Part shown: in pieces, positions 1-64,000 of the stretch
How the letters are laid out: the number at the start of each line of letters is the position of its first letter
How positions within the stretch are numbered: position 1 is the stretch's first letter
Assembly: GCF_009708005.2 (NCBI RefSeq)
Contig: NZ_CP052757.1
Span: forward strand, 1,178,001-1,242,000
Direction of reading: 5' to 3'
From: Cellulosimicrobium protaetiae
Lineage (GTDB): Bacteria > Actinomycetota > Actinomycetes > Actinomycetales > Cellulomonadaceae
DNA: 64,000 bases
Position numbers and translations under genes: made by a program
The notes under the pieces: generated by a model
Seen by the model: the letters and a program-made list of their open reading frames with translations, nothing else
Told to the model about the DNA's origin: nothing
The model's database searches: none

Positions 1-371
1 TCATCAGCTCCGCCTCGCCGCTCGGGGCGTCGTCGATCCTCACGTGCCTCATGGTCGGCGCCGCGCTCGAGGTCGCGTTCCTCGTCACGCTCTACCGCGT
101 GTGGGCGCCGTGGCTGTTCTACGTCGCGACGTTCGTCTTCTCGGCGTTGTACACGTGGTCGGCGTTCGTCGCCTTCGACGCCGCGTCCATGGCGCCGGTC
201 GTGCAGGTCCTCATCGTGGCCCTCATGATGGCGAGCTCGCTCGTGGGGACGTGGGCGGGGCTGCTGCTCGCCCGGCGGCTCGAGCGGGCGGGCGTCGCGC
301 GCGGTCTCGCACCTGCGCGGCGCGTGCCGACCGACGTGGAGGCGGGCGACTCGACGGCGGCGCGGGCCTGA
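1..371 (+). CDS. Hypothetical membrane protein, 5' end outside window
   Basis: The reading frame is open from position 3 to the TGA at 369-371, so the gene almost certainly begins before the window; the first ATG (51) lies inside a hydrophobic stretch and has no clear ribosome site. The visible 120 or so residues form about four hydrophobic segments followed by a basic, Ala/Arg-rich cytoplasmic tail. I do not recognise a family, and no catalytic motif is visible. It is a small integral membrane protein of unknown role. The next gene converges on it, only 7 nt beyond its stop. Confidence 0.6.
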   Translation, partial: ISSASPLGASSILTCLMVGAALEVAFLVTLYRVWAPWLFYVATFVFSALYTWSAFVAFDAASMAPVVQVLIVALMMASSLVGTWAGLLLARRLERAGVARGLAPARRVPTDVEAGDSTAARA

Positions 372-378
372 TCCGGCC

Positions 379-636
379 TCAGGCCCCCAGGAACGCGTTC
401 ATCGCGAGGAACGAGAACAGGATCGCTCCGCCGACGACCGCCACGGCGACGAGCCAGCCGTTCGCGCGCTCGACGGGTGGCACCGCGGGCCGCCGCGTCG
501 AGGCGGGGTCCCGTCGTCGGGCGCCGCGCCCTGGGCGCGCGGTGAAGCGTGCGCCGCGCGCGGCCGCGCGGGCGGGGGGCTGCTCGGGGGACTGCTCAGG
601 GTACGCAGCCTCCCGGGCGGGGGTCGGGGTCGTCAC
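379..636 (-). CDS. Small Pro/Arg-rich single-TM protein
   Basis: 85 residues. I start it at GTG 636 because GGAGG (644-648 on this strand) sits 7 nt upstream; a longer frame to 801 has no such site and is composed of low-complexity basic residues. Residues 1-55 are disordered (Pro, Ala, Arg, Gln), residues about 61-82 form one hydrophobic helix ending almost at the C-terminus, so the protein is tail-anchored. No family is recognised. It lies tail-to-tail with the partial membrane protein to the left. Confidence 0.6.
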   Translation of the reverse strand: MTTPTPAREAAYPEQSPEQPPARAAARGARFTARPGRGARRRDPASTRRPAVPPVERANGWLVAVAVVGGAILFSFLAMNAFLGA

Positions 637-822
637 GGGTGCGCCTCCGGAGGTCTCCGGCGCCGCTGCCCGACGCCGTGGCTCCAGTCTTCCCGGCAGG
701 CCGCCTCGGGCGCGTCGCCCGTCCGGTGGATCCTGCGGTCCACCGGGGTGCGACCTCCGGATGACACACCGCGACTGCGCGTGCACTCCGTGTCGGTGCA
801 CCCTCCCCGCTCGTCGCCCGGG

Positions 823-1110
823 TCAGCGCGGCGCGTTCTCGTGGTAGCGGGGTCGCCCGCCCCGCGCGGCACGCTGGAGGTAGCGGACCTCGCGGAGCGC
901 GACGGCGGCGGCGACGACGAGCGGGAACCACGCCCAGACACGGCCCCGGAGCACGAGGACGAGGCACACGAGGGCCACGGCGATCCCGCCGCAGACCGTC
1001 CCGACGCTCGCCCAGCGCACTCCTGAGCGGGCGTCGTCGGCCCGCTGCCACCAGCGCCGCAGCCGGGCGCCGAGGCCAGGTCGGGGCGCCGGGCCCGGGG
1101 CGGTGCTCAC
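823..1110 (-). CDS. Hypothetical two-TM protein, co-transcribed with TetR
   Basis: 95 residues with two hydrophobic helices (about 34-55 and 59-74) between a basic N-terminus and a basic C-terminus. Its ATG overlaps the TGA of the upstream TetR gene (ATGA at 1107-1110), so the two are translationally coupled. No family is recognised. Its place directly behind a regulator that faces an ABC exporter suggests an accessory role in the same response, but this is inference. Confidence 0.65.
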   Translation of the reverse strand: MSTAPGPAPRPGLGARLRRWWQRADDARSGVRWASVGTVCGGIAVALVCLVLVLRGRVWAWFPLVVAAAVALREVRYLQRAARGGRPRYHENAPR

Positions 1111-1766
1111 GGGCGGGCCTCCCGCGCGAGCGCGACGCCCTCGATGCTGCGCACGGCCATGCGGAGCGCGTCCGCGCGCGTCGCCTCACCCTCGTCGTGC
1201 ATCGCCCAGGCGTTGAAGAGCGTCCACCACAGGGTGCGGACGATCCACGTGACGGTGAGCTGGTCGTCGAACACACCGTCGGCCTGACCCCGGCGCAGGA
1301 GCTCGCGCACGGGTTCCTCCGCGACGTCGGAGTCGGCCCAGAAGTCGGACTCCTCACCGGAGAGCTCGTTGAACAGCACCAGGTACCAGGGGCCGAGGTC
1401 GAAGTACTCGAACGCGAGCCGACGCAACGCCGCCGTCGGTGCGCCGTCGTCGAGCCGGGCCGCGGTGATCGCGCTGTGCGTGCGTTCGACCGCCTCCGCG
1501 CCGATCGCCTCGACGAGGTCGGCGCGCTCGGGGAAGTAACGGTGCAGGGTCGTGCGTCCGACCTGGGCGGCCTGGGCGACGTCTCCGAGCGATGCCGACT
1601 TGTCTGCTCGGAGCGCCGCGACGGCAGCCTCGAGGATCGCGCGCCGGGTCCGGGCGCGCGCGCCGCTCTCCGGCGGCTGGTCTGCGGCGCGAGCGGCTGC
1701 GGGCTCGGTGCGGGGTTCTGCCGGGGAGGCGTCGCGCGCGCTGGTTCGTGCCGTCACGCGGCCCAC
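1107..1766 (-). CDS. TetR/AcrR family transcriptional regulator
   Basis: 219 residues from GTG 1766, chosen because AGGAGG lies 6-7 nt upstream; the frame stays open to 1868 but that extension crosses the operator palindromes. After a disordered Ala/Arg-rich N-terminus comes the TetR helix-turn-helix (RAILEAAVAAL...LGDVAQAAQVGRTTLHRYF), then a helical ligand-binding domain. It is divergent from the ABC exporter at 1899, and the space between holds several palindromes, so it probably represses both itself and the exporter until a ligand binds. The ligand cannot be told from sequence. Confidence 0.9.
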   Translation of the reverse strand: MGRVTARTSARDASPAEPRTEPAAARAADQPPESGARARTRRAILEAAVAALRADKSASLGDVAQAAQVGRTTLHRYFPERADLVEAIGAEAVERTHSAITAARLDDGAPTAALRRLAFEYFDLGPWYLVLFNELSGEESDFWADSDVAEEPVRELLRRGQADGVFDDQLTVTWIVRTLWWTLFNAWAMHDEGEATRADALRMAVRSIEGVALAREARP

Positions 1767-1782
1767 GATATCCCTCCTCGCC

Positions 1783-1844
1783 GTGGAGCACCTCTTGTCA
1801 CTAGTGGAACATCTATGTTCCACTATCGGCAAGAGGTGCTCCAC
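1783..1844. promoter_or_regulatory. Nested double palindrome in divergent TetR/ABC promoter region
   Basis: The inner palindrome has perfect 11-bp arms TAGTGGAACAT (1802-1812) and ATGTTCCACTA (1815-1825) with a 2-bp centre. An outer pair of perfect 15-bp arms, GTGGAGCACCTCTTG (1783-1797) and its complement (1830-1844), encloses it. Only two 4-nt stretches break the symmetry of the whole 62 bp. The inner element has the form of a TetR operator; the outer arms could form a cruciform or a hairpin in the TetR leader. Confidence 0.85.
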
Positions 1845-1863
1845 TTCCGGATCGATCTGCCGC

Positions 1864-1907
1864 GTCAACTACAGTTGACACGAGAGAGGATGTCAACCAT
1901 GGTTGAC
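1864..1907. promoter_or_regulatory. Two 7-2-7 palindromic operators over the ABC exporter start
   Basis: GTCAACT-AC-AGTTGAC (1864-1879) and GTCAACC-AT-GGTTGAC (1892-1907) are perfect palindromes with the same GTCAAC half-site, centred 28 bp apart. The second covers the probable ATG (1899) of the exporter. Their half-site differs from the upstream TAGTGGAACAT palindrome, so two different proteins, or one with relaxed specificity, may bind here. Confidence 0.8.
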
Positions 1908-3800
1908 GCCATGTCCACGACCGACACCCCCGGCCCGCCGACCACGACGTCCGCCACGCCCGACGCCCCGAAGGGCCCGTTCCTCCCGCGGCTCAAGGTG
2001 CTCTGGGAGTTCGTCCGACCGCACCGCCGCACGCTCCTGCTCGGGCTCGTCCTGGGACTGGGCACCACCGCCGCGACGCTCGCAACCCCGATGGTCACCA
2101 AGTGGGTCCTCGACACCCTGGGGACGGGGGAGTCGCTCACCCCGGCCGTGCTCACGCTCGTCGGGCTGCTCGTCGTCGGCCTCGTGCTCGGGCTGTGGCA
2201 GTGGATCCTGCTCGGCACGCTCGCCGAGCGGGTCGTGCTCGACGCCCGCTCGTCCATGGTCCGGCGCTACTTCCGCGCACGGATCGGCGCGCTCACCGGG
2301 CGCCCGACGGGCGAGCTCGTCACGCGCGTCACCTCCGACACCGTGCTGCTGCGCGAGGCGGCGTCGTCGAGCATCGTCAACCTCGTCAACCTCGCCGTGT
2401 CGCTCGTCGGGACGATCATCCTCATGGGGGTGCTGGACATCGTGCTGCTCGGCACGACGCTCGGGGCGATCGTCGTCATCGCCGTGCTCGTGGGCGGGCT
2501 CATGCCGCGCATCGCCAAGGCGCAGGAGAAGGCGCAGGAGTCGCTCGGCAGCCTGGGCGGGACGCTGGAGGGCGGGCTCCGCGCGATCCGCACCATCAAG
2601 GCCAGCCGCGCCGAGGGGCGCCAGATCGACCGCGTGCTCGACGACGCGCAGGCCTCCGCGCGCCACAGCGTCCGGGCCGTACGGACCGAGGCGGTCGCGT
2701 GGACCATCGCGGGCGGCGGGATCCAGGCCGCGATCATCGTCATCCTCGCGCTCGGCGCGTGGCGCGTGGACCAGGGGCTGCTCGCCGTGTCGAGCCTCGT
2801 GGCGTTCCTGCTCTACGCGTTCCAGATCGTCGAGCCCGTCACGGGCCTGACCATGAACGTCACCCAGCTCCAGGCCGGCATCGCCGCCGCGGGGCGCATC
2901 AGCGAGGTCCAGGCGATCGAGCCCGAGGAGGACGACGAGGCGGCCCGGCCCAGGCAGGCGGGCCCGGCGTCGCTCGACCCGACCCGCGCGGAGGTGGGCC
3001 GACCGACGGAGGCGGGGGCGGCGTCGGGCACCGGCAGGGCCGTGGCCGGGTCGCCGCGGCTCTCCCTGCGCGGCGTCACCGCGCGCTACCTGCCCGGCGG
3101 CGAGCCCGTGGTGCGTGACCTCGACCTCGACGTGCCGCACCGCGGCCAGGTCGCGATCGTCGGGCCGTCGGGCGCGGGCAAGACCACGACGTTCTCGCTG
3201 CTGCTGCGGTTCCTCCAGCCCGAGTCCGGGCAGATCCTCCTCGACGGCGTCCCCTACGACGACCTGACGTTCGACGACGTCCGGCGCCGGTTCGCGTACG
3301 TCGAGCAGGAGACGCCCGTCGTGCCGGGCACGATCCGCGAGAACCTGCACCTCTCCGACCCGGGCGCGACCGACGAGGCCATGTGGGCGGCGCTCGCGAA
3401 GGTCCGGCTCGAGACGAAGGTGCGTTCCCTCGCCGACGGGCTCGACACGTCCCTCGTCGGGACGACCGTCTCGGGTGGCGAGCGGCAGCGCGTCGCCCTC
3501 GCGCGCGCCGTCCTGCACGCGCCTGACGTCCTGCTCCTCGACGAGGCGACCGCCCAGGTCGACGGGCTCACCGAGGCCGCGGTGCACGCCGTCATCGAGG
3601 ACCTCGCGCGCGACCGCGCCGTCGTGACGATCGCCCACCGACTGTCCACGGTGATCGACGCCGACCTCATCCTCGTCATGGAGGACGGCCGCGTCCGCGC
3701 CCGCGGCACGCACGCCGAGCTGCTCGCGACCGACGAGCTCTACCGCGAGCTCGTCGCCGCCCTGCGCATCGCGACCGAGGAGGCCGCGACCCCGCGGTAG
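1899..3800 (+). CDS. ABC exporter half-transporter, fused TMD-NBD (multidrug type)
   Basis: 633 residues from ATG 1899 (GAGAGG 10 nt upstream; ATG 1890 and 1911 are in-frame alternatives). Residues about 30-330 form the six-helix exporter membrane domain. A linker of about 50 acidic and Ala/Pro-rich residues follows, then the ATPase: Walker A GPSGAGKTT near residue 424, signature VSGGERQR near 524, Walker B VLLLDEAT near 545, and H-loop AHRLS near 580. The family works as a dimer that pumps lipids, peptides or drugs outwards using ATP. Control by the divergent TetR is likely. The TAG stop is the first TAG of a 21-bp repeat array. Confidence 0.93.
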   Translation: MVDAMSTTDTPGPPTTTSATPDAPKGPFLPRLKVLWEFVRPHRRTLLLGLVLGLGTTAATLATPMVTKWVLDTLGTGESLTPAVLTLVGLLVVGLVLGLWQWILLGTLAERVVLDARSSMVRRYFRARIGALTGRPTGELVTRVTSDTVLLREAASSSIVNLVNLAVSLVGTIILMGVLDIVLLGTTLGAIVVIAVLVGGLMPRIAKAQEKAQESLGSLGGTLEGGLRAIRTIKASRAEGRQIDRVLDDAQASARHSVRAVRTEAVAWTIAGGGIQAAIIVILALGAWRVDQGLLAVSSLVAFLLYAFQIVEPVTGLTMNVTQLQAGIAAAGRISEVQAIEPEEDDEAARPRQAGPASLDPTRAEVGRPTEAGAASGTGRAVAGSPRLSLRGVTARYLPGGEPVVRDLDLDVPHRGQVAIVGPSGAGKTTTFSLLLRFLQPESGQILLDGVPYDDLTFDDVRRRFAYVEQETPVVPGTIRENLHLSDPGATDEAMWAALAKVRLETKVRSLADGLDTSLVGTTVSGGERQRVALARAVLHAPDVLLLDEATAQVDGLTEAAVHAVIEDLARDRAVVTIAHRLSTVIDADLILVMEDGRVRARGTHAELLATDELYRELVAALRIATEEAATPR

Positions 3801-3874
3801 AACCGTGGTCGCGCGAGGTAGAACCGTGGTCGCGCGAGGTAGAACCGTGGTCGCGCGAGGTAGAACCGTGGTCG
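3796..3874 (+). repeat. 21-bp tandem repeat array A (3.8 copies) starting at a stop codon
   Basis: Units 3796-3816, 3817-3837 and 3838-3858 are identical and a partial fourth follows (3859-3874). Core GGTAGAACCGTGGTC is followed by CGCGCGA. The TAG of the first unit is the stop codon of the ABC exporter. There are no spacers between units, so this is not a CRISPR array. Related arrays occur at 7724, 57974 and 60631. Confidence 0.95.
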
Positions 3875-3979
3875 GCCCGCTGCCGGCGATGAGTTCCGGG
3901 TGCGCGTGCGGTCGGAGGTGGCGTCAGGTGTGGACGACGGCGGTCCCGGCTCGCGCGGACCGCGGAGGGTGAGGGTGGC

Positions 3980-4579
3980 ATGGGGAACGTGACGTGCGAC
4001 GTGGCGGTGTCGGTGGACGGGTTCTCGTCCCGGCCCGACCAGACGCTGGAGCACCCGTTCGGCGAGGGTGTGGACCTGCACCGGTGGATGTTCGAGACGG
4101 CCGACGAGAACCGCGCGGAGCTCGACGCGATCCTCGCTGCCGGCGCGTACGTCATGGGTCGCCACATGTTCAGCCCCGGTCGCGGCGAGTGGGACCTCGA
4201 CTGGCGCGGGTGGTGGGGGCCGGAGCCGCCGTACCACGGGCCGGTGTTCGTGCTCACGCACCACCCGCGCGATCCGCTCGTCATGGAGGGCGGGACGACG
4301 TTCTTCTTCGTCACCGACGGCATCGAGTCCGCCGTCGCGCAGGCGCGAGAGGCGGCGGGGGAGCGCGACGTCTCGATCGCCGGGGGAGCCGCGACCATCA
4401 ACCAGGCGCTCGCGGCGGGCCTCCTCGACGAGCTGCGGCTGCACGTCGTGCCGCAGGTCCTCGGGTACGGGGACCGCGTGCTCGACGGCGTCCCACCCCT
4501 CGCGCTGGAGACGGTCTCCGTCCGCGCGGCGTCGCTCGTCACGCACGTCACGTACCGGGTGCTCGGGCCGCTCGGCTGA
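3980..4579 (+). CDS. Dihydrofolate reductase-like (RibD C-terminal domain) protein
   Basis: 199 residues, one RibD_C/DHFR-fold domain. The N-terminus (VTCDVAVSVDGFSS) matches the family's first strand, AYVMGRHMF is the nucleotide-binding region, and AGGAATINQAL the later glycine-rich loop. Such proteins are NAD(P)H-dependent reductases by fold, and most are uncharacterised; the substrate cannot be inferred. ATG 3980 follows GGAGGGTGAGGG. It stands alone between the repeat array and a convergent small gene. Confidence 0.88.
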   Translation: MGNVTCDVAVSVDGFSSRPDQTLEHPFGEGVDLHRWMFETADENRAELDAILAAGAYVMGRHMFSPGRGEWDLDWRGWWGPEPPYHGPVFVLTHHPRDPLVMEGGTTFFFVTDGIESAVAQAREAAGERDVSIAGGAATINQALAAGLLDELRLHVVPQVLGYGDRVLDGVPPLALETVSVRAASLVTHVTYRVLGPLG

Positions 4580-4602
4580 CGGGACTCGTCGCGGGGGAAC
4601 TG

Positions 4603-4848
4603 TCAGCCGAGCACGGCGAGCAGGAGCGGCGCGGCGACGACGAGCACGACGACGACCCCGACGACGAGGACCGTGCGCCACGGCCCGGTGTCCTCCGACG
4701 CGCGGCGCGCGCGGGTGCGGTCGGTCCACTCCGCGCCGTCGTACCAGCGTTCGCTCCCCGAACCGGGTGCGTCCGCGTACCAGCCCGCCGCTGCCTTGCG
4801 CACGTCGCTCCTCGCGTCACGGTCCCGTGAGCCTCTTCGTACGGACAT
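4603..4848 (-). CDS. DUF2510 domain protein with C-terminal TM helix
   Basis: 81 residues. Residues about 20-45 (AAGWYADAPGSGSERWYDGAEWT) are the actinobacterial DUF2510 motif, a short Trp-rich module found at the ends of membrane proteins. A basic linker and one hydrophobic helix (about 57-79) follow. The function of the module is unknown. ATG 4848 is the first possible start; a shorter version beginning near the motif is possible. It converges on the DHFR-like gene with 23 nt between stops. Confidence 0.75.
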   Translation of the reverse strand: MSVRRGSRDRDARSDVRKAAAGWYADAPGSGSERWYDGAEWTDRTRARRASEDTGPWRTVLVVGVVVVLVVAAPLLLAVLG

Positions 4849-4950
4849 GTGTCACGGGACCCCCACCCCTTACACGCAGCGGGGCGTCGCGAGGTTCCCC
4901 CGGCCGCGGACGCTCGGGGGACGGCGGGTCCGGTTCGGTCTCGACGTCCT

Positions 4951-5844
4951 CTAGAGCTCCGCGACCTGAGCGGCGCCGTCCGTCGAGATCCGCTCGAAGA
5001 CGCGCTGGTCGGCGGCGAACTGCGTGCCCGGGATGGGCCGGTGGACGACGATCTCCGTGATCCCGGCCTCCGCGTACCCGTGCGCGGTGTCGACGAACGC
5101 GTCGACCGACTCCAGCGCGGGGTCGGGCGTGAAGCCGGTGAGCAGGATCCGCTCGACCGACGCGGGGTCCCGCCCGGCGTCGGCGCACGCCCCCTCGAGC
5201 CGCGCGACCTGGTCGCGGACCGCCGCCCGCGACTCCGCCGGGGTCGCGTCGTCGCCGAGGCGCCCGTCGCCCGTCGTCACCCACGCCTGGCCGTACCGCG
5301 CGGCGAGCCGCAGCCCGCGCGGGCCCGTGGCGGCGATGGCGAACGGCACGCGGGGGGACTGGACCGGGCCCGGGATCGTCCGCGCCTCGTGCGCGCGGTA
5401 GTGGCCCTCGTCGTGCGTCACCGCGGGCTCGGTGAGCAGCCGGTCCAGGAGGACCGTGAAGTCGCGCAGGCGGTCGGCACGCTCCCGTGCGGACCACGTC
5501 TCGCCACCGAGGACCGTCGCGTCGAAGCCCGTCGTGCCGGCGCCGAGGCCGACGGTGACACGCCCGCCGGACAGGTCGTCGAGCGTCATGACGTCCTTCG
5601 CGAACGTCACCGGCTCCCGGAAGTTCGGCGACGTCACGAGCGTGCCCAGACGCACCCGCTCCGTCACGCCCGCCGCGGCGGCGAGCGTCGGGACGGCGCC
5701 GAACCACGGCCCGTCGCGGAAGGTCCGCCACGACAGGTGGTCGTACGTGTAGGCGGCGTGGAACCCGAGGTCGTCGGCGGCCCGCCACACGTCCCGGCCC
5801 TCGCGCCACGGATAGATCGGCAGGATCACGGTGCTCACGCGCAT
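4951..5844 (-). CDS. LLM class (luciferase-like) flavin/F420-dependent oxidoreductase
   Basis: 297 residues, one luciferase-like TIM barrel. Typical family segments are visible: AADDLGFHAAYTYDH near the start, VRLGTLVTSPNFREPV, LDDLSGGRVTVGLGAGT in the middle and [19 protein letters not shown] later. Actinobacterial members commonly use coenzyme F420, others FMN; the sequence alone does not settle which. It is divergent from the Dabb gene with only 23 nt between starts, so the two share one compact promoter region. Confidence 0.9.
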   Translation of the reverse strand: MRVSTVILPIYPWREGRDVWRAADDLGFHAAYTYDHLSWRTFRDGPWFGAVPTLAAAAGVTERVRLGTLVTSPNFREPVTFAKDVMTLDDLSGGRVTVGLGAGTTGFDATVLGGETWSARERADRLRDFTVLLDRLLTEPAVTHDEGHYRAHEARTIPGPVQSPRVPFAIAATGPRGLRLAARYGQAWVTTGDGRLGDDATPAESRAAVRDQVARLEGACADAGRDPASVERILLTGFTPDPALESVDAFVDTAHGYAEAGITEIVVHRPIPGTQFAADQRVFERISTDGAAQVAEL

Positions 5845-5855
5845 GGTCGCCAGCC

Positions 5856-5861
5856 TAGGGT
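5856..5861 (+). promoter_or_regulatory. -10 box for leaderless Dabb transcript
   Basis: TAGGGT ends 6 nt before the GTG at 5868, so transcription would begin at or next to the start codon. The same arrangement is seen before dnaX and recR in this window. Confidence 0.6.
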
Positions 5862-5867
5862 GGGGGA

Positions 5868-6167
5868 GTGATCCAGCACACCGTCGCCTTCCGCCTCGTC
5901 CACCCCGCCGACAGTGCCGAGGAGGCCGAGTTCCTCGGCACCGCGCGCCGCACGCTCACCGCGATCCCGGGCGTCCGGGACTTCACCGTCTCGCGCCAGG
6001 TGAGCGCCAAGAGCCCGCTGACGTTCCAGTTCTCCATGGTGTTCGACGACGACGCCGCGTACGCCGCGTACGACGCGCACCCGGACCACCGCGGCTTCGT
6101 CGCCGACCGGTGGGTGCCGGAGGTCGCGGAGTTCCAGGAGCTCGACCTCGTGCCGCTCCCGGGCTGA
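5868..6167 (+). CDS. Dabb family (stress-responsive A/B barrel) protein
   Basis: 99 residues, the full length of a Dabb domain: the N-terminal strand IQHTVAFRLVHP, the helix with IPGVRDFTVSRQV, and the closing HPDHRGFVADRWVPEV are characteristic. Dabb proteins are small dimeric ferredoxin-like barrels; a few catalyse ring closure or haem-related steps, but most are unassigned. The GTG start is directly downstream of a -10 box. Its stop is 5 nt before the FAD enzyme gene, so the two form an operon. Confidence 0.88.
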   Translation: MIQHTVAFRLVHPADSAEEAEFLGTARRTLTAIPGVRDFTVSRQVSAKSPLTFQFSMVFDDDAAYAAYDAHPDHRGFVADRWVPEVAEFQELDLVPLPG

Positions 6168-6172
6168 TCCCC

Positions 6173-7729
6173 GTGACCGCCCAGCGCCACGACGTCGCGA
6201 TCGTCGGCGGCGGGCACAACGCCCTCGTCGCGGCGGCGCTGCTCGCACGCGAGGGGCTCGACGTCGTCGTGCTCGAACGTCTCCCGCACGTGGGCGGAGC
6301 GGCGGTGAGCGAGCGGCCGTGGCCGGGCGTCGACGCGCGGCTCTCGCGCTACGCGTACCTCGTGAGCCTCTTCCCCGAGGCGCTCGCGGCGGACCTCGGT
6401 CTCGACCTCGAGCTGCGTTCGCGCGCGACGGCGTCGTTCACGCCGTACGACGGTCCCCGGGGCCCCGCGGGGCTGCTCGTCGAGACGGAGCCTGGCGCCG
6501 CGACGCGCGCGTCGTTCCGCGCGCTCACCGGCGGCGACGACGAGTACGCCGCGTGGCAGGAGCTGTACGCCGAGCTCGAGGGGCTCGCGCAGGTCGTCGC
6601 GCCCACGCTGCTCGAGCCGCTCCCGCGCGAGGGCGACGTGCATGCCCGGGTGCGGGCCGCCGTCGGGCAGCGGGTGTGGACGGACGTGGTGGAGCGGCCG
6701 ATCGGCGAGGCGATCGAGCGACGCTTCCGGAACGACCTCGTGCGCGGCGTCGTCGCGACCGACGCGCTCATCGGGACGTTCACGTCGCTCTTCGACCCGG
6801 CGCGACCGGCCAACCGGTGCTTCCTCTACCACGTCGTGGGCAACGGGACGGGGGAGTGGCGCGTGCCGGTCGGCGGGATGGGCGCGGTCACGGCCGCGCT
6901 CGAGCGTGCGGCGAGGGCCGCGGGCGCGGACGTGCGCACGGGCCACGAGGTCACGCGCGTCGTGCCCGACGGCGCGGGCGTCGGCCTCGAGGGCCGGCTC
7001 GCCTCGGGCGAGGGGTTCGCCGTCGAGGCCGACCACGTGCTGTGCGGGGCGGCGCCCGCGGTCCTCGCGCGGCTGCTCGGAGAGGAGCCTGCCGGCCCCG
7101 TGCCGCACGGCGCGCAGCTGAAGATCAACCTCCTCGTGTCCCGGCTGCCGCGGCTGCGCTCCGGGGTCGACCCGCGCGTCGCGTTCGCCGGGACGTTCCA
7201 CGTCGGCGAGGAGATGTCGCGGCTCGAGGCGCTGCACCGCGACCCGGCGACAGGGCTCGGCACCGCGGGCGAGCTCTACTGCCACACGCTCACCGACCGC
7301 TCGATCCTCGGGCCGGACCTCGCGGCGTCGGACGCCCAGACCCTCACGTGGTTCGGCATCCACACGCCCGACGACGCGCTGCGCGCCCCCGGCGCCAAGG
7401 ACGCCGCGTTCCGCGCGGCCGTCGCGGCGCTCGACGCGCACCTCGCCGAGCCGCTCGCCGACGTCCTCCTGCACGCCGAGGTGCGCACACCCGCCGAGAT
7501 CGAGGCCGACCTCGCCATGCCGGGCGGGCACATCTTCCACGGCGACCTCGCCTGGCCGTGGCTGCCCGACGACGTGCCCGCCCACACACCCGCCGCACGC
7601 TGGGGCGTGGCGACCGACCACGAGCGCGTGCTGCTGTGCGGCAGCGGCGCACGCCGCGGCGGCGCCGTGAGCGGCCTCGGCGGCCACAGCGCCGCGCGAG
7701 CCCTCCTGGAGACCCTCTCGCCGAGGTAG
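6173..7729 (+). CDS. Phytoene desaturase-like FAD-dependent oxidoreductase
   Basis: 518 residues from GTG 6173, 5 nt after the Dabb stop. The N-terminal dinucleotide-binding fold VAIVGGGHNALVAAALLAREG is followed by LERLPHVGGAAVSE, as in the COG1233 group (phytoene dehydrogenases and relatives). The mid-protein PVGGMGAVTAALERAARAAGADV segment is also typical, and GGAVSGLGGHSAAR near the C-terminus completes the FAD site. No carotenoid genes are nearby, so carotenoid activity should not be assumed. The TAG stop lies in the first unit of repeat array B. Confidence 0.88.
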   Translation: MTAQRHDVAIVGGGHNALVAAALLAREGLDVVVLERLPHVGGAAVSERPWPGVDARLSRYAYLVSLFPEALAADLGLDLELRSRATASFTPYDGPRGPAGLLVETEPGAATRASFRALTGGDDEYAAWQELYAELEGLAQVVAPTLLEPLPREGDVHARVRAAVGQRVWTDVVERPIGEAIERRFRNDLVRGVVATDALIGTFTSLFDPARPANRCFLYHVVGNGTGEWRVPVGGMGAVTAALERAARAAGADVRTGHEVTRVVPDGAGVGLEGRLASGEGFAVEADHVLCGAAPAVLARLLGEEPAGPVPHGAQLKINLLVSRLPRLRSGVDPRVAFAGTFHVGEEMSRLEALHRDPATGLGTAGELYCHTLTDRSILGPDLAASDAQTLTWFGIHTPDDALRAPGAKDAAFRAAVAALDAHLAEPLADVLLHAEVRTPAEIEADLAMPGGHIFHGDLAWPWLPDDVPAHTPAARWGVATDHERVLLCGSGARRGGAVSGLGGHSAARALLETLSPR

Positions 7730-7844
7730 AACCGTGGCGCCGCGAGATAGAACTCCAGTCCGCCGAAGTAGAACCCTGGTCATGACCACGGTTCTACTTC
7801 GGCGGACCACGGTTCTACTTCGCGTGACCGGGGTTCACCCTCGG
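7724..7844. repeat. 21-bp repeat array B: three direct then three inverted units, with large palindrome
   Basis: Direct units begin at 7724, 7745 and 7766; the series then turns over at GGTCATGACC (7778-7787) and continues as inverted units at about 7785, 7806 and 7827. The turn makes a palindrome of about 50 bp (7758-7807) with one central-arm mismatch. The first unit supplies the TAG stop of the upstream FAD enzyme. The palindrome could act as a transcription terminator, though no T-tract follows. Confidence 0.92.
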
Positions 7845-7865
7845 GAGATCGGGCATCGTCCTCGC

Positions 7866-7917
7866 GGGCGGGCGGGCGGGCGGGCGGGCGGGCGGGCGGG
7901 CGGGCGGGCGGGCGGGC
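7866..7917 (+). repeat. (GGGC)13 tetranucleotide microsatellite
   Basis: Thirteen perfect GGGC copies, 34 bp before the ATG of the next gene. Perfect short repeats of this length are prone to slippage, and the G-runs could form a quadruplex. It lies between array B and the LLM gene start, in the expected promoter or leader. Confidence 0.97.
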
Positions 7918-7951
7918 GGAGGCAAGCGGACCCGTGTGGCAGGGTGACGGC

Positions 7952-8884
7952 ATGACCCAGATCGACCTGCGCATCTTCACCGAGCCCCAGCAGGGCGCCT
8001 CCTACGACGACCTCCTCGCGGTCGCGAAGGCCACCGAGGACCTCGGTTTCGACGCCTTCTTCCGCTCCGACCACTACCTCGTCATGGGCGACGGCGACGG
8101 CCTGCCCGGCCCGACCGACGCCTGGACGACGCTCGCGGGCCTCGCCCGCGAGACGAGCCGGATCCGGCTCGGCACGCTCGTGTCGTCGGCGACGTTCCGC
8201 CACCCCGGGGTGCTGGCGATCCAGGTCGCGCAGGTCGACCAGATGTCGGGAGGTCGCGTCGAGCTCGGGCTCGGCGCGGGCTGGTTCGCGCGCGAGCACG
8301 AGGCGTACGGCATCCCGTTCCCCGAGAAGCGGTTCGGGATCCTCGAGGAGCAGCTCGCGGTCATCACCGGGCTGTGGGAGACGCCGGTCGGCGAGACGTT
8401 CTCCTTCCGCGGCGAGCACTACACGCTCACCGACTCCCCGGCCCTGCCGAAGCCGGCGCAGGAGCGCGTCCCCGTGATCGTCGGCGGTCACGGGCCGCGG
8501 CGCACGCCGGCGCTCGCGGCCCGCTACGCGAGCGAGTTCAACGCCGCGTTCCCCGACCCGGGCGTGCTGCCCGAGCGGTTCGAGAACGTCCGCGCCGCGT
8601 GCCTCGACGCCGACCGCGACCCCGACTCGCTCGTGTACTCGGCGGCGTTCGTCGTCGCGGTCGGCAAGGACGAGGCGGAGTTCCGCCGTCGGGCCGACGC
8701 GATCGGCCGCGAGCCCGACGAGGTGCGCCGCAACGGCCTCGCCGGCACGGTGAGCGAGGTCGCGGACAAGATCGCGGCCGCCGCCGAGCAGGGCGCGACC
8801 CGGTTCTACCTCCAGGTGCTCGACCTGCACGACCTCGACCACCTCGACCTCATCGCGAGCGAGGTCGTGCCGCAGCTCCCCTGA
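7952..8884 (+). CDS. LLM class F420-dependent oxidoreductase
   Basis: 310 residues from ATG 7952. One luciferase-like barrel: AKATEDLGFDAFFRSDHYL, SRIRLGTLVSSATFRHPGVLA, MSGGRVELGLGAGWFAREHEAYG and VPVIVGGHGPRRTPALAARYA are family landmarks. The 'GAGWFAREHEAYGIPFP' version is typical of the actinobacterial F420-dependent subgroup. The substrate is unknown. Only a weak ribosome site (CAGGG) is seen. Expression might vary with the GGGC repeat just upstream (inference). Confidence 0.9.
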   Translation: MTQIDLRIFTEPQQGASYDDLLAVAKATEDLGFDAFFRSDHYLVMGDGDGLPGPTDAWTTLAGLARETSRIRLGTLVSSATFRHPGVLAIQVAQVDQMSGGRVELGLGAGWFAREHEAYGIPFPEKRFGILEEQLAVITGLWETPVGETFSFRGEHYTLTDSPALPKPAQERVPVIVGGHGPRRTPALAARYASEFNAAFPDPGVLPERFENVRAACLDADRDPDSLVYSAAFVVAVGKDEAEFRRRADAIGREPDEVRRNGLAGTVSEVADKIAAAAEQGATRFYLQVLDLHDLDHLDLIASEVVPQLP

Positions 8885-8890
8885 CCACCT

Positions 8891-8926
8891 GCCCGCGTCA
8901 CGCCGACGACCCGCCGCGACGCGGGC
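8891..8926 (+). terminator. Hairpin after LLM gene
   Basis: Perfect 9-bp arms GCCCGCGTC (8891-8899) and GACGCGGGC (8918-8926) with an 18-nt loop, 7 nt after the stop codon. No T-tract, as is common in actinobacteria. Confidence 0.5.
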
Positions 8927-9219
8927 ACCGGCGGTCGAGGGAGCTCGACAGCCCGCCTCCGTGTCCACCCGTCGGACGCCGGGCGCGCCGACGTCGTGAA
9001 TTCTCCGTTTCCGCGCGTGAACGCCTCGTTTCCGGCCCGTGCGCCTCTCCGCCGCGGGGAGCGCTCACCCGGCGGGGTGCGACGACGTCCGACCGGGCCG
9101 GGAACGGCACCGCACCAACGATCCGGGTCGCCACGACGGCGCAGCGCCGCGCCCCGCCCCGGACGTTCACATCCGGCAGGGCGCAGCATCGACCTCGTGA
9201 CGCGCCCCTCGCGTGACCC

Positions 9220-9248
9220 GTGACAAGGCCGCCGCGCACCGCTACGTT
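9220..9248 (+). promoter_or_regulatory. Sigma-70-like promoter of the glucan operon
   Basis: GTGACA (9220-9225), 17-bp spacer, TACGTT (9243-9248). If used, transcription would start near 9255, leaving an untranslated leader of about 290 nt before the GT2 ATG at 9549. Confidence 0.5.
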
Positions 9249-9297
9249 CGGCGCAGACGACGAGGTGGCCCGCTGGTGCGGGCCGCCTCGACCCGTC

Positions 9298-9348
9298 TCG
9301 GCCCACGTTCGACCTCGGCCCGCGTTCGACCTCGGCCCGCGTTCGACC
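9298..9348 (+). repeat. Three tandem 17-bp repeats in the GT2 leader
   Basis: TCGGCCC(A/G)CGTTCGACC at 9298-9314, 9315-9331 and 9332-9348; the last two copies are identical. They fall in the gene-free stretch 8927-9548, which otherwise shows no convincing ORF. They could be regulator sites or part of a structured leader. Confidence 0.9.
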
Positions 9349-9393
9349 GCCCCGGTCGTACCGCACGAGTCGCTCGGCACCGCCGCACGGCAG

Positions 9394-9424
9394 CACCACG
9401 TCACGACACGCACCACGTCACGAC
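9394..9424 (+). repeat. 14-bp direct repeat pair in the GT2 leader
   Basis: CACCACGTCACGAC occurs at 9394-9407 and 9411-9424, again with a 17-bp period, matching the spacing of the tandem repeats 50 bp upstream. Confidence 0.85.
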
Positions 9425-9548
9425 GCCGACGACGTCGCCGCACCCGGGCTCTCGACGACCCCGGCGGGCCCGCCCGCCGTCGTCCGCCGTCGGCCCGCCC
9501 GCGACCCCCGGGAGCCTGTGGATCCCGTCGAGAGCCGGAGGACACGCG

Positions 9549-11450
9549 ATGGCCGTCTCCGAGTTCGACCGCCTGGTCGTCACGCCCCGCCGCACTCAGC
9601 ACGCGCGGCCCGCGCCGATCGGCCCGAGGGCCGACGCCGACCGCCCCGCCGGCCCGCCGCGCGACGAGAACTCCGCCGCGCGCTCGCCGTCGCTCGTCAT
9701 GATCATGCTGCTCGCGACGCTCGGCGTCGTCGCGTACGCGGTGTTCCTGCTCAACCCCGCCAACCGCGGGGACGCCCTGCCGTACGTCATGGTCATCACG
9801 GCCGAGTCGGTGCTCGTCGCCCAGGCCCTGCTGGCGATGTGGACGGTGCTGTCGAGCGGCCACGACCCGCGCGGGTTCTCCTTCCACCACGCGAAGGACC
9901 GCCTGTTCGACGTCCCCGAGATCATCCGCGACGGCGCCGAGGACGACCCGACGCGCTGGAACCTCTACCTGCACGACCGCCCCGTCACGGTCGACGTCCT
10001 CATCACCACGTACGGCGAGGACCTCGACACCATCGCGCGCACGGTGCGGGCCGCCGTCGCGATCCGCGGCACGCACCGCACCTGGGTGCTCGACGACGGG
10101 CGCTCCGACGACGTCCGCGACCTCGCCGCGCAGCTCGGCGCCCGGTACGTGCGGCGCCTGTCGAGCAACGGCGCGAAGGCCGGCAACGTCAACCACGCGC
10201 TCGCGATCGCGAAGGGCGACTACTTCGTCATCCTCGACGCCGACTTCGTCGCCAAGCCCGACTTCCTCGTCGAGACCGTGCCCTTCTTCGTCAAGGACGA
10301 CGTCGCGTTCGTCCAGACCCCGCAGACGTACGGCAACCTCGACAACCTCATCTCGCGCGGCGCCGGGTACATGCAGGCCGTGTTCTACCGGTTCGTGCAG
10401 CCGGGCCGGAACCGCTTCAACGCCGCGTTCTGCGTCGGCACCAACGTGATCTTCCGCCGGGCCGCGATCGACGACATCGGCGGCATGCACACCGACTCCA
10501 AGTCCGAGGACGTGTGGACGTCGCTCATGCTCCACGAGCGCGGCTGGAAGACCGTCTACATCCCCACGACGCTCGCGGTGGGCGACACCCCCGAGACCGT
10601 CGAGGCCTACACCAAGCAGCAGCTGCGCTGGGCCACCGGCGGGTTCGAGATCCTCCTCCAGCACAACCCGCTCAGCCCGCGCCGCACCCTCACGCTCGAC
10701 CAGCGGCTCCAGTACACCGTCACCGCGACGCACTACCTCGCGGGCATCGCACCGCTCGTGCTGCTGCTCGTCCCGCCGCTGCAGATCTACCTCGACCTCA
10801 CGCCCATGAACCTCACCATCTCGTGGGGCACGTGGCTGCTCTACTACGCCGGGTTCTACGTCCTGCAGATCGCCATCGCGTTCTTCACGCTCGGGTCGTT
10901 CCGGTGGGAGGTGCTCATGCTCGCGTCCGTGTCGTTCCCCATCTACACCAAGGCCCTGTGGAACGCGCTGACCGGCAAGGAGCAGGCCTGGCACGTGACC
11001 GGGAGCAAGGGCAGGGTCACGTCGCCGTTCAACTACATGATCCCGCAGGTGCTGTTCTTCGCGTTCCTGCTCGTGACGTCGGTGGTGGGGGTCTGGAAGG
11101 AGTGGGGCGACCCGATGCCGAGCCTCGCGCTCGCGTGGAACGTCACGAACACGGTGATCCTCGGGGCGTTCGTCGTGACGGCTCTCCGGGAGTCGCGGGC
11201 GGCTCGGCTGGTCGTCCAGGAGGGTGGGCGTTCCGTCCGGCCACCCCACCTCGCCACCTCGCGGTCGGCTCACCCGGAGTCGTCTCCGGCCTCGTGGTCG
11301 GCCCGACCGGCGTCGTCGGTCGTCGACGGGGCGTTGTCGGCGCAGCTCGGCGTCGAGGTGACGGTCGGCGCCCCGACGCGGGCCGGGCGGCGGAGGGCGC
11401 GCCGTGACGAGAGCTCGTCGACGTCTGGACCTACCGGAGGTGTCGCATGA
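9549..11450 (+). CDS. Family 2 processive glycosyltransferase (cellulose/curdlan synthase-like)
   Basis: 633 residues from ATG 9549. Two N-terminal TM helices (about 48-65 and 74-95) precede the GT2 catalytic domain with the processive D,D,D,QxxRW set: TYGED (D158), DAD (230-232), SED (D321) and QQLRW (357-361). Further TM helices (about 390-560) form the polymer channel. An Arg/Ser-rich tail ends the protein. No PilZ domain is visible, unlike cellulose synthase BcsA but like curdlan synthase CrdS, which is of similar length. The enzyme would polymerise UDP-sugar and extrude the chain across the membrane. The stop overlaps the adaptor gene (ATGA). The GH81 partner suggests a beta-1,3-glucan product (inference). 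Confidence 0.9.
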   Translation: MAVSEFDRLVVTPRRTQHARPAPIGPRADADRPAGPPRDENSAARSPSLVMIMLLATLGVVAYAVFLLNPANRGDALPYVMVITAESVLVAQALLAMWTVLSSGHDPRGFSFHHAKDRLFDVPEIIRDGAEDDPTRWNLYLHDRPVTVDVLITTYGEDLDTIARTVRAAVAIRGTHRTWVLDDGRSDDVRDLAAQLGARYVRRLSSNGAKAGNVNHALAIAKGDYFVILDADFVAKPDFLVETVPFFVKDDVAFVQTPQTYGNLDNLISRGAGYMQAVFYRFVQPGRNRFNAAFCVGTNVIFRRAAIDDIGGMHTDSKSEDVWTSLMLHERGWKTVYIPTTLAVGDTPETVEAYTKQQLRWATGGFEILLQHNPLSPRRTLTLDQRLQYTVTATHYLAGIAPLVLLLVPPLQIYLDLTPMNLTISWGTWLLYYAGFYVLQIAIAFFTLGSFRWEVLMLASVSFPIYTKALWNALTGKEQAWHVTGSKGRVTSPFNYMIPQVLFFAFLLVTSVVGVWKEWGDPMPSLALAWNVTNTVILGAFVVTALRESRAARLVVQEGGRSVRPPHLATSRSAHPESSPASWSARPASSVVDGALSAQLGVEVTVGAPTRAGRRRARRDESSSTSGPTGGVA

Positions 11451-12178
11451 CCTGGTCGAACCGGATCCGACTCGTGGGCGGGCTGCTCGTGGTCGTGCTC
11501 GTGTGCGCGGCGCTCACGCTCGTCATGAACCGGCGCCTCGGGCAGGCGACGAGCACGACCGCGACGATCCGCGCGGAGGTGCTCGACGTCGGCAGCGACT
11601 ACGCGGGGACCGTCACCGCGGCGGAGGTCGCCGAGGGGGACGAGGTCGCCGCGGGCGACCCGCTGTTCACCGTGAGCAGCCTGACGCTCCAGCACGACAT
11701 CGCGCTCGGCCTCGTCAGCGCCGACACCTCCGCGTACCAGGTGGCACCCGACGGGACCATCACGCTCGTCGCGCCCTACGACGCCGTGGTCACCCACGTC
11801 GCGGCCCGCGAGGGAGGGTTCGTCCAGGCGGGCGAGGTCGTCGCGTCGCTCGAGCGGGAGGGGTCGCTGTTCGTCGACGCCCGCCTCACTCTCGACCCGA
11901 GCGACTTCGCGCGCGTGCGTCAGGGCGCGGAGGTCACGGTCGTCCTGCCGAACCAGGCGGAGGTCGTGGGCGAGGTCGCGTCGGTCGCGGTGCAGAACAC
12001 CGCCAACCAGGCGGAGGCCACGGTCGAGGTCACGAGCGACGCGCTCGTGCGCGGCGCGGAGCACGGTCTCGTCGCCTCGGGCACGCCCGTCACGGCGAGC
12101 ATCGAGCTGCATGACGACGGCCCGCTCGCCGGGGTCGACGAGTCGTTCGGCGCGTTCCTCCGCAAGGTGGGGCTGTGA
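11447..12178 (+). CDS. HlyD-like single-TM adaptor protein
   Basis: 243 residues. One N-terminal TM helix (about 8-27), then an extracytoplasmic domain built of a split lipoyl/barrel-sandwich hybrid motif: AEVLDVGSDYAGTVTAAEVAEGDEVAAGDPLF pairs with ITLVAPYDAVVTHVAAREGGFVQAGEVVASL. A beta-barrel region follows. This is the membrane-fusion (HlyD) architecture without the long coiled coil. In rhizobial mixed-linkage glucan synthesis a similar protein (BgsB) partners the GT2 synthase. It overlaps the genes on both sides, so it is probably a subunit or export partner of the synthase. Confidence 0.82.
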   Translation: MTWSNRIRLVGGLLVVVLVCAALTLVMNRRLGQATSTTATIRAEVLDVGSDYAGTVTAAEVAEGDEVAAGDPLFTVSSLTLQHDIALGLVSADTSAYQVAPDGTITLVAPYDAVVTHVAAREGGFVQAGEVVASLEREGSLFVDARLTLDPSDFARVRQGAEVTVVLPNQAEVVGEVASVAVQNTANQAEATVEVTSDALVRGAEHGLVASGTPVTASIELHDDGPLAGVDESFGAFLRKVGL

Positions 12179-14334
12179 CGCCCCGCCGGGGTCGACCCGT
12201 GCGTCGCGAGGTCGACCTCCCGAAGGTCCATCTCGGTCGTACGGGCCGATCTCGCGGCTGGACAGCCGTGGCGGTGCTCGCGACGGCGACCCTCGTCGCC
12301 GGGTGCGGGTTGTTCGAGTCGGATGCGGCGCCCGGGCCGACCGGTGCACCCGGGGCGGGCTCCTCCGTCGGGCACCCCGCCGCGGACCTGACGGGCGCGG
12401 CGCCCGACGTGGACCCGTCGATCCTGCCGCAGGAGTCGGTCGCGCCGATGCCCGCGGCGCGGCTCGCCGACGGGCTCGTCCCGCCGACCAACCGGTGGTT
12501 CTCGGGGCTCGTGTTCGGCGACGAGCCGCTGCCCGTGTTCCCCGTGCCGCTCGCGTTCGGCGTGACCGACGGGGGGTTCGCGTTCGGCCTGCCCGACGTC
12601 GAGATCACCGAGCAGTCGATCCTCGGCCCGTTCGTGCCGCAGGTCGGCGTGGACGTCGGGGCGGCGACGGTCGTCGTCACCGCCTACGACACGACGTCCG
12701 TCACGCTCGACCTGCTCGACGGCGGGGGCACCGCCCTCGGCACGGTGACCCTCGTGGAGGGGTCGCCCGTGCTGCGGTACACCGCGGCGACCGACCAGTC
12801 GGCGGCGCTCGCCGTCGCGTTCGACGCGGTGGACGGGCTCCTCGCGGCCGAGGCGGGCGGGCGCGAGTACGTGCTGGTCGGGGCCGAGGACGCGCTGTCC
12901 GACGACGGCCGGTCGCTCGACCTCTCCGCGGGCGACTCCGTCGCGTGGTTCCCCGTGCCCGACGACGCCCCGGACGGCGCCGTCGCGACGCTCGCCGAGG
13001 CGGCCGCGCACCCCGTGACGGGCACGACGCTCGCCTACGGCGTGGCCGACGACGCCGTGACCACGGCCATCACCTACGAGACCGGCGGCGACGCGCCGGG
13101 GTCGGGGACCGTCGTCGTGCGCCTGCCGCACCAGGGGGAGAGCGACGGCGCGACGTGCGACCTGGGGACCTACGCGACCGTGCGCGGGACCGTCGACGTC
13201 TGCACGGCGAGCACTCTCGCGTGGACGAGCCCCGCCGTCGAACCCGCCGGGGCGCTCGACGTCACCGGGCTGGGCGAGGAGGAGAAGACCGAGCTCGCCG
13301 ACCAGGTGCGGGCCGACGCGTCCGCGCTCGAGCCGCGGCCGTCGGACACGTACTTCGGCGGCAAGGCGCTCGCGCGCGACGCGAACCTGCTCTCGCTGGC
13401 CGAGCAGCTCGGGCTCGACGACGTCGCGACGCCGCTGCGCGAGGACCTCGCCGCCGCGCTGCGCGAGTGGGCCGGGCCCGCGGGGTGCGAGGAGAGCGAC
13501 GCGCGGTGCTTCGTCTACGACCCCGAGGTGCGCAGCGTCGTCGGCAGGACGCCGTCGTTCGGCTCGGACGAGCTCAACGACCACCACTTCCACTACGGGT
13601 ACTTCCTCTACGCCGCGGGCGCGGTGGCGGCCGGCGACCCGGCGCTCGCGGCCGACCTCGCGCCCGTGCTCGACCTGCTCGCGGCGGACGTCGCGGCGGG
13701 CGCGAGCAGCGGCGACTTCCCGGCCCTGCGCGTGTTCGACGCGTACGCGGGCCACTCGTGGGCGTCCGGGTACGCACCGTTCGCGGACGGCAACAACCAG
13801 GAGTCCGCGTCCGAGGCGGTGTCCGCGTGGAACGGGCTCGCGCTGTGGGCGCAGGCGTCGGGGGACGCGACGCTCGAGACGCAGGCGCGCTGGCTGCTGT
13901 CCGCCGAGGCGGCGTCGGCGCGCGCGTACTGGACCGACTTCGACCGCGACGACCCCGCCCTCGACGGGTTCGGGCACACCGTGACGTCGCTCGTGTGGGG
14001 CGGCAAGCGCGACTGGGCCACGTGGTTCAGCGCCGAGCCGAGCGCGATGCTCGGCATCCTCGTCCTGCCGATGCAGCCCGTCGCCGGGTACCTCGCGGGC
14101 GACCCGGAGCGCGTCCGGGCCAACCTCGACGAGGCGCTCGGCGGCCCGCGCGACGACCCCGCGTCGTGGGACGTGATGTTCGGCGACCAGCTCCTCATGT
14201 ACGCGGCGCTCGCCGGCCCGGACGACGCCGCGGCAGCACTGGACGTCGCCCGGGCCCTGCCGGACGAACGCGTCGACGACGGCAACACCCGCAGCTACCT
14301 CCTCGCATGGCTCCTGGTGCACGCGACGGCGTAG
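12175..14334 (+). CDS. GH81 endo-beta-1,3-glucanase, predicted lipoprotein
   Basis: 719 residues from GTG 12175 (GTGA overlap with the adaptor). A signal segment ends in the lipobox LVAGC, so Cys44 would be lipidated and the enzyme anchored outside the cell. The body matches glycoside hydrolase family 81: PTNRWFSGLVF near the start, NDHHFHYGYFLYAAG with the probable acid Asp469, and DGNNQESASEA with Glu543 and Glu547, equal in spacing to the catalytic Glu pair of fungal Eng2. The family cleaves beta-1,3-glucan (laminarin, curdlan) by inversion. Its place third in a glucan-synthase operon parallels BcsZ in cellulose operons, suggesting editing or release of the nascent polymer. Confidence 0.9.
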   Translation: MTPRRGRPVRREVDLPKVHLGRTGRSRGWTAVAVLATATLVAGCGLFESDAAPGPTGAPGAGSSVGHPAADLTGAAPDVDPSILPQESVAPMPAARLADGLVPPTNRWFSGLVFGDEPLPVFPVPLAFGVTDGGFAFGLPDVEITEQSILGPFVPQVGVDVGAATVVVTAYDTTSVTLDLLDGGGTALGTVTLVEGSPVLRYTAATDQSAALAVAFDAVDGLLAAEAGGREYVLVGAEDALSDDGRSLDLSAGDSVAWFPVPDDAPDGAVATLAEAAAHPVTGTTLAYGVADDAVTTAITYETGGDAPGSGTVVVRLPHQGESDGATCDLGTYATVRGTVDVCTASTLAWTSPAVEPAGALDVTGLGEEEKTELADQVRADASALEPRPSDTYFGGKALARDANLLSLAEQLGLDDVATPLREDLAAALREWAGPAGCEESDARCFVYDPEVRSVVGRTPSFGSDELNDHHFHYGYFLYAAGAVAAGDPALAADLAPVLDLLAADVAAGASSGDFPALRVFDAYAGHSWASGYAPFADGNNQESASEAVSAWNGLALWAQASGDATLETQARWLLSAEAASARAYWTDFDRDDPALDGFGHTVTSLVWGGKRDWATWFSAEPSAMLGILVLPMQPVAGYLAGDPERVRANLDEALGGPRDDPASWDVMFGDQLLMYAALAGPDDAAAALDVARALPDERVDDGNTRSYLLAWLLVHATA

Positions 14335-14342
14335 CACCGCCT

Positions 14343-14406
14343 CCCGCCGAACCCGGGTCGTCGCCGGGCTCGTCGATCTGGGTGCGACAACCCCTGGTTC
14401 GGCGGG
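14343..14406 (+). terminator. Long-loop inverted repeat after GH81 gene
   Basis: CCCGCCGAACC (14343-14353) pairs perfectly with GGTTCGGCGGG (14396-14406) across a 42-nt loop, just after the stop codon. It may end the glucan operon; the long loop makes this uncertain. Confidence 0.4.
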
Positions 14407-14457
14407 GCACTACCCTGCTCCGGGGGTCTTCACACGAACTTCACGGACGGGAGAGAC

Positions 14458-15792
14458 ATGAGCGCCATCGGGTGGCGGTTGCACGGGAACGGGAAGACGG
14501 TGGCGCCGGGGGACGTCGTCGACCCGGACGAGCGGCTGACCTGGCCGCGGACCATCGGGATCGGCATGCAGCACGTCGTCGCCATGTTCGGCGCGACGTT
14601 CCTCGTGCCGCTCCTCACCGGGTTCTCGCCCGCGACCACGCTGTTCTTCTCCGCGATCGGCACCGTCGGGTTCCTGCTCATCACGCGCAACCGGCTCCCC
14701 AGCTACCTCGGGTCGAGCTTCGCGTTCATCGCGCCGATCGGGGCCGCGACGGCGTCGCAGGGCCAGTCCGTCGCCGTCGGCGGCATCCTCGTCACCGGGC
14801 TCGTGCTCGCCGCGGTCGGCCTGCTCGTGCACGTCGCGGGCGCGCGGTGGATCGACGTCGTCATGCCGCCGATCGTCACGGGCACGATCGTCGCGCTCAT
14901 CGGTCTCAACCTCGCCCCGGCGGCGTGGGGGAACTTCCAGCAGGCGCCGGTCACGGCCGTCGTGACGCTGACCGCGATCATCCTCGTGAGCGTCCTGTTC
15001 AAGGGCATCATCGGGCGCCTGTCGATCCTCGTCGGCGTGATCGTCGGGTATGTCGTCGCGGTCCTCCAGGGGGAGGTGACGTTCGACGAGGTCCGCCGCG
15101 CCGACTGGATCGGGTTCCCCGAGTTCGTCACCCCGACGTTCGACGTCGCCGTGCTCGGCCTGTTCGTCCCGGTCGTGCTCGTGCTCATCGCGGAGAACGT
15201 GGGGCACGTGAAGTCGGTCGCCGCGATGACCGGCAAGAACCTCGACGACCTCACCGGTCGCGCGCTCTTCGCGGACGGCCTCGCGACGACGCTCGCGGGC
15301 GTCGGCGGAGGGTCCGGCACGACGACGTACGCCGAGAACATCGGCGTCATGGCCGCGACCCGTGTCTACTCGACCGCGGCGTACTGGGTCGCGGCGGCCA
15401 CCGCCCTCGTGCTCTCGCTCTCGCCGAAGTTCGGCGCGCTCATCGCGACGATCCCCGCCGGGGTCCTCGGCGGCGCGGCGACGATGCTCTACGGCATGAT
15501 CGGCATCCTCGGCGCTCGCATCTGGGTGCAGAACAAGGTCGACTTCTCCGACCCGGTGAACCTCACGACCGCGGCCGTGCCGCTCGTCATCGGCATCGCG
15601 AACTTCACCTGGGCGGTCGGCGACCTCACGTTCGAGGGCATCGCGCTCGGCACCGCCGCGGCGCTCGTGATCTACCACCTCATGCGGAACATCGCGCGGT
15701 GGCGCGGCACGACCCAGGAGCCCGCCAGCCCGGCGTCGGCCCCCGGCGGCGACGAGCCGATCGTCCCCGACGCGACCGAGGACGCCCGCTGA
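14458..15792 (+). CDS. uraA: NCS2 family uracil permease
   Basis: 444 residues with about 14 hydrophobic segments. Family landmarks are GIGMQHVVAMFGATFLVP at the N-terminus, LPSYLGSSFAFIAP, IAENVGHVKSV and GGGSGTTTYAENIGVMAATRVYS. The last two are typical of uracil rather than xanthine members and contain the conserved substrate-site acidic residues. It imports uracil by proton symport in the plasma membrane for pyrimidine salvage. ATG 14458 follows GGGAGAGA. No pyr genes are adjacent, so it is probably a single-gene unit. Confidence 0.9.
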   Translation: MSAIGWRLHGNGKTVAPGDVVDPDERLTWPRTIGIGMQHVVAMFGATFLVPLLTGFSPATTLFFSAIGTVGFLLITRNRLPSYLGSSFAFIAPIGAATASQGQSVAVGGILVTGLVLAAVGLLVHVAGARWIDVVMPPIVTGTIVALIGLNLAPAAWGNFQQAPVTAVVTLTAIILVSVLFKGIIGRLSILVGVIVGYVVAVLQGEVTFDEVRRADWIGFPEFVTPTFDVAVLGLFVPVVLVLIAENVGHVKSVAAMTGKNLDDLTGRALFADGLATTLAGVGGGSGTTTYAENIGVMAATRVYSTAAYWVAAATALVLSLSPKFGALIATIPAGVLGGAATMLYGMIGILGARIWVQNKVDFSDPVNLTTAAVPLVIGIANFTWAVGDLTFEGIALGTAAALVIYHLMRNIARWRGTTQEPASPASAPGGDEPIVPDATEDAR

Positions 15793-15834
15793 CGGAGCCC
15801 CCACCTGACGTCGAACCCGGGATCGCTCGCGCTG

Positions 15835-15864
15835 CCCGGGCCGAGGGCTCGGCGCCGGCCCGGG
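15835..15864. terminator. Hairpin between convergent uraA and GNAT genes
   Basis: CCCGGGCC (15835-15842) and GGCCCGGG (15857-15864) pair perfectly across a 14-nt GC-rich loop, in the convergent intergenic region. It could stop transcription in both directions. Confidence 0.4.
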
Positions 15865-15926
15865 GTCTCTCCCCAGGACGAGGCGCACGTGAGGAACGAG
15901 CCCGGGTTCGGCGAGGGGCGGGGTGC

Positions 15927-16535
15927 CTAGAGGCGCCGGCCCAGCAGCAGGCCTTCGGGGACGTCGAGGCGGGTGAAGCCGAGGTGCTCGTAGAAGCCGA
16001 TCGCGGAGACGTTGTCCTCCGAGACGCCCAGGTGGACGCCGGGGGAGCCGGCTGCGCGGAGGGCGTCGAACAGCGTGCCGAGCAGACGGCGGCCGTTGCC
16101 GCCGCCCTGGGCGGCGGGGAGCAGGTCGACGTGGAGGTGCGAGGGGTAGTCGCCGAGCACGGATCGCTCCGTGAGGTGCGGGCGGTGGATCTGCGCGACG
16201 AGCGCCTCGTCGCGCGACCCCTCCGGGAAGCTGCCGAGGGGGTACCTCTCGCGCAGCGGCGGCCACCACTCCCGCTCGGACCGGGCCTCGAACGCCGCCG
16301 TGTCCCGCGCGCCGAGCACGTAGCCCGCGGCCACGCCGTCGGCCTCCACGACGAACGCGAGGTCCGGTTCGAGGGCGAGGTACGCCCCGAGGTAGACCTC
16401 GCCGAGCAGCCGCGGGTCCGCGTACAGCGCGGTCGCGTCGCCGCCGGACGCACCGGTCCGCAGGCAGATCTCGTACAGGCGGTCGACCTCGGCGGGGTCG
16501 GTGGTCCGGGCGGGCCGGAGGGGCAGGGTGCTCAT
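15927..16535 (-). CDS. GNAT family N-acetyltransferase
   Basis: 202 residues from ATG 16535; a longer open frame to 16676 enters the next gene. The C-terminal half holds the acetyl-CoA motif: SHLHVDLLPAAQGGGNGRRLLGTLFDALR (Q/RxxGxG/A-type loop QGGGNGR), then GVHLGVSEDNVSAIGFYEHLGF. N-terminal part LRPARTTDPAEVDRLYEICLRTG resembles the group of predicted acetyltransferases often linked to sugar or glycoside-hydrolase substrates. The acceptor is unknown. Confidence 0.85.
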   Translation of the reverse strand: MSTLPLRPARTTDPAEVDRLYEICLRTGASGGDATALYADPRLLGEVYLGAYLALEPDLAFVVEADGVAAGYVLGARDTAAFEARSEREWWPPLRERYPLGSFPEGSRDEALVAQIHRPHLTERSVLGDYPSHLHVDLLPAAQGGGNGRRLLGTLFDALRAAGSPGVHLGVSEDNVSAIGFYEHLGFTRLDVPEGLLLGRRL

Positions 16536-16587
16536 GGGTACCGTTCGGCGGTCGTGAGGCCCGGCGAGAGCCGGGCGCGGGACGTGC

Positions 16588-17238
16588 TCAGCCCTCGGCG
16601 GGCGGCACGGGCAGGGGGCGGGGCGTGATCTCCTCGATCGGGACGCATCCCGACCGGCTCTCCATCGGCACGTCACCCGTCAGGCCGACGAGCTCCTGGT
16701 CCACGACACCGTCGAAGTCCGCGCCCACGTACAGGTCGACGGTGGCGTCCTCGCGCGCGTCGAGCACGAGGCCTGCGTCCTCGTAGTGGGCGGCGAGGGT
16801 GTACGCCTGGGCGACGCCGGCCGCGCCGAAGTGGATCTGGGTGCGCGTCATGACGTCGGCGTCGCCGTCGCCGTCGAGGTCCGGCGCGTTGCCCGTGGAG
16901 AGCACCGCGAAACCCCGCGACGTGAGGATGTCCTGGTTGAGGCGGCCCAGGGGGTCGTCCTTGCCGGACGCGTTGTAGACGTTGACCTGGACCTCGCCCG
17001 TCGCCACGGGGAGCGTGCCCTCGGCGAGGCACGGGACCTCGACGTCGGCGAGGTCGTCCACGGCCTCGGGGGTCGACAGCGGGCGGTCGAACGGGGCGTC
17101 GATCGCGCCCGTGTACACGGCCAGCGCGCCGAGCCCGACGACGGCGAGCGCGGCGATGAGGAGCCCGAACACGACGGCCTGACGCTCGTGCATGCGTCGG
17201 CGACGTACGGCGCGCGCGGTGTCGGGGCGGGTGGTCAC
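16588..17238 (-). CDS. LytR C-terminal (LytR_C) domain membrane protein
   Basis: 216 residues from GTG 17238. A basic N-terminus, one TM helix (about 22-42) and an extracytoplasmic part. Residues about 80-160 form a LytR_C domain ([30 protein letters not shown]). This domain is usually found at the end of LytR-CpsA-Psr cell-wall ligases but here stands alone with no LCP catalytic domain. Stand-alone versions are common in actinobacteria next to the small gene that follows here. A cell-envelope role is likely but not shown. Confidence 0.85.
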
Positions 17239-17263
17239 GCCAGAAACCTACCTGACCCGGTGC

Positions 17264-17560
17264 TCAGCGCACGGTCAGCACGCGCGCGTGCAGGATCGCG
17301 CGCTGCTGCAGGGCGGCACGGACCGCGCGGTGGAGGCCGTCCTCGAGGTAGAGGACGCCCTCGAACTCGACGACGTGCGCGAAGAGGTCGCCGAAGAACG
17401 TGGAGTCCTCGGCGAGCAGCGCGTCGAGGTCGAGCGTGCGCTTGGTCGTCACGAGCTCGTCGAGGCGCACCTGGCGCGGGGGCACCTCGGCCCAGTCCCG
17501 CGCCGTCACGCGGCCGTGGTCCGGGTAGGGGCGACCGTCGCCGACGGCCTTGAAGATCAT
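17264..17560 (-). CDS. Conserved actinobacterial small protein
   Basis: 98 residues from ATG 17560, preferred over the ATG at 17569 because AGGA then stands about 8 nt upstream. The sequence ([15 protein letters not shown] at the start, [46 protein letters not shown]) resembles a widely conserved actinobacterial protein that databases sometimes label a VapB-type antitoxin. I see no ribbon-helix-helix or AbrB DNA-binding motif and no PIN toxin beside it, so that label is doubtful. It precedes the LytR_C gene on the same strand and may be co-transcribed. Confidence 0.75.
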
Positions 17561-17712
17561 GCGGCACATCCTAGGGGCACGACGGCGCCCCTCGCCGCCG
17601 AGGGCGGGGTGACGGTCACGTGGTCGTCACGATATCCCCACGGGGAGGACCCGTCTCGTCCGCGTCGTCATGCGCCCCGCGGCGCTGGGCGCTGCCGGTC
17701 CGGGGGCGTCCC

Positions 17713-17784
17713 GTCAAAGTTCCGGCAGAGGGCGTCAAGGTTCCGTCAGAGCCCCGTCCGGAGCACCCCGGCCGGGCGTAGAAC
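17713..17784 (+). promoter_or_regulatory. kdp promoter with two response-regulator boxes
   Basis: The 305-nt gene-free stretch 17561-17865 holds two near-identical direct repeats, GTCAAAGTTCCGGCAGAG (17713-17730) and GTCAAGGTTCCGTCAGAG (17734-17751), spaced 21 bp, followed by a -10-like TAGAAC (17779-17784) and no good -35. Tandem half-sites of this kind are what an OmpR-type regulator such as KdpE binds to activate transcription. Confidence 0.6.
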
Positions 17785-17865
17785 GGCAGTGCGCCCGGGT
17801 TCCGGGCGCCGGCACGACGCCCGACCGGGCGCCCGGTCGACCGTCGTCGAGAAGGCGTTCCCACC

Positions 17866-17961
17866 ATGGCCGACCTGGCCTTCCTCCTCCTCACCGTGGC
17901 GTTCTTCGCCACGGTCGCGCTCGTCGCGCGTCGTCACGGCTCGTCGGGGGGTACCCGATGA
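17866..17961 (+). CDS. Small single-TM protein leading the kdp operon
   Basis: 31 residues, ATG 17866 to TGA 17959-17961. One hydrophobic helix (residues about 4-21) followed by a short basic and Gly/Ser tail. It lies after the kdp promoter and its stop codon overlaps the ATG of kdpF, so it is translated with the operon. Similar short membrane ORFs stand before kdpF in other actinobacteria; the role is unknown, perhaps a second small stabilising subunit. Confidence 0.65.
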
Positions 17962-18050
17962 TGGTGCTCGACTGGATCGCGCTCGGCGCCGTCGTCGCCG
18001 TGCTGGGCTACCTCTTCGTCGCGCTGCTCCGCAGCGACCGCACCCGGTGA
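17961..18050 (+). CDS. kdpF: KdpF small subunit of potassium-transporting ATPase
   Basis: 29 residues beginning [20 protein letters not shown], the usual length and form of KdpF: a single TM helix that stabilises the KdpABC complex. ATG 17961 (or 17958) overlaps the stop of the small ORF before it, and its TGA overlaps the GTG of kdpA. Confidence 0.9.
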
Positions 18051-19750
18051 GCGCCGCGATGCCGATGGCCGTCGCTCCGGTCGACGCCGCGGTCGTCTGG
18101 ACGGCCGTCGGCCAGGTCGCGCTCCTCGTCGCGGCGCTCGTCGCCGTGCACGCTCCGCTCGGCGCCTACATGGCGCGGGTCTACTCCTCGCCGAGGCACC
18201 TGCGCGTGGAGCGCCTCGGGTACCGGGTCGCGCGCGTCGACCCCGACGCGGAGCAGACCTGGAGCACGTACCTCTTCTCCCTGCTCGGCTTCTCGATGGC
18301 GTCCCTGCTCGTGCTCTACGGGCTCGGGCGGCTCCAGGAGCACCTGCCGCTGAACCTCGGGTTCACGGGGCTGGACCCCGCCGGGGCCTGGAACTCCGCG
18401 GTGTCGTTCGTGACGAACACGAACTGGCAGTGGTACTCCGGCGAGGCCGCGGCCGGGCACCTGCTCCAGATGGCGGGCTTCGCGGTGCAGAGCTTCGTGT
18501 CGGCCGCGGTCGGCATGTCGGTCGCGATCGCGCTCGTGCGCGGGTTCACCCGTTCGGGGACCGACGCGCGGATCGGCAACTTCTGGTCCGACCTGACCCG
18601 TTCCGTGGTCCGCATCCTCCTGCCGATGGCCTTCGTCGCCGCGGTGGTCCTCGTGGCGAACGGCGTGATCCAGAGCTTCAGCCCGCACACCGCGGTCGAG
18701 ACGCTCTCCGGCGGGACGCAGCACGTCCTCGGGGGTCCGGTCGCGTCCCAGGAGGCGATCAAGGAGCTCGGCACCAACGGCGGCGGGTTCTTCAACGCGA
18801 ACTCGGCGCACCCGCTCGAGAACCCGAACCCGTTCACCAACCTGTTCGAGATCTTCCTCCTGCTCGTCGTCCCGTTCACGCTGCCGCGGACGTTCGGGCT
18901 GCTCGTCGGCGACCGTCGGCAGGGCTGGGCGATCCTCGGCGCGATGGCCGGGCTGTTCGCCGTCGCGCTGACGCTCGCGACGTGGTCCGAGCTCGCCGGG
19001 CCCGGGGCCGCGCCGCAGGCCGCGGGCGGGGCCATGGAGGGCAAGGAGACCCGGTTCGGGCTCGCCGCCAGCGCACTGTTCGCGACGGCGACGACCGGCA
19101 CCTCCACCGGCGCGGTCAACGCGATGCACGACTCGCTCACCGCCCCGGCGGGCGGCGTCGTGATGTTCAACATGCTCCTCGGCGAGATCGCGCCGGGCGG
19201 CGTGGGCGCGGGCCTGTACGGGATGCTCGTGCTCGCGGTGGTCGCCGTCTTCGTGGCGGGCCTCATGGTCGGTCGTACGCCCGAGTACCTGGGCAAGAAG
19301 ATCGGTCGTCAGGAGATCACGCTCGTCGCGCTGTACGTCCTGACCACCCCCGCGGTCGTGCTCGTCGGCACGGCGCTGTCGGTCGTCCTGCCGGACGGGC
19401 TCGCGGGCCAGCAGGAGAGCGGGCCGCACGGCCTCTCCGAGGTCCTGTACGCGTTCGCGTCCGCCGGCAACAACAACGGCTCGGCGTTCGCCGGCCTGAG
19501 CGTCGGGACGCCGTTCTACAACACCCTGCTCGGTCTCGCGATGCTCGTCGGCCGGTTCGTGCCGATCGCGCTCGTCCTCGCCCTCGCCGGCCGGCTCGCC
19601 TCCCAGCGCGCCGTCCCCGCGTCGGCCGGCACGCTGCCGACACACCAGCCGCTCTTCGTCGGCCTGCTGGCCACGGTCGCGCTGGTCGTCGTCGGCCTCA
19701 CCTTCGTCCCCGTCCTCTCCCTCGGTCCTGTCGTGGAGTCCCTGTCATGA
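18047..19750 (+). CDS. kdpA: Potassium-transporting ATPase subunit KdpA
   Basis: 567 residues from GTG 18047 (GTGA overlap with kdpF); ATG 18059 is an alternative. About ten TM helices with the four selectivity-filter repeats visible in order: [36 protein letters not shown] and [10 protein letters not shown]. KdpA is the potassium-selective channel-like subunit of the high-affinity Kdp pump, related to SKT transporters, and passes K+ to KdpB. All conserved filter glycines are present, so the protein should be functional. Confidence 0.97.
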
Positions 19751-21939
19751 GCACACCGCTCGCCCCTGCCGCCCACCCGTCCACCGACCTCTCGCCGGGC
19801 ACGCCCCCGGCGGAGCGGGAGAGCGCCGGCGGCCCCGGGCGCGACCGCCGCCCCCGCGCCCTGACCTGGGCGCAGGCGCGCTCGGCGCTCCCGTCCGCGC
19901 TGCGCAAGCTCGACCCGCGCGAGCTGTACCGCTCCCCGGTGCTGTTCGTCGTCGAGATCGGTGCCGTCGCGACGACCGTCCTCGCCGCGCTCGACGCGGA
20001 CCTGTTCTCCGTCTCGATCGCCGCCTGGCTGTGGGCGACGGTGCTCTTCGCGACGCTCGCCGAGTCGATCGCGGAGGCCCGCGGCAAGGCCCAGGCGTCC
20101 AGCCTGCGCGACACGCAGAAGAGCACGACCGCGCGCCGGGTCGACGCCCCGGTGGACACCCTCGACAGCGGGACCGGGCTGCACCTGCTGCCCACCGTGG
20201 AGGTGCCGTCGTCGCAGCTGCGGGTGGGCGACGTCGTCGTGGTCGTCGCGGGGGAGACGATCCCGGGCGACGGCGACGTGATCGAGGGCGTCGCGTCCGT
20301 GGACGAGTCCGCGATCACGGGCGAGTCCGCCCCGGTGATCCGGGAGTCGGGCGGGGACCGGTCCGCCGTCACGGGCGGGACGGTCGTGCTCTCGGACCGG
20401 ATCGTCGTGCGGATCACCGCGCCGGCCGGGCACACGTTCGTGGACCGGATGATCGCGCTCGTCGAGGGCAGCGAGCGCCAGCGCACGCCCAACGAGATCG
20501 CGCTCAACGTCCTGCTGACGTCGTTGACGATCGTGTTCGTCCTCGCCGTCGCGACGCTGCAGCCGTTCGCGGCGTACTCCGGGGCGAAGCAGCCGCTGAT
20601 CGTCCTCGTCGCGCTCCTCGTGTGCCTCATCCCCACGACGATCGGGGCGCTGCTGTCCGCGATCGGCATCGCGGGCATGGACCGGCTCGTGCGGCGCAAC
20701 GTGCTCGCGATGTCGGGCCGCGCGGTCGAGGCGGCGGGCGACGTCGACGTGCTCCTGCTCGACAAGACGGGGACCATCACGCACGGCAACCGGTTCGCGA
20801 CCGAGGTGCTCCCCGTGGGGCACGTCGGCACCACCGAGCTCGCCGATGCCGCACGCCTGGCCTCGCTCGCGGACGAGACCCCCGAGGGGCGCAGCATCGT
20901 CGACCTGGTGAACGGCTTGGACGGTCGCACCCGGGACGAGCTCGACCGGGAGGTCGCCGGCGCGCAGGTCATCCCGTTCACGGCGCAGACGCGCATGTCC
21001 GGCGTCGACCTCCCGCTCGCCGACGGCGGGATGCGCCACCTGCGCAAGGGGGCGGGCTCGGCGGTGCAGCGCTGGGTCCACTCGACCGGGGGCTCCGTCA
21101 CCGGTCGTGAGACCGACGAGCTCGCCGCGCACGTCGAGACGGTGAGCGCGCAGGGCGGGACGCCCCTCGTCGTCGCCGAGCAGGTGGGCGACGGCCCGGC
21201 CGGGGTGCTCGGCGTCGTCCGGCTCAAGGACGTCGTCAAGGACGGGTTGCGCGAGCGGTTCGACCAGCTTCGCGCGATGGGGATCCGGAGCGTCATGGTC
21301 ACGGGCGACAACGCGATCACCGCGCGCGCCATCGCGGCCGAGGCGGGCGTGGACGACGTCCTCGCGGAGGCGACCCCGGAGGACAAGCTCGCCCTGATCC
21401 GGCGCGAGCAGGAGGGCGGGCGCCTCGTCGCGATGGCCGGCGACGGCACGAACGACGCGCCGGCGCTCGCCCAGTCCGACGTCGGTGTCGCGATGAACAC
21501 GGGGACGACCGCCGCGAAGGAGGCGGGAAACATGGTCGACCTCGACTCGAACCCCACGAAGCTCCTGGAGATCGTCGAGATCGGCAAGCAGCTCCTCATC
21601 ACGCGCGGCGCGCTCACCACGTTCTCCGTCGCGAACGACGTCGCGAAGTACTTCGCGATCCTGCCCGCGATGTTCCTGGGCGTGTTCCCCGCGCTGGAGG
21701 TGCTCAACGTCATGCGCCTGTCCAGCCCTGAGTCGGCGATCCTCTCCGCCGTGATCTTCAACGCGCTGGTCATCGTCGCGCTCGTCCCGCTCGCGCTGCG
21801 CGGCGTGGCGTACCGCCCGGCGTCCGCGTCGGCGCTCCTGCGCCGCAACCTGCTGGTCTACGGCGTGGGCGGGCTCGTCGCGCCGTTCGTCGGGATCAAG
21901 CTCATCGACCTCGTCGTCTCGCTCCTCCCGGGCCTGTGA
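19747..21939 (+). CDS. kdpB: Potassium-transporting ATPase ATP-binding subunit KdpB
   Basis: 730 residues from ATG 19747 (ATGA overlap with kdpA). A P-type ATPase: actuator motif TGES in [12 protein letters not shown], phosphorylation site DKTGTITHG with Asp339, and hinge motif [20 protein letters not shown]. The N-terminal 45 residues (Pro/Arg-rich) are longer than in E. coli KdpB. It hydrolyses ATP to drive K+ uptake through KdpA at low external potassium. Confidence 0.98.
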
Positions 21940-21962
21940 GCCCGGTGTCGAAAGGAACCTCT

Positions 21963-22685
21963 GTGCCCAGCACCTCGCCCGTCTCGTCGGGCGCACGCCC
22001 CCCGGCAGCCGGCGGCGCCGTCTCCTTCGCCCGGCAGTCGTGGGCGGGCCTGCGGGTCCTGCTCCTCCTGACCGTCCTGCTCGGCGGGCTGTACCCGCTC
22101 GCGGTGACGGGTGTCGGCCAGGCCGTCTTCGGCTGGCAGGCGAACGGCTCGCTCGTCCGCGCGGACGGCACCCGCGCGTCGTCGGTCGACGACACGGGGG
22201 CCGACGGCGCCCCGGTCGTCGGGTCGGTCCTCGTCGGCCAGTCGTTCGGCGAGCCGGGGACGGCGCCCGAGTGGTTCCACGGCCGCCCCTCGGCGGCCGG
22301 GGAGGGCTACGACACCCTCGCCTCGGCGGGGTCGAACCTGGGCCCGAACAACCCCGACCTCGTCGCGGCGATCGAGGAGCGCCGCGCGGCCGTCGCGGCG
22401 GAGGACGGCGTCGACCCGGCGACCGTCCCGCCGGACGCCGTGACGGCGTCGGCCTCGGGTCTCGACCCGCACGTGTCGCCCGCGTACGCGTACCAGCAGG
22501 TCGACCGCGTCGCCGCGGTGCGCGGGCTCGACCCCGCAGCGGTTCGCACCCTGGTCGACGACGCGGTGGCGGGCCGGGTGCTCGGCGTCCTCGGCGACGA
22601 GCGCGTGAACGTGCTCGCGCTCAACCTCGCGCTCGACGACCTGGCGCCCGCCGGGACCGCGTCCGAGGGCTCGGGCGCGTCCTGA
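21963..22685 (+). CDS. kdpC: Potassium-transporting ATPase subunit KdpC
   Basis: 240 residues from GTG 21963, chosen because AAAGGA sits 6 nt upstream; GTG 21936, overlapping the kdpB stop, is an in-frame alternative. One TM helix (LRVLLLLTVLLGGLYPLAVTGVGQAVF) and a periplasmic-side domain with the family motifs VGQSF, WFHGRPSA, SNLGPNNPDL, ASASGLDPHVSPAYA and RVNVLALNLAL. KdpC is the accessory subunit that binds KdpB and assists ATP use. Confidence 0.97.
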   Translation: MPSTSPVSSGARPPAAGGAVSFARQSWAGLRVLLLLTVLLGGLYPLAVTGVGQAVFGWQANGSLVRADGTRASSVDDTGADGAPVVGSVLVGQSFGEPGTAPEWFHGRPSAAGEGYDTLASAGSNLGPNNPDLVAAIEERRAAVAAEDGVDPATVPPDAVTASASGLDPHVSPAYAYQQVDRVAAVRGLDPAAVRTLVDDAVAGRVLGVLGDERVNVLALNLALDDLAPAGTASEGSGAS

Positions 22686-22709
22686 CGTGCGACGTGATGG
22701 ACTGCGCGC

Positions 22710-25310
22710 ATGAGTGCGGACACGCCTGACGGGCGGCGCCGGGGGAGGCTGACGGTCTACCTCGGCGCCGCACCCGGCGTCGGCAAGACGTTCGCGATGC
22801 TCGACGAGGCCCTGCGACGCCGGTCCCGCGGGACCGACGTCGTGGTGGGTCTCGTCGAGACGCACGGCCGGGCCGCGACCGCGGCGAAGGTCGGCGACCT
22901 CGAGGTCGTGCCGCGTCGTGCGGTCGGGCACCGGGGCGTCGAGCTCACCGAGCTCGACGTCGACGCCGTGGTCGCGCGCGACCCGGACGTCGCGCTCGTC
23001 GACGAGCTCGCGCACACCAACGCGCCCGGCTCGCGCCACGCCAAGCGGTGGCAGGACGTGCACGACCTGCTGGACGCCGGGATCGATGTCGTGACCACGG
23101 TCAACGTGCAGCACCTGGAGTCGCTCACGGAGGACGTCGAGGCGATCACGGGCGTCCGCCAGCGTGAGACCGTCCCCGACCACGTGGTGCGCGAGGCCGA
23201 CCAGATCCAGCTCGTCGACCTCTCGCCGCAGGCGCTGCGGCGGCGGCTCGCGCACGGGAACGTGTACCGGGCCGAGCAGATCGACGCGTCGCTGTCCTCG
23301 TACTTCCGCGAGGGCAACCTCACGGCGCTGCGCGAGCTCGCGCTCCTGTGGCTCGCGGACCGCGTGGACGACGCCCTCACCCGGTACCGCGCCGACCACG
23401 CGATCTCCGGGACGTGGCCGGCGCGCGAGCGCGTCGTCGTCGCGGTGACCGGCGGGCCCGAGAGCGCGACGCTGCTGCGCCGCGGCGCCCGCATCGCCGA
23501 GCGGGCCGCGGGGTCGGAGCTGCTCGCCGTGCACGTGCTCGCGACCGACGGGCTGCCCACCGCCTCGCCCGCGGCCATCGCGACGGACCGCGCGCTCGTC
23601 GAGTCCCTCGGTGGCACGTTCCACACCGTCGTCGGGGAGGACGTCGCGTCGGCCGTCGTCGACTTCGCGCACGGCGCCAACGCGACGATGGTCGTCGTCG
23701 GCGTGTCCCGGCGCTCGCGGTGGCGCGAGGCGTTCCTCGGCTCGACGAGCGCGGAGATCGCCCGGCTCTCGGGCTCGCTCGACGTGCACCTCGTGACCCA
23801 CGAGCGGGCGCGCTCGGGTCGGGTCGCGCGGCGTGGCTGGAGCCCGTTGTCGGTCCGGCGCCGCGTCGTGGGGTTCGTCCTCGCCGTCGCGGCTCCGGTC
23901 GCCCTCACAGCACTGCTCGACGCCGCCCGGGAGAGCGTCGGGCTGTCGACCCAGGTCATGCTCTTCCTCGCGCTGTCGGTCGGCGTCGCGCTCGTCGGCG
24001 GCATGTGGCCCGCGCTGGCCTGCGCCGTCGTCTCGTTCCTGTGCCTCAACTGGTTCTTCACGCCGCCCACCGGGCTGCTCACCGTCGCCGACCCGGAGAA
24101 CCTCCTCGCGCTGCTCGTGTTCGTGCTCGTCGCCGCCGCCGTCGCGTCCGTGGTCGACCTCTCGGCCCGGCGGACCGTGCAGGCCTCCCGCGCGCGGGCC
24201 GAGGCGTCGACGCTCGCCGCGCTGTCCCGGTCCGTGCTGTCCGGGGAGGACACCGCCGGAGCGGTCGTCGCCCGCCTCGCCGAGACCTTCCAGCTCCGGC
24301 GCGTCGCGCTCGAGGAGCGGGCGCGCACGGACGGTCGGGCGCGCGACTGGGCGACGATCGCCGTGGCCGACCGCGCCGTCGAGGTCGCCCCGGCACCCGC
24401 CGGGACCCGCGGTCGGCGCGGACCGGGGACCGGCGAGGAGACCCGGACCGTGGTCAGCGTCGACGACGACCGCCGTCTCGTCCTCGACGGCCGCCCCCTG
24501 CCGGCCGGGGACCGGCAGGTGCTGGAGGCGTTCGGCGCGCAGGCGGGCATCGTGCTCGAGTACCGCCGGCTCCGCGAGGAGGCGGCGCGCGCCGCCGTGC
24601 TCGCCGAGACCGACGCGACCCGCACGGCCCTGCTCGCCGCGGTCTCGCACGACCTGCGCACCCCGCTCGCCGCGATCCGTGCCGCCGTCGACGGGCTCCG
24701 CTCTCCCCAGGCGGTCCTGGAGCCGCAGGACCGCACGGCGCTCGTCGAGACCGCGGCCTCCGAGACGGAGCGGCTCGAACAGCTCATCGACAACCTGCTC
24801 GACCTCTCGCGCCTGCAGACCGGCTCCGTGGCGCCCGTGCTGCGCGACGTGTCGCTCGAAGAGGTCGTCCCGGTCGCGGTCGAGCCGCACGGCGCGCGCG
24901 TCGCGCTCGACGTGCCCGAGGACCTCCCGCTCGTACGCACCGACCCCGGCCTGCTGGAGCGCGTCGTCGCGAACGTCGTCGCCAACGCGGTGCGGTTCGC
25001 GCCGCCCGGGGACCCCGTCACGGTCCGGGCGTCCGCGTCGGGCGGCATCGTCGAGGTGCGGGTCGTGGACCGCGGACCCGGCGTGCCCGACACGGCCAAG
25101 GAGCGCATGTTCGAGTCGTTCCAGCGGCTCGGCGACGCGGGCGGGCACGGCGTCGGGCTCGGGCTCGCCGTCGCCCGGGGCTTCGCCCGCGCCGTCGGGG
25201 CGACCCTCGTCCCCGAGGACACCCCGGGCGGAGGGCTCACCATGGTCCTGACAGTCCCCGTCGCGCCGCCGCGCGACCCGGCACGCACCGAGCGGGAGGA
25301 GCACGCGTGA
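22710..25310 (+). CDS. kdpD: KdpD osmosensitive potassium sensor histidine kinase
   Basis: 866 residues. Domain order: KdpD N-terminal ATP-binding domain with Walker A GAAPGVGKTFAML and LVDELAHTNAPGSRHAKRW (about 17-225); a Usp-type domain (about 245-365) with VVVGVSRRSRW; four TM helices (about 390-490); a GAF-like region; HisKA with AAVSHDLRTPL and phospho-acceptor His647; and the HATPase domain (NVVANAVRFAPPG, GHGVGLGLAVARGF). It senses K+ limitation and ionic strength and phosphorylates KdpE. It is 24 nt after kdpC and overlaps kdpE, so pump and sensor are probably one unit. Confidence 0.97.
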   Translation: MSADTPDGRRRGRLTVYLGAAPGVGKTFAMLDEALRRRSRGTDVVVGLVETHGRAATAAKVGDLEVVPRRAVGHRGVELTELDVDAVVARDPDVALVDELAHTNAPGSRHAKRWQDVHDLLDAGIDVVTTVNVQHLESLTEDVEAITGVRQRETVPDHVVREADQIQLVDLSPQALRRRLAHGNVYRAEQIDASLSSYFREGNLTALRELALLWLADRVDDALTRYRADHAISGTWPARERVVVAVTGGPESATLLRRGARIAERAAGSELLAVHVLATDGLPTASPAAIATDRALVESLGGTFHTVVGEDVASAVVDFAHGANATMVVVGVSRRSRWREAFLGSTSAEIARLSGSLDVHLVTHERARSGRVARRGWSPLSVRRRVVGFVLAVAAPVALTALLDAARESVGLSTQVMLFLALSVGVALVGGMWPALACAVVSFLCLNWFFTPPTGLLTVADPENLLALLVFVLVAAAVASVVDLSARRTVQASRARAEASTLAALSRSVLSGEDTAGAVVARLAETFQLRRVALEERARTDGRARDWATIAVADRAVEVAPAPAGTRGRRGPGTGEETRTVVSVDDDRRLVLDGRPLPAGDRQVLEAFGAQAGIVLEYRRLREEAARAAVLAETDATRTALLAAVSHDLRTPLAAIRAAVDGLRSPQAVLEPQDRTALVETAASETERLEQLIDNLLDLSRLQTGSVAPVLRDVSLEEVVPVAVEPHGARVALDVPEDLPLVRTDPGLLERVVANVVANAVRFAPPGDPVTVRASASGGIVEVRVVDRGPGVPDTAKERMFESFQRLGDAGGHGVGLGLAVARGFARAVGATLVPEDTPGGGLTMVLTVPVAPPRDPARTEREEHA

Positions 25311-26005
25311 GCGAGGACCCGGCGACCCACCACGTGCTCGTCGTCGACGACGACCCCGGCCTCCTGCGCGCGATCGCGATCACGCTGCGCACCCACGGCT
25401 GGAAGGTCAGCACCGCCACGTCGGGCGAGGCGGGTATCGATGTCGTCGCGACGGGCGCACCCGACGTCGTGCTGCTCGACCTCGGCCTGCCCGACCTCAG
25501 CGGGTTCGACGTCATCCGTGCCGTCCGGGCCTGGAGCGCGGTGCCGATCGTCGTGCTCTCGGCCCGCCACCTCGGCGACGACAAGGTCGACGCGCTCGAC
25601 GCCGGGGCCGACGACTACGTCACCAAGCCCTTCGCGATGCCCGAGCTCATGGCCCGGCTGCGGGCCGCCGTGCGGAGGTCGGCCGGTGCCGCCCGGGACG
25701 GGACCGCCGTCGTCGAGGCGGGCGACCTGCACATCGACCTCGCGCGACGCCGCCTCCTGCGGCGCGGGGCCGAGGTGCGGCTCAGCCCCACCGAGTGGGC
25801 GCTCCTCGAGATCCTCGTCGCGCAGCGGGGCCGCGTCGTCGAGCGCGAGCACCTGCTGCGCGAGGTGTGGGGCCCGACCGCCACCCGGGACACCCACTAC
25901 CTGCGGGTCTACCTCGCGCAGCTGCGCCGCAAGCTCGAGGACGACCCCGCCGCGCCCCGGCACCTCATCACGAGCCCCGGGATCGGCTACCGGTTCGAGG
26001 AGTGA
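25307..26005 (+). CDS. kdpE: KdpE response regulator
   Basis: 232 residues from GTG 25307 (GTGA overlap with kdpD). The receiver domain has the acidic pocket DDD (14-16), phospho-acceptor Asp58 in LLDLGLPD, Thr/Ser switch VLSA and Lys in VTKPF. A winged-helix OmpR domain (about 135-230, LSPTEWALLEIL, LRVYLAQLRRKLE) follows. It activates kdp transcription, probably at the two direct repeats at 17713-17751. Its 3' end overlaps the convergent gene by 19 bp. Confidence 0.97.
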   Translation: MSEDPATHHVLVVDDDPGLLRAIAITLRTHGWKVSTATSGEAGIDVVATGAPDVVLLDLGLPDLSGFDVIRAVRAWSAVPIVVLSARHLGDDKVDALDAGADDYVTKPFAMPELMARLRAAVRRSAGAARDGTAVVEAGDLHIDLARRRLLRRGAEVRLSPTEWALLEILVAQRGRVVEREHLLREVWGPTATRDTHYLRVYLAQLRRKLEDDPAAPRHLITSPGIGYRFEE

Positions 26006-26826
26006 CCCGCCGCGTCGTCGACCAGGCGCGCGAGCTCGCGCACGACGGCGCCCGGCAGCGCGGGCGGGAACAGCAGCGCGCGCTGGAGCTCGCCCGCGCG
26101 CCAGCCGTCGCACGCGAGCGCGGCGAGCACGAGCGACGACGGCGCGCCCTCGTCACGCCACGCGCGCAGCACGAGCGCGTGCACCGCGTGCTGCCCCTCC
26201 GGGACATCGTCGCGCGCGACCCCGCCCAGCGCGTACAGGCGCAGGAGAGCGGCGGCCTTGCGCGAGTCGTCGAGCGCCGCGACCGACGCCCCGACCGCCG
26301 CGCGCGACGGGTCGAGACGTAGCGGCGAGAGGTCGTCGAACCCGGACTGCAGGACCTCGAGCGCGACGTCGTCGACGAGCGTCTCCGCGTCGCCGAACAT
26401 CGAGCGCAGCGTCGACTCGCTGCGCTCGCAGCGGCGGGCGACCGCGGCGAGCGTGACGTTCTCGACCCCCTCCTCGAGCGCGACCCGCAGGACGGCGTCC
26501 ACGAGCGGGCGCTCGTCGTCGCGGAACGGGTCCTCGTCGAGGTCCACGTCGCGGAAGACGACGGCGCTCGCCGGCGGGCGCACGTCCGCGTACCGGGAGA
26601 GGTCGCCGAGCAGACCCTCCCACTCGCCCTCGGTGAGGGCGTACGCGTCCTGGTAGAGGCCCAGCCACGTCCCTTCGAGCGCGAGCGCCGCGACCCACGT
26701 GCGGGGGTCGAGCCCCGCCGCGTCGCCGGGCGCCCGGGCGCCGTCCGGGGTCGGGATCGCGGCGACCCACTCGTGCAGAGCGGCCCTGGCCGAGCGCGTC
26801 GCGTCGCTCCGGTCGGGCGTGGACAT
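25987..26826 (-). CDS. TetR-like regulator with HTH in mid-protein
   Basis: 279 residues from ATG 26826. A TetR-type helix-turn-helix lies at about residues 108-152 (LVDAVLRVALEEGVENVTLAAVARRCERSESTLRSMFGDAETL), then a helical domain (152-279). Normally the HTH is N-terminal; here about 105 Trp- and Asp-rich residues (TWVAALALEGTWLGLYQDAYAL) precede it. This could be a second TetR-like core that has lost its HTH, or a separate sensing domain. It overlaps kdpE tail-to-tail by 19 bp and has no obvious partner gene. Confidence 0.7.
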   Translation of the reverse strand: MSTPDRSDATRSARAALHEWVAAIPTPDGARAPGDAAGLDPRTWVAALALEGTWLGLYQDAYALTEGEWEGLLGDLSRYADVRPPASAVVFRDVDLDEDPFRDDERPLVDAVLRVALEEGVENVTLAAVARRCERSESTLRSMFGDAETLVDDVALEVLQSGFDDLSPLRLDPSRAAVGASVAALDDSRKAAALLRLYALGGVARDDVPEGQHAVHALVLRAWRDEGAPSSLVLAALACDGWRAGELQRALLFPPALPGAVVRELARLVDDAAGHSSNR

Positions 26827-26891
26827 GACCGTCACCTCCGTGGTCGGGAAAGGTGGGGTCGAGCCTAGCCGCCGGCCCCCACGGACTCCCG

Positions 26892-28571
26892 TCAGGGCCG
26901 GGGGACGTCGCGGCGCCGGAAGCCCACGAGACCCAGCGCGACGAGCCCGACGGCGAGGAGCGTGAGCCAGACGAACGGCCACGGCTCGACGTCGGCCCCG
27001 GGGAGCTGCGGGACGTGCCAGTACGGCGAGACGCCGCTCGCCCACGACGGCAGGTCGAGCAGGGCGCCGAACATCGTCACGACGAACGAGAAGGCGAGGA
27101 GCGCCCACGCGAGCGCCGCGAGCCCGGGCCGCGAGCCGAAGGCCGCGACGGCGACCCCGGTGACGACCGCGACCGCCGGGAGGTAGGCGAAGGACGCGCC
27201 GAGGTAGGCGCCGAACCCGAAGGCGTCCTCGCCGACGCTCAGCGCGCCGAGCCACAGCCCGACCGCGCTCACGGCGAGCAGCACCGACGTCCCGAGCAGC
27301 GTCACGACGAGCTGGGCACCCAGCCACCGCACGCGCCCGACCCCGGTCGCGAGGACGGGCTCGAGCCGTCCCGCCGTCTCCTCGCCGCGGGCCCGCTGGG
27401 CGGACGCGACCGCGAACCCGCCCGCGCCGAGCCCGAGGAACAGCGCCATGATCGCGACGAACCCGGCAACGAGGTCGGTCGGGTCGCCGAGCATGGCGGC
27501 GATGTCGGGGTTGTCGGCGACCATGTCACCCACCGAGTCGACGAACGTCCCGCACGCGAGCGCGGTGACACCCACCCCGACGCCCCAGGCCAGCACCGAC
27601 GCGCGCTGCTGGCGCCACGCGAGGGCGAACGGGCTCGCGAGCCACGCGGCGGCGTCGGGCCTCCCGGCGCGCGGCGGGACGAGGCCGGCGCCGAGGTCGC
27701 GCCGGGCCGCGAGCGCCGCGCCGAGGGCGAGGAGCAGCACGACGAGAGCGACGGAGAGGCCGAGCGGCCACCAGCGCAGGTCGACGAACGCGCGGATCTG
27801 CTGCGCCCACCCGATGGGGGAGAGCCACGAGACCCAGCTCCCGTGCTCCTCCTGGACGTCGCCGACCGCGCGCAGCAGGAACGCGATGCCGAGCACCGCG
27901 AGCGCGAGGCCGCTCGCGGCGCGCGCGTGCTCGGTGACCTGGCTCGTCACGATCGCGACGGCGGCGAACACGAGCCCGGTCACGCCCACGGCGGCGCCGA
28001 GCGCGAACGAGTCGACGACCTCGAGACCGGCGGCTGCGAGGACGGCCCCCGTCGCGAGCGCGACGGCCGCGTTCGCGACGAGCGCCGCGAGGAACGCCGC
28101 CGTGGCGGGGGCGTGGCGCCCGACGACCCCGGCCCGGACGAGCTCGGCGCGGCCGGTCTCCTCCTCGGCGCGGGTGTGCCGCACGACGAGCGAGATGCTC
28201 ATGATCGCGACGGCGACGATGACGGTGAGAGCCATCTCGTTCGCGATCATCGCGCCGAGCGTGTAGTCCTCGATGCCGTACTGCGGTCCGGACAGCATGA
28301 TGCCCGCGGGGCTCGAGACGAGCGCCGCGCGCCCCTGCCGGTCGGCCGCGGTGGGGTAGAGGGTGTCGAGCGCGACCGCGGCGTACCCGAACAGCAGCGC
28401 GACCGAGGCGGTCCACACGGGGATGCGGACGCGGTCTCGGCGCAGGGCGAAGCGGAGGAGCGTGGCCCAGCCGGTGGCCGCTCGCCCGCGCCGGTGCGGC
28501 TCGGGGGTGACGACGGCGGTGCGCCGTCCGCGCTGTGGCGCCGCCGTGCGGGCGGTCCCGGGGGCGCTCAC
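26892..28571 (-). CDS. ABC exporter permease (duplicated six-TM, ABC-2 type)
   Basis: 559 residues from GTG 28571, overlapping the ATPase stop (GTGA). About twelve TM helices in two similar halves: each half has a [53 protein letters not shown]-type segment, the E(E)TGR motif marking the coupling region. This is the duplicated ABC-2 permease seen in actinobacterial exporters of antibiotics or polyketides. Substrate unknown. Encoded last in the TetR-ATPase-permease operon. Confidence 0.88.
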
Positions 28572-29533
28572 AGCGCGCCCGCCCCGTCGAGCACGGCGAG
28601 CTCGTCGCCGTAGTGGCGCAGGAACAGCTCCTCGAGCGAGGGCGGGTTGACCGCGACGGAGCGCAGCCCGAGGTCGGTGAGCGCGCGCAGGACGACCTCG
28701 ACGTGGTCGTTGTCGACGTCGAACCGCGCCCGTGCCCCGTCCGCCCCGGGCTCGACGACGAGGTCGTGCACGCCGTCGAGCGTGCCGAGCGCGGACGGGT
28801 CGCGCTCGGTCACGGCGGTGACCGACGAGCGCGTGAGGTGCCGCAGCTCGGCGAGCGTCCCGGACTGCACCGTGCGGCCCGCGCGGATGATCGTCACGGT
28901 GTCGCACAGCTTCTCGACCTCGGCCAGGATGTGGCTCGAGAGCAGGACGGACCGACCCTCCGCGGTGACCTCGCGCACGCACTGCGTGAACACCGACTCC
29001 ATGAGGGGGTCGAGGCCGGACGTCGGCTCGTCGAGGACGAGCAGCTCGACGTCGGACGCGAACGCCGCGACGAGCGCGACCTTCTGCCGGTTCCCCTTGG
29101 AGTAGGTGCGCGCCTTCTTGGACGGGTCGAGCTCGAACCGGTCGAGCAGCAGCTTCTTGCGCTGCGGGTCGACGCTCCCGCGCAGGCGGGTGAGCAGGTC
29201 GATCGCCTCGCCCCCGGTGAGGTTGGGCCAGAGGTTCACGTCGCCCGGCACGTAGGCGAGGCGTCGGTGGAGGTCGACGGCGTCGCGCCAGGGGTCGCCG
29301 CCGAGCAGCCGGGCGCTCCCCGAGTCGGGCCGCAGCAGCCCGAGCAGCACGCGGATGGTGGTCGACTTGCCCGCGCCGTTCGGCCCGAGGAACCCGGCGA
29401 CCTCGCCCGCGCGGACGGTGAGGTCGAGGCCGTCGAGCGCCTGCACGTGGCCGAACGCCTTGCGCAGGTCGTGGATCTCGACGGCGGGGGTGCCGGCGGG
29501 GGTCGTGCTGGTCGTGGTGGTCGTCGTGGTCAC
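28568..29533 (-). CDS. ABC exporter ATPase
   Basis: 321 residues from GTG 29533, overlapping the TetR stop. Thr-rich N-terminus, then Walker [11 protein letters not shown], signature region [16 protein letters not shown] (a variant of LSGGQ, as usual in this subgroup), Walker [14 protein letters not shown] and H-loop SSHILAE. A C-terminal extension of about 90 residues ends in [13 protein letters not shown], typical of drug-exporter ATPases. It powers the permease encoded next. Confidence 0.93.
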
Positions 29534-30297
29534 GTCTGCTCCTCGGTCGGGGGCTGCTCGTCTCGTGGTGCGGCGTCGTCCGCGTGAGCGGGTGCCGCAG
29601 GACCGCGCGGCGGGTCGCCGACGTAGAGGAGGTACTCGTCGAGCATGCGTCGGTCGGTGAGGAACCCCTCGGTGAACAGCTCGAGCGCGGGCAGCGCGAT
29701 GTCGTCGAGGTAGTTCCGGGTCGAGGTGCTGAGGTCGCCCGGCTCCTCCGGGGAGTCGAGGGTGAGCCAGAGCAGGAGGGTCCCCATCGAGCTGAGCACG
29801 AGGTAGCGGGCGCGGGCCTCCTCGTCGCGGCTCGGGCGCGCCGTGCCGAGCGCGACCGACTCCCGGATGTACTCGGCGGTGTCGGCCGTCAGGTGGTCGA
29901 CGAACGCGCGCGCGAGCTCGCCCCCGGCCTGGAGGCTGCGCAAGGCGTAGCCGATGGTGGGCGCGTAGTCGTCCACCCGGGCGAACCACGCGGACATCGG
30001 GGTGGCCCCGGCGACGTCCGTCATGACCTCCCGCTTCGACGTGCGGACGATCTCCAGCACGTGCTCGTCGCACGCGGCCCGCAGCCCGTCCTTCGAGCCG
30101 AAGTGGTGCACGACGAGCGCGGCGCTCACGCCCGCGTCGGCCGCGATGGTGCGCAGGGGCGCGCCGAACCCGTCGCGTGCGAAGCGCGAGATGGCGGCGT
30201 CGCGGATGCGGGCGCGGGCCGTGAGGTCGTCGGCAGCCGACGGCGCGGGGCGGCCGCGCCCGGTCGGCGAGGGCTGGTCTGAACGCACGTTCAACAC
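29530..30297 (-). CDS. TetR/AcrR family regulator of the adjacent ABC exporter
   Basis: 255 residues from GTG 30297; GTG 30288 is an in-frame alternative. HTH at about 30-75 ([43 protein letters not shown]), then a TetR ligand domain. Both possible starts lie inside or beside the operator pair at 30280-30313, with no ribosome site, so the message may be leaderless and autorepressed. First gene of the three-gene export operon; an exported toxic compound is the likely inducer (inference). Confidence 0.92.
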
Positions 30298-30313
30298 ACT
30301 AAACGCTTGTTCA
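30280..30313. promoter_or_regulatory. Paired TetR operators, 20 bp apart
   Basis: TGAACGCACGTTCA (30280-30293) is a perfect 6-2-6 palindrome; TAAACGCTTGTTCA (30300-30313) is a weaker copy exactly 20 bp away, two helical turns. The (T/A)NAACG...TTCA pattern is that of TetR self-operators, allowing two dimers to bind side by side. Confidence 0.85.
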
Positions 30314-30437
30314 GCGCGCGTCCACCCACGAGGACCGCCCTGTCGGTCGCCCTCGGCACGTGCGCGGTGTGAGCCGTCTCGCGGAGATCGCGGCCACCGA
30401 GGGCGTCAGACCCCTGCCGTTCCGGGCCTGACACCCG

Positions 30438-30540
30438 TAGGCTGGGGGGTAGCCGTCGGCGGCACCGCCGGCGCCACGTCCCGGCGCGTCGGACCGTCGG
30501 GACGTCGAGAGGCCCGTCGCACTCGTGCGACGGGCCTTTT
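30438..30540 (+). ncRNA. Candidate small RNA with intrinsic terminator
   Basis: No + strand gene precedes the terminator at 30510-30540, and 30314-30509 has no convincing ORF. A -10-like TAGGCT at 30438-30443 is set in the same context (CCCGTAGGCTGGGGG) as the recR promoter at 38802. A transcript of about 90 nt (from about 30450) would end in the terminator. This is a prediction from promoter and terminator only. Confidence 0.4.
30510..30540 (+). terminator. Intrinsic terminator with T-tract, no upstream gene
   Basis: AGGCCCGTCGCA (30510-30521), loop CTCG, TGCGACGGGCCT (30526-30537), then TTTT through 30540. The T-tract fixes the direction as +. It is one of the clearest intrinsic terminators in the window. 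Confidence 0.85.
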
Positions 30541-30620
30541 CGGTCCCGGCGGCCGTGCCGAGGACTGGCTCGGGGCGGGTGGGTTCGACGTGCCGGACGG
30601 CTGCGGAGGCGCGGGGACGA

Positions 30621-30654
30621 CGAAGGGCCCGCCGCGAGTGCGGCGGGCCCTTCG
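30621..30654 (-). terminator. Terminator of tRNA-Ser
   Basis: Perfect 15-bp arms, CGAAGGGCCCGCCGC (30621-30635) and its complement (30640-30654), with loop GAGT, just 3' of the tRNA-Ser gene on the minus strand. Confidence 0.75.
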
Positions 30655-30659
30655 GTCTG

Positions 30660-30745
30660 CGGAGGATGGGGGATTCGAACCCCCGAGGGCTGTTAACCCA
30701 ACACGCTTTCCAAGCGTGCGCCATAGGCCACTAGGCGAATCCTCC
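30660..30745 (-). tRNA. tRNA-Ser(GGA)
   Basis: On the minus strand a 7-bp acceptor stem (GGAGGAT with ATCCTCC), D arm, anticodon loop CTTGGAAAG with anticodon GGA, a long variable arm and the T arm GGGGGTTCGAATCCCCC are all visible. Discriminator base G is as expected for serine. CCA is not encoded. A terminator hairpin follows at 30621-30654. Confidence 0.95.
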
Positions 30746-30880
30746 TGGTGCGACGCCGACCACGCTCGGGGCGCGTCGGCGGCAGCGCAACGAGGATACC
30801 GGACCGCGGCCCCCGGGCCGAATCGCCTCCGGTGGAGGCGGGTTTCAGGTGGGGCGCCGACCTGGGCTAGGGTGGGCGCA

Positions 30881-30968
30881 GACCCCTCGTGCGGCATCAT
30901 CTCGCCGAACTCCCCCAGGGCCGGAAGGCAGCAAGGGTAGGTGAGCTCTGGTGGGTGTGCGGGGGGTC
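30881..30968 (+). ncRNA. ffs: Signal recognition particle RNA (small bacterial type)
   Basis: The universal SRP core is present: GGCCGGAAGGCAGCAAGGG, with the GGAA tetraloop and the asymmetric loop that binds Ffh. The ends pair (GACCCC at 30881 with GGGGTC ending 30968). A -10 box TAGGGT (30868-30873) places the start near 30880. With Ffh it directs membrane and secreted proteins to the translocon. Exact ends are estimated. Confidence 0.95.
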
Positions 30969-31042
30969 CTTCGCGTCTCCGGGAGCCGAGCGCCCCGACG
31001 GGTCGAGGTGCAGCGCCGGTCCGGGCGTGGTTCTCTGCCCGT

Positions 31043-32335
31043 GTGACCGGGGAGGAACAGCGCCCGCTGTCGACGATGCACCTGGTGCGCCTGGTCGTCC
31101 CGGCGCTCCTGGTCGGCGTGCTGTGCGCCCTGACCCTGGTCGCCCTCTCCGCGCTCGCGACCTGGATCCAGGACCTCGTGTGGGACCGCCTGCCGGCAGC
31201 GTGGGGCGTGGCGACGACGGAGACCTGGTGGACGGTCCTCGTGCTCACGGTCACGGGTCTGCTGGTCGGCGCGACGATCCGCTGGGCGCCGGGGCACGCG
31301 GGAGTGGACCCCGCCACGACGGACCTCGTCGTCGCCCCGCTCCCGTTGCGCGCGCTGCCGGGGCTCGCGGTCGCGCTCGTCCTCGGCCTCGCGGGCGGCG
31401 TCAGCCTCGGGCCGGAGAACCCGATCATCGCGATCAACGTCGCCCTCACGGCCTGGATCCTGTGCCGTCCGCGCCTGGGCGTCCCGGTGCAGGGTGCCGT
31501 CGGGCTGGCCATGTCCGCCACGATCGGGGCGATGTTCGCGACCCCGCTCGCAGCGGCGCTCGTCCTCACCGAGACGTTCGCCGAGGGTGGCGACCGCACC
31601 GGCCCGCTGTTCGACCGGCTCTTCGGGCCCCTGGTCGCGGCGGGTGCGGGGGCCGTGACGATGGTCGCCCTCGAGGCGCCGACCTTCGCCATCGACCTGC
31701 CCGCGTACCCGGGCGTCCACGTCGGAGACGTGCTGAGCGCCGCGGTCGTGGCGGTCGTCGCGGCTCTGCTCACGCTGCTCGCCGTCCTTGCGTTCCCGGT
31801 CGTCCACCGGGTCTTCCACGGGCTGCGGCACCCGGTGCTCGCGCTCGGCCTGGGCGGGCTCGTCCTCGGGCTGCTGGGCGTGCTCGGCGGTCCGCTCACG
31901 CTCTTCAAGGGCCTGGACGAGATGAAGGAGCTCTCCGGCGAGGCGGGCGACATGACCTGGACGGCGATCCTCGTCCTGGCCGTGGTGAAGCTCGCGGCGC
32001 TCGTCGTGGCGGCGGGTGCGGGGTTCCGGGGCGGGCGCATCTTCCCGACGGTGTTCGTCGGCGTCGCGGTCGGGTTCGCGGCGTCGTCGCTCGTGCCGAG
32101 CGTCCCCGCCGCGGTCGCCGTGTCGGCGGCGGTCCTCGGGGCGGTGGTCGTCGTGAGCCGCAGCGGGTGGCTCGCGCTGTTCGTGGCGGCCGTGGTGGTC
32201 GACGACGCACGGCTGATCCCCGCGCTGTGCATCGCGATCGTGCCCCTCTGGCTGGTCGTGCGGAACATGCCGCCGATGCGGGTCGAGCCGCCCGCCGACG
32301 GTGCGTCGGAGTTCGTCGCGACGGCCCGCGCGTGA
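31043..32335 (+). CDS. CLC-type ion channel/transporter family protein
   Basis: 430 residues from GTG 31043; ATG 31076 is a plausible shorter start. About ten TM helices; LAGGVSLGPENPIIAINVAL resembles the CLC helix motif with the Glu gate (GxxxGPE), and GAGFRGGRIFPTVFVGVAVGFA resembles the later CLC GKxxGPxxP/GGxFxPxLxxGA region. It most resembles the YfeO-like ion channel branch of the chloride channel family. Ion and physiological role are unknown. It is preceded by the SRP RNA and may be transcribed from the same region. Confidence 0.8.
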   Translation: MTGEEQRPLSTMHLVRLVVPALLVGVLCALTLVALSALATWIQDLVWDRLPAAWGVATTETWWTVLVLTVTGLLVGATIRWAPGHAGVDPATTDLVVAPLPLRALPGLAVALVLGLAGGVSLGPENPIIAINVALTAWILCRPRLGVPVQGAVGLAMSATIGAMFATPLAAALVLTETFAEGGDRTGPLFDRLFGPLVAAGAGAVTMVALEAPTFAIDLPAYPGVHVGDVLSAAVVAVVAALLTLLAVLAFPVVHRVFHGLRHPVLALGLGGLVLGLLGVLGGPLTLFKGLDEMKELSGEAGDMTWTAILVLAVVKLAALVVAAGAGFRGGRIFPTVFVGVAVGFAASSLVPSVPAAVAVSAAVLGAVVVVSRSGWLALFVAAVVVDDARLIPALCIAIVPLWLVVRNMPPMRVEPPADGASEFVATARA

Positions 32336-32483
32336 GCACGGGATGTGGCGCAGATCTCTCCCGCCGGCCGCCCGACGGCGCGCGAGGGCGACTCTCGATG
32401 CCCGCTCTGTCCCGATTCCAGGAGCCGGATTCCCGGCATGCGGTCATTTCTTCGTCCGCATCGTGGACGATTGGGCCCGGTGA

Positions 32484-32514
32484 TTGGCGTGCGGGGTGCC
32501 GCCGTGCCCATGAT
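32484..32514 (+). promoter_or_regulatory. Promoter of the leader peptide and metQNI
   Basis: TTGGCG (32484-32489), 19-bp spacer, CATGAT (32509-32514). The expected transcription start falls at or next to the ATG at 32521, so the leader peptide would be translated without a 5' leader. Confidence 0.5.
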
Positions 32515-32520
32515 GTCGGC

Positions 32521-32622
32521 ATGGCCCGGAACCACGTCGTCACCACGGCACCGCGCGCAGCGTCCTGCGCCGGCACGTCGTGCTGTCGTGGCGTGCGCAC
32601 CGGGCGAATGTGCGGCTGCTGA
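32521..32622 (+). CDS. Cysteine-rich leader peptide upstream of metQNI
   Basis: 33 residues, ATG 32521 to TGA 32620-32622, with five cysteines (16, 21, 22, 31, 33), a CC pair and a terminal CGC. The rest is basic and lacks any hydrophobic segment. Cys-rich upstream ORFs, often leaderless, are known in actinobacteria to sense cysteinyl-tRNA supply and control sulfur genes by attenuation. Here it stands in the 479-nt stretch (32336-32814) before the methionine importer and is followed by two hairpins. The function is inferred from composition and position. Confidence 0.65.
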   Translation: MARNHVVTTAPRAASCAGTSCCRGVRTGRMCGC

Positions 32623-32635
32623 CGCCGTCGTGACC

Positions 32636-32680
32636 CGCAGGGAGACCTGCGCCGCACCCGCCGCGTCGTCCTGACGACGC
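32636..32680 (+). promoter_or_regulatory. Two hairpins between Cys-rich leader and metQ
   Basis: CGCAGG-GAGA-CCTGCG (32636-32651, GNRA-type loop) and GCGTCGTC-CT-GACGACGC (32663-32680) follow the leader peptide stop by 13 and 40 nt. Their position suits attenuation driven by ribosome stalling on the leader's cysteine codons. The remainder to metQ (32681-32814) shows no gene. Confidence 0.55.
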
Positions 32681-32814
32681 CGCCCCCGCTCGCCGCGTGG
32701 CTGATGGCCCGCCGGAAGCACCCCGAACCCCACCGCCTCGCAGGGCCGTCCCTGCACCCCGGCCGCGCCGGTCGCCACCCGCGACCGTCGCCGCCGCCAC
32801 CGGAAGGAACCCCC

Positions 32815-33720
32815 ATGTCGTTCTCGACCACCCGCAAGCGTCTGACCTGGACCGCGATCGCCGCGACGGCCGCCCTCACCCTCACGGCCTGCGGCGGCGG
32901 TGACGACACGTCGGGCGGCGCCGCGAGCGGCGACGCCGCCGACCCGATCCGCGTCGGCGTCGTCGGCGCCTCCGACGACAAGTGGGCCGTGTTCCAGGAG
33001 CAGGCCGAGGCCGAGGGCATCGAGATCGAGCTCGTCGACCTCCAGGACTACACGCAGGCGAACCCGGCGCTGTCCCAGGGCGAGCTCGACGTGAACCAGT
33101 TCCAGCACCTGCAGTTCCTCGCGGGCTACAACGTCGACGCGGGCGACGACCTCCAGCCCATCGGCGCGACCGCCGTCTACCCGCTCGGCCTGTACTCGTC
33201 GAAGCACACGTCGCTCGAGGAGATCCCCGACGGCGGCCAGGTCGCCGTCCCGAACGACCCGACCAACCTCGCCCGCGCGCTCCTCGTGCTCCAGGAGGCC
33301 GGCCTGGTCGAGCTCGAGGGCGGCGGGAGCTCCATCTCCACCGAGGCCGACGTGCTGCCCAGCTCCAAGGTGACGGTCACGCCCGTCGACGCCGCGCAGA
33401 CGCCGATCCAGCTCCAGTCCGTGGACGCGTCGATCATCAACAACGACTTCGTCGAGGACGCGGGTCTCAAGCCCGAGGACGCGCTCTTCCAGGACGACCC
33501 CGACTCCGACGCCGCGAAGCCCTACATCAACGTGTGGGTCGCGCGGGCCGAGGACAAGGACGACGAGACGCTGCTCAAGCTCGCCGAGCTCTCCCACTCG
33601 CCGGAGGTCGTCGAGGCCGAGAAGAAGGCGTCGGGCGGCACCGCCGTCATCAAGGAGAACACGCCGGCCGAGCTCCAGGAGATCCTCGCCGGCATCGAGG
33701 ACGACATCCGCAGCTCCTGA
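32815..33720 (+). CDS. metQ: Methionine-binding lipoprotein MetQ (NlpA family)
   Basis: 301 residues from ATG 32815, with AAGGA 6-7 nt upstream. A signal peptide ends in the lipobox LTAC, so the mature protein is lipid-anchored outside the membrane. The body matches NlpA/MetQ: VGVVGASDDKW, ELVDLQDYTQANPALSQGELDVNQFQHLQFL, ALYSSKHTS-type region, VAVPNDPTNLARALLVLQEAGLV and ASIINNDFVEDAGL. It captures D/L-methionine for the MetNI importer. First gene of metQNI; a hairpin follows its stop. Confidence 0.95.
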   Translation: MSFSTTRKRLTWTAIAATAALTLTACGGGDDTSGGAASGDAADPIRVGVVGASDDKWAVFQEQAEAEGIEIELVDLQDYTQANPALSQGELDVNQFQHLQFLAGYNVDAGDDLQPIGATAVYPLGLYSSKHTSLEEIPDGGQVAVPNDPTNLARALLVLQEAGLVELEGGGSSISTEADVLPSSKVTVTPVDAAQTPIQLQSVDASIINNDFVEDAGLKPEDALFQDDPDSDAAKPYINVWVARAEDKDDETLLKLAELSHSPEVVEAEKKASGGTAVIKENTPAELQEILAGIEDDIRSS

Positions 33721-33726
33721 CCCGCA

Positions 33727-33767
33727 CGCGCGGGGGCGGGCGCGCACGCCGCGTCCGCCCTCGCGCG
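33727..33767 (+). terminator. Hairpin between metQ and metN
   Basis: Near-perfect 18-bp arms (33727-33744 and 33750-33767, 16 of 18 paired) around a 5-nt loop, 6 nt after the metQ stop. Such structures after a binding-protein gene let it be made in excess over the membrane and ATPase subunits. Confidence 0.65.
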
Positions 33768-33901
33768 CCGTCGTGCCCGGGGGAGGACGATGGCAGGCGA
33801 GCGGAACAGCCCGACAGGCAGCACCGACCAGGCGCTCGGCGACCCCAGCGCGCCAGGTCGCCCCAGCCCGGAGGCCCCGCCTCCGACGAGAGGAACCCGA
33901 C

Positions 33902-35110
33902 GTGACCGACGTCCCCCACGACGAGGGCGGTGACGAGCAGCCCGCGATCGAGCTGCGCCACGTGAGCAAGACGTTCGGCGAGGGCGAGGCCGCCGTGCAC
34001 GCCGTCGACGACGTCTCGCTGAGCATCCGCCGCGGCGAGATCTTCGGCGTCATCGGCTACTCGGGCGCCGGAAAGTCGACACTCGTGCGGCTCGTCAACG
34101 CGCTCGAGACCGTGACGAGCGGCGAGGTCGTCGTCGACGGCCAGGTGATCACCGGGCTGCCCGAGCGCCGCGTGCGCGAGGTGCGCTCGCGCATCGGCAT
34201 GGTCTTCCAGCAGTTCAACCTGCTGTCGTCGCGCACGGTCGCGGGGAACGTCGCGTACCCGCTCAAGGTGGCGGGCTGGCCGCGCGAGAAGCGCGCCGCG
34301 CGCGTCGCGGAGCTCCTCGCGTTCGTCGGCCTCGCGGACAAGGCGAAGGCGTACCCGCGCCAGCTCTCGGGCGGGCAGAAGCAGCGCGTCGGCATCGCCC
34401 GTGCGCTCGCCGCGCAGCCGACGATCCTCCTCGCCGACGAGGCGACGTCCGCGCTCGACCCCGAGACGACGCGCGAGGTCCTCGCGCTCCTGCGGCGCGT
34501 CAACGCCGAGCTCGGCATCACGATCGTCGTCATCACGCACGAGATGGAGGTCGTGCGCTCGACGTGCCACCGCGTCGCGGTGATGGAGCACGGCAAGGTC
34601 GTCGAGACCGGCGACGTGTACGACGTCTTCTCCGCGCCGAGCGCCGACGCCGCCCAGCGGTTCGTCGGGACGGCGCTGCACGACCGCCCGTCGCGCGAGA
34701 CGCTGGCCCGCCTGCGCGAGCGTCACCCCGGTCGCCTCGTGACGGTCGGCGTGCGCGAGGGCGCGAGCACCGGGACGGACCTGTTCCGCCTGCTGCGCGA
34801 GCACGACGTCGACGGGTCCGTCGTCTACGGCGGCATCTCCGAGGTCGGGGAGCGCCCGTTCGGGTCGCTCACCGTCGAGCTCGACTCTCCGGAGGACCGC
34901 ATCGCGCCGTTCCTCGTCGCGCTCGCCGAGCGCGCCGACGTCGTGGACCTGGGGACGGCGGCCCAGCCGCTCGACGACCCGCGCGTCGCGCGCCTCGACG
35001 CCGACCCGGGCGGCGGGGACGCGCCTGACGCCGCCGCCGACGACCCGGGCGACCCGTACGGCCCGGCCCGAGAAACCCTCTTCCGCCACGGCAACCTCGG
35101 AGGCCAGTGA
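33902..35110 (+). CDS. metN: Methionine import ATPase MetN
   Basis: 402 residues from GTG 33902 with GAGAGGA upstream. ABC ATPase domain: Walker A GYSGAGKST, signature QLSGGQKQRVGIARAL, Walker B ILLADEATSALDP, H-loop ITHEMEV. The C-terminal NIL domain (about residues 270-350, TGTDLFRLLREHDVDGSVVYGGI) is the methionine-sensing module that inhibits transport when cytoplasmic methionine is high. A poorly conserved acidic tail follows. It couples to MetI, whose ATG overlaps the MetN stop. Confidence 0.96.
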   Translation: MTDVPHDEGGDEQPAIELRHVSKTFGEGEAAVHAVDDVSLSIRRGEIFGVIGYSGAGKSTLVRLVNALETVTSGEVVVDGQVITGLPERRVREVRSRIGMVFQQFNLLSSRTVAGNVAYPLKVAGWPREKRAARVAELLAFVGLADKAKAYPRQLSGGQKQRVGIARALAAQPTILLADEATSALDPETTREVLALLRRVNAELGITIVVITHEMEVVRSTCHRVAVMEHGKVVETGDVYDVFSAPSADAAQRFVGTALHDRPSRETLARLRERHPGRLVTVGVREGASTGTDLFRLLREHDVDGSVVYGGISEVGERPFGSLTVELDSPEDRIAPFLVALAERADVVDLGTAAQPLDDPRVARLDADPGGGDAPDAAADDPGDPYGPARETLFRHGNLGGQ

Positions 35111-35772
35111 TGAACAGCGACTGGTCGCGGCTGTGGCCGATCCTCGTCGAGTCCTTCGGCCAGACCCTCCAGATGGTGTCGGTCGCGCTGCTCACGGGCG
35201 GGCTGGCGGGCCTCGCGCTCGGCATCGCGCTCTACGTGACGCGGCGCGGCAACCTGCTCGACAACCGCTGGGTGTTCGGCGTGCTCAACGTGCTCGTCAA
35301 CATCGTCCGGCCCATCCCGTTCATCATCTTCGTCACGCTGCTGGGGCCGGTGACGCTCCAGGTGGTCGGGACGACGCTCGGCACCGAGGCGTTCATCTTC
35401 CCGCTGTCGGTGATGACGGCGTTCGGCACGAGCCGCATCGTCGAGCAGAACCTCGTGGGCATCGACCCGGGCGTCATCGAGGCGGCGCGCGCGATGGGCG
35501 CGTCGTCGTGGCGCATCATCACGACGGTGCTCGTCCCCGAGGCGCTCGCGCCGCTCATCCTCGGGTACACGTTCCTCTTCATCGCCGTGCTGGACATGTC
35601 GGCGATCGCCGGGATCATCGGCGGCGGCGGGCTCGGAAACTTCGCGATCGTCTACGGCTACCAGCGCTACAACTGGGGCGTCGTGGTCGTGACGGTCCTC
35701 GTCATCATCGGGATCGTGCAGGTCGCGCAGCTCCTCGGCAACTGGCTCGCGCGCAAGGCGCTGCACCGCTGA
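35110..35772 (+). CDS. metI: Methionine ABC transporter permease MetI
   Basis: 220 residues from ATG 35110, overlapping the metN TGA. Five TM helices and the permease coupling motif EAARAMGASSWRIITTVLVPEAL (EAA loop), then AGIIGGGGLGNFAIVYGYQRYNWGV, which is characteristic of MetI. Forms the homodimeric channel for methionine uptake with MetN and MetQ. Last gene of the operon; dnaX has its own promoter 30 nt further on. Confidence 0.96.
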   Translation: MNSDWSRLWPILVESFGQTLQMVSVALLTGGLAGLALGIALYVTRRGNLLDNRWVFGVLNVLVNIVRPIPFIIFVTLLGPVTLQVVGTTLGTEAFIFPLSVMTAFGTSRIVEQNLVGIDPGVIEAARAMGASSWRIITTVLVPEALAPLILGYTFLFIAVLDMSAIAGIIGGGGLGNFAIVYGYQRYNWGVVVVTVLVIIGIVQVAQLLGNWLARKALHR

Positions 35773-35804
35773 GGACCGACCTCGTGCGTGTGGGTCCCGG
35801 CGTC

Positions 35805-35810
35805 TAGAGT
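35805..35810 (+). promoter_or_regulatory. -10 box of leaderless dnaX
   Basis: TAGAGT ends 7 nt before the GTG at 35818, placing transcription start at the start codon; no ribosome site is present. Confidence 0.6.
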
Positions 35811-35817
35811 GACGGGG

Positions 35818-38721
35818 GTGAGCACCGCCCTGTACCGCCGCTACCGGCCCGAGACCTTCGCCGAGGTGATCGGTCAGGACCACGTGACCGCGCCGCTCAT
35901 GCAGGCGCTGCGCAGCGGTCGGGTGAATCACGCCTACCTCTTCTCCGGGCCGCGCGGGTGCGGCAAGACGACGAGCGCGCGCATCCTCGCGCGCACGCTC
36001 AACTGCGAGCGCAACACCCCGGAGAACCCGCTCGACACCCCGTGCGGCGTCTGCCCGTCGTGCGTCGAGCTCGCGCGTGGGGGCCCGGGCAGCCTCGACG
36101 TCGTGGAGATCGACGCGGCGTCGCACAACGGTGTCGACGACGCGCGCGAGCTGCGCGAGCGCGCCGCGTTCGCCCCGGCGCGCGACCGGTACAAGATCTT
36201 CATCCTCGACGAGGCGCACATGGTGACGCCGCAGGGCTTCAACGCGCTGCTCAAGCTCGTCGAGGAGCCGCCCGAGCACGTGAAGTTCGTGTTCGCGACG
36301 ACGGAGCCCGACAAGGTCATCGGCACCATCCGGTCCCGCACGCACCACTACCCGTTCCGCCTCGTCCCGCCGGACGTGCTCGGCCCGTACCTCGAGGAGC
36401 TGTGCGCCGCGGAGGGCGTGACGATCGGCGGCGGCGTCGTGCCGCTCGTCACGCGCGCCGGGGGCGGCTCGGTCCGCGACTCGCTGTCGGTCATGGACCA
36501 GCTCATCGCGGGTGCGGAGCAGGGCGCCGTGGAGTACGAGCGCGCCGTCGCGCTGCTCGGCTTCACGCACGCGACGCTGCTCGACGACGTCGTGGACGCC
36601 CTCGCCGCGCGCGACGGCGCGAGCATCTTCCGGGTCGTGGACCACGTCATCGCGACCGGGCACGAGCCGCGGCGGTTCGTCGAGGACGTGCTCGAGCGTC
36701 TGCGCGACCTCATCGTCATCGCGGTCTCCGGCGACGAGGCGCAGGCCGTGCTGCGCGACCAGCCCGCCGACCAGCTCGCCCGCATGCGTGCCCAGGCGCA
36801 GAACCTCGGCGTCGCCGAGCTGTCGCGCGCGGCCGACCTCGTCAACGCGGCACTCACCGAGATGACGGGCGCCACCTCGCCGCGACTCCACCTGGAGCTC
36901 CTCATGGCGAGGCTGCTCCTTCCCGGGGCCGACGACGGTGCGGCCGGCTTCGCGGCGCGCCTCGACCGCCTCGAGCGCGGGGGCCTCGGCACGGTCGCCC
37001 TCGCACCGGCCGCCGCCCCGTCGGGGGCGGGGACACCGCCCGTCGCGGGGATGCCCGACGGCGCCGTGCAGGCCCCTGCCGCAGCGTCGCCGTCGTCCGG
37101 GCTCACCGGTGCTGCCGCCGTGCGCGCCGCGCTGCGGCCCACCCGCCCCGCTCCGCCCGCGCCCGCGGCGCAGCCGTCGGTCGCCGACGTGCCCGCGCAC
37201 GGGGAGCCCGCTGCGCCCACCGTGCCCACTCCGGCCACGGAGCCCACGGCTGAGCAGACCGAGCCCGCCGCGCCCGCCGAGCAGACGGTGCCCGCAGCAC
37301 CGGTCGAGCGGACCGAGCAGGCCGCGTGGGTCGAGCGGACCGAGCACGTGGCGCAGTCCGAGCGGACCGAGTCCGCCGAGCCGGTCGAGCGGACCGAGTC
37401 CGCCGCGCCGGTCGAGCCCGCCGAGCAGTCCGGTCCGGCCGAGCAGACCGGTCCGGCCGAGTCGGCCGGACCTGCCGTCGCCCACGCAGGCCCGGTCCCG
37501 GCGGACGACGCTGCGCCCTCGACGCGCGACGAGGCGGCGCACCCGGCGGGTGCCGAGATGCCCCGAGCGACCGTCCCGACGCAGGCTGCGGCGGGCAGCC
37601 CGTCCGGGGGTGCGAGCCCGGGGCTCACGACCGAGGAGCTGCGGCGCCGCTGGCCCGAGGTTCTCGAGAACCTGCGGGCGAACCCCGTGACGTGGTCCCT
37701 CGTCAGCGCGAACGCACAGGTGGCAGAGCTCGGCCCCGACGTGCTCTACCTCGCGTTCCCGTCGCCGGGCCTCGCGCGGACCTTCTCGTCCTCGCGGCAC
37801 ACGAGCGCGGTCCAGGAGGTCGTCTACCAGACGCTCGGGCTCCAGGTGCGGGTCGAGCCGCGCCTCGACGAGGGCGGTGCGGGCGGTGGTGGTCAGACGC
37901 CCCAGGGCCCCGCCACCCCGGCTCCGGGGTCCTCCGCCCCGGCCCCTGCGGCACCGGGCCACGGCGGGTCTCGTCCCGAGCCGGGCCCGGGGGGTGGCGC
38001 GCGCGTTCCGCTCGCGTCGGTCAGCGTGTCGAGCGGGGCCGTGGCGTCGGGCGTGTCCTCGTCGCCGACCGCGCACACCACCGGTGCGGCAGCGCCGCGC
38101 GGCGCCGTCGCGCTGCAGGAGCGACCCGTCGCGGCCGAGGCCTCCGCCGGTGACGACGCCTCCGGACCGGTCGTCGACGCCGCGGACGAGGCATGGCTCG
38201 CCGGAGCAGCGGCGCCTGCGCGTGCGCCCCGCCTCGATGCTGCGGACGAGGCGTGGCTCGCGGGCGCCCCCGCCGAGCCCCCGGCCGACCTCGACGACGG
38301 CCCCGAGCCGGAGCCCGTCCTCGAGCGCGCCCCGGAAGTGCACGGGACGCCCGCCGCGCCAGGAACGGGCACGCAGGCCCCGGCCCCGCCCGCGAGCCCT
38401 GCCCCGGTCACGCCCGCGACACCGCCGCGACAGGAGCCGCCTGCTCGTACGGCGTCCGCCGCGGCCCCCACGGACGCGTCGGGGGCGCCTCTGCGTGGGG
38501 TCTCTGCCGCGCGCGCGGCGATCGCTGCAGCCACGACGGCCCGCGTCTCTCGGCCTGCCGAGCAACCTGCCCGGCGGGACGCGCCGTCCACCGTCGACCC
38601 GATGGACGACCTCCCGTCCGCGGACGACCCCGACATCGTCTCGACGGGGCTCGTCGGGACGGCGCTGGTCGTGAGCCTGCTCGACGGCAAGATCATCGAG
38701 GAGATCCAGGACCAGGGCTGA
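35818..38721 (+). CDS. dnaX: DNA polymerase III gamma/tau subunit
   Basis: 967 residues from GTG 35818. Clamp-loader AAA+ module: Walker A GPRGCGKTT with Lys50, zinc-binding cysteines ending CGVCPSCVEL, Walker B ILDEAH, sensor and arginine-finger region, then the domain III collar (to about 390). A very long Pro/Ala/Glu-rich linker contains imperfect repeats (ERTE, PAEQ-type) and a duplicated DAADEAWLAGA block. A folded tau-like region (EELRRRWPEVLENL, about 605-690) lies within the tail. It loads the sliding clamp and couples the replisome. No poly-A slippage site for a separate gamma form is visible. Confidence 0.96.
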   Translation: MSTALYRRYRPETFAEVIGQDHVTAPLMQALRSGRVNHAYLFSGPRGCGKTTSARILARTLNCERNTPENPLDTPCGVCPSCVELARGGPGSLDVVEIDAASHNGVDDARELRERAAFAPARDRYKIFILDEAHMVTPQGFNALLKLVEEPPEHVKFVFATTEPDKVIGTIRSRTHHYPFRLVPPDVLGPYLEELCAAEGVTIGGGVVPLVTRAGGGSVRDSLSVMDQLIAGAEQGAVEYERAVALLGFTHATLLDDVVDALAARDGASIFRVVDHVIATGHEPRRFVEDVLERLRDLIVIAVSGDEAQAVLRDQPADQLARMRAQAQNLGVAELSRAADLVNAALTEMTGATSPRLHLELLMARLLLPGADDGAAGFAARLDRLERGGLGTVALAPAAAPSGAGTPPVAGMPDGAVQAPAAASPSSGLTGAAAVRAALRPTRPAPPAPAAQPSVADVPAHGEPAAPTVPTPATEPTAEQTEPAAPAEQTVPAAPVERTEQAAWVERTEHVAQSERTESAEPVERTESAAPVEPAEQSGPAEQTGPAESAGPAVAHAGPVPADDAAPSTRDEAAHPAGAEMPRATVPTQAAAGSPSGGASPGLTTEELRRRWPEVLENLRANPVTWSLVSANAQVAELGPDVLYLAFPSPGLARTFSSSRHTSAVQEVVYQTLGLQVRVEPRLDEGGAGGGGQTPQGPATPAPGSSAPAPAAPGHGGSRPEPGPGGGARVPLASVSVSSGAVASGVSSSPTAHTTGAAAPRGAVALQERPVAAEASAGDDASGPVVDAADEAWLAGAAAPARAPRLDAADEAWLAGAPAEPPADLDDGPEPEPVLERAPEVHGTPAAPGTGTQAPAPPASPAPVTPATPPRQEPPARTASAAAPTDASGAPLRGVSAARAAIAAATTARVSRPAEQPARRDAPSTVDPMDDLPSADDPDIVSTGLVGTALVVSLLDGKIIEEIQDQG

Positions 38722-38801
38722 TCGTCGCGGGTCGCGCGTGGCCGCGCGCGCCCCGGTCGTGAACGGCGGCGGGCCGGGCCTGGCATGTGGGCCGCGCCCC
38801 G

Positions 38802-38807
38802 TAGGCT
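38802..38807 (+). promoter_or_regulatory. -10 box of leaderless recR
   Basis: TAGGCT ends 6 nt before the GTG at 38814; transcription is expected to start at the GTG. Confidence 0.6.
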
Positions 38808-38813
38808 GGGGGC

Positions 38814-39413
38814 GTGTACGAAGGCGCTGTCCAGGACCTGATCGACGAGCTCGGCCGACTCCCCGGCGTCGGGCCCAAGAGCGCGCAGCGCATCGCGTTC
38901 CACCTGCTCGCCGCCGATGCGGCGGACGTGCGCCGGCTGGCCGACGCGCTCACCGAGGTGAAGGCGCGCGTGCGCTTCTGCGAGACGTGCGGCAACGTCG
39001 CGGAGTCCGAGCAGTGCCGCATCTGCGCGGACCCGCGCCGGTCGCCCGAGGTGATCTGCGTCGTCGAGGAGCCCAAGGACGTGGTGGCGATCGAGCGCAC
39101 GCGCGAGTTCCGTGGGCGCTACCACGTGCTCGGCGGCGCCATCAACCCGATCGAGAACGTCGGCCCGGGGGACCTGCGGATCGCCGAGCTCATGACGCGA
39201 CTCGCCGACGGCCAGGTGACCGAGGTGATCCTCGCGACCGACCCGAACGTCGAGGGCGAGGCCACGGCCACCTACCTCGCGCGCATGCTCGGCCCGATGG
39301 GCCTGCGCGTGACCCGCCTCGCGTCCGGGCTGCCGGTCGGGGGAGACTTGGAGTACGCGGACGAGGTGACGCTCGGCCGGGCGTTCGAGGGCCGACGCCT
39401 CGTCGGCGGCTGA
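38814..39413 (+). CDS. recR: Recombination mediator RecR
   Basis: 199 residues, normal RecR length. HhH motif ([24 protein letters not shown]), four-Cys zinc finger ([22 protein letters not shown]), and Toprim domain ([32 protein letters not shown]). It works with RecO and RecF to load RecA at gaps. The GTG start sits directly after a -10 box. dnaX lies 92 nt upstream, the usual neighbour. Confidence 0.97.
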
Positions 39414-39429
39414 CGAGAGGGTGACCAGC

Positions 39430-39999
39430 ATGGGGGAGATCGAGAACGACCCCGACCTGCGGGAGATCGCCGAGGGCATGGCCGCGCAGGCGCGCGCGTT
39501 CCTCACGACGGCGACGCAGGTCGCGTCCGGGGCCGCACCCGGGGCCGTGCTGCCCCTGCTGCTGCTCGCCCTGTCCGACGCGCTCGCCGCGGGCGCGCGT
39601 CTCGGCGCGATGGGCGACGTCGTCCCGGTCGAGCGCTTCGAGCCCGACGCCGGCCGCGACACGGACGTCGACCCGCTGCGGACCGCGCTCTCCCAGCTCT
39701 TCGACGGGTTCGACGACTACGCCGAGATCACGGACCCGCTCGTGGGTGCCGAGGTCGGCGCCGCGTCCCTCTCGGGCGACCTCGCGTGCGTCGCCGAGTG
39801 CCTCGCGAAGGGGCTCCAGCACTACGACGGCGGCAGTGAGCTCGAGGGTCTGTGGTGGTGGCAGTTCTCGTACGTCTCGCTGTGGGGGGAGCGCGCCGCG
39901 AGCGCGCTGCGCGTGCTGCAGCTCGCGCTCGCGCACCTGCGCCTCGATGTCGAGGACGACGTCGCGGCCGAGGCGGAGTACGACGCGCTCCAGTCGTGA
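39430..39999 (+). CDS. DUF5063 domain-containing protein
   Basis: 189 residues from ATG 39430 (GAGAGG about 9 nt upstream; GTG 39421 is less well placed). All-helical with a conserved acidic and Trp-rich centre (SQLFDGFDDYAEITDPL, LEGLWWWQFSYVSLWGERAASALR). This matches the DUF5063 family, which regularly follows recR in actinobacteria. No function is known. Co-transcription with recR is likely (16 nt apart). Confidence 0.85.
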   Translation: MGEIENDPDLREIAEGMAAQARAFLTTATQVASGAAPGAVLPLLLLALSDALAAGARLGAMGDVVPVERFEPDAGRDTDVDPLRTALSQLFDGFDDYAEITDPLVGAEVGAASLSGDLACVAECLAKGLQHYDGGSELEGLWWWQFSYVSLWGERAASALRVLQLALAHLRLDVEDDVAAEAEYDALQS

Positions 40000-40000
40000 G

Positions 40001-40522
40001 TCAGCCGGTCCCGCCCGCGTCCCCGTAGTGCGCGGCGAGCACCGGGTAGTACTCCTCCCACACGACCTCGGACACGTCGTGGCCCGACCGGGCGGCCACG
40101 AGCCGGTCGAGGTAGTACTCCCACCCCGGTCCGATGTTCGCGGGGTCGTCGTCGGGGCCCAGCGTCTGACGGAAGACGAGCGTGCTGCCCTCGGCCTCGT
40201 CGACGATCTCGAGGTCGAGGTGCCAGACGGACTCGCCGGTGACGGCGTCGACCGTGAGCCGGTGCGGAGGGTCGCAGCGCAGGATGCGGCACTCCTCGCC
40301 CTCGGTGGCGCCCTCGGCGGTCATGGTGAACAGGACGGATCCTGACGCCGGGTCGCCGTCCCACGTCCCGATCCAGGGGCCGAGCCCCGCGGGCTCGCTG
40401 ATGCTCGTCCAGAGGTCGGCCGCCGTGGCCCGGAACGACCGTCGCAGGACGACGTCCGTCTGCCCGGCGGTGCGCTCGACCGTGCCGGTCGGGGTGCGGG
40501 GTCGCCGCGGGTCCGCGGTCAT
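40001..40522 (-). CDS. SRPBCC (AHSA1-type) domain protein
   Basis: 173 residues from ATG 40522, AGGAG about 5-6 nt upstream. A START-like fold: TDVVLRRSFRATAADLWTSISEPAGLGPWIGTWDG at the start, ECRILRCDPPHRLTVDAV in the middle, and a long C-terminal helix GWEYYLDRLVAARSGHD. Members bind hydrophobic ligands or assist Hsp90 in eukaryotes; bacterial versions are mostly uncharacterised. It converges on the DUF5063 gene with one base between stops. It marks the left edge of the accessory block. Confidence 0.88.
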   Translation of the reverse strand: MTADPRRPRTPTGTVERTAGQTDVVLRRSFRATAADLWTSISEPAGLGPWIGTWDGDPASGSVLFTMTAEGATEGEECRILRCDPPHRLTVDAVTGESVWHLDLEIVDEAEGSTLVFRQTLGPDDDPANIGPGWEYYLDRLVAARSGHDVSEVVWEEYYPVLAAHYGDAGGTG

Positions 40523-40723
40523 GCCGGCTCCTTCGCTCGGGAGGCGCGGCCCGCGTCCGGATCGCGCCGCACGCCTCGTGCCCATGATGCGCGCTGGTCC
40601 CGGTGCGCGCACGGCGCGCTAACGCAGGCGCGGGCCGAGCGCCCTGGCTGTCGCTCCCGGGCGCTCGCGCCCCGCGTGCGGGAACGCCCGCTGCGGGGTG
40701 CCGCGCCGTCGTGGTACCACTAG

Positions 40724-41542
40724 GTGGTGCTGCCCGCCTTCTCCCTCCCGGTCTCCGGCGGGCTCGAGATCGACGGCCTGACCGTCCTCCTGCTCGTCCT
40801 CGCCGCTCTCACGGCGGGCTGGATCGACGCCGTCGTCGGCGGGGGCGGCCTCGTCCAGCTCCCGGCACTGCTCCTCGTGCCCGGCATCAGCCCGGTCCAG
40901 GCGCTCGCGACGAACAAGCTCGCGAGCATCATGGGCACCTCGGTGAGCGCCGCGACCTACTACCGGAGGGTGGGCCCCGACCTGCGGACGGCGGGGCCGA
41001 TGGCGCTCGCCGCACTGGTCGGCGCGATCGGCGGCGCCGCCCTCGCGTCGCGCATCCCGGCCGAGCTGTTCAAGCCGATCATCCTCGTGGTGCTCGTCGC
41101 GGTCGCCGCGTACACGATCGCGAAGCCGACGCTCGGGCACACGACGAACCTGCGCTGGGAGGGCAACGGGCACCGCTGGGCGGCAGCAGGGATCGGTCTC
41201 GTCATCGGCACCTACGACGGTCTGCTCGGTCCCGGCACGGGGACGTTCTTCGTGATCGCGCTCGTGAGCATCCTCGGGTACGCGTTCCTGCCAGCGTCGG
41301 CGCTCGCGAAGATCGCGAACTTCGCGACGAACGCCGGCGCGCTGATCTTCTTCGTCCCCTACGGCGCGGTGCTGTGGGGTCTCGGCCTGCTCATGGGCGC
41401 GGCGAACCTGCTCGGCGCGTACGTCGGGGCGCGCATGGCGGTGGCCAAGGGGAGCGCGTTCGTCCGGGTCGTGTTCGTCGTCGTGGTCGGGGCGCTCATC
41501 CTCAAGCTCGGGTACGACGTCGTCGCCGACCTGACGGCCTGA
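40724..41542 (+). CDS. TSUP family (TauE/SafE) membrane transporter
   Basis: 272 residues, about eight TM helices with the internal repeat of the family: LTAGWIDAVVGGGGLVQLPALLL with LATNKLASIMGTSVSA in the first half, and IGTYDGLLGPGTGTFFVIAL with LAKIANFATNAGAL in the second. TSUP proteins export or import sulfite, sulfonates, sulfoacetate or similar anions. GTG 40724 is the first start (GTG GTG tandem); no ribosome site. Substrate cannot be assigned, though sulfur import is also handled by metQNI nearby. Confidence 0.88.
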   Translation: MVLPAFSLPVSGGLEIDGLTVLLLVLAALTAGWIDAVVGGGGLVQLPALLLVPGISPVQALATNKLASIMGTSVSAATYYRRVGPDLRTAGPMALAALVGAIGGAALASRIPAELFKPIILVVLVAVAAYTIAKPTLGHTTNLRWEGNGHRWAAAGIGLVIGTYDGLLGPGTGTFFVIALVSILGYAFLPASALAKIANFATNAGALIFFVPYGAVLWGLGLLMGAANLLGAYVGARMAVAKGSAFVRVVFVVVVGALILKLGYDVVADLTA

Positions 41543-41572
41543 CCGCACCTCCCGAGGCCGACGTCCACGGCC

Positions 41573-41635
41573 TGGTGTCAGGTGGTGTCAACAATGTTGT
41601 CGCCAGGGGTTGCCGTGACACCACGAGTGGTGCCA
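41573..41635. promoter_or_regulatory. Repeated TGGTGTCA/TGACACCA boxes before the RHH gene
   Basis: TGGTGTCA at 41573-41580 and 41583-41590, TGACACCA at 41616-41623, and near copy TGGTGCCA at 41628-41635, the last two forming a palindrome with a 4-bp centre. TGACACCA recurs at 42228-42235 (and CGACACCA at 42239-42246), before the DUF4097 gene. Clusters of short boxes are typical operators of ribbon-helix-helix proteins such as the one encoded next. Confidence 0.7.
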
Positions 41636-41645
41636 TGATGGCGTC

Positions 41646-42188
41646 ATGGACCTCACCCCGTACGTCGACGATCTCCAGAACCGCCTCGCCGTCGCCGCGG
41701 ACGCCGCGGGGGACGACGGTCGTCGGCTCGCCGAACGACTGACCGCGCCTCTCGACGCCGCCGTGCGGCTCGTCCTGCTCGACGCGCTCTCGGCCGCGGC
41801 CGGGGAGATCTCCGCGGACCTCGCCCCGGGGTCGGTCGACGTGCGGCTGCGGGGCGGTGCCCCGGAGTTCGTGGTCGCGGCAGCGGCCACCGTGGCCCCG
41901 CCCGCGGCCGCAGCCGAGCCGGTGTACGGCACGCCCGCGGCACCCGCCGCACCGGCTGCCGCGGCGGTGGCAGACGTCGAGTCGGGCGCCACGACCCGCA
42001 CGACCCTGCGCCTGCCGGACCACCTCAAGACGCAGGTCGAGACCGCCGCCGCCCGCGACGGCGTCTCCGTCAACACCTGGCTCGTGCGCGCGGTCGCCGC
42101 GGCGCTCGAGCAGTCCACGGGGCGACCGGCCGCACAGGCCCGCCCGCAGCCGCGCGGCTCCGCCCGCGTCACCGGCTGGGTGCGCTGA
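41646..42188 (+). CDS. Ribbon-helix-helix (Arc/HicB-type) DNA-binding protein
   Basis: 180 residues from ATG 41646. A helical N-terminal half (about 1-60) and an Ala/Pro linker precede a C-terminal RHH motif (about 117-157, TRTTLRLPDHLKTQVETAAARDGVSVNTWLVRAVAAAL). Similar proteins are often labelled HicB antitoxins, but there is no HicA toxin here; instead DUF4097 and ABC genes follow. Probable autoregulator of the four-gene operon, binding the TGACACCA boxes on both sides of its gene (inference). Confidence 0.82.
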   Translation: MDLTPYVDDLQNRLAVAADAAGDDGRRLAERLTAPLDAAVRLVLLDALSAAAGEISADLAPGSVDVRLRGGAPEFVVAAAATVAPPAAAAEPVYGTPAAPAAPAAAAVADVESGATTRTTLRLPDHLKTQVETAAARDGVSVNTWLVRAVAAALEQSTGRPAAQARPQPRGSARVTGWVR

Positions 42189-42262
42189 CCCCTCAAGTCC
42201 GCTCGCCCGCCCTCTCCCGCCACCAGCTGACACCACACCGACACCACCGTTGGAGCTCCGTC

Positions 42263-43105
42263 ATGCCCACTTTCCCCGCCCCGCAGCCCGTCCCGGTCGT
42301 CGTGGACGTGCCCTTCGCCAACCTGCACGTCGTCGCCGGCGACCGTGACGACGTCGTCGTCACGGTCCTGCCGACGGACCCCTCGAAGTCCGGCAGCGTC
42401 CGCGCGGCCCAGGACGTCCGGGTCGACCGCGACGGCGACGCGATCACGATCCTGTACCCCGGGTCGTGGAAGCAGTTCGTCCTGCCGTTCGCGGCCGGGA
42501 CCGCCGACGTCACCGTCGAGCTCCCTGCCGGCTCCGACCTGCGCGGCAAGGCGGGCACCCTCTACACCGAGGGTTCGCTCGGATCGGTCGACATGACGCT
42601 CTCCGTCGCCGACGTCCGGCTCGAGGACGTCGAGCGGCTCGCCCTCAAGGCCTCGGCCGGGTCGGTCGTCGTCGGCCGCGTGGCGGGCACCGCGGACGTC
42701 AAGGTCAGCGCCGGCTCGGTGCGTATCAGCGAGATCGCCGGCGACGGGACCATCAAGGCCAGCACCGGCACGACGACGGTCGGCGCCGTGACGGGCACGC
42801 TCGCCGTGCAGGGCGCGCACGGCGACATCGCCGTGACCCGGGTGCTCGGCACGCTCACCGCGAAGTCCGCCCACGGCGGCATCCGGGTCGACCGCCTGGA
42901 GTCCGGCAGCGTCACCCTCAGCACGTCGTTCGGCTCGATCGAGGTGGGTGTGCCGGAGGGCACGGCCGCGTTCCTCGACGCGAGCTCCGAGCACGGCAGC
43001 GTCCGCAACCACCTGACCCCGACCGAGGGGCCCGTCGAGGACGAGGCCACCGCGGAGATCCACGCCAGCACCGGGTTCGGCGACGTCGTCGTCCGCCGTC
43101 CCTGA
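42263..43105 (+). CDS. DUF4097 family beta-strand repeat protein
   Basis: 280 residues, almost all short beta strands in an adhesin-like ladder: repeated phrases such as LKASAGSVVVGRV, VKVSAGSVRISEI, IKASTGTTTVGAV, LAVQGAHGDIAVT and LSTSFGSIEVGV spaced about 19-20 residues apart. No signal peptide or TM helix is visible, so it appears cytoplasmic. DUF4097 proteins commonly sit beside regulators and ABC exporters but have no known activity. It follows the RHH gene and precedes a DrrA-like ATPase. Confidence 0.88.
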   Translation: MPTFPAPQPVPVVVDVPFANLHVVAGDRDDVVVTVLPTDPSKSGSVRAAQDVRVDRDGDAITILYPGSWKQFVLPFAAGTADVTVELPAGSDLRGKAGTLYTEGSLGSVDMTLSVADVRLEDVERLALKASAGSVVVGRVAGTADVKVSAGSVRISEIAGDGTIKASTGTTTVGAVTGTLAVQGAHGDIAVTRVLGTLTAKSAHGGIRVDRLESGSVTLSTSFGSIEVGVPEGTAAFLDASSEHGSVRNHLTPTEGPVEDEATAEIHASTGFGDVVVRRP

Positions 43106-43147
43106 ACCACACCACCCGAGAAGCGCCCAGGAATCGGAGAGTCTCAC

Positions 43148-43978
43148 ATGTCTGTCGACCAGTCCCTCGAGCCCGCGGTGCGGGTACGAGGCATCGAGAA
43201 GTCGTTCGGCGACCTGCGCGTGCTGCGCGGGGTCGACCTGGACGTCACGCCCGGGAGCATCTTCGCGCTGCTGGGGTCCAACGGGGCGGGCAAGACGACG
43301 CTCGTGCGGATCCTGTCGACGCTGCTCAAGCCCGACGCAGGGACCGCGACCGTCCACGGGCACGACGTCCGCGAGGAGCCCGGGCAGGTGCGGGAGTCGA
43401 TCTCCCTCACCGGGCAGTTCGCCGCCGTCGACGAGGTCCTCACGGGCCGCGAGAACCTCGTGCTCGTCGCCCGCCTGCGCCACCTGAAGAACGCGGACCA
43501 GGTCGCGGACGACCTGCTCGCCCGGTTCTCCCTGACCGACGCCGGATCGCGCCGGGCGGGGACGTACTCGGGCGGCATGCGCCGCCGTCTGGACATCGCG
43601 ATGAGCCTGATCGGCGACCCGCCGATCATCTTCCTCGACGAGCCCACGACCGGCCTGGACCCCCAGGCCCGCATCGAGGTCTGGGCCACGGTGCGCCAGC
43701 TCGCGCAGGGCGGCACGACCGTCCTGCTCACCACCCAGTACCTCGACGAGGCCGAGCAGCTCGCCGACCGGATCGCGATCCTGCACCGCGGCACCATCAT
43801 CCAGAACGGCACCCTGGCCGAGCTCAAGGCGCTCCTGCCGCCCGCGCAGGTCGAGTACGTCGAGAAGCAGCCGTCCCTGGAGGACGTGTTCCTCACCCTC
43901 GTCGGCGAGACCGGCGAGGACCCCACGACCCCGACGACCGCCGAGGGCACCCAGCCCGCCGGAGAGGAGCTCCGATGA
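43148..43978 (+). CDS. DrrA-like ABC exporter ATPase
   Basis: 276 residues. Walker A GSNGAGKTT, signature TYSGGMRRRLDIAMSL, Walker B IIFLDEPTTGLDPQAR, H-loop TTQYLDEAEQLADRI, the daunorubicin-resistance subgroup pattern. The C-terminal EKQPSLEDVFLTLVG is also typical. It powers the permease encoded next (ATGA overlap). The ribosome site is GGAG 12 nt before ATG 43148. Confidence 0.95.
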   Translation: MSVDQSLEPAVRVRGIEKSFGDLRVLRGVDLDVTPGSIFALLGSNGAGKTTLVRILSTLLKPDAGTATVHGHDVREEPGQVRESISLTGQFAAVDEVLTGRENLVLVARLRHLKNADQVADDLLARFSLTDAGSRRAGTYSGGMRRRLDIAMSLIGDPPIIFLDEPTTGLDPQARIEVWATVRQLAQGGTTVLLTTQYLDEAEQLADRIAILHRGTIIQNGTLAELKALLPPAQVEYVEKQPSLEDVFLTLVGETGEDPTTPTTAEGTQPAGEELR

Positions 43979-44739
43979 CCACGCACGTCCTGGCCGACAC
44001 CCGTGTCCTGACCGGCCGCTCGCTGCGCCACATCCTGCGCAGCCCGGACACGATCATCACGACCGCAGTCACGCCGATCGCGCTCATGCTGCTGTTCGTC
44101 TACGTGCTCGGCGGCGCGATCGACACCGGTTCCACCGGGTCGTACATCGACTACATGCTGCCCGGCATCCTGCTCATCACCGTCGCGTCCGGCGTCGCCT
44201 ACACGGCCTACCGGCTGTTCCTCGACCTGCAGGGCGGCATCTTCGAACGCTTCCAGTCGATGCCCGTCGCACGGTCGAGCGTCCTGTGGGCGCACGTGCT
44301 CACGTCGCTCGTCGCGAACCTCGTCTCGGTGACGATCGTCGTCGGTGTCGCGCTCCTCATGGGGTTCCGCACGGGGGCGTCGGTGGGCGCCTGGCTGGCG
44401 GTGCTGGGCATCCTCGTCCTGTTCACCCTGGCCCTGACGTGGCTAGCGGTGGTCGCCGGACTCTCGGCGAAGACGGTCGACGGCGCCTCGGCGTTCAGCT
44501 ACCCGCTGATCTTCCTGCCGTTCATCAGCTCCGCGTTCGTCCCCACGGACACCATGCCGGGCCCGGTCGCCTGGTTCGCGGAGAACCAGCCCGTGACCGC
44601 GATCGTGAACACGCTGCGTGCGCTGTTCGGCGGCCAGCCCGTCGGCTCCGACATCTGGGTGGCGCTCGCGTGGCTCGTCGGGATCCTGGCCGTCGCCTAT
44701 GCCTGGGCCGTCGCGATCTACCGGCGCCGGATGAGCTGA
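43975..44739 (+). CDS. DrrB-like ABC exporter permease
   Basis: 254 residues with six TM helices in the ABC-2 arrangement: MLPGILLITVASGVAYTAYRLFLDLQGGIFERFQSMPVARSSVLWAHV is the coupling region (FxRxxxMPV), and FVPTDTMPGPVAWFAENQPVTAIVNTLRAL the conserved C-terminal segment. With the ATPase it forms an exporter for drugs or other amphipathic compounds. Last gene of the RHH-DUF4097-ABC operon; a strong hairpin follows. Confidence 0.94.
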   Translation: MTTHVLADTRVLTGRSLRHILRSPDTIITTAVTPIALMLLFVYVLGGAIDTGSTGSYIDYMLPGILLITVASGVAYTAYRLFLDLQGGIFERFQSMPVARSSVLWAHVLTSLVANLVSVTIVVGVALLMGFRTGASVGAWLAVLGILVLFTLALTWLAVVAGLSAKTVDGASAFSYPLIFLPFISSAFVPTDTMPGPVAWFAENQPVTAIVNTLRALFGGQPVGSDIWVALAWLVGILAVAYAWAVAIYRRRMS

Positions 44740-44833
44740 TCCACGGACGCGAACGGTCCCGGCACGGGGTGGAGGCGTGCCGTCCGAGCCAGGGGCGTGG
44801 CGCGGACGGCGTCCCGTGCCGGGACCGTCTGCC

Positions 44834-44862
44834 GGTGAGGGGCCGCGGTGCGGCCCCTCACC
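44834..44862. terminator. Bidirectional terminator between ABC and Opp operons
   Basis: Perfect 13-bp arms GGTGAGGGGCCGC (44834-44846) and complement (44850-44862) with a 3-nt loop, between two convergent operons. Confidence 0.8.
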
Positions 44863-44879
44863 CGTCTGCGCGGAGACCG

Positions 44880-46052
44880 CTACGCGGAGCGCTCCGGTCG
44901 CCCGACCGGGATCACGTCCGGGCCGCCGGTCGCCTGGTCGGCCTCCGCCACCGCGCCGATGTCGTCCCCGTGCACCGGTGCGCCCGGTACGTCGACGTGC
45001 GGGGAGTCGGGCGGGGGCGGGGTGACGCTCCCCTCCAGCAGGTCGGGGCGGTCGGCGACGGTCGTGATCCCGCTCGACACCTTGTAGCCCTTCTTCCGCA
45101 TGGCGCGCGCCCGCTCGCCGGCCGACCGCAGCCGCGGGTTCACGTACTCGTCGATGCCGAAGTTGATGAGCGACAGGGCCATGCCGAGCAGCGCGATGCA
45201 CAGTCCGGCGGGGACGTACCACCACCAGTAGTCCGGGAACGCGCCGTTCTGCTGGGCCCAGAAGAGGATCGTGCCCCAGTTGAGGTTCGTGATGGGGATG
45301 ACCCCGATGAAGGCGAGCGTCGTCAGGCCGAGGACCGCGGCGGTCACGGTGCCGACGAAGCTCGACGCGATGATCGCGGTGAGGTTCGGCAGCATCTCGA
45401 CAGCGATGATGCGGTGGATCGGCTCGCCGTTCGCCCGTGCTGCCTGGATGAAGTCCCGGTTCCGCAGCGACAGGGTCTGCGCCCGCAGGACGCGCGCACC
45501 CCAGGCCCAGCCCGTGATCGCGAGGACCGTGGAGACGAGCAGGAGGCTCGGGTTCTCCTGCTGGGAGGCCACGATGATCATGAGCGGCAGGCCCGGGAGC
45601 ACGAGGAACACGTTCGTGACCGCCGAGAGCGACTCGCTGCGCCAGCCCGCGATGTACCCGGCGGTCACCCCGACGACCACCGCGACGAGCGTCGCGATGA
45701 TGCCGGAGACGAAGCCGACGACCAGCACGCCCCGCGTGCCGTAGATGATCTGGCTGAGGACGTCCTCGCCCATGTGCGTCGTGCCGAGCAGGTGCTGCGC
45801 GGACGGCGGCTGCTTGAGCGCGGTGAAGTCCTTCTCGAGCGGGCCGTAGGGCGCGAGGAGGTCGCCGAAGATCGCGACGAGCGTGAACACGCCCAGGATG
45901 ATCAGGCCGGTGAGCGACTTGCCGTTGCGGAACATCGCGAACGACGCCCCGGCGCGGCGCGCGAGGCCGCGCCCGGAGGAGCCGCCCGGGGCGGCCGGCG
46001 GGGTCGCGGGCGCGGTGGCCTCGCTCGTCGCGGTCGTGGTGGTGGACGTCAT
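44880..46052 (-). CDS. Oligopeptide/oligosaccharide ABC permease (OppC type)
   Basis: 390 residues. A Thr/Ala/Pro N-terminal tail, then the OppC domain: LIILGVFTLVAIFGDLLAPYGP, LGTTHMGEDVLSQIIYGTR, EAA-loop region RDFIQAARANGEPIHRIIAVEMLPN, and LNWGTILFWAQQNGAF. A C-terminal cytoplasmic extension of about 80 residues (Pro/Asp-rich) is unusual. Partner of the OppB-type gene 3 nt upstream. The GH3 beta-glucosidase in the same cluster suggests gluco-oligosaccharides rather than peptides as cargo. Confidence 0.92.
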   Translation of the reverse strand: MTSTTTTATSEATAPATPPAAPGGSSGRGLARRAGASFAMFRNGKSLTGLIILGVFTLVAIFGDLLAPYGPLEKDFTALKQPPSAQHLLGTTHMGEDVLSQIIYGTRGVLVVGFVSGIIATLVAVVVGVTAGYIAGWRSESLSAVTNVFLVLPGLPLMIIVASQQENPSLLLVSTVLAITGWAWGARVLRAQTLSLRNRDFIQAARANGEPIHRIIAVEMLPNLTAIIASSFVGTVTAAVLGLTTLAFIGVIPITNLNWGTILFWAQQNGAFPDYWWWYVPAGLCIALLGMALSLINFGIDEYVNPRLRSAGERARAMRKKGYKVSSGITTVADRPDLLEGSVTPPPPDSPHVDVPGAPVHGDDIGAVAEADQATGGPDVIPVGRPERSA

Positions 46053-46055
46053 GGC

Positions 46056-47039
46056 TCAGGCCTCCGTCTGACGCGTGCGCGGGTCGAGGGCGGCGTAGGC
46101 GACGTCCGCCAGGATGTTCGCGACGAGGACCGAGAGCGTGATGACGAGGAAGAGTCCCTGCATCAGCGGGTAGTCCTTCGCGTTGGTGGCGTCGAGCAGG
46201 AGCTTGCCCACCCCGGGGTAGGAGAAGACGAGCTCCATGACGAGCGTGCCGCCGACGATGAAGCCGAGGGACAGGGCGAAGCTCGACAGCTGCGGCAGCA
46301 CCGCGTTGCGCGACGCGTAGCGCGAGAGCACCTTGCGCGGGGGGAGCCCCTTGGCCTGCGCGACCGTCACGTAGTCCTCGTCGAGGACCGTGATCATCAT
46401 GTTGCGCATCCCGAGGATCCAGCCGCCGAGCGAGGCCACGACGATCGTCAGCGCGGGCAGCGTGCCGTGCTGGATCACGTCCCACGCGAACTCCCACGAC
46501 CACTCGGGTGTCGCGCCCTTGCTGTACGCGTGGGACGCCGGGAACCAGCCGAGCGTGCTGGAGAAGACCGCGATGGCGATGAGGCCCATCCAGAAGTACG
46601 GGACGGTCGAGAAGAACGTCGAGATGGGCACGATCGCGTCGGCCTTGCTCCCCCGGCGCCAGCCGATGATCGCGCCGAGGCCGCTGCCGAGGAAGAAGCT
46701 GAGGATCGTCGCGATGCCGACGAGCCCGAGCGTCCACGGCAGGGCGGCGGCGATCACGTCGCCCACGGGGGCGAGCCCCTTGGAGAACGAGCGACCGAGG
46801 TCGCCGCTGAGCATGAGGCCCCAGTAGTCGACGTACTGCTGGAAGAGCGACCGGCCGTCGTCGAGCCCGAAGAGGGTGCGCAGCGACTCGGCGGCCTCGG
46901 GGCTGATCTTCCCCTGGTTCTTCGCGAGGTACGCGGAGACCGGGTCGCCCTTCATCATGCGGGGCAGGAAGAAGTTGATCGTGATCGCCGCCCAGGCGGT
47001 GAACAGGTAGAAGGCGGTGCGGCGGGCGAAGAATCGCAA
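46056..47039 (-). CDS. Oligopeptide/oligosaccharide ABC permease (OppB type)
   Basis: 327 residues starting at TTG 47039 (GAGGAG 9 nt upstream supports this start). Six TM helices with the OppB pattern: RRTAFYLFTAWAAITINFFLPRMMKGDPV at the N-terminus, LDEDYVTVAQAKGLPPRKVLSRYASRNAVLP as the coupling loop, and LVMELVFSYPGVGKLLLDATNAKDYPLMQG. The segment GWRRGSKADAIV is typical of the cellobiose and plant-polysaccharide branch (inference from memory). Pairs with the OppC-type permease. Confidence 0.92.
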   Translation of the reverse strand: MRFFARRTAFYLFTAWAAITINFFLPRMMKGDPVSAYLAKNQGKISPEAAESLRTLFGLDDGRSLFQQYVDYWGLMLSGDLGRSFSKGLAPVGDVIAAALPWTLGLVGIATILSFFLGSGLGAIIGWRRGSKADAIVPISTFFSTVPYFWMGLIAIAVFSSTLGWFPASHAYSKGATPEWSWEFAWDVIQHGTLPALTIVVASLGGWILGMRNMMITVLDEDYVTVAQAKGLPPRKVLSRYASRNAVLPQLSSFALSLGFIVGGTLVMELVFSYPGVGKLLLDATNAKDYPLMQGLFLVITLSVLVANILADVAYAALDPRTRQTEA

Positions 47040-47044
47040 CGGGA

Positions 47045-47848
47045 TCAGCTCCTCGACGATGCGGGGCCGGTGCCGGAGAAGTGGACCTCCGGGTTGGGCG
47101 AGGCATCGCGTAGCGCGCGGGTGTAGGGGTGCTGGGGGTCGAGGATCACGTCGTCGGCCGGGCCGTGCTCCACCACGACGCCGTGGTGCAGGACCATGAT
47201 CTCGTCGCTGAAGTGGCGCGCGGTCGCCAGGTCGTGCGTGATGTAGAGGACCCCGAGGTTCGCCTCGCGCTGGAGCTCGGCGAGGAGGTTGAGGACACCG
47301 AGGCGGATCGAGACGTCGAGCATCGAGACCGGCTCGTCCGCGATGAGCAGCGACGGGCGCGACGCGAGGGCGCGCGCGATCGCGACGCGCTGACGCTGGC
47401 CGCCGGACAGCTCGTGCGGTCGGCGCTCCACGACCCCGCCGTCCAGGTGGACGCGGTCGAGGAGGCGGTGGACCTCGGCGTCGACCTCGTCCTTCGGGAC
47501 CACGTGGTCGAGGCGCAGCGGGCGCTCGAGGTGGTGGCGGATCGTGTGGTACGGGTTGAGCGACGCGAACGGGTCCTGGAAGACCATGCGGATCTGCTGC
47601 CGGTAGCGGCGCAGCGCCCGTCCCCGCCGGGGGATGGGGGCGCCGTCGAGCAGGATCTCGCCGGACGTGGCGCGCTCGAGCTGCGTGAGGATCTTCGCGA
47701 TCGTCGACTTGCCGCTGCCGCTCTGGCCGACGAGCGCGATGGTGCGCCCGGAGGTGAGGGTGAAGCTGACGTCGTCGAGCGCGAGCAGGTCTCCGGACCC
47801 GCGGACCTTGTACTTCTTGCTGACGTGCGAGAACTCGAGGGTGGTCAT
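47045..47848 (-). CDS. Opp-type ABC ATPase, second subunit (OppF type)
   Basis: 267 residues from ATG 47848, overlapping the stop of the preceding ATPase gene. Walker A GQSGSGKST, MVFQDPFASLNPYHT, signature ELSGGQRQRVAIARAL, Walker B LLIADEPVSMLDVS, H-loop ITHDLATA, and the Opp C-terminal motif HPYTRAL. Works as a heterodimer with the OppD-type ATPase to drive import. Confidence 0.94.
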   Translation of the reverse strand: MTTLEFSHVSKKYKVRGSGDLLALDDVSFTLTSGRTIALVGQSGSGKSTIAKILTQLERATSGEILLDGAPIPRRGRALRRYRQQIRMVFQDPFASLNPYHTIRHHLERPLRLDHVVPKDEVDAEVHRLLDRVHLDGGVVERRPHELSGGQRQRVAIARALASRPSLLIADEPVSMLDVSIRLGVLNLLAELQREANLGVLYITHDLATARHFSDEIMVLHHGVVVEHGPADDVILDPQHPYTRALRDASPNPEVHFSGTGPASSRS

Positions 47849-48738
47849 CAGGCCTGGCCTCCTGCGCTGGTCGTGGCGGTGCTCACGGCCGTGGCCGCGG
47901 GCTCCGACCGGCCGCGCACGAACCCGCCCCGCTCCCCGGTGAGGCTCGGGAACGAGCCGAGGAGCGTGCGCGTGTACTCGTGCCGGGCGTGGTGGTAGAT
48001 GTTCGACGCGGTGTCGAGCTCGACGATCCGGCCCTGGCGCATGACCGCGATCCGGTCGGAGATCTCGAGGAGCAGCGGGAGGTCGTGCGTGATGAAGATG
48101 ACCGAGAAGCCGAACTGCTTCCGCAGGTCCGAGATCTGCTGGAGGATCTCGCGCTGCACGAGGACGTCGAGCGCCGTCGTCGGTTCGTCCATGATCATGA
48201 GCTGGGGCTTGAGCGCCAGGGCCATGGCGATCATGACGCGCTGGCGCATGCCGCCGGAGAGCTCGTGGGGGTAGGAGCGCAGCCGGTCGCGTCCGACGCC
48301 GACGAGGTCGAGGAGCTGGGCGCTCTCCTCGGTCCGCTCGGCCTTGCTCATGCGGGGGCGGTGCGTCTCGAACACGTCCCCGAGCTGCTTGCCGACGGTG
48401 GCGACCGGGTTGAGAGCGTTCATCGCCCCCTGGAACACCATCGACGCCTTGTCCCACCGGAACCGGCGCATCGCGGCGTCGTCGAGCGCGTTGAGGTCGA
48501 CGTTCTCGCCCGACTCGTCGTGGAAGATCGCCGAGCCCGAGGGGATGACGGCCGGAGGCTTGAGCAGCCGCTGGATGCCGTACGCGAGCGAGGTCTTGCC
48601 GCAGCCGGACTCGCCGGCGAGGCCGAGGATCTCCCCGCGGTGCAGCGTGAGGGAGACGTCGCTGACGGCCTCGACGGGCGGGTCGACGTCGTAGACCACG
48701 CTGAAGTTCGACACGGTCAGCAGAGGTTCGGTGTTCAC
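47848..48738 (-). CDS. Opp-type ABC ATPase, first subunit (OppD type)
   Basis: 296 residues. Walker A GESGCGKTS, MVFQGAMNALNPVATVG, signature ELSGGMRQRVMIAMAL, Walker B LMIMDEPTTALDV, H-loop ITHDLPLL, and HEYTRTLLGSFP near the C-terminus. 'QGAMNALNPV' in place of QDP-S-LNP is common in the oligosaccharide-transport branch of this family. Separated from the binding-protein gene by a strong hairpin, so it is probably made at a lower level. Confidence 0.94.
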   Translation of the reverse strand: MNTEPLLTVSNFSVVYDVDPPVEAVSDVSLTLHRGEILGLAGESGCGKTSLAYGIQRLLKPPAVIPSGSAIFHDESGENVDLNALDDAAMRRFRWDKASMVFQGAMNALNPVATVGKQLGDVFETHRPRMSKAERTEESAQLLDLVGVGRDRLRSYPHELSGGMRQRVMIAMALALKPQLMIMDEPTTALDVLVQREILQQISDLRKQFGFSVIFITHDLPLLLEISDRIAVMRQGRIVELDTASNIYHHARHEYTRTLLGSFPSLTGERGGFVRGRSEPAATAVSTATTSAGGQA

Positions 48739-48770
48739 TCGTCCTACCTGTTTCTGTGCTGGGGGCCGGG

Positions 48771-48806
48771 CCGAGGCTCGCGCGGCGGGCGCCGCGCGAG
48801 CCTCGG
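48771..48806 (-). terminator. 16-bp hairpin between binding protein and transporter genes
   Basis: Perfect 16-bp arms, CCGAGGCTCGCGCGGC (48771-48786) and complement (48791-48806), loop GGGC. It lies 4 nt after the stop of the binding-protein gene and before the ATPase and permease genes of the same direction, and likely acts as a partial terminator or 3' stabiliser. Confidence 0.8.
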
Positions 48807-48810
48807 GGAC

Positions 48811-50481
48811 TCACTCGGCCGGCTTGAGCTGGGTGAGGATGAGCACCGCGGTCGGCTGCGTCGGGTCCGCGTTGATGTACGGGTCCTCGTCGCTGGGCCA
48901 GCCGACGTAGTTGCGCGTGTTGAACTCCGTGATGAACGGGCGCGTGCCGATCGGCATGACCGGGACCTGGTCCACGAAGATCTTCTGCGCGTCGGCGATG
49001 GCCGTCGCGCGGTCCTCGTCCGTCGTCGCCGCGAGGTACGCGTCGAGGGCGGCCGTGGCCTCCGGGCTGTCGAAGCGACCGAAGTTGTAGTCCGCGGCCT
49101 CACCGACCGGCTTGAGCCAACGGGCGTCCATCGTGTCGCTGTAGATGTCGTACGGCGTCGCGCCGGTCTCGGTCCAGTGCAGGATCGCGTCGAAGTCGCC
49201 CGTGCCCTTGGCGGCCCACCACGAGTCCGAGTCGGGCGTGTCGACCGTGGCCTCGACGCCGATCGCCTTGACCGACTCCGCGATGAGGCTGATGCCGGTG
49301 ACGTAGTCGTTCCAGCCCTGCGGGACGCTGAGCTGGAAGGTGACCGGCTCGCCGTCGGGGTCGACCAGGGCGTCGCCCTGGAACGTGTACCCGGCGTCGG
49401 TGAGGACCTTCTTGGCGCCGTCGACGTCGACCGCGTACTCCTCGCCCGCGAACTCGTCCGAGATGAACGGGTCGCCGGCCGGGGTCGGCAGACCCGTGAC
49501 GGACGTGAGCAGCGGGACGCCGCTCTCGCGGGCGATCTGCTGGTGCTGCTCGCGGTCGATCACCATGTTGACGGCCTGGCGGAACGCGACGTCGTCGAAC
49601 GGCTTCTTGGTCGTGTTGACGAACATCGCGTCGATGCCGAGACCGGCGGGGGCCCAGTACACGTTGTGCTCCGGGTCCTTGTCGACGAACGCCGACTGCA
49701 CGTTCGGCAGGAACGCCTGCGCCCAGTCCGCGTCGCCGTTGGCGAGCGCGGTCGTCAGGGCGCTGTTGTCGTTGTACGACACGTAGTACAGCGTCGGGAC
49801 CGCGAGCTCGCCGCCCCAGTAGTCGTCGCGCGCGTCGAGCTGGACGCTCTCCGTGCTGAAGCTCGTCAGCGTGTACGGGCCGGTGCCGACCGGCTCGGGG
49901 TTGGTCTCCGTCGTCGGGTCGGCGACGCCCTCCCACACGTGCTTCGGGACGACGAACCGGTGCAGCACCTTGTCCTGCTTGGCGAACATCGGCGTGCCGA
50001 ACGTGACGGTGACCGTGTCGCCGTCCACCGCGACGTCCTGGATGTCGAGCGCCGCGGTGTTGAGCTCGGGCGTGTCGACGAGGATCTGGTACGAGTACGC
50101 GATGTCGTCGGCCGTGAGGTCCGTGCCGTCGCTCCACTTCACGCCCTCGCGGGTCGTGAGCGTGACCGACGTGTAGTCCTCGGACCACGTGATCTCGGAC
50201 GCCAGCCACGGACGGACCTCGTCCGACGGGTTGACGACGTTGACGATGCCGACGGGCTCGTAGATCGCGTTGACGTAGCCGAGCTTGAGCGCGGACGAGT
50301 CGCCGATCCAGGGGTTGTTCGACTCGGTCGCGATCGCGCCGTCCGGCTTCGCGATGGTGAGGGCAGCGCCCTCGCCGGAGCCGGTCGACTCGTCGTCGCT
50401 GTTGCCGCCCGACGACGAGCAGCCGGTCAGCACGAGTGCTGTCGCGATGCCGAGGGCGATCGCGGAGGCCTTCAACCTCAT
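48811..50481 (-). CDS. Extracellular solute-binding lipoprotein, family 5
   Basis: 556 residues. Signal peptide ending in the lipobox LTGC (Cys21), a Ser/Gly/Asp linker, then the SBP_bac_5 fold: LKLGYVNAIYEPVGIVN, WSDGTDLTADDIAYSYQIL, VGTGPYTLTSF, YWGG, FVNTTKKPFDDVAFRQAVNMVIDRE and a C-terminal EDRATAIADAQKIFVDQVPVMPIG. Captures cargo for the OppBCDF-type importer. In Thermotoga and actinobacteria similar proteins next to GH3 genes bind cello- or laminari-oligosaccharides. Lies 133 nt after the GH3 gene, with 11-bp direct repeats in between. Confidence 0.93.
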   Translation of the reverse strand: MRLKASAIALGIATALVLTGCSSSGGNSDDESTGSGEGAALTIAKPDGAIATESNNPWIGDSSALKLGYVNAIYEPVGIVNVVNPSDEVRPWLASEITWSEDYTSVTLTTREGVKWSDGTDLTADDIAYSYQILVDTPELNTAALDIQDVAVDGDTVTVTFGTPMFAKQDKVLHRFVVPKHVWEGVADPTTETNPEPVGTGPYTLTSFSTESVQLDARDDYWGGELAVPTLYYVSYNDNSALTTALANGDADWAQAFLPNVQSAFVDKDPEHNVYWAPAGLGIDAMFVNTTKKPFDDVAFRQAVNMVIDREQHQQIARESGVPLLTSVTGLPTPAGDPFISDEFAGEEYAVDVDGAKKVLTDAGYTFQGDALVDPDGEPVTFQLSVPQGWNDYVTGISLIAESVKAIGVEATVDTPDSDSWWAAKGTGDFDAILHWTETGATPYDIYSDTMDARWLKPVGEAADYNFGRFDSPEATAALDAYLAATTDEDRATAIADAQKIFVDQVPVMPIGTRPFITEFNTRNYVGWPSDEDPYINADPTQPTAVLILTQLKPAE

Positions 50482-50551
50482 GAATCTCTCTCCTTCGAGG
50501 GAACTTCGTCCCCGGCGCGGTGCCGGGGCGGTGGAGCATGACGCGGGTACA

Positions 50552-50580
50552 GCGTGAGTACTGCGTGAGCACTGCGTGGG
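50552..50580. repeat. 11-bp direct repeats before the binding-protein gene
   Basis: GCGTGAGTACT (50552-50562) and GCGTGAGCACT (50563-50573), then GCGTGGG: one helical turn each. They lie between the GH3 gene and the binding-protein gene and may be regulator sites. Confidence 0.6.
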
Positions 50581-50614
50581 GCGCTGGGTCGCCCCGGGTG
50601 GACCGCGGTCCGGG

Positions 50615-53140
50615 CTACTCCTGTTCGGTGGTGCTGCCCTGCACCCGGACCGCGGTGTCCAGGCGGAGGTCGTGGACGGAACGCCCCACCTGGAGCCGGT
50701 AGGTCCCGGCCGGGAGGTGCCAGCGTCCGCTGTCGGTGTCCCACACCTCGAGCTGACGGCGGGGGACGGTCACGGTGACGTCGGCGGAGCCCCCCGCGGC
50801 GACGTCGACGACGGCGAACCCGCCGAGCCAGCGGACCGGTCGGTCGCGCTCGGCGACCGGGGCCGACGCGGGCGCGACCGGGGGCTCGACGTAGACCTGG
50901 ACGACCTCGCGGCCGTCGCGGGACCCGGTGTTGGTGACGCGGACCGTGAGGGTCACGTCGCCGTCGGGCGTCCGGGCGGGCAGGTGCTCGGGCTCGTCGG
51001 ACGCGTCGTACGACCACGTCGTCCAGCCCAGCCCGTGCCCGAAGGGTGCGGCGGGGACGGCGCCCGAGCGCTCCCACGCGCGGTAGCCGACGTGGACGCC
51101 GTCGGCGTACTCGACGACGCCCTGGTCGGGGACCGCGTGCGGGACGGGGACGTCGGCCTCGGCGGCCGGGAGGGTCCAGGGGAGGCGGCCGGCCGCCTCG
51201 ACGTCGCCCGCGAGCACGTCCGCGATCGAGTGCCCGGCCTCCTGGCCGGGGAACCAGACCCACAGCACCGTGCGCGCGCGGTCGAGCCAGGGGAGCAGCA
51301 CGGGGGCGCCCGCGTTCACGACGACGACCGCGTCCGGGTCGACGTCGAGGACGCGCTCGACGAGCTCGTCCTGACGGCCGGGCAGCGCGAGCGACGTGCG
51401 GTCCCAGCCCTCGGACTCGACCTCCTCGTTCGTCCCGACCACGACGACGGTCAGGTCGGCGGCGCGGGCGGCCTCGACCGCCTCGGCGATCTCCTGCTCG
51501 GCGCTCGGCGCGGGGACGCGGTGGCGCAGCTCCGCGCGGACGAGGTTGCCGTAGCCCTGGGCGCGCGTGACGAGGAGCGAGGCACTGACCCGCACGCGTC
51601 GCGGCGCGTCGACGTGCACGGTCGCGGGGACGCCCGCCGGGTTGTTGATCGACGAGTCGAGGATGACCTCGACGCCGGAGCGGCGGTCGTCCTGCGCGAC
51701 GACGACGCCGTCGATCTCGATCGTGTGGCCCGGGACCGTGCCCACCTCGAGCACGTGGTCGCCGGGCTCGTCGAGGAGGACGTCGACGTCGAGCACGACG
51801 GTGTCGACCTCGGCGGGCAGGTCGCGCAGGAACCCGTCCCAGCGGGGCAGGACGGACTTGCGGAGCGTCGCGCCCTCGGCATCGAGCCACGTCACCGCGA
51901 CGGCGGCGCCGTCGGCGCTGCGTCCCTCCACGTCGAGGCGGGGGGCGAACCGGCGCGCGTCACCGCCGCGGGCCACCGTGAGCGTGGCGTCGGGCCAGCG
52001 CGCGGCCAGGCCCTCGGCGGGGGTGACGACGTGCGCGGGGTTGACGGTCGAGCTGCCGCCGCCGAGCACGTGCGGGCGCACGGCGTTGGGGCCGACGAGC
52101 GCGATCGTCCGCGGCGCGGGCCGGTCCCAGACCGGGTTCTCGGCGTCGGAGCGGAGGACGACGGTGCCCGCGGCGGCGGTGCGGCGCACCAGGGCGCGCA
52201 GGTCGTCGTCGTGCGTGACCGGGCGGGCGGGCTCGTCGAGCGCGCCGACGCGACGCGCGAGCAGGAGGATGCGCGCGACCTTGTCGTCGATCTCGCGCTC
52301 GGGGACGCGGCCGTCCTCGACCGCGCGGACGAGGGCGTCCTCCCACGGGCCGCCCGGGCCGGGCATGACGACGTCGAGCCCGCCGTTCGCGGAGAGCTCG
52401 GTCGTGTGCGTCGCGACCCAGTCCGAGACCACGGCGCCGTCGAACCCGAGCTCGTCCTTGAGGACGTCGGTGAGCAGGTGCCGGTGCCCGGTCATGGGGC
52501 CGGACTCCACGCCGTCGTCCACCTGGTTGTAGGCCGCCATGACGGACCACGCGCCCGCCGCGACCGCGTCCTCGAAGGGGGCGAGGTAGACCTCGCGCAG
52601 CACGCGGGGGTCGACGTGCGACACGTACGACGTGCGCTGGGTCTCGGAGTCGTTGGCGACGTAGTGCTTGACGCACGCGGCGACGCCCTGGTCCTGGAGG
52701 CCGCGCACGACGGCGGTGCCGATCTGCGCGGTGAGGTACGGGTCCTCGGAGTAGCACTCGAAGTGCCGGCCCCCGACGGGCGTGCGCTGGATGTTGACCT
52801 GGGGGGCGAGGACGACGTCGACGCCGTGCGTGCGCGCCTCGCGGGCGAACGCCTGCCCGGTCTCGTGCGCGGCGGCCCGGTCCCACGTCGCGCCGATCGC
52901 GCTGGGCGAGGGGAAGAGGATCGAGGTCTCGCCCTCGACCTCGCTCGTGCCGCGGACCCCGACGGGCCCGTCCGACATGACGACGGAGCGCAGCCCGAGC
53001 TCGTCCAGGCCGTGCAGGCGCCACATGGACTGCCCGGTGAGGAGGCGGACCTTCTCGCGGAGGGGCAGCGCCTGTGCGCGCGTGCGCAGGGTGGCGAGCT
53101 CCGCGGGGTCGCGCTCTCCCGCGAGGGACTGCGATGTCAC
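50615..53140 (-). CDS. GH3 family beta-glucosidase with PA14 insertion
   Basis: 841 residues from GTG 53140. GH3 N-terminal barrel with nucleophile Asp240 in FDGAVVSDWVATH and the KHYVANDSETQR loop (KH/HxxxN motif) before it. The C-terminal GH3 sandwich domain is split by a PA14 module (about residues 390-530), followed by VVVVGTNEEVESEGWDRTSLALPGRQ and a fibronectin type III-like domain ending near 830. No signal peptide, so it acts in the cytoplasm on imported oligosaccharides and releases glucose. Divergent from the TetR gene across several palindromes. Confidence 0.94.
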   Translation of the reverse strand: MTSQSLAGERDPAELATLRTRAQALPLREKVRLLTGQSMWRLHGLDELGLRSVVMSDGPVGVRGTSEVEGETSILFPSPSAIGATWDRAAAHETGQAFAREARTHGVDVVLAPQVNIQRTPVGGRHFECYSEDPYLTAQIGTAVVRGLQDQGVAACVKHYVANDSETQRTSYVSHVDPRVLREVYLAPFEDAVAAGAWSVMAAYNQVDDGVESGPMTGHRHLLTDVLKDELGFDGAVVSDWVATHTTELSANGGLDVVMPGPGGPWEDALVRAVEDGRVPEREIDDKVARILLLARRVGALDEPARPVTHDDDLRALVRRTAAAGTVVLRSDAENPVWDRPAPRTIALVGPNAVRPHVLGGGSSTVNPAHVVTPAEGLAARWPDATLTVARGGDARRFAPRLDVEGRSADGAAVAVTWLDAEGATLRKSVLPRWDGFLRDLPAEVDTVVLDVDVLLDEPGDHVLEVGTVPGHTIEIDGVVVAQDDRRSGVEVILDSSINNPAGVPATVHVDAPRRVRVSASLLVTRAQGYGNLVRAELRHRVPAPSAEQEIAEAVEAARAADLTVVVVGTNEEVESEGWDRTSLALPGRQDELVERVLDVDPDAVVVVNAGAPVLLPWLDRARTVLWVWFPGQEAGHSIADVLAGDVEAAGRLPWTLPAAEADVPVPHAVPDQGVVEYADGVHVGYRAWERSGAVPAAPFGHGLGWTTWSYDASDEPEHLPARTPDGDVTLTVRVTNTGSRDGREVVQVYVEPPVAPASAPVAERDRPVRWLGGFAVVDVAAGGSADVTVTVPRRQLEVWDTDSGRWHLPAGTYRLQVGRSVHDLRLDTAVRVQGSTTEQE

Positions 53141-53178
53141 GTACGTGCTCCTCGTCGTCGAGTCGTCTGTCGAGCGGA

Positions 53179-53245
53179 GAACTTACCGTGCAGTCAGTAA
53201 GTTCGCAAGAATCTGCGTTTACGCAGGTCAGATCGATATCTGACC
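53179..53245. promoter_or_regulatory. Three palindromes between GH3 and TetR genes
   Basis: GAACTTAC (53179-53186) with GTAAGTTC (53197-53204), 10-bp spacer; CTGCGT-TT-ACGCAG (53213-53226); and GGTCAGAT (53226-53233) with ATCTGACC (53238-53245), 4-bp centre. The region is AT-richer than its surroundings. The first, with its ACTTAC half-site, or the last is the likely operator of the adjacent TetR regulator. Confidence 0.8.
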
Positions 53246-53398
53246 GTGATCTTCGAGGGGAGGGTGGCTCGAACGCCACTCCGCGTGCGTAGGATCACCC
53301 CCGGACGACGGGGGACCGAGGACGTGCTCGGTGCCCGAGAGCCGACGTCGGCGCCGACGGTGGCGCACCGGGCACCACGACGAGGAAGTGACGAGGCG

Positions 53399-54157
<759 letters not shown>

Positions 54158-54274
54158 CGGCCGGGCCTCGGCGCTCCCTCGCGGCCGGGTCCTGTCGCCT
54201 CGGTCCTTCGGTCCCGGCGGGTTGCGACCACGGGCCCTGGCCCCACGTCCCGGGCAGCGGCGAGGATCGAGGTC

Positions 54275-55333
54275 GTGCAGACCCTCGCCCAGGCGTTGAC
54301 CACCCAGTCGGAGGCGGCCCGGAAGAAGGTCGGCTCGGCGAGACGCCCGGCGCGCTACCTCGTCGCCGCGATGCTCGCCGGCGCGTACATCGGCGTCGGC
54401 GTCGTGCTCATGGTCGCGACGGCCGGGCCCTTCCTCGCGGCCGGGGCGCCGGGCGAGCGGCTCGTCGCGGGCGGCGTGTTCGCCGCGGCGCTGACCCTCG
54501 TCGTGTTCGCCGGTGCCGAGCTCGCGACGTCCGCCATGATGATCCTCGCCCAGGGCGTCGCGACGCGTGCCGTCCGGGTGCGCGACGCCGTCCTCACCCT
54601 CGGCCTGTGCCTCGTCGGCAACCTCGCCGGCTCGATGCTCTTCGCGTTCGCGGTCACGAAGGCCGGCGTGCTGCACTCCAACGCGGCCGCGGGGGAGATG
54701 GTCGCGTCCATGCTGCGCGCGAAGGCCCACGAGACCGGCGGCGAGCTCTTCTTCCGCGGCGTCCTGTGCAACCTCCTCGTGTGCGCCGCGATCTGGGCCT
54801 GCGGTCGTCTGCGCTCCGAGGCCGGCAAGGCGATCGTCCTGTTCTGGGCGATCCTCGCGTTCATCGCCTCCGGCTTCGAGCACGTCGTCGCCAACATGAC
54901 GACCTTCTCCCTCGGCCTCCTCGGCGACCTGGGCCCGACGACGTGGGCCGACTTCGCCCGCAACCTCACCTGGGTCGGCCTCGGCAACCTCGTCGGCGGA
55001 GCCCTCGTCGTCGGCCTCGCCTACGTCGTCGTCGCCGGCCCCGGCGTGACGCGGCCCGCTGGTCCCGAGACGCCCACGGGGTCAGCGGTCGCGGCCACCG
55101 CGCGCGACGCGTCGGCCCGCCCCGCGACCTCGGACCCGGTCGCCGTCCCGATGCCGACCTACCGGACGAAGGACCGGGTGACGGGACGGGCGACGGACCG
55201 GGTGACGGGACGGACGAGGGCGGTGGCGCAGGTCGAGGGGCGCGGCTCGTGGCGGGCCTGGCGGGAGCCCGCGAGGAACGAGCGGGCGGATGGTAGAGCC
55301 GCGCCCCTCGACCGGAGCCACCGCCCGGGCTGA
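54275..55333 (+). CDS. Formate/nitrite transporter (FNT) family protein
   Basis: 352 residues from GTG 54275. Six TM helices (about residues 28-275) with the FNT pattern: [69 protein letters not shown] and LVGGALVVG. The family forms pentameric channels for formate, nitrite or related small anions. No formate or nitrite enzyme genes are nearby. The last 75 residues are Arg-rich and low-complexity, and their DNA contains a 24-bp-period direct repeat and a very large hairpin. Confidence 0.88.
55220..55324 (+). terminator. Large hairpin inside the 3' end of the FNT gene
   Basis: Outer arms GCGGTGGC/GCCACCGC (55220-55227, 55317-55324) and perfect 18-bp inner arms (55231-55248 and 55296-55313) separated only by 3-nt bulges. 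The loop can itself fold. The structure ends 9 nt before the stop codon of the FNT frame, so it would act while the tail is still being translated. Confidence 0.7.
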
Positions 55334-55411
55334 CACCGCGCGTCCAGCCCGACACAGCGCTGAGCGCGCGACGACCCGACGTCAGCGAACGGCCCGCATG
55401 GCGGGACGAGC

Positions 55412-55442
55412 TTGGCCGGACCGCGGGACGCGTGCGTATCAT
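55412..55442 (+). promoter_or_regulatory. lysC promoter
   Basis: TTGGCC (55412-55417), 19-bp spacer, TATCAT (55437-55442), giving a start near 55449 and a leader of about 50 nt that holds GGAGG at 55483. Confidence 0.5.
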
Positions 55443-55497
55443 CGATCGACCCACAAGCACCCGGCGGGCCGTTGAGAGAGACGGAGGCCGGCGACAG

Positions 55498-58069
<2,572 letters not shown>

Positions 58070-58165
58070 CTCCTGCTCGGAGGTCCTGCCTGACGGCGGA
58101 GCGCCCTCCGGTGGGCCGGGCGGCGGTCCGCGCTCGACGGGTAAAGCTCGTTGACGTGTCGTTCA

Positions 58166-58200
58166 GACAGGTAAAAATCCAGCGCTGATCTTTACCTGTC
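58166..58200. promoter_or_regulatory. Inverted repeat before the Fic gene
   Basis: GACAGGTAAA (58166-58175) and TTTACCTGTC (58191-58200), perfect 10-bp arms with 15-bp spacer; a third GGTAAA half-site lies at 58140. A -10-like TAGTGT (58204-58209) suggests transcription starts at or near the ATG 58216. The C-terminal winged-helix part of the Fic protein could be the binder. Confidence 0.7.
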
Positions 58201-58215
58201 CGCTAGTGTCGCTTC

Positions 58216-59286
58216 ATGACGTGGAGTCCCGACACACCGTACGACGGTCTTCCGCTCCTCCCACCGCGTGGGGAGCTCGAGTCCCGCCGCGTGCTCAAGG
58301 CGACCATCGAGGCGCGGGACGCGCTCGCCAGGTTTGACGCCCGCGCCCGTGCGCTCCCGAACCCGACGGTCCTCATCAACGCGATCCCTTTGCTCGAGGC
58401 GCAGGCGAGCTCCGAGATCGAGAACATCGTGACGACGACCGACGAGCTCTTCTCCGCCGCGGTGGCCGACGTGTCGGCCACGCCTGCGGCGCGTGAAGCG
58501 CTTCGCTACCGGTCGGCGCTCCGCTGCGGGTACGAGCAGGTCGGTCGGCGACCGCTGACGGCGAGTACCGCCGCCGAGATCTGTGCGGTGATTCGCGGCC
58601 ATGACGAAGGCTTCCGTCGGGGGGAGGTCTTCATCGGTGACCCGGCCACGCGCCGTCGGGTCTACACGCCACCCGCTGGTCGCGAGACGCTCGAGCGGCT
58701 GCTCGACAACTGGTCGGCGTTCCTCAACGAGCCGATCGACCTGGACCCGCTCGTGCGCATGGCTGTCGCGCACTACCAGTTCGAGGCGATCCACCCGTTC
58801 ACCGACGGGAACGGTCGCACGGGCCGGATCATGAACGTCCTCATGCTGTGCGACGCGGGCCTGCTGCACCTTCCCCTGCTCTACCTGTCGCGCTACATCA
58901 TCGAGTCGAAGGACGAGTACTACCGCCTGCTCCGCCTCGTGACCTCCGAGGGCGCGTGGGAGGACTGGGTGCTCTATGTCGTCGAGGGCGTGCGCGCGAC
59001 GTCCCTGCGCACGTGCGAGCTCGTCGACAAGATCGAGGACGTGCAGGACTCGGTCCTCGACGCCGTCCGGAGCGTCGTCGGCTCGGCGAACCATGATCTC
59101 GTCGCCCTGCTCATGGAACAGCCCTACGCCCGATCTCTCGACGTGATGGGGCGCTGTGGTGTGTCGCGCCCCACCGCGGCAAAGTGGCTGCGCGGCCTCG
59201 TGGCCGAGGGCACGCTGCACGAGCTCAGGGTCGGCCGACAGGTCCTGTTCATCAACCAGTCGATGATGAGTGTGCTGACGGCCTGA
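58216..59286 (+). CDS. Fic family protein, class II autoinhibited, with C-terminal wHTH
   Basis: 356 residues from ATG 58216. Fic active site HPFTDGNGRTGR at 193-204 with catalytic His193 intact. The N-terminal inhibitory motif SSEIEN (65-70) fits (S/T)xxxE(G/N), so Glu69 should block ATP binding until relieved. The Fic_N region covers about 1-100. The C-terminal 80 residues (MGRCGVSRPTAAKWLRGLVAEGTLHELRVGRQVLF) look like a winged helix that may bind DNA. Fic enzymes transfer AMP from ATP to target-protein hydroxyls. The gene is AT-richer than its neighbours and stands alone. Confidence 0.93.
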   Translation: MTWSPDTPYDGLPLLPPRGELESRRVLKATIEARDALARFDARARALPNPTVLINAIPLLEAQASSEIENIVTTTDELFSAAVADVSATPAAREALRYRSALRCGYEQVGRRPLTASTAAEICAVIRGHDEGFRRGEVFIGDPATRRRVYTPPAGRETLERLLDNWSAFLNEPIDLDPLVRMAVAHYQFEAIHPFTDGNGRTGRIMNVLMLCDAGLLHLPLLYLSRYIIESKDEYYRLLRLVTSEGAWEDWVLYVVEGVRATSLRTCELVDKIEDVQDSVLDAVRSVVGSANHDLVALLMEQPYARSLDVMGRCGVSRPTAAKWLRGLVAEGTLHELRVGRQVLFINQSMMSVLTA

Positions 59287-59345
59287 GCGATCGCGGTCTC
59301 GCGCCGTCTGCTCGGCGTCGGCACGCCACTCCACGATGACATGCA

Positions 59346-59376
59346 GACGCCGCCGCGGCCCTCCCGCGGCGGCGTC
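59346..59376. terminator. Terminator between convergent Fic and VOC genes
   Basis: Perfect 13-bp arms GACGCCGCCGCGG (59346-59358) and complement (59364-59376), 5-nt loop, in the convergent gap. Confidence 0.75.
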
Positions 59377-59388
59377 GATCGGCCGAGG

Positions 59389-59796
59389 TCAGCCCTCGAC
59401 CATGCGCGCCATGTTCTCGCCGTCGGCGAGGCCGACGACGTTGCCGGCCGGGTCGGTGAACCAGGCGCCGTCGCCGCCCTCCATGAAGCCGCGCACGATG
59501 CCCTTGTCGTCCTGGTCGAAGCCCTCGTAGCGCTCGAACGTCACGCCCTTCGCGGTGAGCTCGTCGACGACCTCGTCCACGTCGTCGACGGTGAGGTGCA
59601 TGACCGTGAAGGCGGCCGGCCGGTGGTCCTCCTTCGGGTACACGAAGACGTCCGAGCCGCCGCCGAGGTGCAGCACCAGGCCGCCCCCGTCGTCGAGTGC
59701 CGTGACGGAGAGCCCGAGGGTCCCTCCGTAGAAGTCGCGCGCCGCGTCGATGTCGTCCGCCGAGAAGCTGGAGAACCCGCGCCGAATGGTGACCAT
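59389..59796 (-). CDS. VOC (glyoxalase/bleomycin-resistance) family protein
   Basis: 135 residues, one VOC module: GFSSFSADDIDAARDFYGGTLGLSV, LVLHLGGGSDVFVYPKEDHRPAAFTVMHLTVDDVDEVVDEL, and AWFTDPAGNVVGLADG near the end. The family holds a metal site between beta-alpha-beta-beta-beta units and includes glyoxalases, dioxygenases and antibiotic-binding proteins. Metal ligands are only partly evident here, so activity is open. ATG 59796 has AAGGAGTGAGG 6-7 nt upstream. Confidence 0.9.
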   Translation of the reverse strand: MVTIRRGFSSFSADDIDAARDFYGGTLGLSVTALDDGGGLVLHLGGGSDVFVYPKEDHRPAAFTVMHLTVDDVDEVVDELTAKGVTFERYEGFDQDDKGIVRGFMEGGDGAWFTDPAGNVVGLADGENMARMVEG

Positions 59797-59922
59797 CGTT
59801 GCCTCACTCCTTCGTGACCGCCGGCGGCCGGAGGGCGCGACCCGCCGCGGACGCCGGATCCTTCCAGGGTCCCACCGACGGACCCGGGTGGGAACCGCCC
59901 GGAGCGGGTGATCGTCTCGGGG

Positions 59923-60621
59923 TCAGGTCGCGGCGCGTGTCCCGAGCGTCGGGGCGAGCACCCACAGCGCGACCGCGGCGAGGACGTGCCAGACCGCATG
60001 GCCCTGGAGCGTGACCCCGAGCGGGCCGTCGGCGTCGCACAGCGGCCAGCCCGCGCGCGTGAGCGTCCCGATGCCGCCGCCCACGGCGAGCAGGACGAGC
60101 GCGGTGACCGTGCGCCGTCGGACCGCCGGACGGCTCCGTGCGCGCAGGGTGCTCGCCGCGACCGCGACGACGGCCGCGACCACCTGCGCGGCGGTCGAGG
60201 CCGCGACCGACGTGGCGGCGAGCACCACGCTCAGCAGGGTCGGGGCGAGCCACCACCAGGTGCGCAGCCGGCGGCCGGTGAGGTCCGCGACGGCGTCTGC
60301 GGCGACGAGCGCGAGCGCCCCGAGCAGGGGCGGGTCGTGCACGACCGGGTTCCACGCCGGCGACGGTCCGTGCTGGACCACCGAGCCCACGCCGACCAGG
60401 GCGACCAGGACCCCGAAGGCGACGCGCAGGCGCGCGGTGGCCGCGCCGTCGGGCGGGGGAGCGGACGACGGCGTCCCCCGGCGGGCGCGCAGCGCCGCCA
60501 CCACGATCGCCGCGCCCGCGACGACGAACGCGAGGCCCGTCCACGTGCTCAGCGGCTCGCCCCAGGGCGTCCCGCCCGCGAGCTCGCATGCTGCGTCCAC
60601 ACCGCCTCCGTCGATCGGCAC
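59923..60621 (-). CDS. CREST superfamily-like (ceramidase/PAQR type) membrane protein
   Basis: 232 residues from GTG 60621; GTG eight codons in is an alternative. Seven or so TM helices. The candidate active-site pattern is EPLSTWTGLAFVVAG, VGVGSVVQHGPSPAWNPVVHD (Ser...His...Asp) and GHAVWHVLAAVALW (HxxxH). Ser, Asp and three His residues in this order are the zinc-hydrolase signature of the CREST group. Lipid amide hydrolysis is possible but the assignment is by motif only. Array D lies directly upstream. Confidence 0.7.
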   Translation of the reverse strand: MPIDGGGVDAACELAGGTPWGEPLSTWTGLAFVVAGAAIVVAALRARRGTPSSAPPPDGAATARLRVAFGVLVALVGVGSVVQHGPSPAWNPVVHDPPLLGALALVAADAVADLTGRRLRTWWWLAPTLLSVVLAATSVAASTAAQVVAAVVAVAASTLRARSRPAVRRRTVTALVLLAVGGGIGTLTRAGWPLCDADGPLGVTLQGHAVWHVLAAVALWVLAPTLGTRAAT

Positions 60622-60630
60622 CGTCGTCGC

Positions 60631-60756
60631 CTACCAGAGTCCTACCTCGCGCGACCGGGCTTCTACTCGCGCGACCAGAGTTCTCCCTCGGCCGACCAGG
60701 TTTCTACCTCGCGCGACCGCGGTTCTCCCTGGGTGAACCAGAGTTCTCTCTCGCGG
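60631..60756 (-). repeat. 21-bp repeat array D, six divergent units in inverted orientation
   Basis: Units begin at 60631, 60653, 60673, 60694, 60715 and 60736 with the pattern GACC(A/G)(G/C)NGTTCT(A/C)CCTCGCGC, the complement of arrays A-C. Period is 21 bp except for the first two units, which carry a one-base gain and loss. Unlike the others this array lies between two divergent genes rather than at a stop codon. Confidence 0.88.
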
Positions 60757-60783
60757 GAAAGGGGTTGCGGGATCGTCAGGACC

Positions 60784-60813
60784 TGTGGTTCATTAGTGGA
60801 GTAATGAACCACA
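60784..60813. promoter_or_regulatory. GntR operator, perfect 12-bp inverted repeat
   Basis: TGTGGTTCATTA (60784-60795) and TAATGAACCACA (60802-60813) with a 6-bp centre, 30 bp before the GntR ATG. Its length and perfection, and its AT-rich centre, make it the probable operator and promoter of the GntR-ABC operon. Confidence 0.85.
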
Positions 60814-60843
60814 GAACGCGCGAGGCGGGAGAGGATGGGGCCC

Positions 60844-61263
60844 ATGTTCGACGGACCGGAGCCCATCTACCTCCAGATCGCGCAGATGATCCGGGCGCAG
60901 GTGCTCGCGGGGGAGCTCGCCGAGGAGGAGCAGGTCATGTCGACGACGCAGTTCGCGACGACGTTCCGCATCAACCCGGCGACGGCCGCCAAGGCGTTCG
61001 CCGGTCTCGTCGACGAGGGCGTGCTCTACAAGCGCCGCGGCCTCGGCATGTTCGTCGCCCCGGGGGCGCGCGAGAAGCTCCTCGCGGAGCACCGCGACTC
61101 GTTCTTCGACGAGGTCCTCGCTCCCGCGCTCGCGCAGGCGGACCTCCTCGACATCCCGACGGCAGAGATCGTGGACTACGTCCTCGGTCGTCCCCGCCCT
61201 GCCGGCCCGCAGGCCGGCGGCGGCACCAGCACCGGCCCGACCACCGACCCCACCCCGAGGTGA
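60844..61263 (+). CDS. GntR family regulator, YtrA-type
   Basis: 139 residues from ATG 60844 with GGAGAGG about 9 nt upstream (ATG 60835 is the alternative). Winged helix at about 5-75: PIYLQIAQMIRAQVLAGELAEEEQVMSTTQFATTFRINPATAAKAFAGLVDEGVLYKRRGLGMFV. The effector part is only about 60 residues, typical of YtrA proteins, which repress adjacent ABC transporter operons and respond to envelope-active antibiotics. Its TGA overlaps the GTG of the ATPase gene. Confidence 0.93.
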   Translation: MFDGPEPIYLQIAQMIRAQVLAGELAEEEQVMSTTQFATTFRINPATAAKAFAGLVDEGVLYKRRGLGMFVAPGAREKLLAEHRDSFFDEVLAPALAQADLLDIPTAEIVDYVLGRPRPAGPQAGGGTSTGPTTDPTPR

Positions 61264-62240
61264 GACCCGTGACCGCCCGGCCCGCCAGCCACCCCGCCGA
61301 CCAGAACCCGGCCGCGATACCCCCGGAGCCCTTCGCCGCCGAGGTGCGCGACGTCGTCGTGCGCTACTCCCGCAAGGACGAGACCCCCGCGCTCGACGGC
61401 GCGACGCTCACGGTCCGTCCCGGCGTCATCACCGGCCTGCTCGGCCGCAACGGCGCGGGCAAGACGACGCTCGCCGCCCTGCTCGCGGCCTTCCGCCGGC
61501 CCACGGCCGGGACGGTGCGCGTCGGCCCGGAGGGCGCGCTCGAGGACCCGTTCGAGAACGTGTGGGCGACCATGCACACGCAGCTCGTCCGCGAGAGCGG
61601 CGACGTGTGGGAGACCGACAAGGCCCGGGACACGCTCGAGTACTACGCGGACCTGCGCCCGCACTGGGACGCCGACCTCGCCGCCCGCCTGCTCGACGAG
61701 CTCGAGGTGGACGTCCGCAAGAAGCCGGCCGAGATGTCGCGCGGGAAGCGCTCCGCGCTCGGCGCGGTGATCGGCCTGGCGTCGCGCGCGCCGCTGACGA
61801 TCTTCGACGAGGTGTACCTCGGCATGGACGCCCCGAGCCGCTACGCGTTCTACGACGCGCTCGTCGCCGACTACGCCGAGCACCCGCGCACGGTCCTGCT
61901 GTCGAGCCACCTCATCACCGAGGTGGAGCGCGTCTTCGAGGACGTCGTGATCATCGACCGCGGTCGCGTCCTGCTCGCCGAGAACGCCGACGACGTGCGG
62001 GCCCGTGGCGTGAGCCTCACCGGCCCGGCCGAGGTGGTCGAGCGGCACGCCGCGGGGCGCGAGGTGCTCGCGCGGCAACGACTCGGGGGCACGGCCCAGG
62101 TCACGCTGTTCGGCACGTTCGCCGACGACGAGCGGGCCGCCGCCACGGAGGCAGGGCTCGACGTCGGCGCCGTCCCTGTGCAGGACCTGTTCGTCCACCT
62201 CACGCGCAACGGACGCCCCGGGACGGAGGACGCACGATGA
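61260..62240 (+). CDS. ABC transporter ATPase of GntR operon
   Basis: 326 residues from GTG 61260 (overlapping the GntR stop; GTG 61269 is possible). Walker A GRNGAGKTT, a short signature region AEMSRGKRSALGAVIGLA (S-R-G-K in place of SGGQ), Walker B PLTIFDEVYLGMDAPSR (Asp-Glu kept, usual P-T replaced by V-Y), H-loop SSHLITEVE. The same variants occur in YtrB-type ATPases. Encodes the energy module for the membrane protein that follows. Confidence 0.9.
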   Translation: MRPVTARPASHPADQNPAAIPPEPFAAEVRDVVVRYSRKDETPALDGATLTVRPGVITGLLGRNGAGKTTLAALLAAFRRPTAGTVRVGPEGALEDPFENVWATMHTQLVRESGDVWETDKARDTLEYYADLRPHWDADLAARLLDELEVDVRKKPAEMSRGKRSALGAVIGLASRAPLTIFDEVYLGMDAPSRYAFYDALVADYAEHPRTVLLSSHLITEVERVFEDVVIIDRGRVLLAENADDVRARGVSLTGPAEVVERHAAGREVLARQRLGGTAQVTLFGTFADDERAAATEAGLDVGAVPVQDLFVHLTRNGRPGTEDAR

Positions 62241-63028
62241 CCGCCACGACCCACCGCTCCGCGGAGCGCCGCGCGATCGAGGCCGCGGCGCACCGGCGCG
62301 GCGTCCGCGCCGTCGCCCGGTACTACGCGGTCGGCACCTGGTACGTCGGCCTGTGGTTCTGGGCCATCGCCCTCGCCGTCGGGGCGCTCATCCTCTGGAT
62401 CATGGAGCGCAACGACGACGTGAGCATCGAGGCCGTGGGCGGTGTCGCGGGCTCGGCGAAATTCTTCCTCTTCGTGATGGGCATCATCCTGCCGCTCATG
62501 ACGATCGCCGTGCACGTCGCGTCCGGCGGCACCCGCCGGTCGTACACGCACGGTCTGTGGATCGGCGCCACCGTGTCGGGCCTCTCGTTCGGGCTCGCGA
62601 GCGCGCTCGTGAAGTGGGGGGAGTGGACGCTGTTCCGGCGCGCCGGGTGGTCCACCGCCCCGGAGCTCGGGCAGCTCTACGGCGACGGCTCGCAGGTAGG
62701 GCTGGTCCTCCTCGTCGAGGGGACCTTCTGCACCGTGTACTACCTGGCCGGGATGGTCATCGCGGCCGGCTTCTACGGCTTCGGGTTCCTCCGCGGCGTC
62801 GGGCTCGTCCTCGTGTCCCTCCTCCCCGTGGTGGTCACCGAGGTCTTCCTCCGGTCCGGCTTCTTCGGCCACGCGCTCGCGCGCGTCGTCGGTCTCGACG
62901 GCACCCCCGTCTGGCTCGCCGTCCTCGGCGGCCTGCTCGGGCCCGTGCTCGCCGCACTGCTCCTGCGCGGCGTCCTGCGGGGCGTCGCGATCAGGCCGGT
63001 CGAGTTCGCGGCGAGCGCCAGCGGCTGA
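62237..63028 (+). CDS. ABC transporter membrane subunit (GntR operon)
   Basis: 263 residues from ATG 62237 (ATGA overlap with the ATPase gene). About six TM helices: YYAVGTWYVGLWFWAIALAVGALILWI, SAKFFLFVMGIILPLMTIAVHVASGGTRRSYTHGLWIGATVSGLSFGLASAL, then three more ending before a short tail. No strong family signature, but the place and the 'ASGGTRRSYTHG' loop fit permeases of YtrA-controlled operons. Substrate unknown. Confidence 0.8.
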   Translation: MTATTHRSAERRAIEAAAHRRGVRAVARYYAVGTWYVGLWFWAIALAVGALILWIMERNDDVSIEAVGGVAGSAKFFLFVMGIILPLMTIAVHVASGGTRRSYTHGLWIGATVSGLSFGLASALVKWGEWTLFRRAGWSTAPELGQLYGDGSQVGLVLLVEGTFCTVYYLAGMVIAAGFYGFGFLRGVGLVLVSLLPVVVTEVFLRSGFFGHALARVVGLDGTPVWLAVLGGLLGPVLAALLLRGVLRGVAIRPVEFAASASG

Positions 63029-63109
63029 CCGGACCCTCCCTGAGATTCCCACCCTCCGGGCGGCGCACCGCGCCGTCCGTGGGTGCCGCACACCCTGAAG
63101 GAGACCACC

Positions 63110-64000
63110 ATGAGTACCGCACCACCCCCCGCGGGAGGCGCGACGGTCGCCGCGCCCGCCACCTCCGGTCCCGTGCCCGATGGCGCGGCGCCCGTCGTCG
63201 AGGTCCGGAACCTGCGCAAGACCTACCCGGGGCCGAAGGGCTCGCCCGAGCGGAAGGTCGCCGTCGAGGACGTCAGCTTCTCGGTCGAGCGGGGCGAGAT
63301 CTTCGGGATCCTCGGCCCGAACGGCGCGGGCAAGACGACGACGGTCGAGTGCCTCGCCGGGCTGCGCGAGGCCGACGGCGGCACGGTCCGCCTGCTCGGC
63401 GTCGACCCGCAGGCGGACCCGGCTGCGGTGCGCGACACCGTCGGCGTCCAGCTCCAGGAGGCCGCCCTCCACGAGAAGATCACCGTCGAGGAGGCGCTGC
63501 GCCTCTTCGCCTCGTTCTACGCGGCGCCGTCGGACGTGGAGGAGCTGCTCGACCTGCTCGACCTCGCCGACCACCGACGCGTGGCGTTCGGCAAGCTCTC
63601 GGGCGGGCAGAAGCAGCGGCTGTCGATCGCGCTCGCTCTCGTGGGCGACCCGCGCGTCGCGATCCTCGACGAGCTGACGACGGGACTCGACCCCGCCGCC
63701 CGCCGCGCGACGTGGGAGCTCGTCGAGCGCGTGCGCGACCGGGGCGTGACGATCCTGCTCGTCACGCACTTCATGGAGGAGGCGGAGCGCCTGTGCGACC
63801 GGCTCGTCGTCATCGACGGCGGCCGCGTGGTCGCGCAGGGCACGCCCGCCGAGCTCATCGACTCCGTCGACACGTCGCGCACGGTGCGGCTGCGGGTCCC
63901 CCCGGCCGACCACGACCTCGCTCTCCACACGCTCGCCGGCCTCGCCGACGTCGAGCGCGTGCAGGTCGACGCCCGCGAGATCGAGGTGACCGGGACGCGC
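63110..64000 (+). CDS. ABC transporter ATPase, 3' end outside window
   Basis: 297 residues are visible from ATG 63110 (AAGGAGA 5-6 nt upstream) and the frame is open at the window end. Pro/Ala N-terminus, then Walker A GPNGAGKTTT, VQLQEAALHEKITVEEAL, signature KLSGGQKQRLSIALAL, Walker B VAILDELTTGLDP, H-loop THFMEEAERL. This is the CcmA/DrrA exporter group. A permease gene probably follows. It may belong to the GntR-controlled operon, 81 nt downstream of its permease gene. Confidence 0.93.
   Translation, partial: MSTAPPPAGGATVAAPATSGPVPDGAAPVVEVRNLRKTYPGPKGSPERKVAVEDVSFSVERGEIFGILGPNGAGKTTTVECLAGLREADGGTVRLLGVDPQADPAAVRDTVGVQLQEAALHEKITVEEALRLFASFYAAPSDVEELLDLLDLADHRRVAFGKLSGGQKQRLSIALALVGDPRVAILDELTTGLDPAARRATWELVERVRDRGVTILLVTHFMEEAERLCDRLVVIDGGRVVAQGTPAELIDSVDTSRTVRLRVPPADHDLALHTLAGLADVERVQVDAREIEVTGTR

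What the first reader, a model, noticed from the sequence alone, without database searches (positions are those of the whole stretch)
9220..14334. GT2 synthase, HlyD-like adaptor and GH81 beta-1,3-glucanase in one overlapping operon: a candidate curdlan-like export system
Seen: three genes joined by ATGA/GTGA overlaps. The first has the processive GT2 motif set and a TM channel but no PilZ domain. The second has the lipoyl-hybrid adaptor fold. The third is a lipoprotein with GH81 catalytic residues (Asp469, Glu543, Glu547). Known: GH81 enzymes act on beta-1,3-glucan; curdlan synthase CrdS is a PilZ-less GT2 of about this size; BgsB/BgsA of Sinorhizobium pair a HlyD-like protein with a GT2; cellulose operons carry an editing hydrolase (BcsZ). 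Inference: this operon makes, exports and trims a beta-1,3-glucan in a Gram-positive cell, with GH81 filling the BcsZ role.
Basis: partly seen in the sequence, partly recalled or inferred. Interest (0 to 1): 0.85.

Follow-up and report, generated by a model that had tools for sequence, protein, structure and literature searches.

The report
Candidate Gram-positive curdlan-type glucan operon
Three overlapping genes, kept together across many soil and plant-associated actinobacteria, look like a machine that makes, guides out and trims a curdlan-like sugar polymer, and could be the missing curdlan genes of Gram-positive bacteria.

Summary
At 9549-14334 lie a processive GT2 synthase (likely start ATG 9549, not 9220), a short HlyD-family adaptor and a lipobox-bearing GH81 with an intact catalytic triad, joined by ATGA/GTGA overlaps. 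The triplet is strongly conserved: 112 of 114 orthologous places have all three genes in order on one strand, and the other two are cut by contig ends. In an order-wide sample all 51 genomes with the GT2 orthologue have a GH81. Operon GH81s (median ORF 713 aa) form a clade apart from most of the larger unlinked ones. A genome with the published length of curdlan-making Cellulomonas flavigena has the triplet. Agrobacterium CrdA is HlyD-family, so synthase plus HlyD is the curdlan-operon pattern too.
Against: the GT2 is not in the CrdS clade (AU p 1.75e-12) and lacks several CrdS residues. C. gelida has the triplet but is reported not to make curdlan EPS. No product was tested.
Best reading: a separate actinobacterial lineage of beta-1,3-glucan synthase with its own adaptor and surface-held endo-glucanase. 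Its GT2 was very probably flagged in 2013 as a distant CrdS homologue; the operon with GH81 was not found in print in my searches.

The parts
9549..11450 (+). Processive GT2 synthase, 633 aa; hydrophobic segments before (43-101) and after (390-546) the catalytic domain; no PilZ
11447..12178 (+). Short HlyD/membrane-fusion-type adaptor, 243 aa: one N-terminal hydrophobic segment, two lipoyl half-motifs about 30 residues apart, barrel; no long hairpin; ATGA overlap with the GT2
12175..14334 (+). GH81 endo-beta-1,3-glucanase with lipobox (Cys44) and catalytic triad D469, E543, E547; GTGA overlap with the adaptor

Best explanation
A three-gene operon for a cell-surface beta-1,3-glucan (curdlan-type) polymer. 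The GT2 polymerises UDP-glucose and threads the chain through its own membrane channel. The HlyD-type protein, anchored by one helix, sits on the outer face as a short sleeve or co-polymerase (the place BcsB, CrdA or BgsB holds in Gram-negatives), with no long hairpin because there is no outer membrane to reach. The GH81, tethered outside the membrane, cuts beta-1,3 chains to trim, release or recycle polymer. Shown here: gene content, order, conservation, catalytic residues, and the distinct operon GH81 clade. Inferred: donor sugar, linkage, channel, adaptor contact, and the role of the GH81.
For: Ordered same-strand triplet in 112 of 114 places with the orthologous GT2, the two others cut by contig ends, and in 77 of 80 named loci by a stricter rule; of the other three, two are contig ends and one is a tandem copy. 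51 of 51 order-sample genomes with the GT2 orthologue have GH81, against 10 GH81 genomes without it (my count of rows; n=396: n=392). In 30 of the 33 such genomes outside the family one GH81 is found. Catalytic triad intact in 112 of 112 linked GH81s. Linked GH81 ORFs have median 713 aa with 49 of 112 lipobox-like; 23 unlinked have median 1018 aa and 0 of 23 lipobox-like; 8 second copies 1081 aa and 1 of 8 (crude rule). Two GH81 sides in the tree. crdASC and bgsBA also pair GT2 with an HlyD-family protein, and the two adaptor groups match over 116 columns by profile (E 4.4e-8). Genomes with the published lengths of C. flavigena, C. fimi and C. gilvus carry the triplet; that paper flagged two distant CrdS homologues per genome, and gene-number spacing (my arithmetic) agrees with one being this GT2.
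Against: The GT2 is outside the CrdS+BgsA clade (AU p 1.75e-12). Arg260 of CrdS is Ala/Ser/Thr/Glu in 114 of 114, and His374 is absent in 114 of 114. Val279 and the Ser of SED, shared with CrdS, also occur in sister GT2s, some of them beside GH26 or GH6, so they do not fix the linkage. C. gelida has the triplet (L227) yet is reported to make no curdlan EPS (PMC3035266, passage). Three genomes keep an operon-type GH81 without GT2 or HlyD nearby. No CrdC match in the 60 order- and phylum-level loci searched. The genus is a known degrader of curdlan (reference title seen), which fits a feeding role of GH81. No structure or product was tested.
Confidence: 0.66

Rival explanations
1. The GT2 makes another beta-glucan (cellulose-like or mixed-linkage) or a non-glucose polymer, and the GH81 acts on only part of it or is a neighbour kept for another reason.
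For: The GT2 clade lies outside the group that holds BcsA, BgsA and CrdS; the best NCBIfam hit is the cellulose synthase CelA model, at 247 bits against a 699 cut-off; sister GT2s sit beside GH26 (L294, L298) or GH6 (L295).
Against: QTPQ in 104 of 114, QTPH in 0 of 114, with its last Gln conserved in 114 of 114; no PilZ; GH81 is a beta-1,3 family (recalled), is found once in 30 of 33 GT2-bearing genomes outside the family, and has a clade of its own.
Confidence: 0.2
2. The GT2 and adaptor make a glucan, but the GH81 serves feeding on outside beta-1,3-glucan (fungal or algal) rather than work on the cell's own polymer.
For: GH81 is common in the family, 104 of 200 genomes, often as a larger unlinked enzyme; three genomes keep the operon-type GH81 without GT2 and HlyD; seven Cellulomonas-type loci carry an unlinked-type GH81 close to the operon.
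Against: Translational overlap in the window, ordered triplet in 112 of 114 places, distinct clade, shorter form and frequent lipobox.
Confidence: 0.1
3. In C. flavigena the curdlan synthase is the second flagged GT2 (type L291-L293), and the triplet makes something else.
For: PMC3544764 flags two GT2s per genome (passage); the second type gives partial matches to CrdS. C. gelida has the triplet but is reported not to make curdlan EPS.
Against: The second GT2 has Cys279, Ser281 and TED like BcsA in 4 of 4, a long insert in the alignment of L291, and no adaptor or glucanase among the three neighbour ORFs of L291 and L292 scanned.
Confidence: 0.15

Closest known systems
crdASC, curdlan operon of Agrobacterium (L113; L302 in Rhizobium)
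   Same: GT2 of similar size without a PilZ hit, with an HlyD-family partner gene; QTPQ, Gln259, basic residue at 270, Val279, Thr281 and SED shared
   Different: GT2 not in the same clade; gene order differs; CrdC instead of GH81; CrdA is 484 aa against 243 aa; Arg260 and His374 not shared
bgsBA, mixed-linkage beta-glucan operon of Sinorhizobium (L112) and Rhizobium etli (L304)
   Same: HlyD-family gene overlapping a GT2; no PilZ hit in the Sinorhizobium protein
   Different: no hydrolase annotated directly beside it; BgsA has CCGS and ITED where this clade has (C/S)VGT and SED; BgsB is 410 aa
bcs cellulose operons (BcsA, BcsB, GH8 hydrolase; e.g. L286)
   Same: synthase, accessory protein and an endo-hydrolase in one operon
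   Different: BcsA has PilZ (PMC6821405, passages) and QTPH; hydrolase is GH8, not GH81; no BcsB here
RiGT2, mixed-linkage glucan synthase of Gram-positive Romboutsia ilealis (PMC10374906, passages read)
   Same: Gram-positive GT2 beta-glucan synthase
   Different: has a C-terminal PilZ domain needed for activity; not included in my tree
Cfla_3154, Celf_3456, Celgi_1506 (PMC3544764, passages read)
   Same: very probably orthologues of this GT2 (genome lengths and gene spacing agree; inference)
   Different: the passages read flag only distant CrdS similarity; adaptor and GH81 in one operon are not mentioned there

Membership tests
CrdS curdlan synthase | groups with CrdS in a GT2 tree | tested here: not met
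   (AU p 1.75e-12, 41 rows, LG+G4)
CrdS curdlan synthase | sub-family residues Gln237, Gln259, Lys270 (numbering of PMC6821405) | tested here: met
   Gln and Gln in 114 of 114; at 270 Arg in 112 and Lys in 2 of 114 (basic, but Lys only in 2)
CrdS curdlan synthase | Arg260 and His374 | tested here: not met
   A/S/T/E and V/G/I in 114 of 114
CrdS curdlan synthase | Trp422, Glu439, His442 | tested here: inconclusive
   one search shows I/L/A at these columns for the window; in the alignment the columns are gaps
CrdS curdlan synthase | makes linear beta-1,3-glucan | not testable with these tools
   needs linkage analysis
crd-type operon | HlyD-family partner | tested here: met
crd-type operon | CrdC homologue | tested here: not met
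   no CrdC hit in the 60 loci L146-L205; the window and the 80 family loci were not searched with CrdC
BcsA cellulose synthase | NCBIfam TIGR03030 cut-off (699 bits) | tested here: not met
   247 bits
BcsA cellulose synthase | C-terminal PilZ domain | tested here: not met
GH81 | Pfam PF17652 above cut-off and catalytic D/E/E | tested here: met
HlyD / membrane fusion proteins | HlyD_3 above cut-off, lipoyl halves and barrel | tested here: met
HlyD / membrane fusion proteins | long helical hairpin between lipoyl halves | tested here: not met
   matches at 48-77 and from 106, about 30 residues apart
HlyD / membrane fusion proteins | three-dimensional fold | not testable with these tools
   structure prediction switched off

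The most novel reading that the evidence does not exclude
Beta-1,3-glucan synthesis by a GT2 arose at least twice in bacteria: once in the CrdS line, once in an actinobacterial line that came to hold the same channel-mouth residues (Val279, SED, QTPQ) on its own. The actinobacterial version is a self-contained Gram-positive machine of synthase, minimal HlyD sleeve and surface-tethered GH81, and it underlies the curdlan of Cellulomonas.
Probability: 0.5. Interest if true: 0.78.

Novelty: new variant of a known kind. Interest (0 to 1): 0.64.

Why it matters
Curdlan from Gram-positive Cellulomonas is documented, but in the passages that I read its genes are only guessed at: PMC3544764 lists two distant CrdS homologues per genome and says that it is unclear how C. 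flavigena reuses its curdlan. A compact operon with its own beta-1,3-glucanase answers both questions in a testable way. It also gives more than a hundred natural sequences for asking which residues set 1,3 against 1,4 linkage, with a lineage separate from CrdS as an internal control, and it would show an HlyD-type protein serving a polysaccharide synthase in cells with no outer membrane.

Tried and rejected
Start at 9220: rejected, wrong frame. Cellulose synthase: rejected by the model cut-off, the missing PilZ and QTPQ. CrdS clade membership: rejected. CVGT/SED as a proof of 1,3 linkage: first looked CrdS-only. By aligned columns Val279 is in 0 of 26 phylum-level GT2s (L180-L205), 0 of 5 BcsA, 0 of 2 BgsA and 0 of 4 other alpha-proteobacterial HlyD-linked GT2s; Ser before ED in 1 of 26 (L201; the pattern had missed it) and 0 of the same 11 references; Thr281 is not special (18 of 26 and 4 of 4 HlyD-linked). 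But sister GT2s L294-L300 have Val279 in 4 of 7 and Ser in 5 of 7, and some sit by GH26, GH6 or acyltransferases; dropped as proof. Wider operon: flanking luciferase-like, permease and LytR_C genes recur in 47, 40 and 37 of 114 loci, read as local synteny; not counted as parts. CrdA alone against the adaptor profile gave nothing; eight CrdA/BgsB-type sequences as a profile did, but no generic membrane-fusion control was run, so that match may be general to the fold. Absence of an adaptor beside L179-L205 is not shown: the window HlyD query also misses CrdA and BgsB. No GH81 match was found in those 27 loci. Promoter and terminator scans found nothing. Rows dropped: the 78-row tree lost none by coverage, but used 25 of the 113 other triplet GT2s; the AU test used 41 of the 78 rows, without the PgaC outgroup and without the mixture model; the GH81 tree used 29 of 112 linked, all 8 second and all 23 unlinked; the distance correlation used 77 of 80 named loci.

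Print searches for the operon: (held library only). None of the listings or passages that I read describes GT2, HlyD and GH81 together; subscription papers are mostly not held, and supplements could not be opened.
Full report
WHAT IS THERE. Three genes on the + strand overlap by four bases each. The GT2 frame is 9213-11450; the ATG at 9549, behind GGAGGA, is the likely start: in 67 of 114 places (window included) the match begins within the first four residues of the protein read from there. The adaptor is 11447-12178 and the GH81 12175-14334. Pfam gives GT2 domains, HlyD_3 and Glyco_hydro81C, all over their cut-offs, and no PilZ. The eight PDB matches of the GH81 are GH81 or endo-beta-1,3-glucanase entries (BH0236 among them), best E 3.4e-65. 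The GT2's best PDB relatives are bacterial cellulose synthases, E about 9e-50.

WHOSE GENOME. The window lies in a 4.78-Mb genome. A same-genus genome has a contig of 183,916 bases that equals in length the one named Cellulosimicrobium funkei U11, so the genus is very probably Cellulosimicrobium (inference).

CONSERVATION. In 200 genomes of the family, a GT2 match at E below 1e-200 is found at 81 places in 80 genomes, the window's included (my count of the rows). I fetched the 80 other places. HlyD is present in 80 of 80 and GH81 in 79 of 80; the exception, L048, ends at a contig edge. In the order sample (396 genomes) 51 genomes have the orthologue, 33 of them outside the family; this count leaves out six weaker matches (five between 9e-63 and 6e-67, one at 2.5e-113). 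One place was fetched for each of the 33: 32 have both partners and one, L156, is at a contig edge. With the window this makes 112 of 114, and a script confirms order and strand in those 112; in two of them, L158 and L164, a GT2 and adaptor pair comes before a complete triplet. Among 80 named loci (the best 80 of 104 found) 77 have the ordered triplet; two are contig ends, one a tandem arrangement. The named loci include Cellulomonadaceae, Promicromonosporaceae, Sanguibacteraceae, Demequinaceae, Beutenbergiaceae and Microbacteriaceae, with two from Propionibacteriales. In those two, all three proteins are nearest to each other and then to Microbacteriaceae, which fits descent or transfer as a unit. 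Distances of the three proteins correlate (Spearman 0.64-0.74, 77 loci), as plain vertical descent would also give.

CO-OCCURRENCE. GH81 was sought in 200 family genomes (104 have it) and 392 order genomes (61 have it). By my count of the rows, all 51 order genomes with the GT2 orthologue have a GH81, and 10 have GH81 without it. In 30 of the 33 GT2 genomes outside the family one GH81 match is listed, in three two.

A DEDICATED GH81. The triad D469, E543, E547 is kept in 112 of 112 linked GH81s. Their ORFs have a median of 713 aa, 49 of 112 with a lipobox-like motif by a crude rule; others, such as that of L066, start with a hydrophobic stretch without it. The 23 unlinked GH81s have a median of 1018 aa and none has the motif; one of them has Gln for E543. 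In a tree of 60 (29 linked, 8 second copies, 23 unlinked) the two kinds separate: one side holds 20 unlinked and 7 second copies (support 1.0), the other 29 linked, 1 second copy (L167, a tandem operon) and 3 unlinked, L320-L322 (0.95). Around those three (L328-L330) no GT2 or HlyD match was found. The GH81 of L328 and L330 lies between the same luciferase-like gene and permease as the operon in the window; in L329 only the permease was found. Their ORFs show no evident signal sequence by eye. So the GH81 can outlive the synthase, or precede it.

CURDLAN OPERON COMPARED. On an Agrobacterium tumefaciens plasmid (L113) a gene annotated as HlyD family precedes a GT2 and a hypothetical gene. The GT2 has all ten residues that I checked, at the numbers that PMC6821405 gives for CrdS (part 1 of sections 5 and 10 read, plus passages). 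The first gene (1455 bases) is close to the 1458 bases stated for crdA in PMC10819609 (passages). I therefore take it as crdASC. CrdA passes the HlyD_3 cut-off (24.3 against 22.2 bits), CrdC matches no Pfam family, and BgsB also is HlyD family.

WHERE THE GT2 STANDS. In a 78-protein tree the triplet clade plus L179 has support 100, CrdS plus BgsA and their kin 100, and those with BcsA (and L205) 96; the window clade is outside. Forcing the window clade, L179 and CrdS together is rejected (p 1.75e-12, 41 rows). At the channel mouth the clade agrees with CrdS and BgsA, not BcsA, at Gln237, Gln259 and a basic 270. It shares Val279 and the Ser of SED with CrdS alone among the 13 named beta-glucan synthase-type references; Thr281 is shared also with the other alpha-proteobacterial HlyD-linked GT2s. 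It differs from CrdS at Arg260 and His374. PMC6821405 says the residue at Glu299 of BcsA (260 of CrdS in my alignment) is solely Arg in CrdS and BgsA. L179, the nearest outgroup, has Arg there together with Val279 and SED, but no GH81 or HlyD match beside it. Because sister GT2s, some beside GH26, GH6 or acyltransferases, also carry Val279 and SED, motif sharing is a hint and no proof.

PRIOR KNOWLEDGE. PMC3544764 (passages) reports abundant curdlan in C. flavigena, small amounts in C. fimi, two GT2s per genome with 35-39% identity to Agrobacterium curdlan synthase, and says it is unclear how C. flavigena reuses its curdlan. G189, G159 and G121 have exactly three of the genome lengths in its table; the table heads were not in the passage, so I assigned the columns to C. 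flavigena, C. fimi and C. gilvus from the counts in the text. The spacing of the two GT2 places fits the gene numbers, so one of the two is very probably this GT2. The glucanase next door is a simple candidate for reuse. PMC3035266 (passages) says C. gelida makes no curdlan EPS; its genome has the triplet (L227). Either the operon is silent there, the polymer is not seen as EPS, or the product differs. PMC8325422 (passages), on exopolysaccharides of C. cellulans MP1, a strain whose genome has the triplet (L208), treats levan; 'GH81' and 'cellulose synthase' do not occur in its text.

MECHANISM. Likeliest: GT2 synthesis and extrusion, a short adaptor on the outer face, GH81 trimming or recycling. 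Hydrolases needed for cellulose synthesis are a known parallel (PMC5407803, passages).

VERDICT. Real, conserved and probably a beta-1,3-glucan operon of a lineage separate from CrdS; product untested.

Noticed in passing
L294:3303-7235, L298:3505-7311; L295, L297, L201: Sister GT2s of the window clade are fused to (L294, L298), or lie next to, an acyltransferase-3/SGNH protein; GH26 lies near in L294 and L298, GH6 in L295: possible synthases of acylated polysaccharides with matching hydrolases.
   Followed up: partly
   Followed up: no
L328, L329, L330: Operon-type GH81 without GT2 and HlyD and without an evident signal sequence, at the same syntenic site in L328 and L330 and beside the same permease in L329.
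   Followed up: partly
L060, L062, L063, L064, L065, L067, L086: A second GH81 of the larger, unlinked type lies close to the operon in seven Cellulomonas-type loci.
   Followed up: partly
L291-L293, L301: Second GT2 of cellulomonads, with a long insert between catalytic motifs (seen in L291) and BcsA-like FCGS and TED motifs.
   Followed up: partly
26001-28000: Strong AT skew (0.306) in this part of the window; the next highest 2-kb step has 0.100.
   Followed up: no
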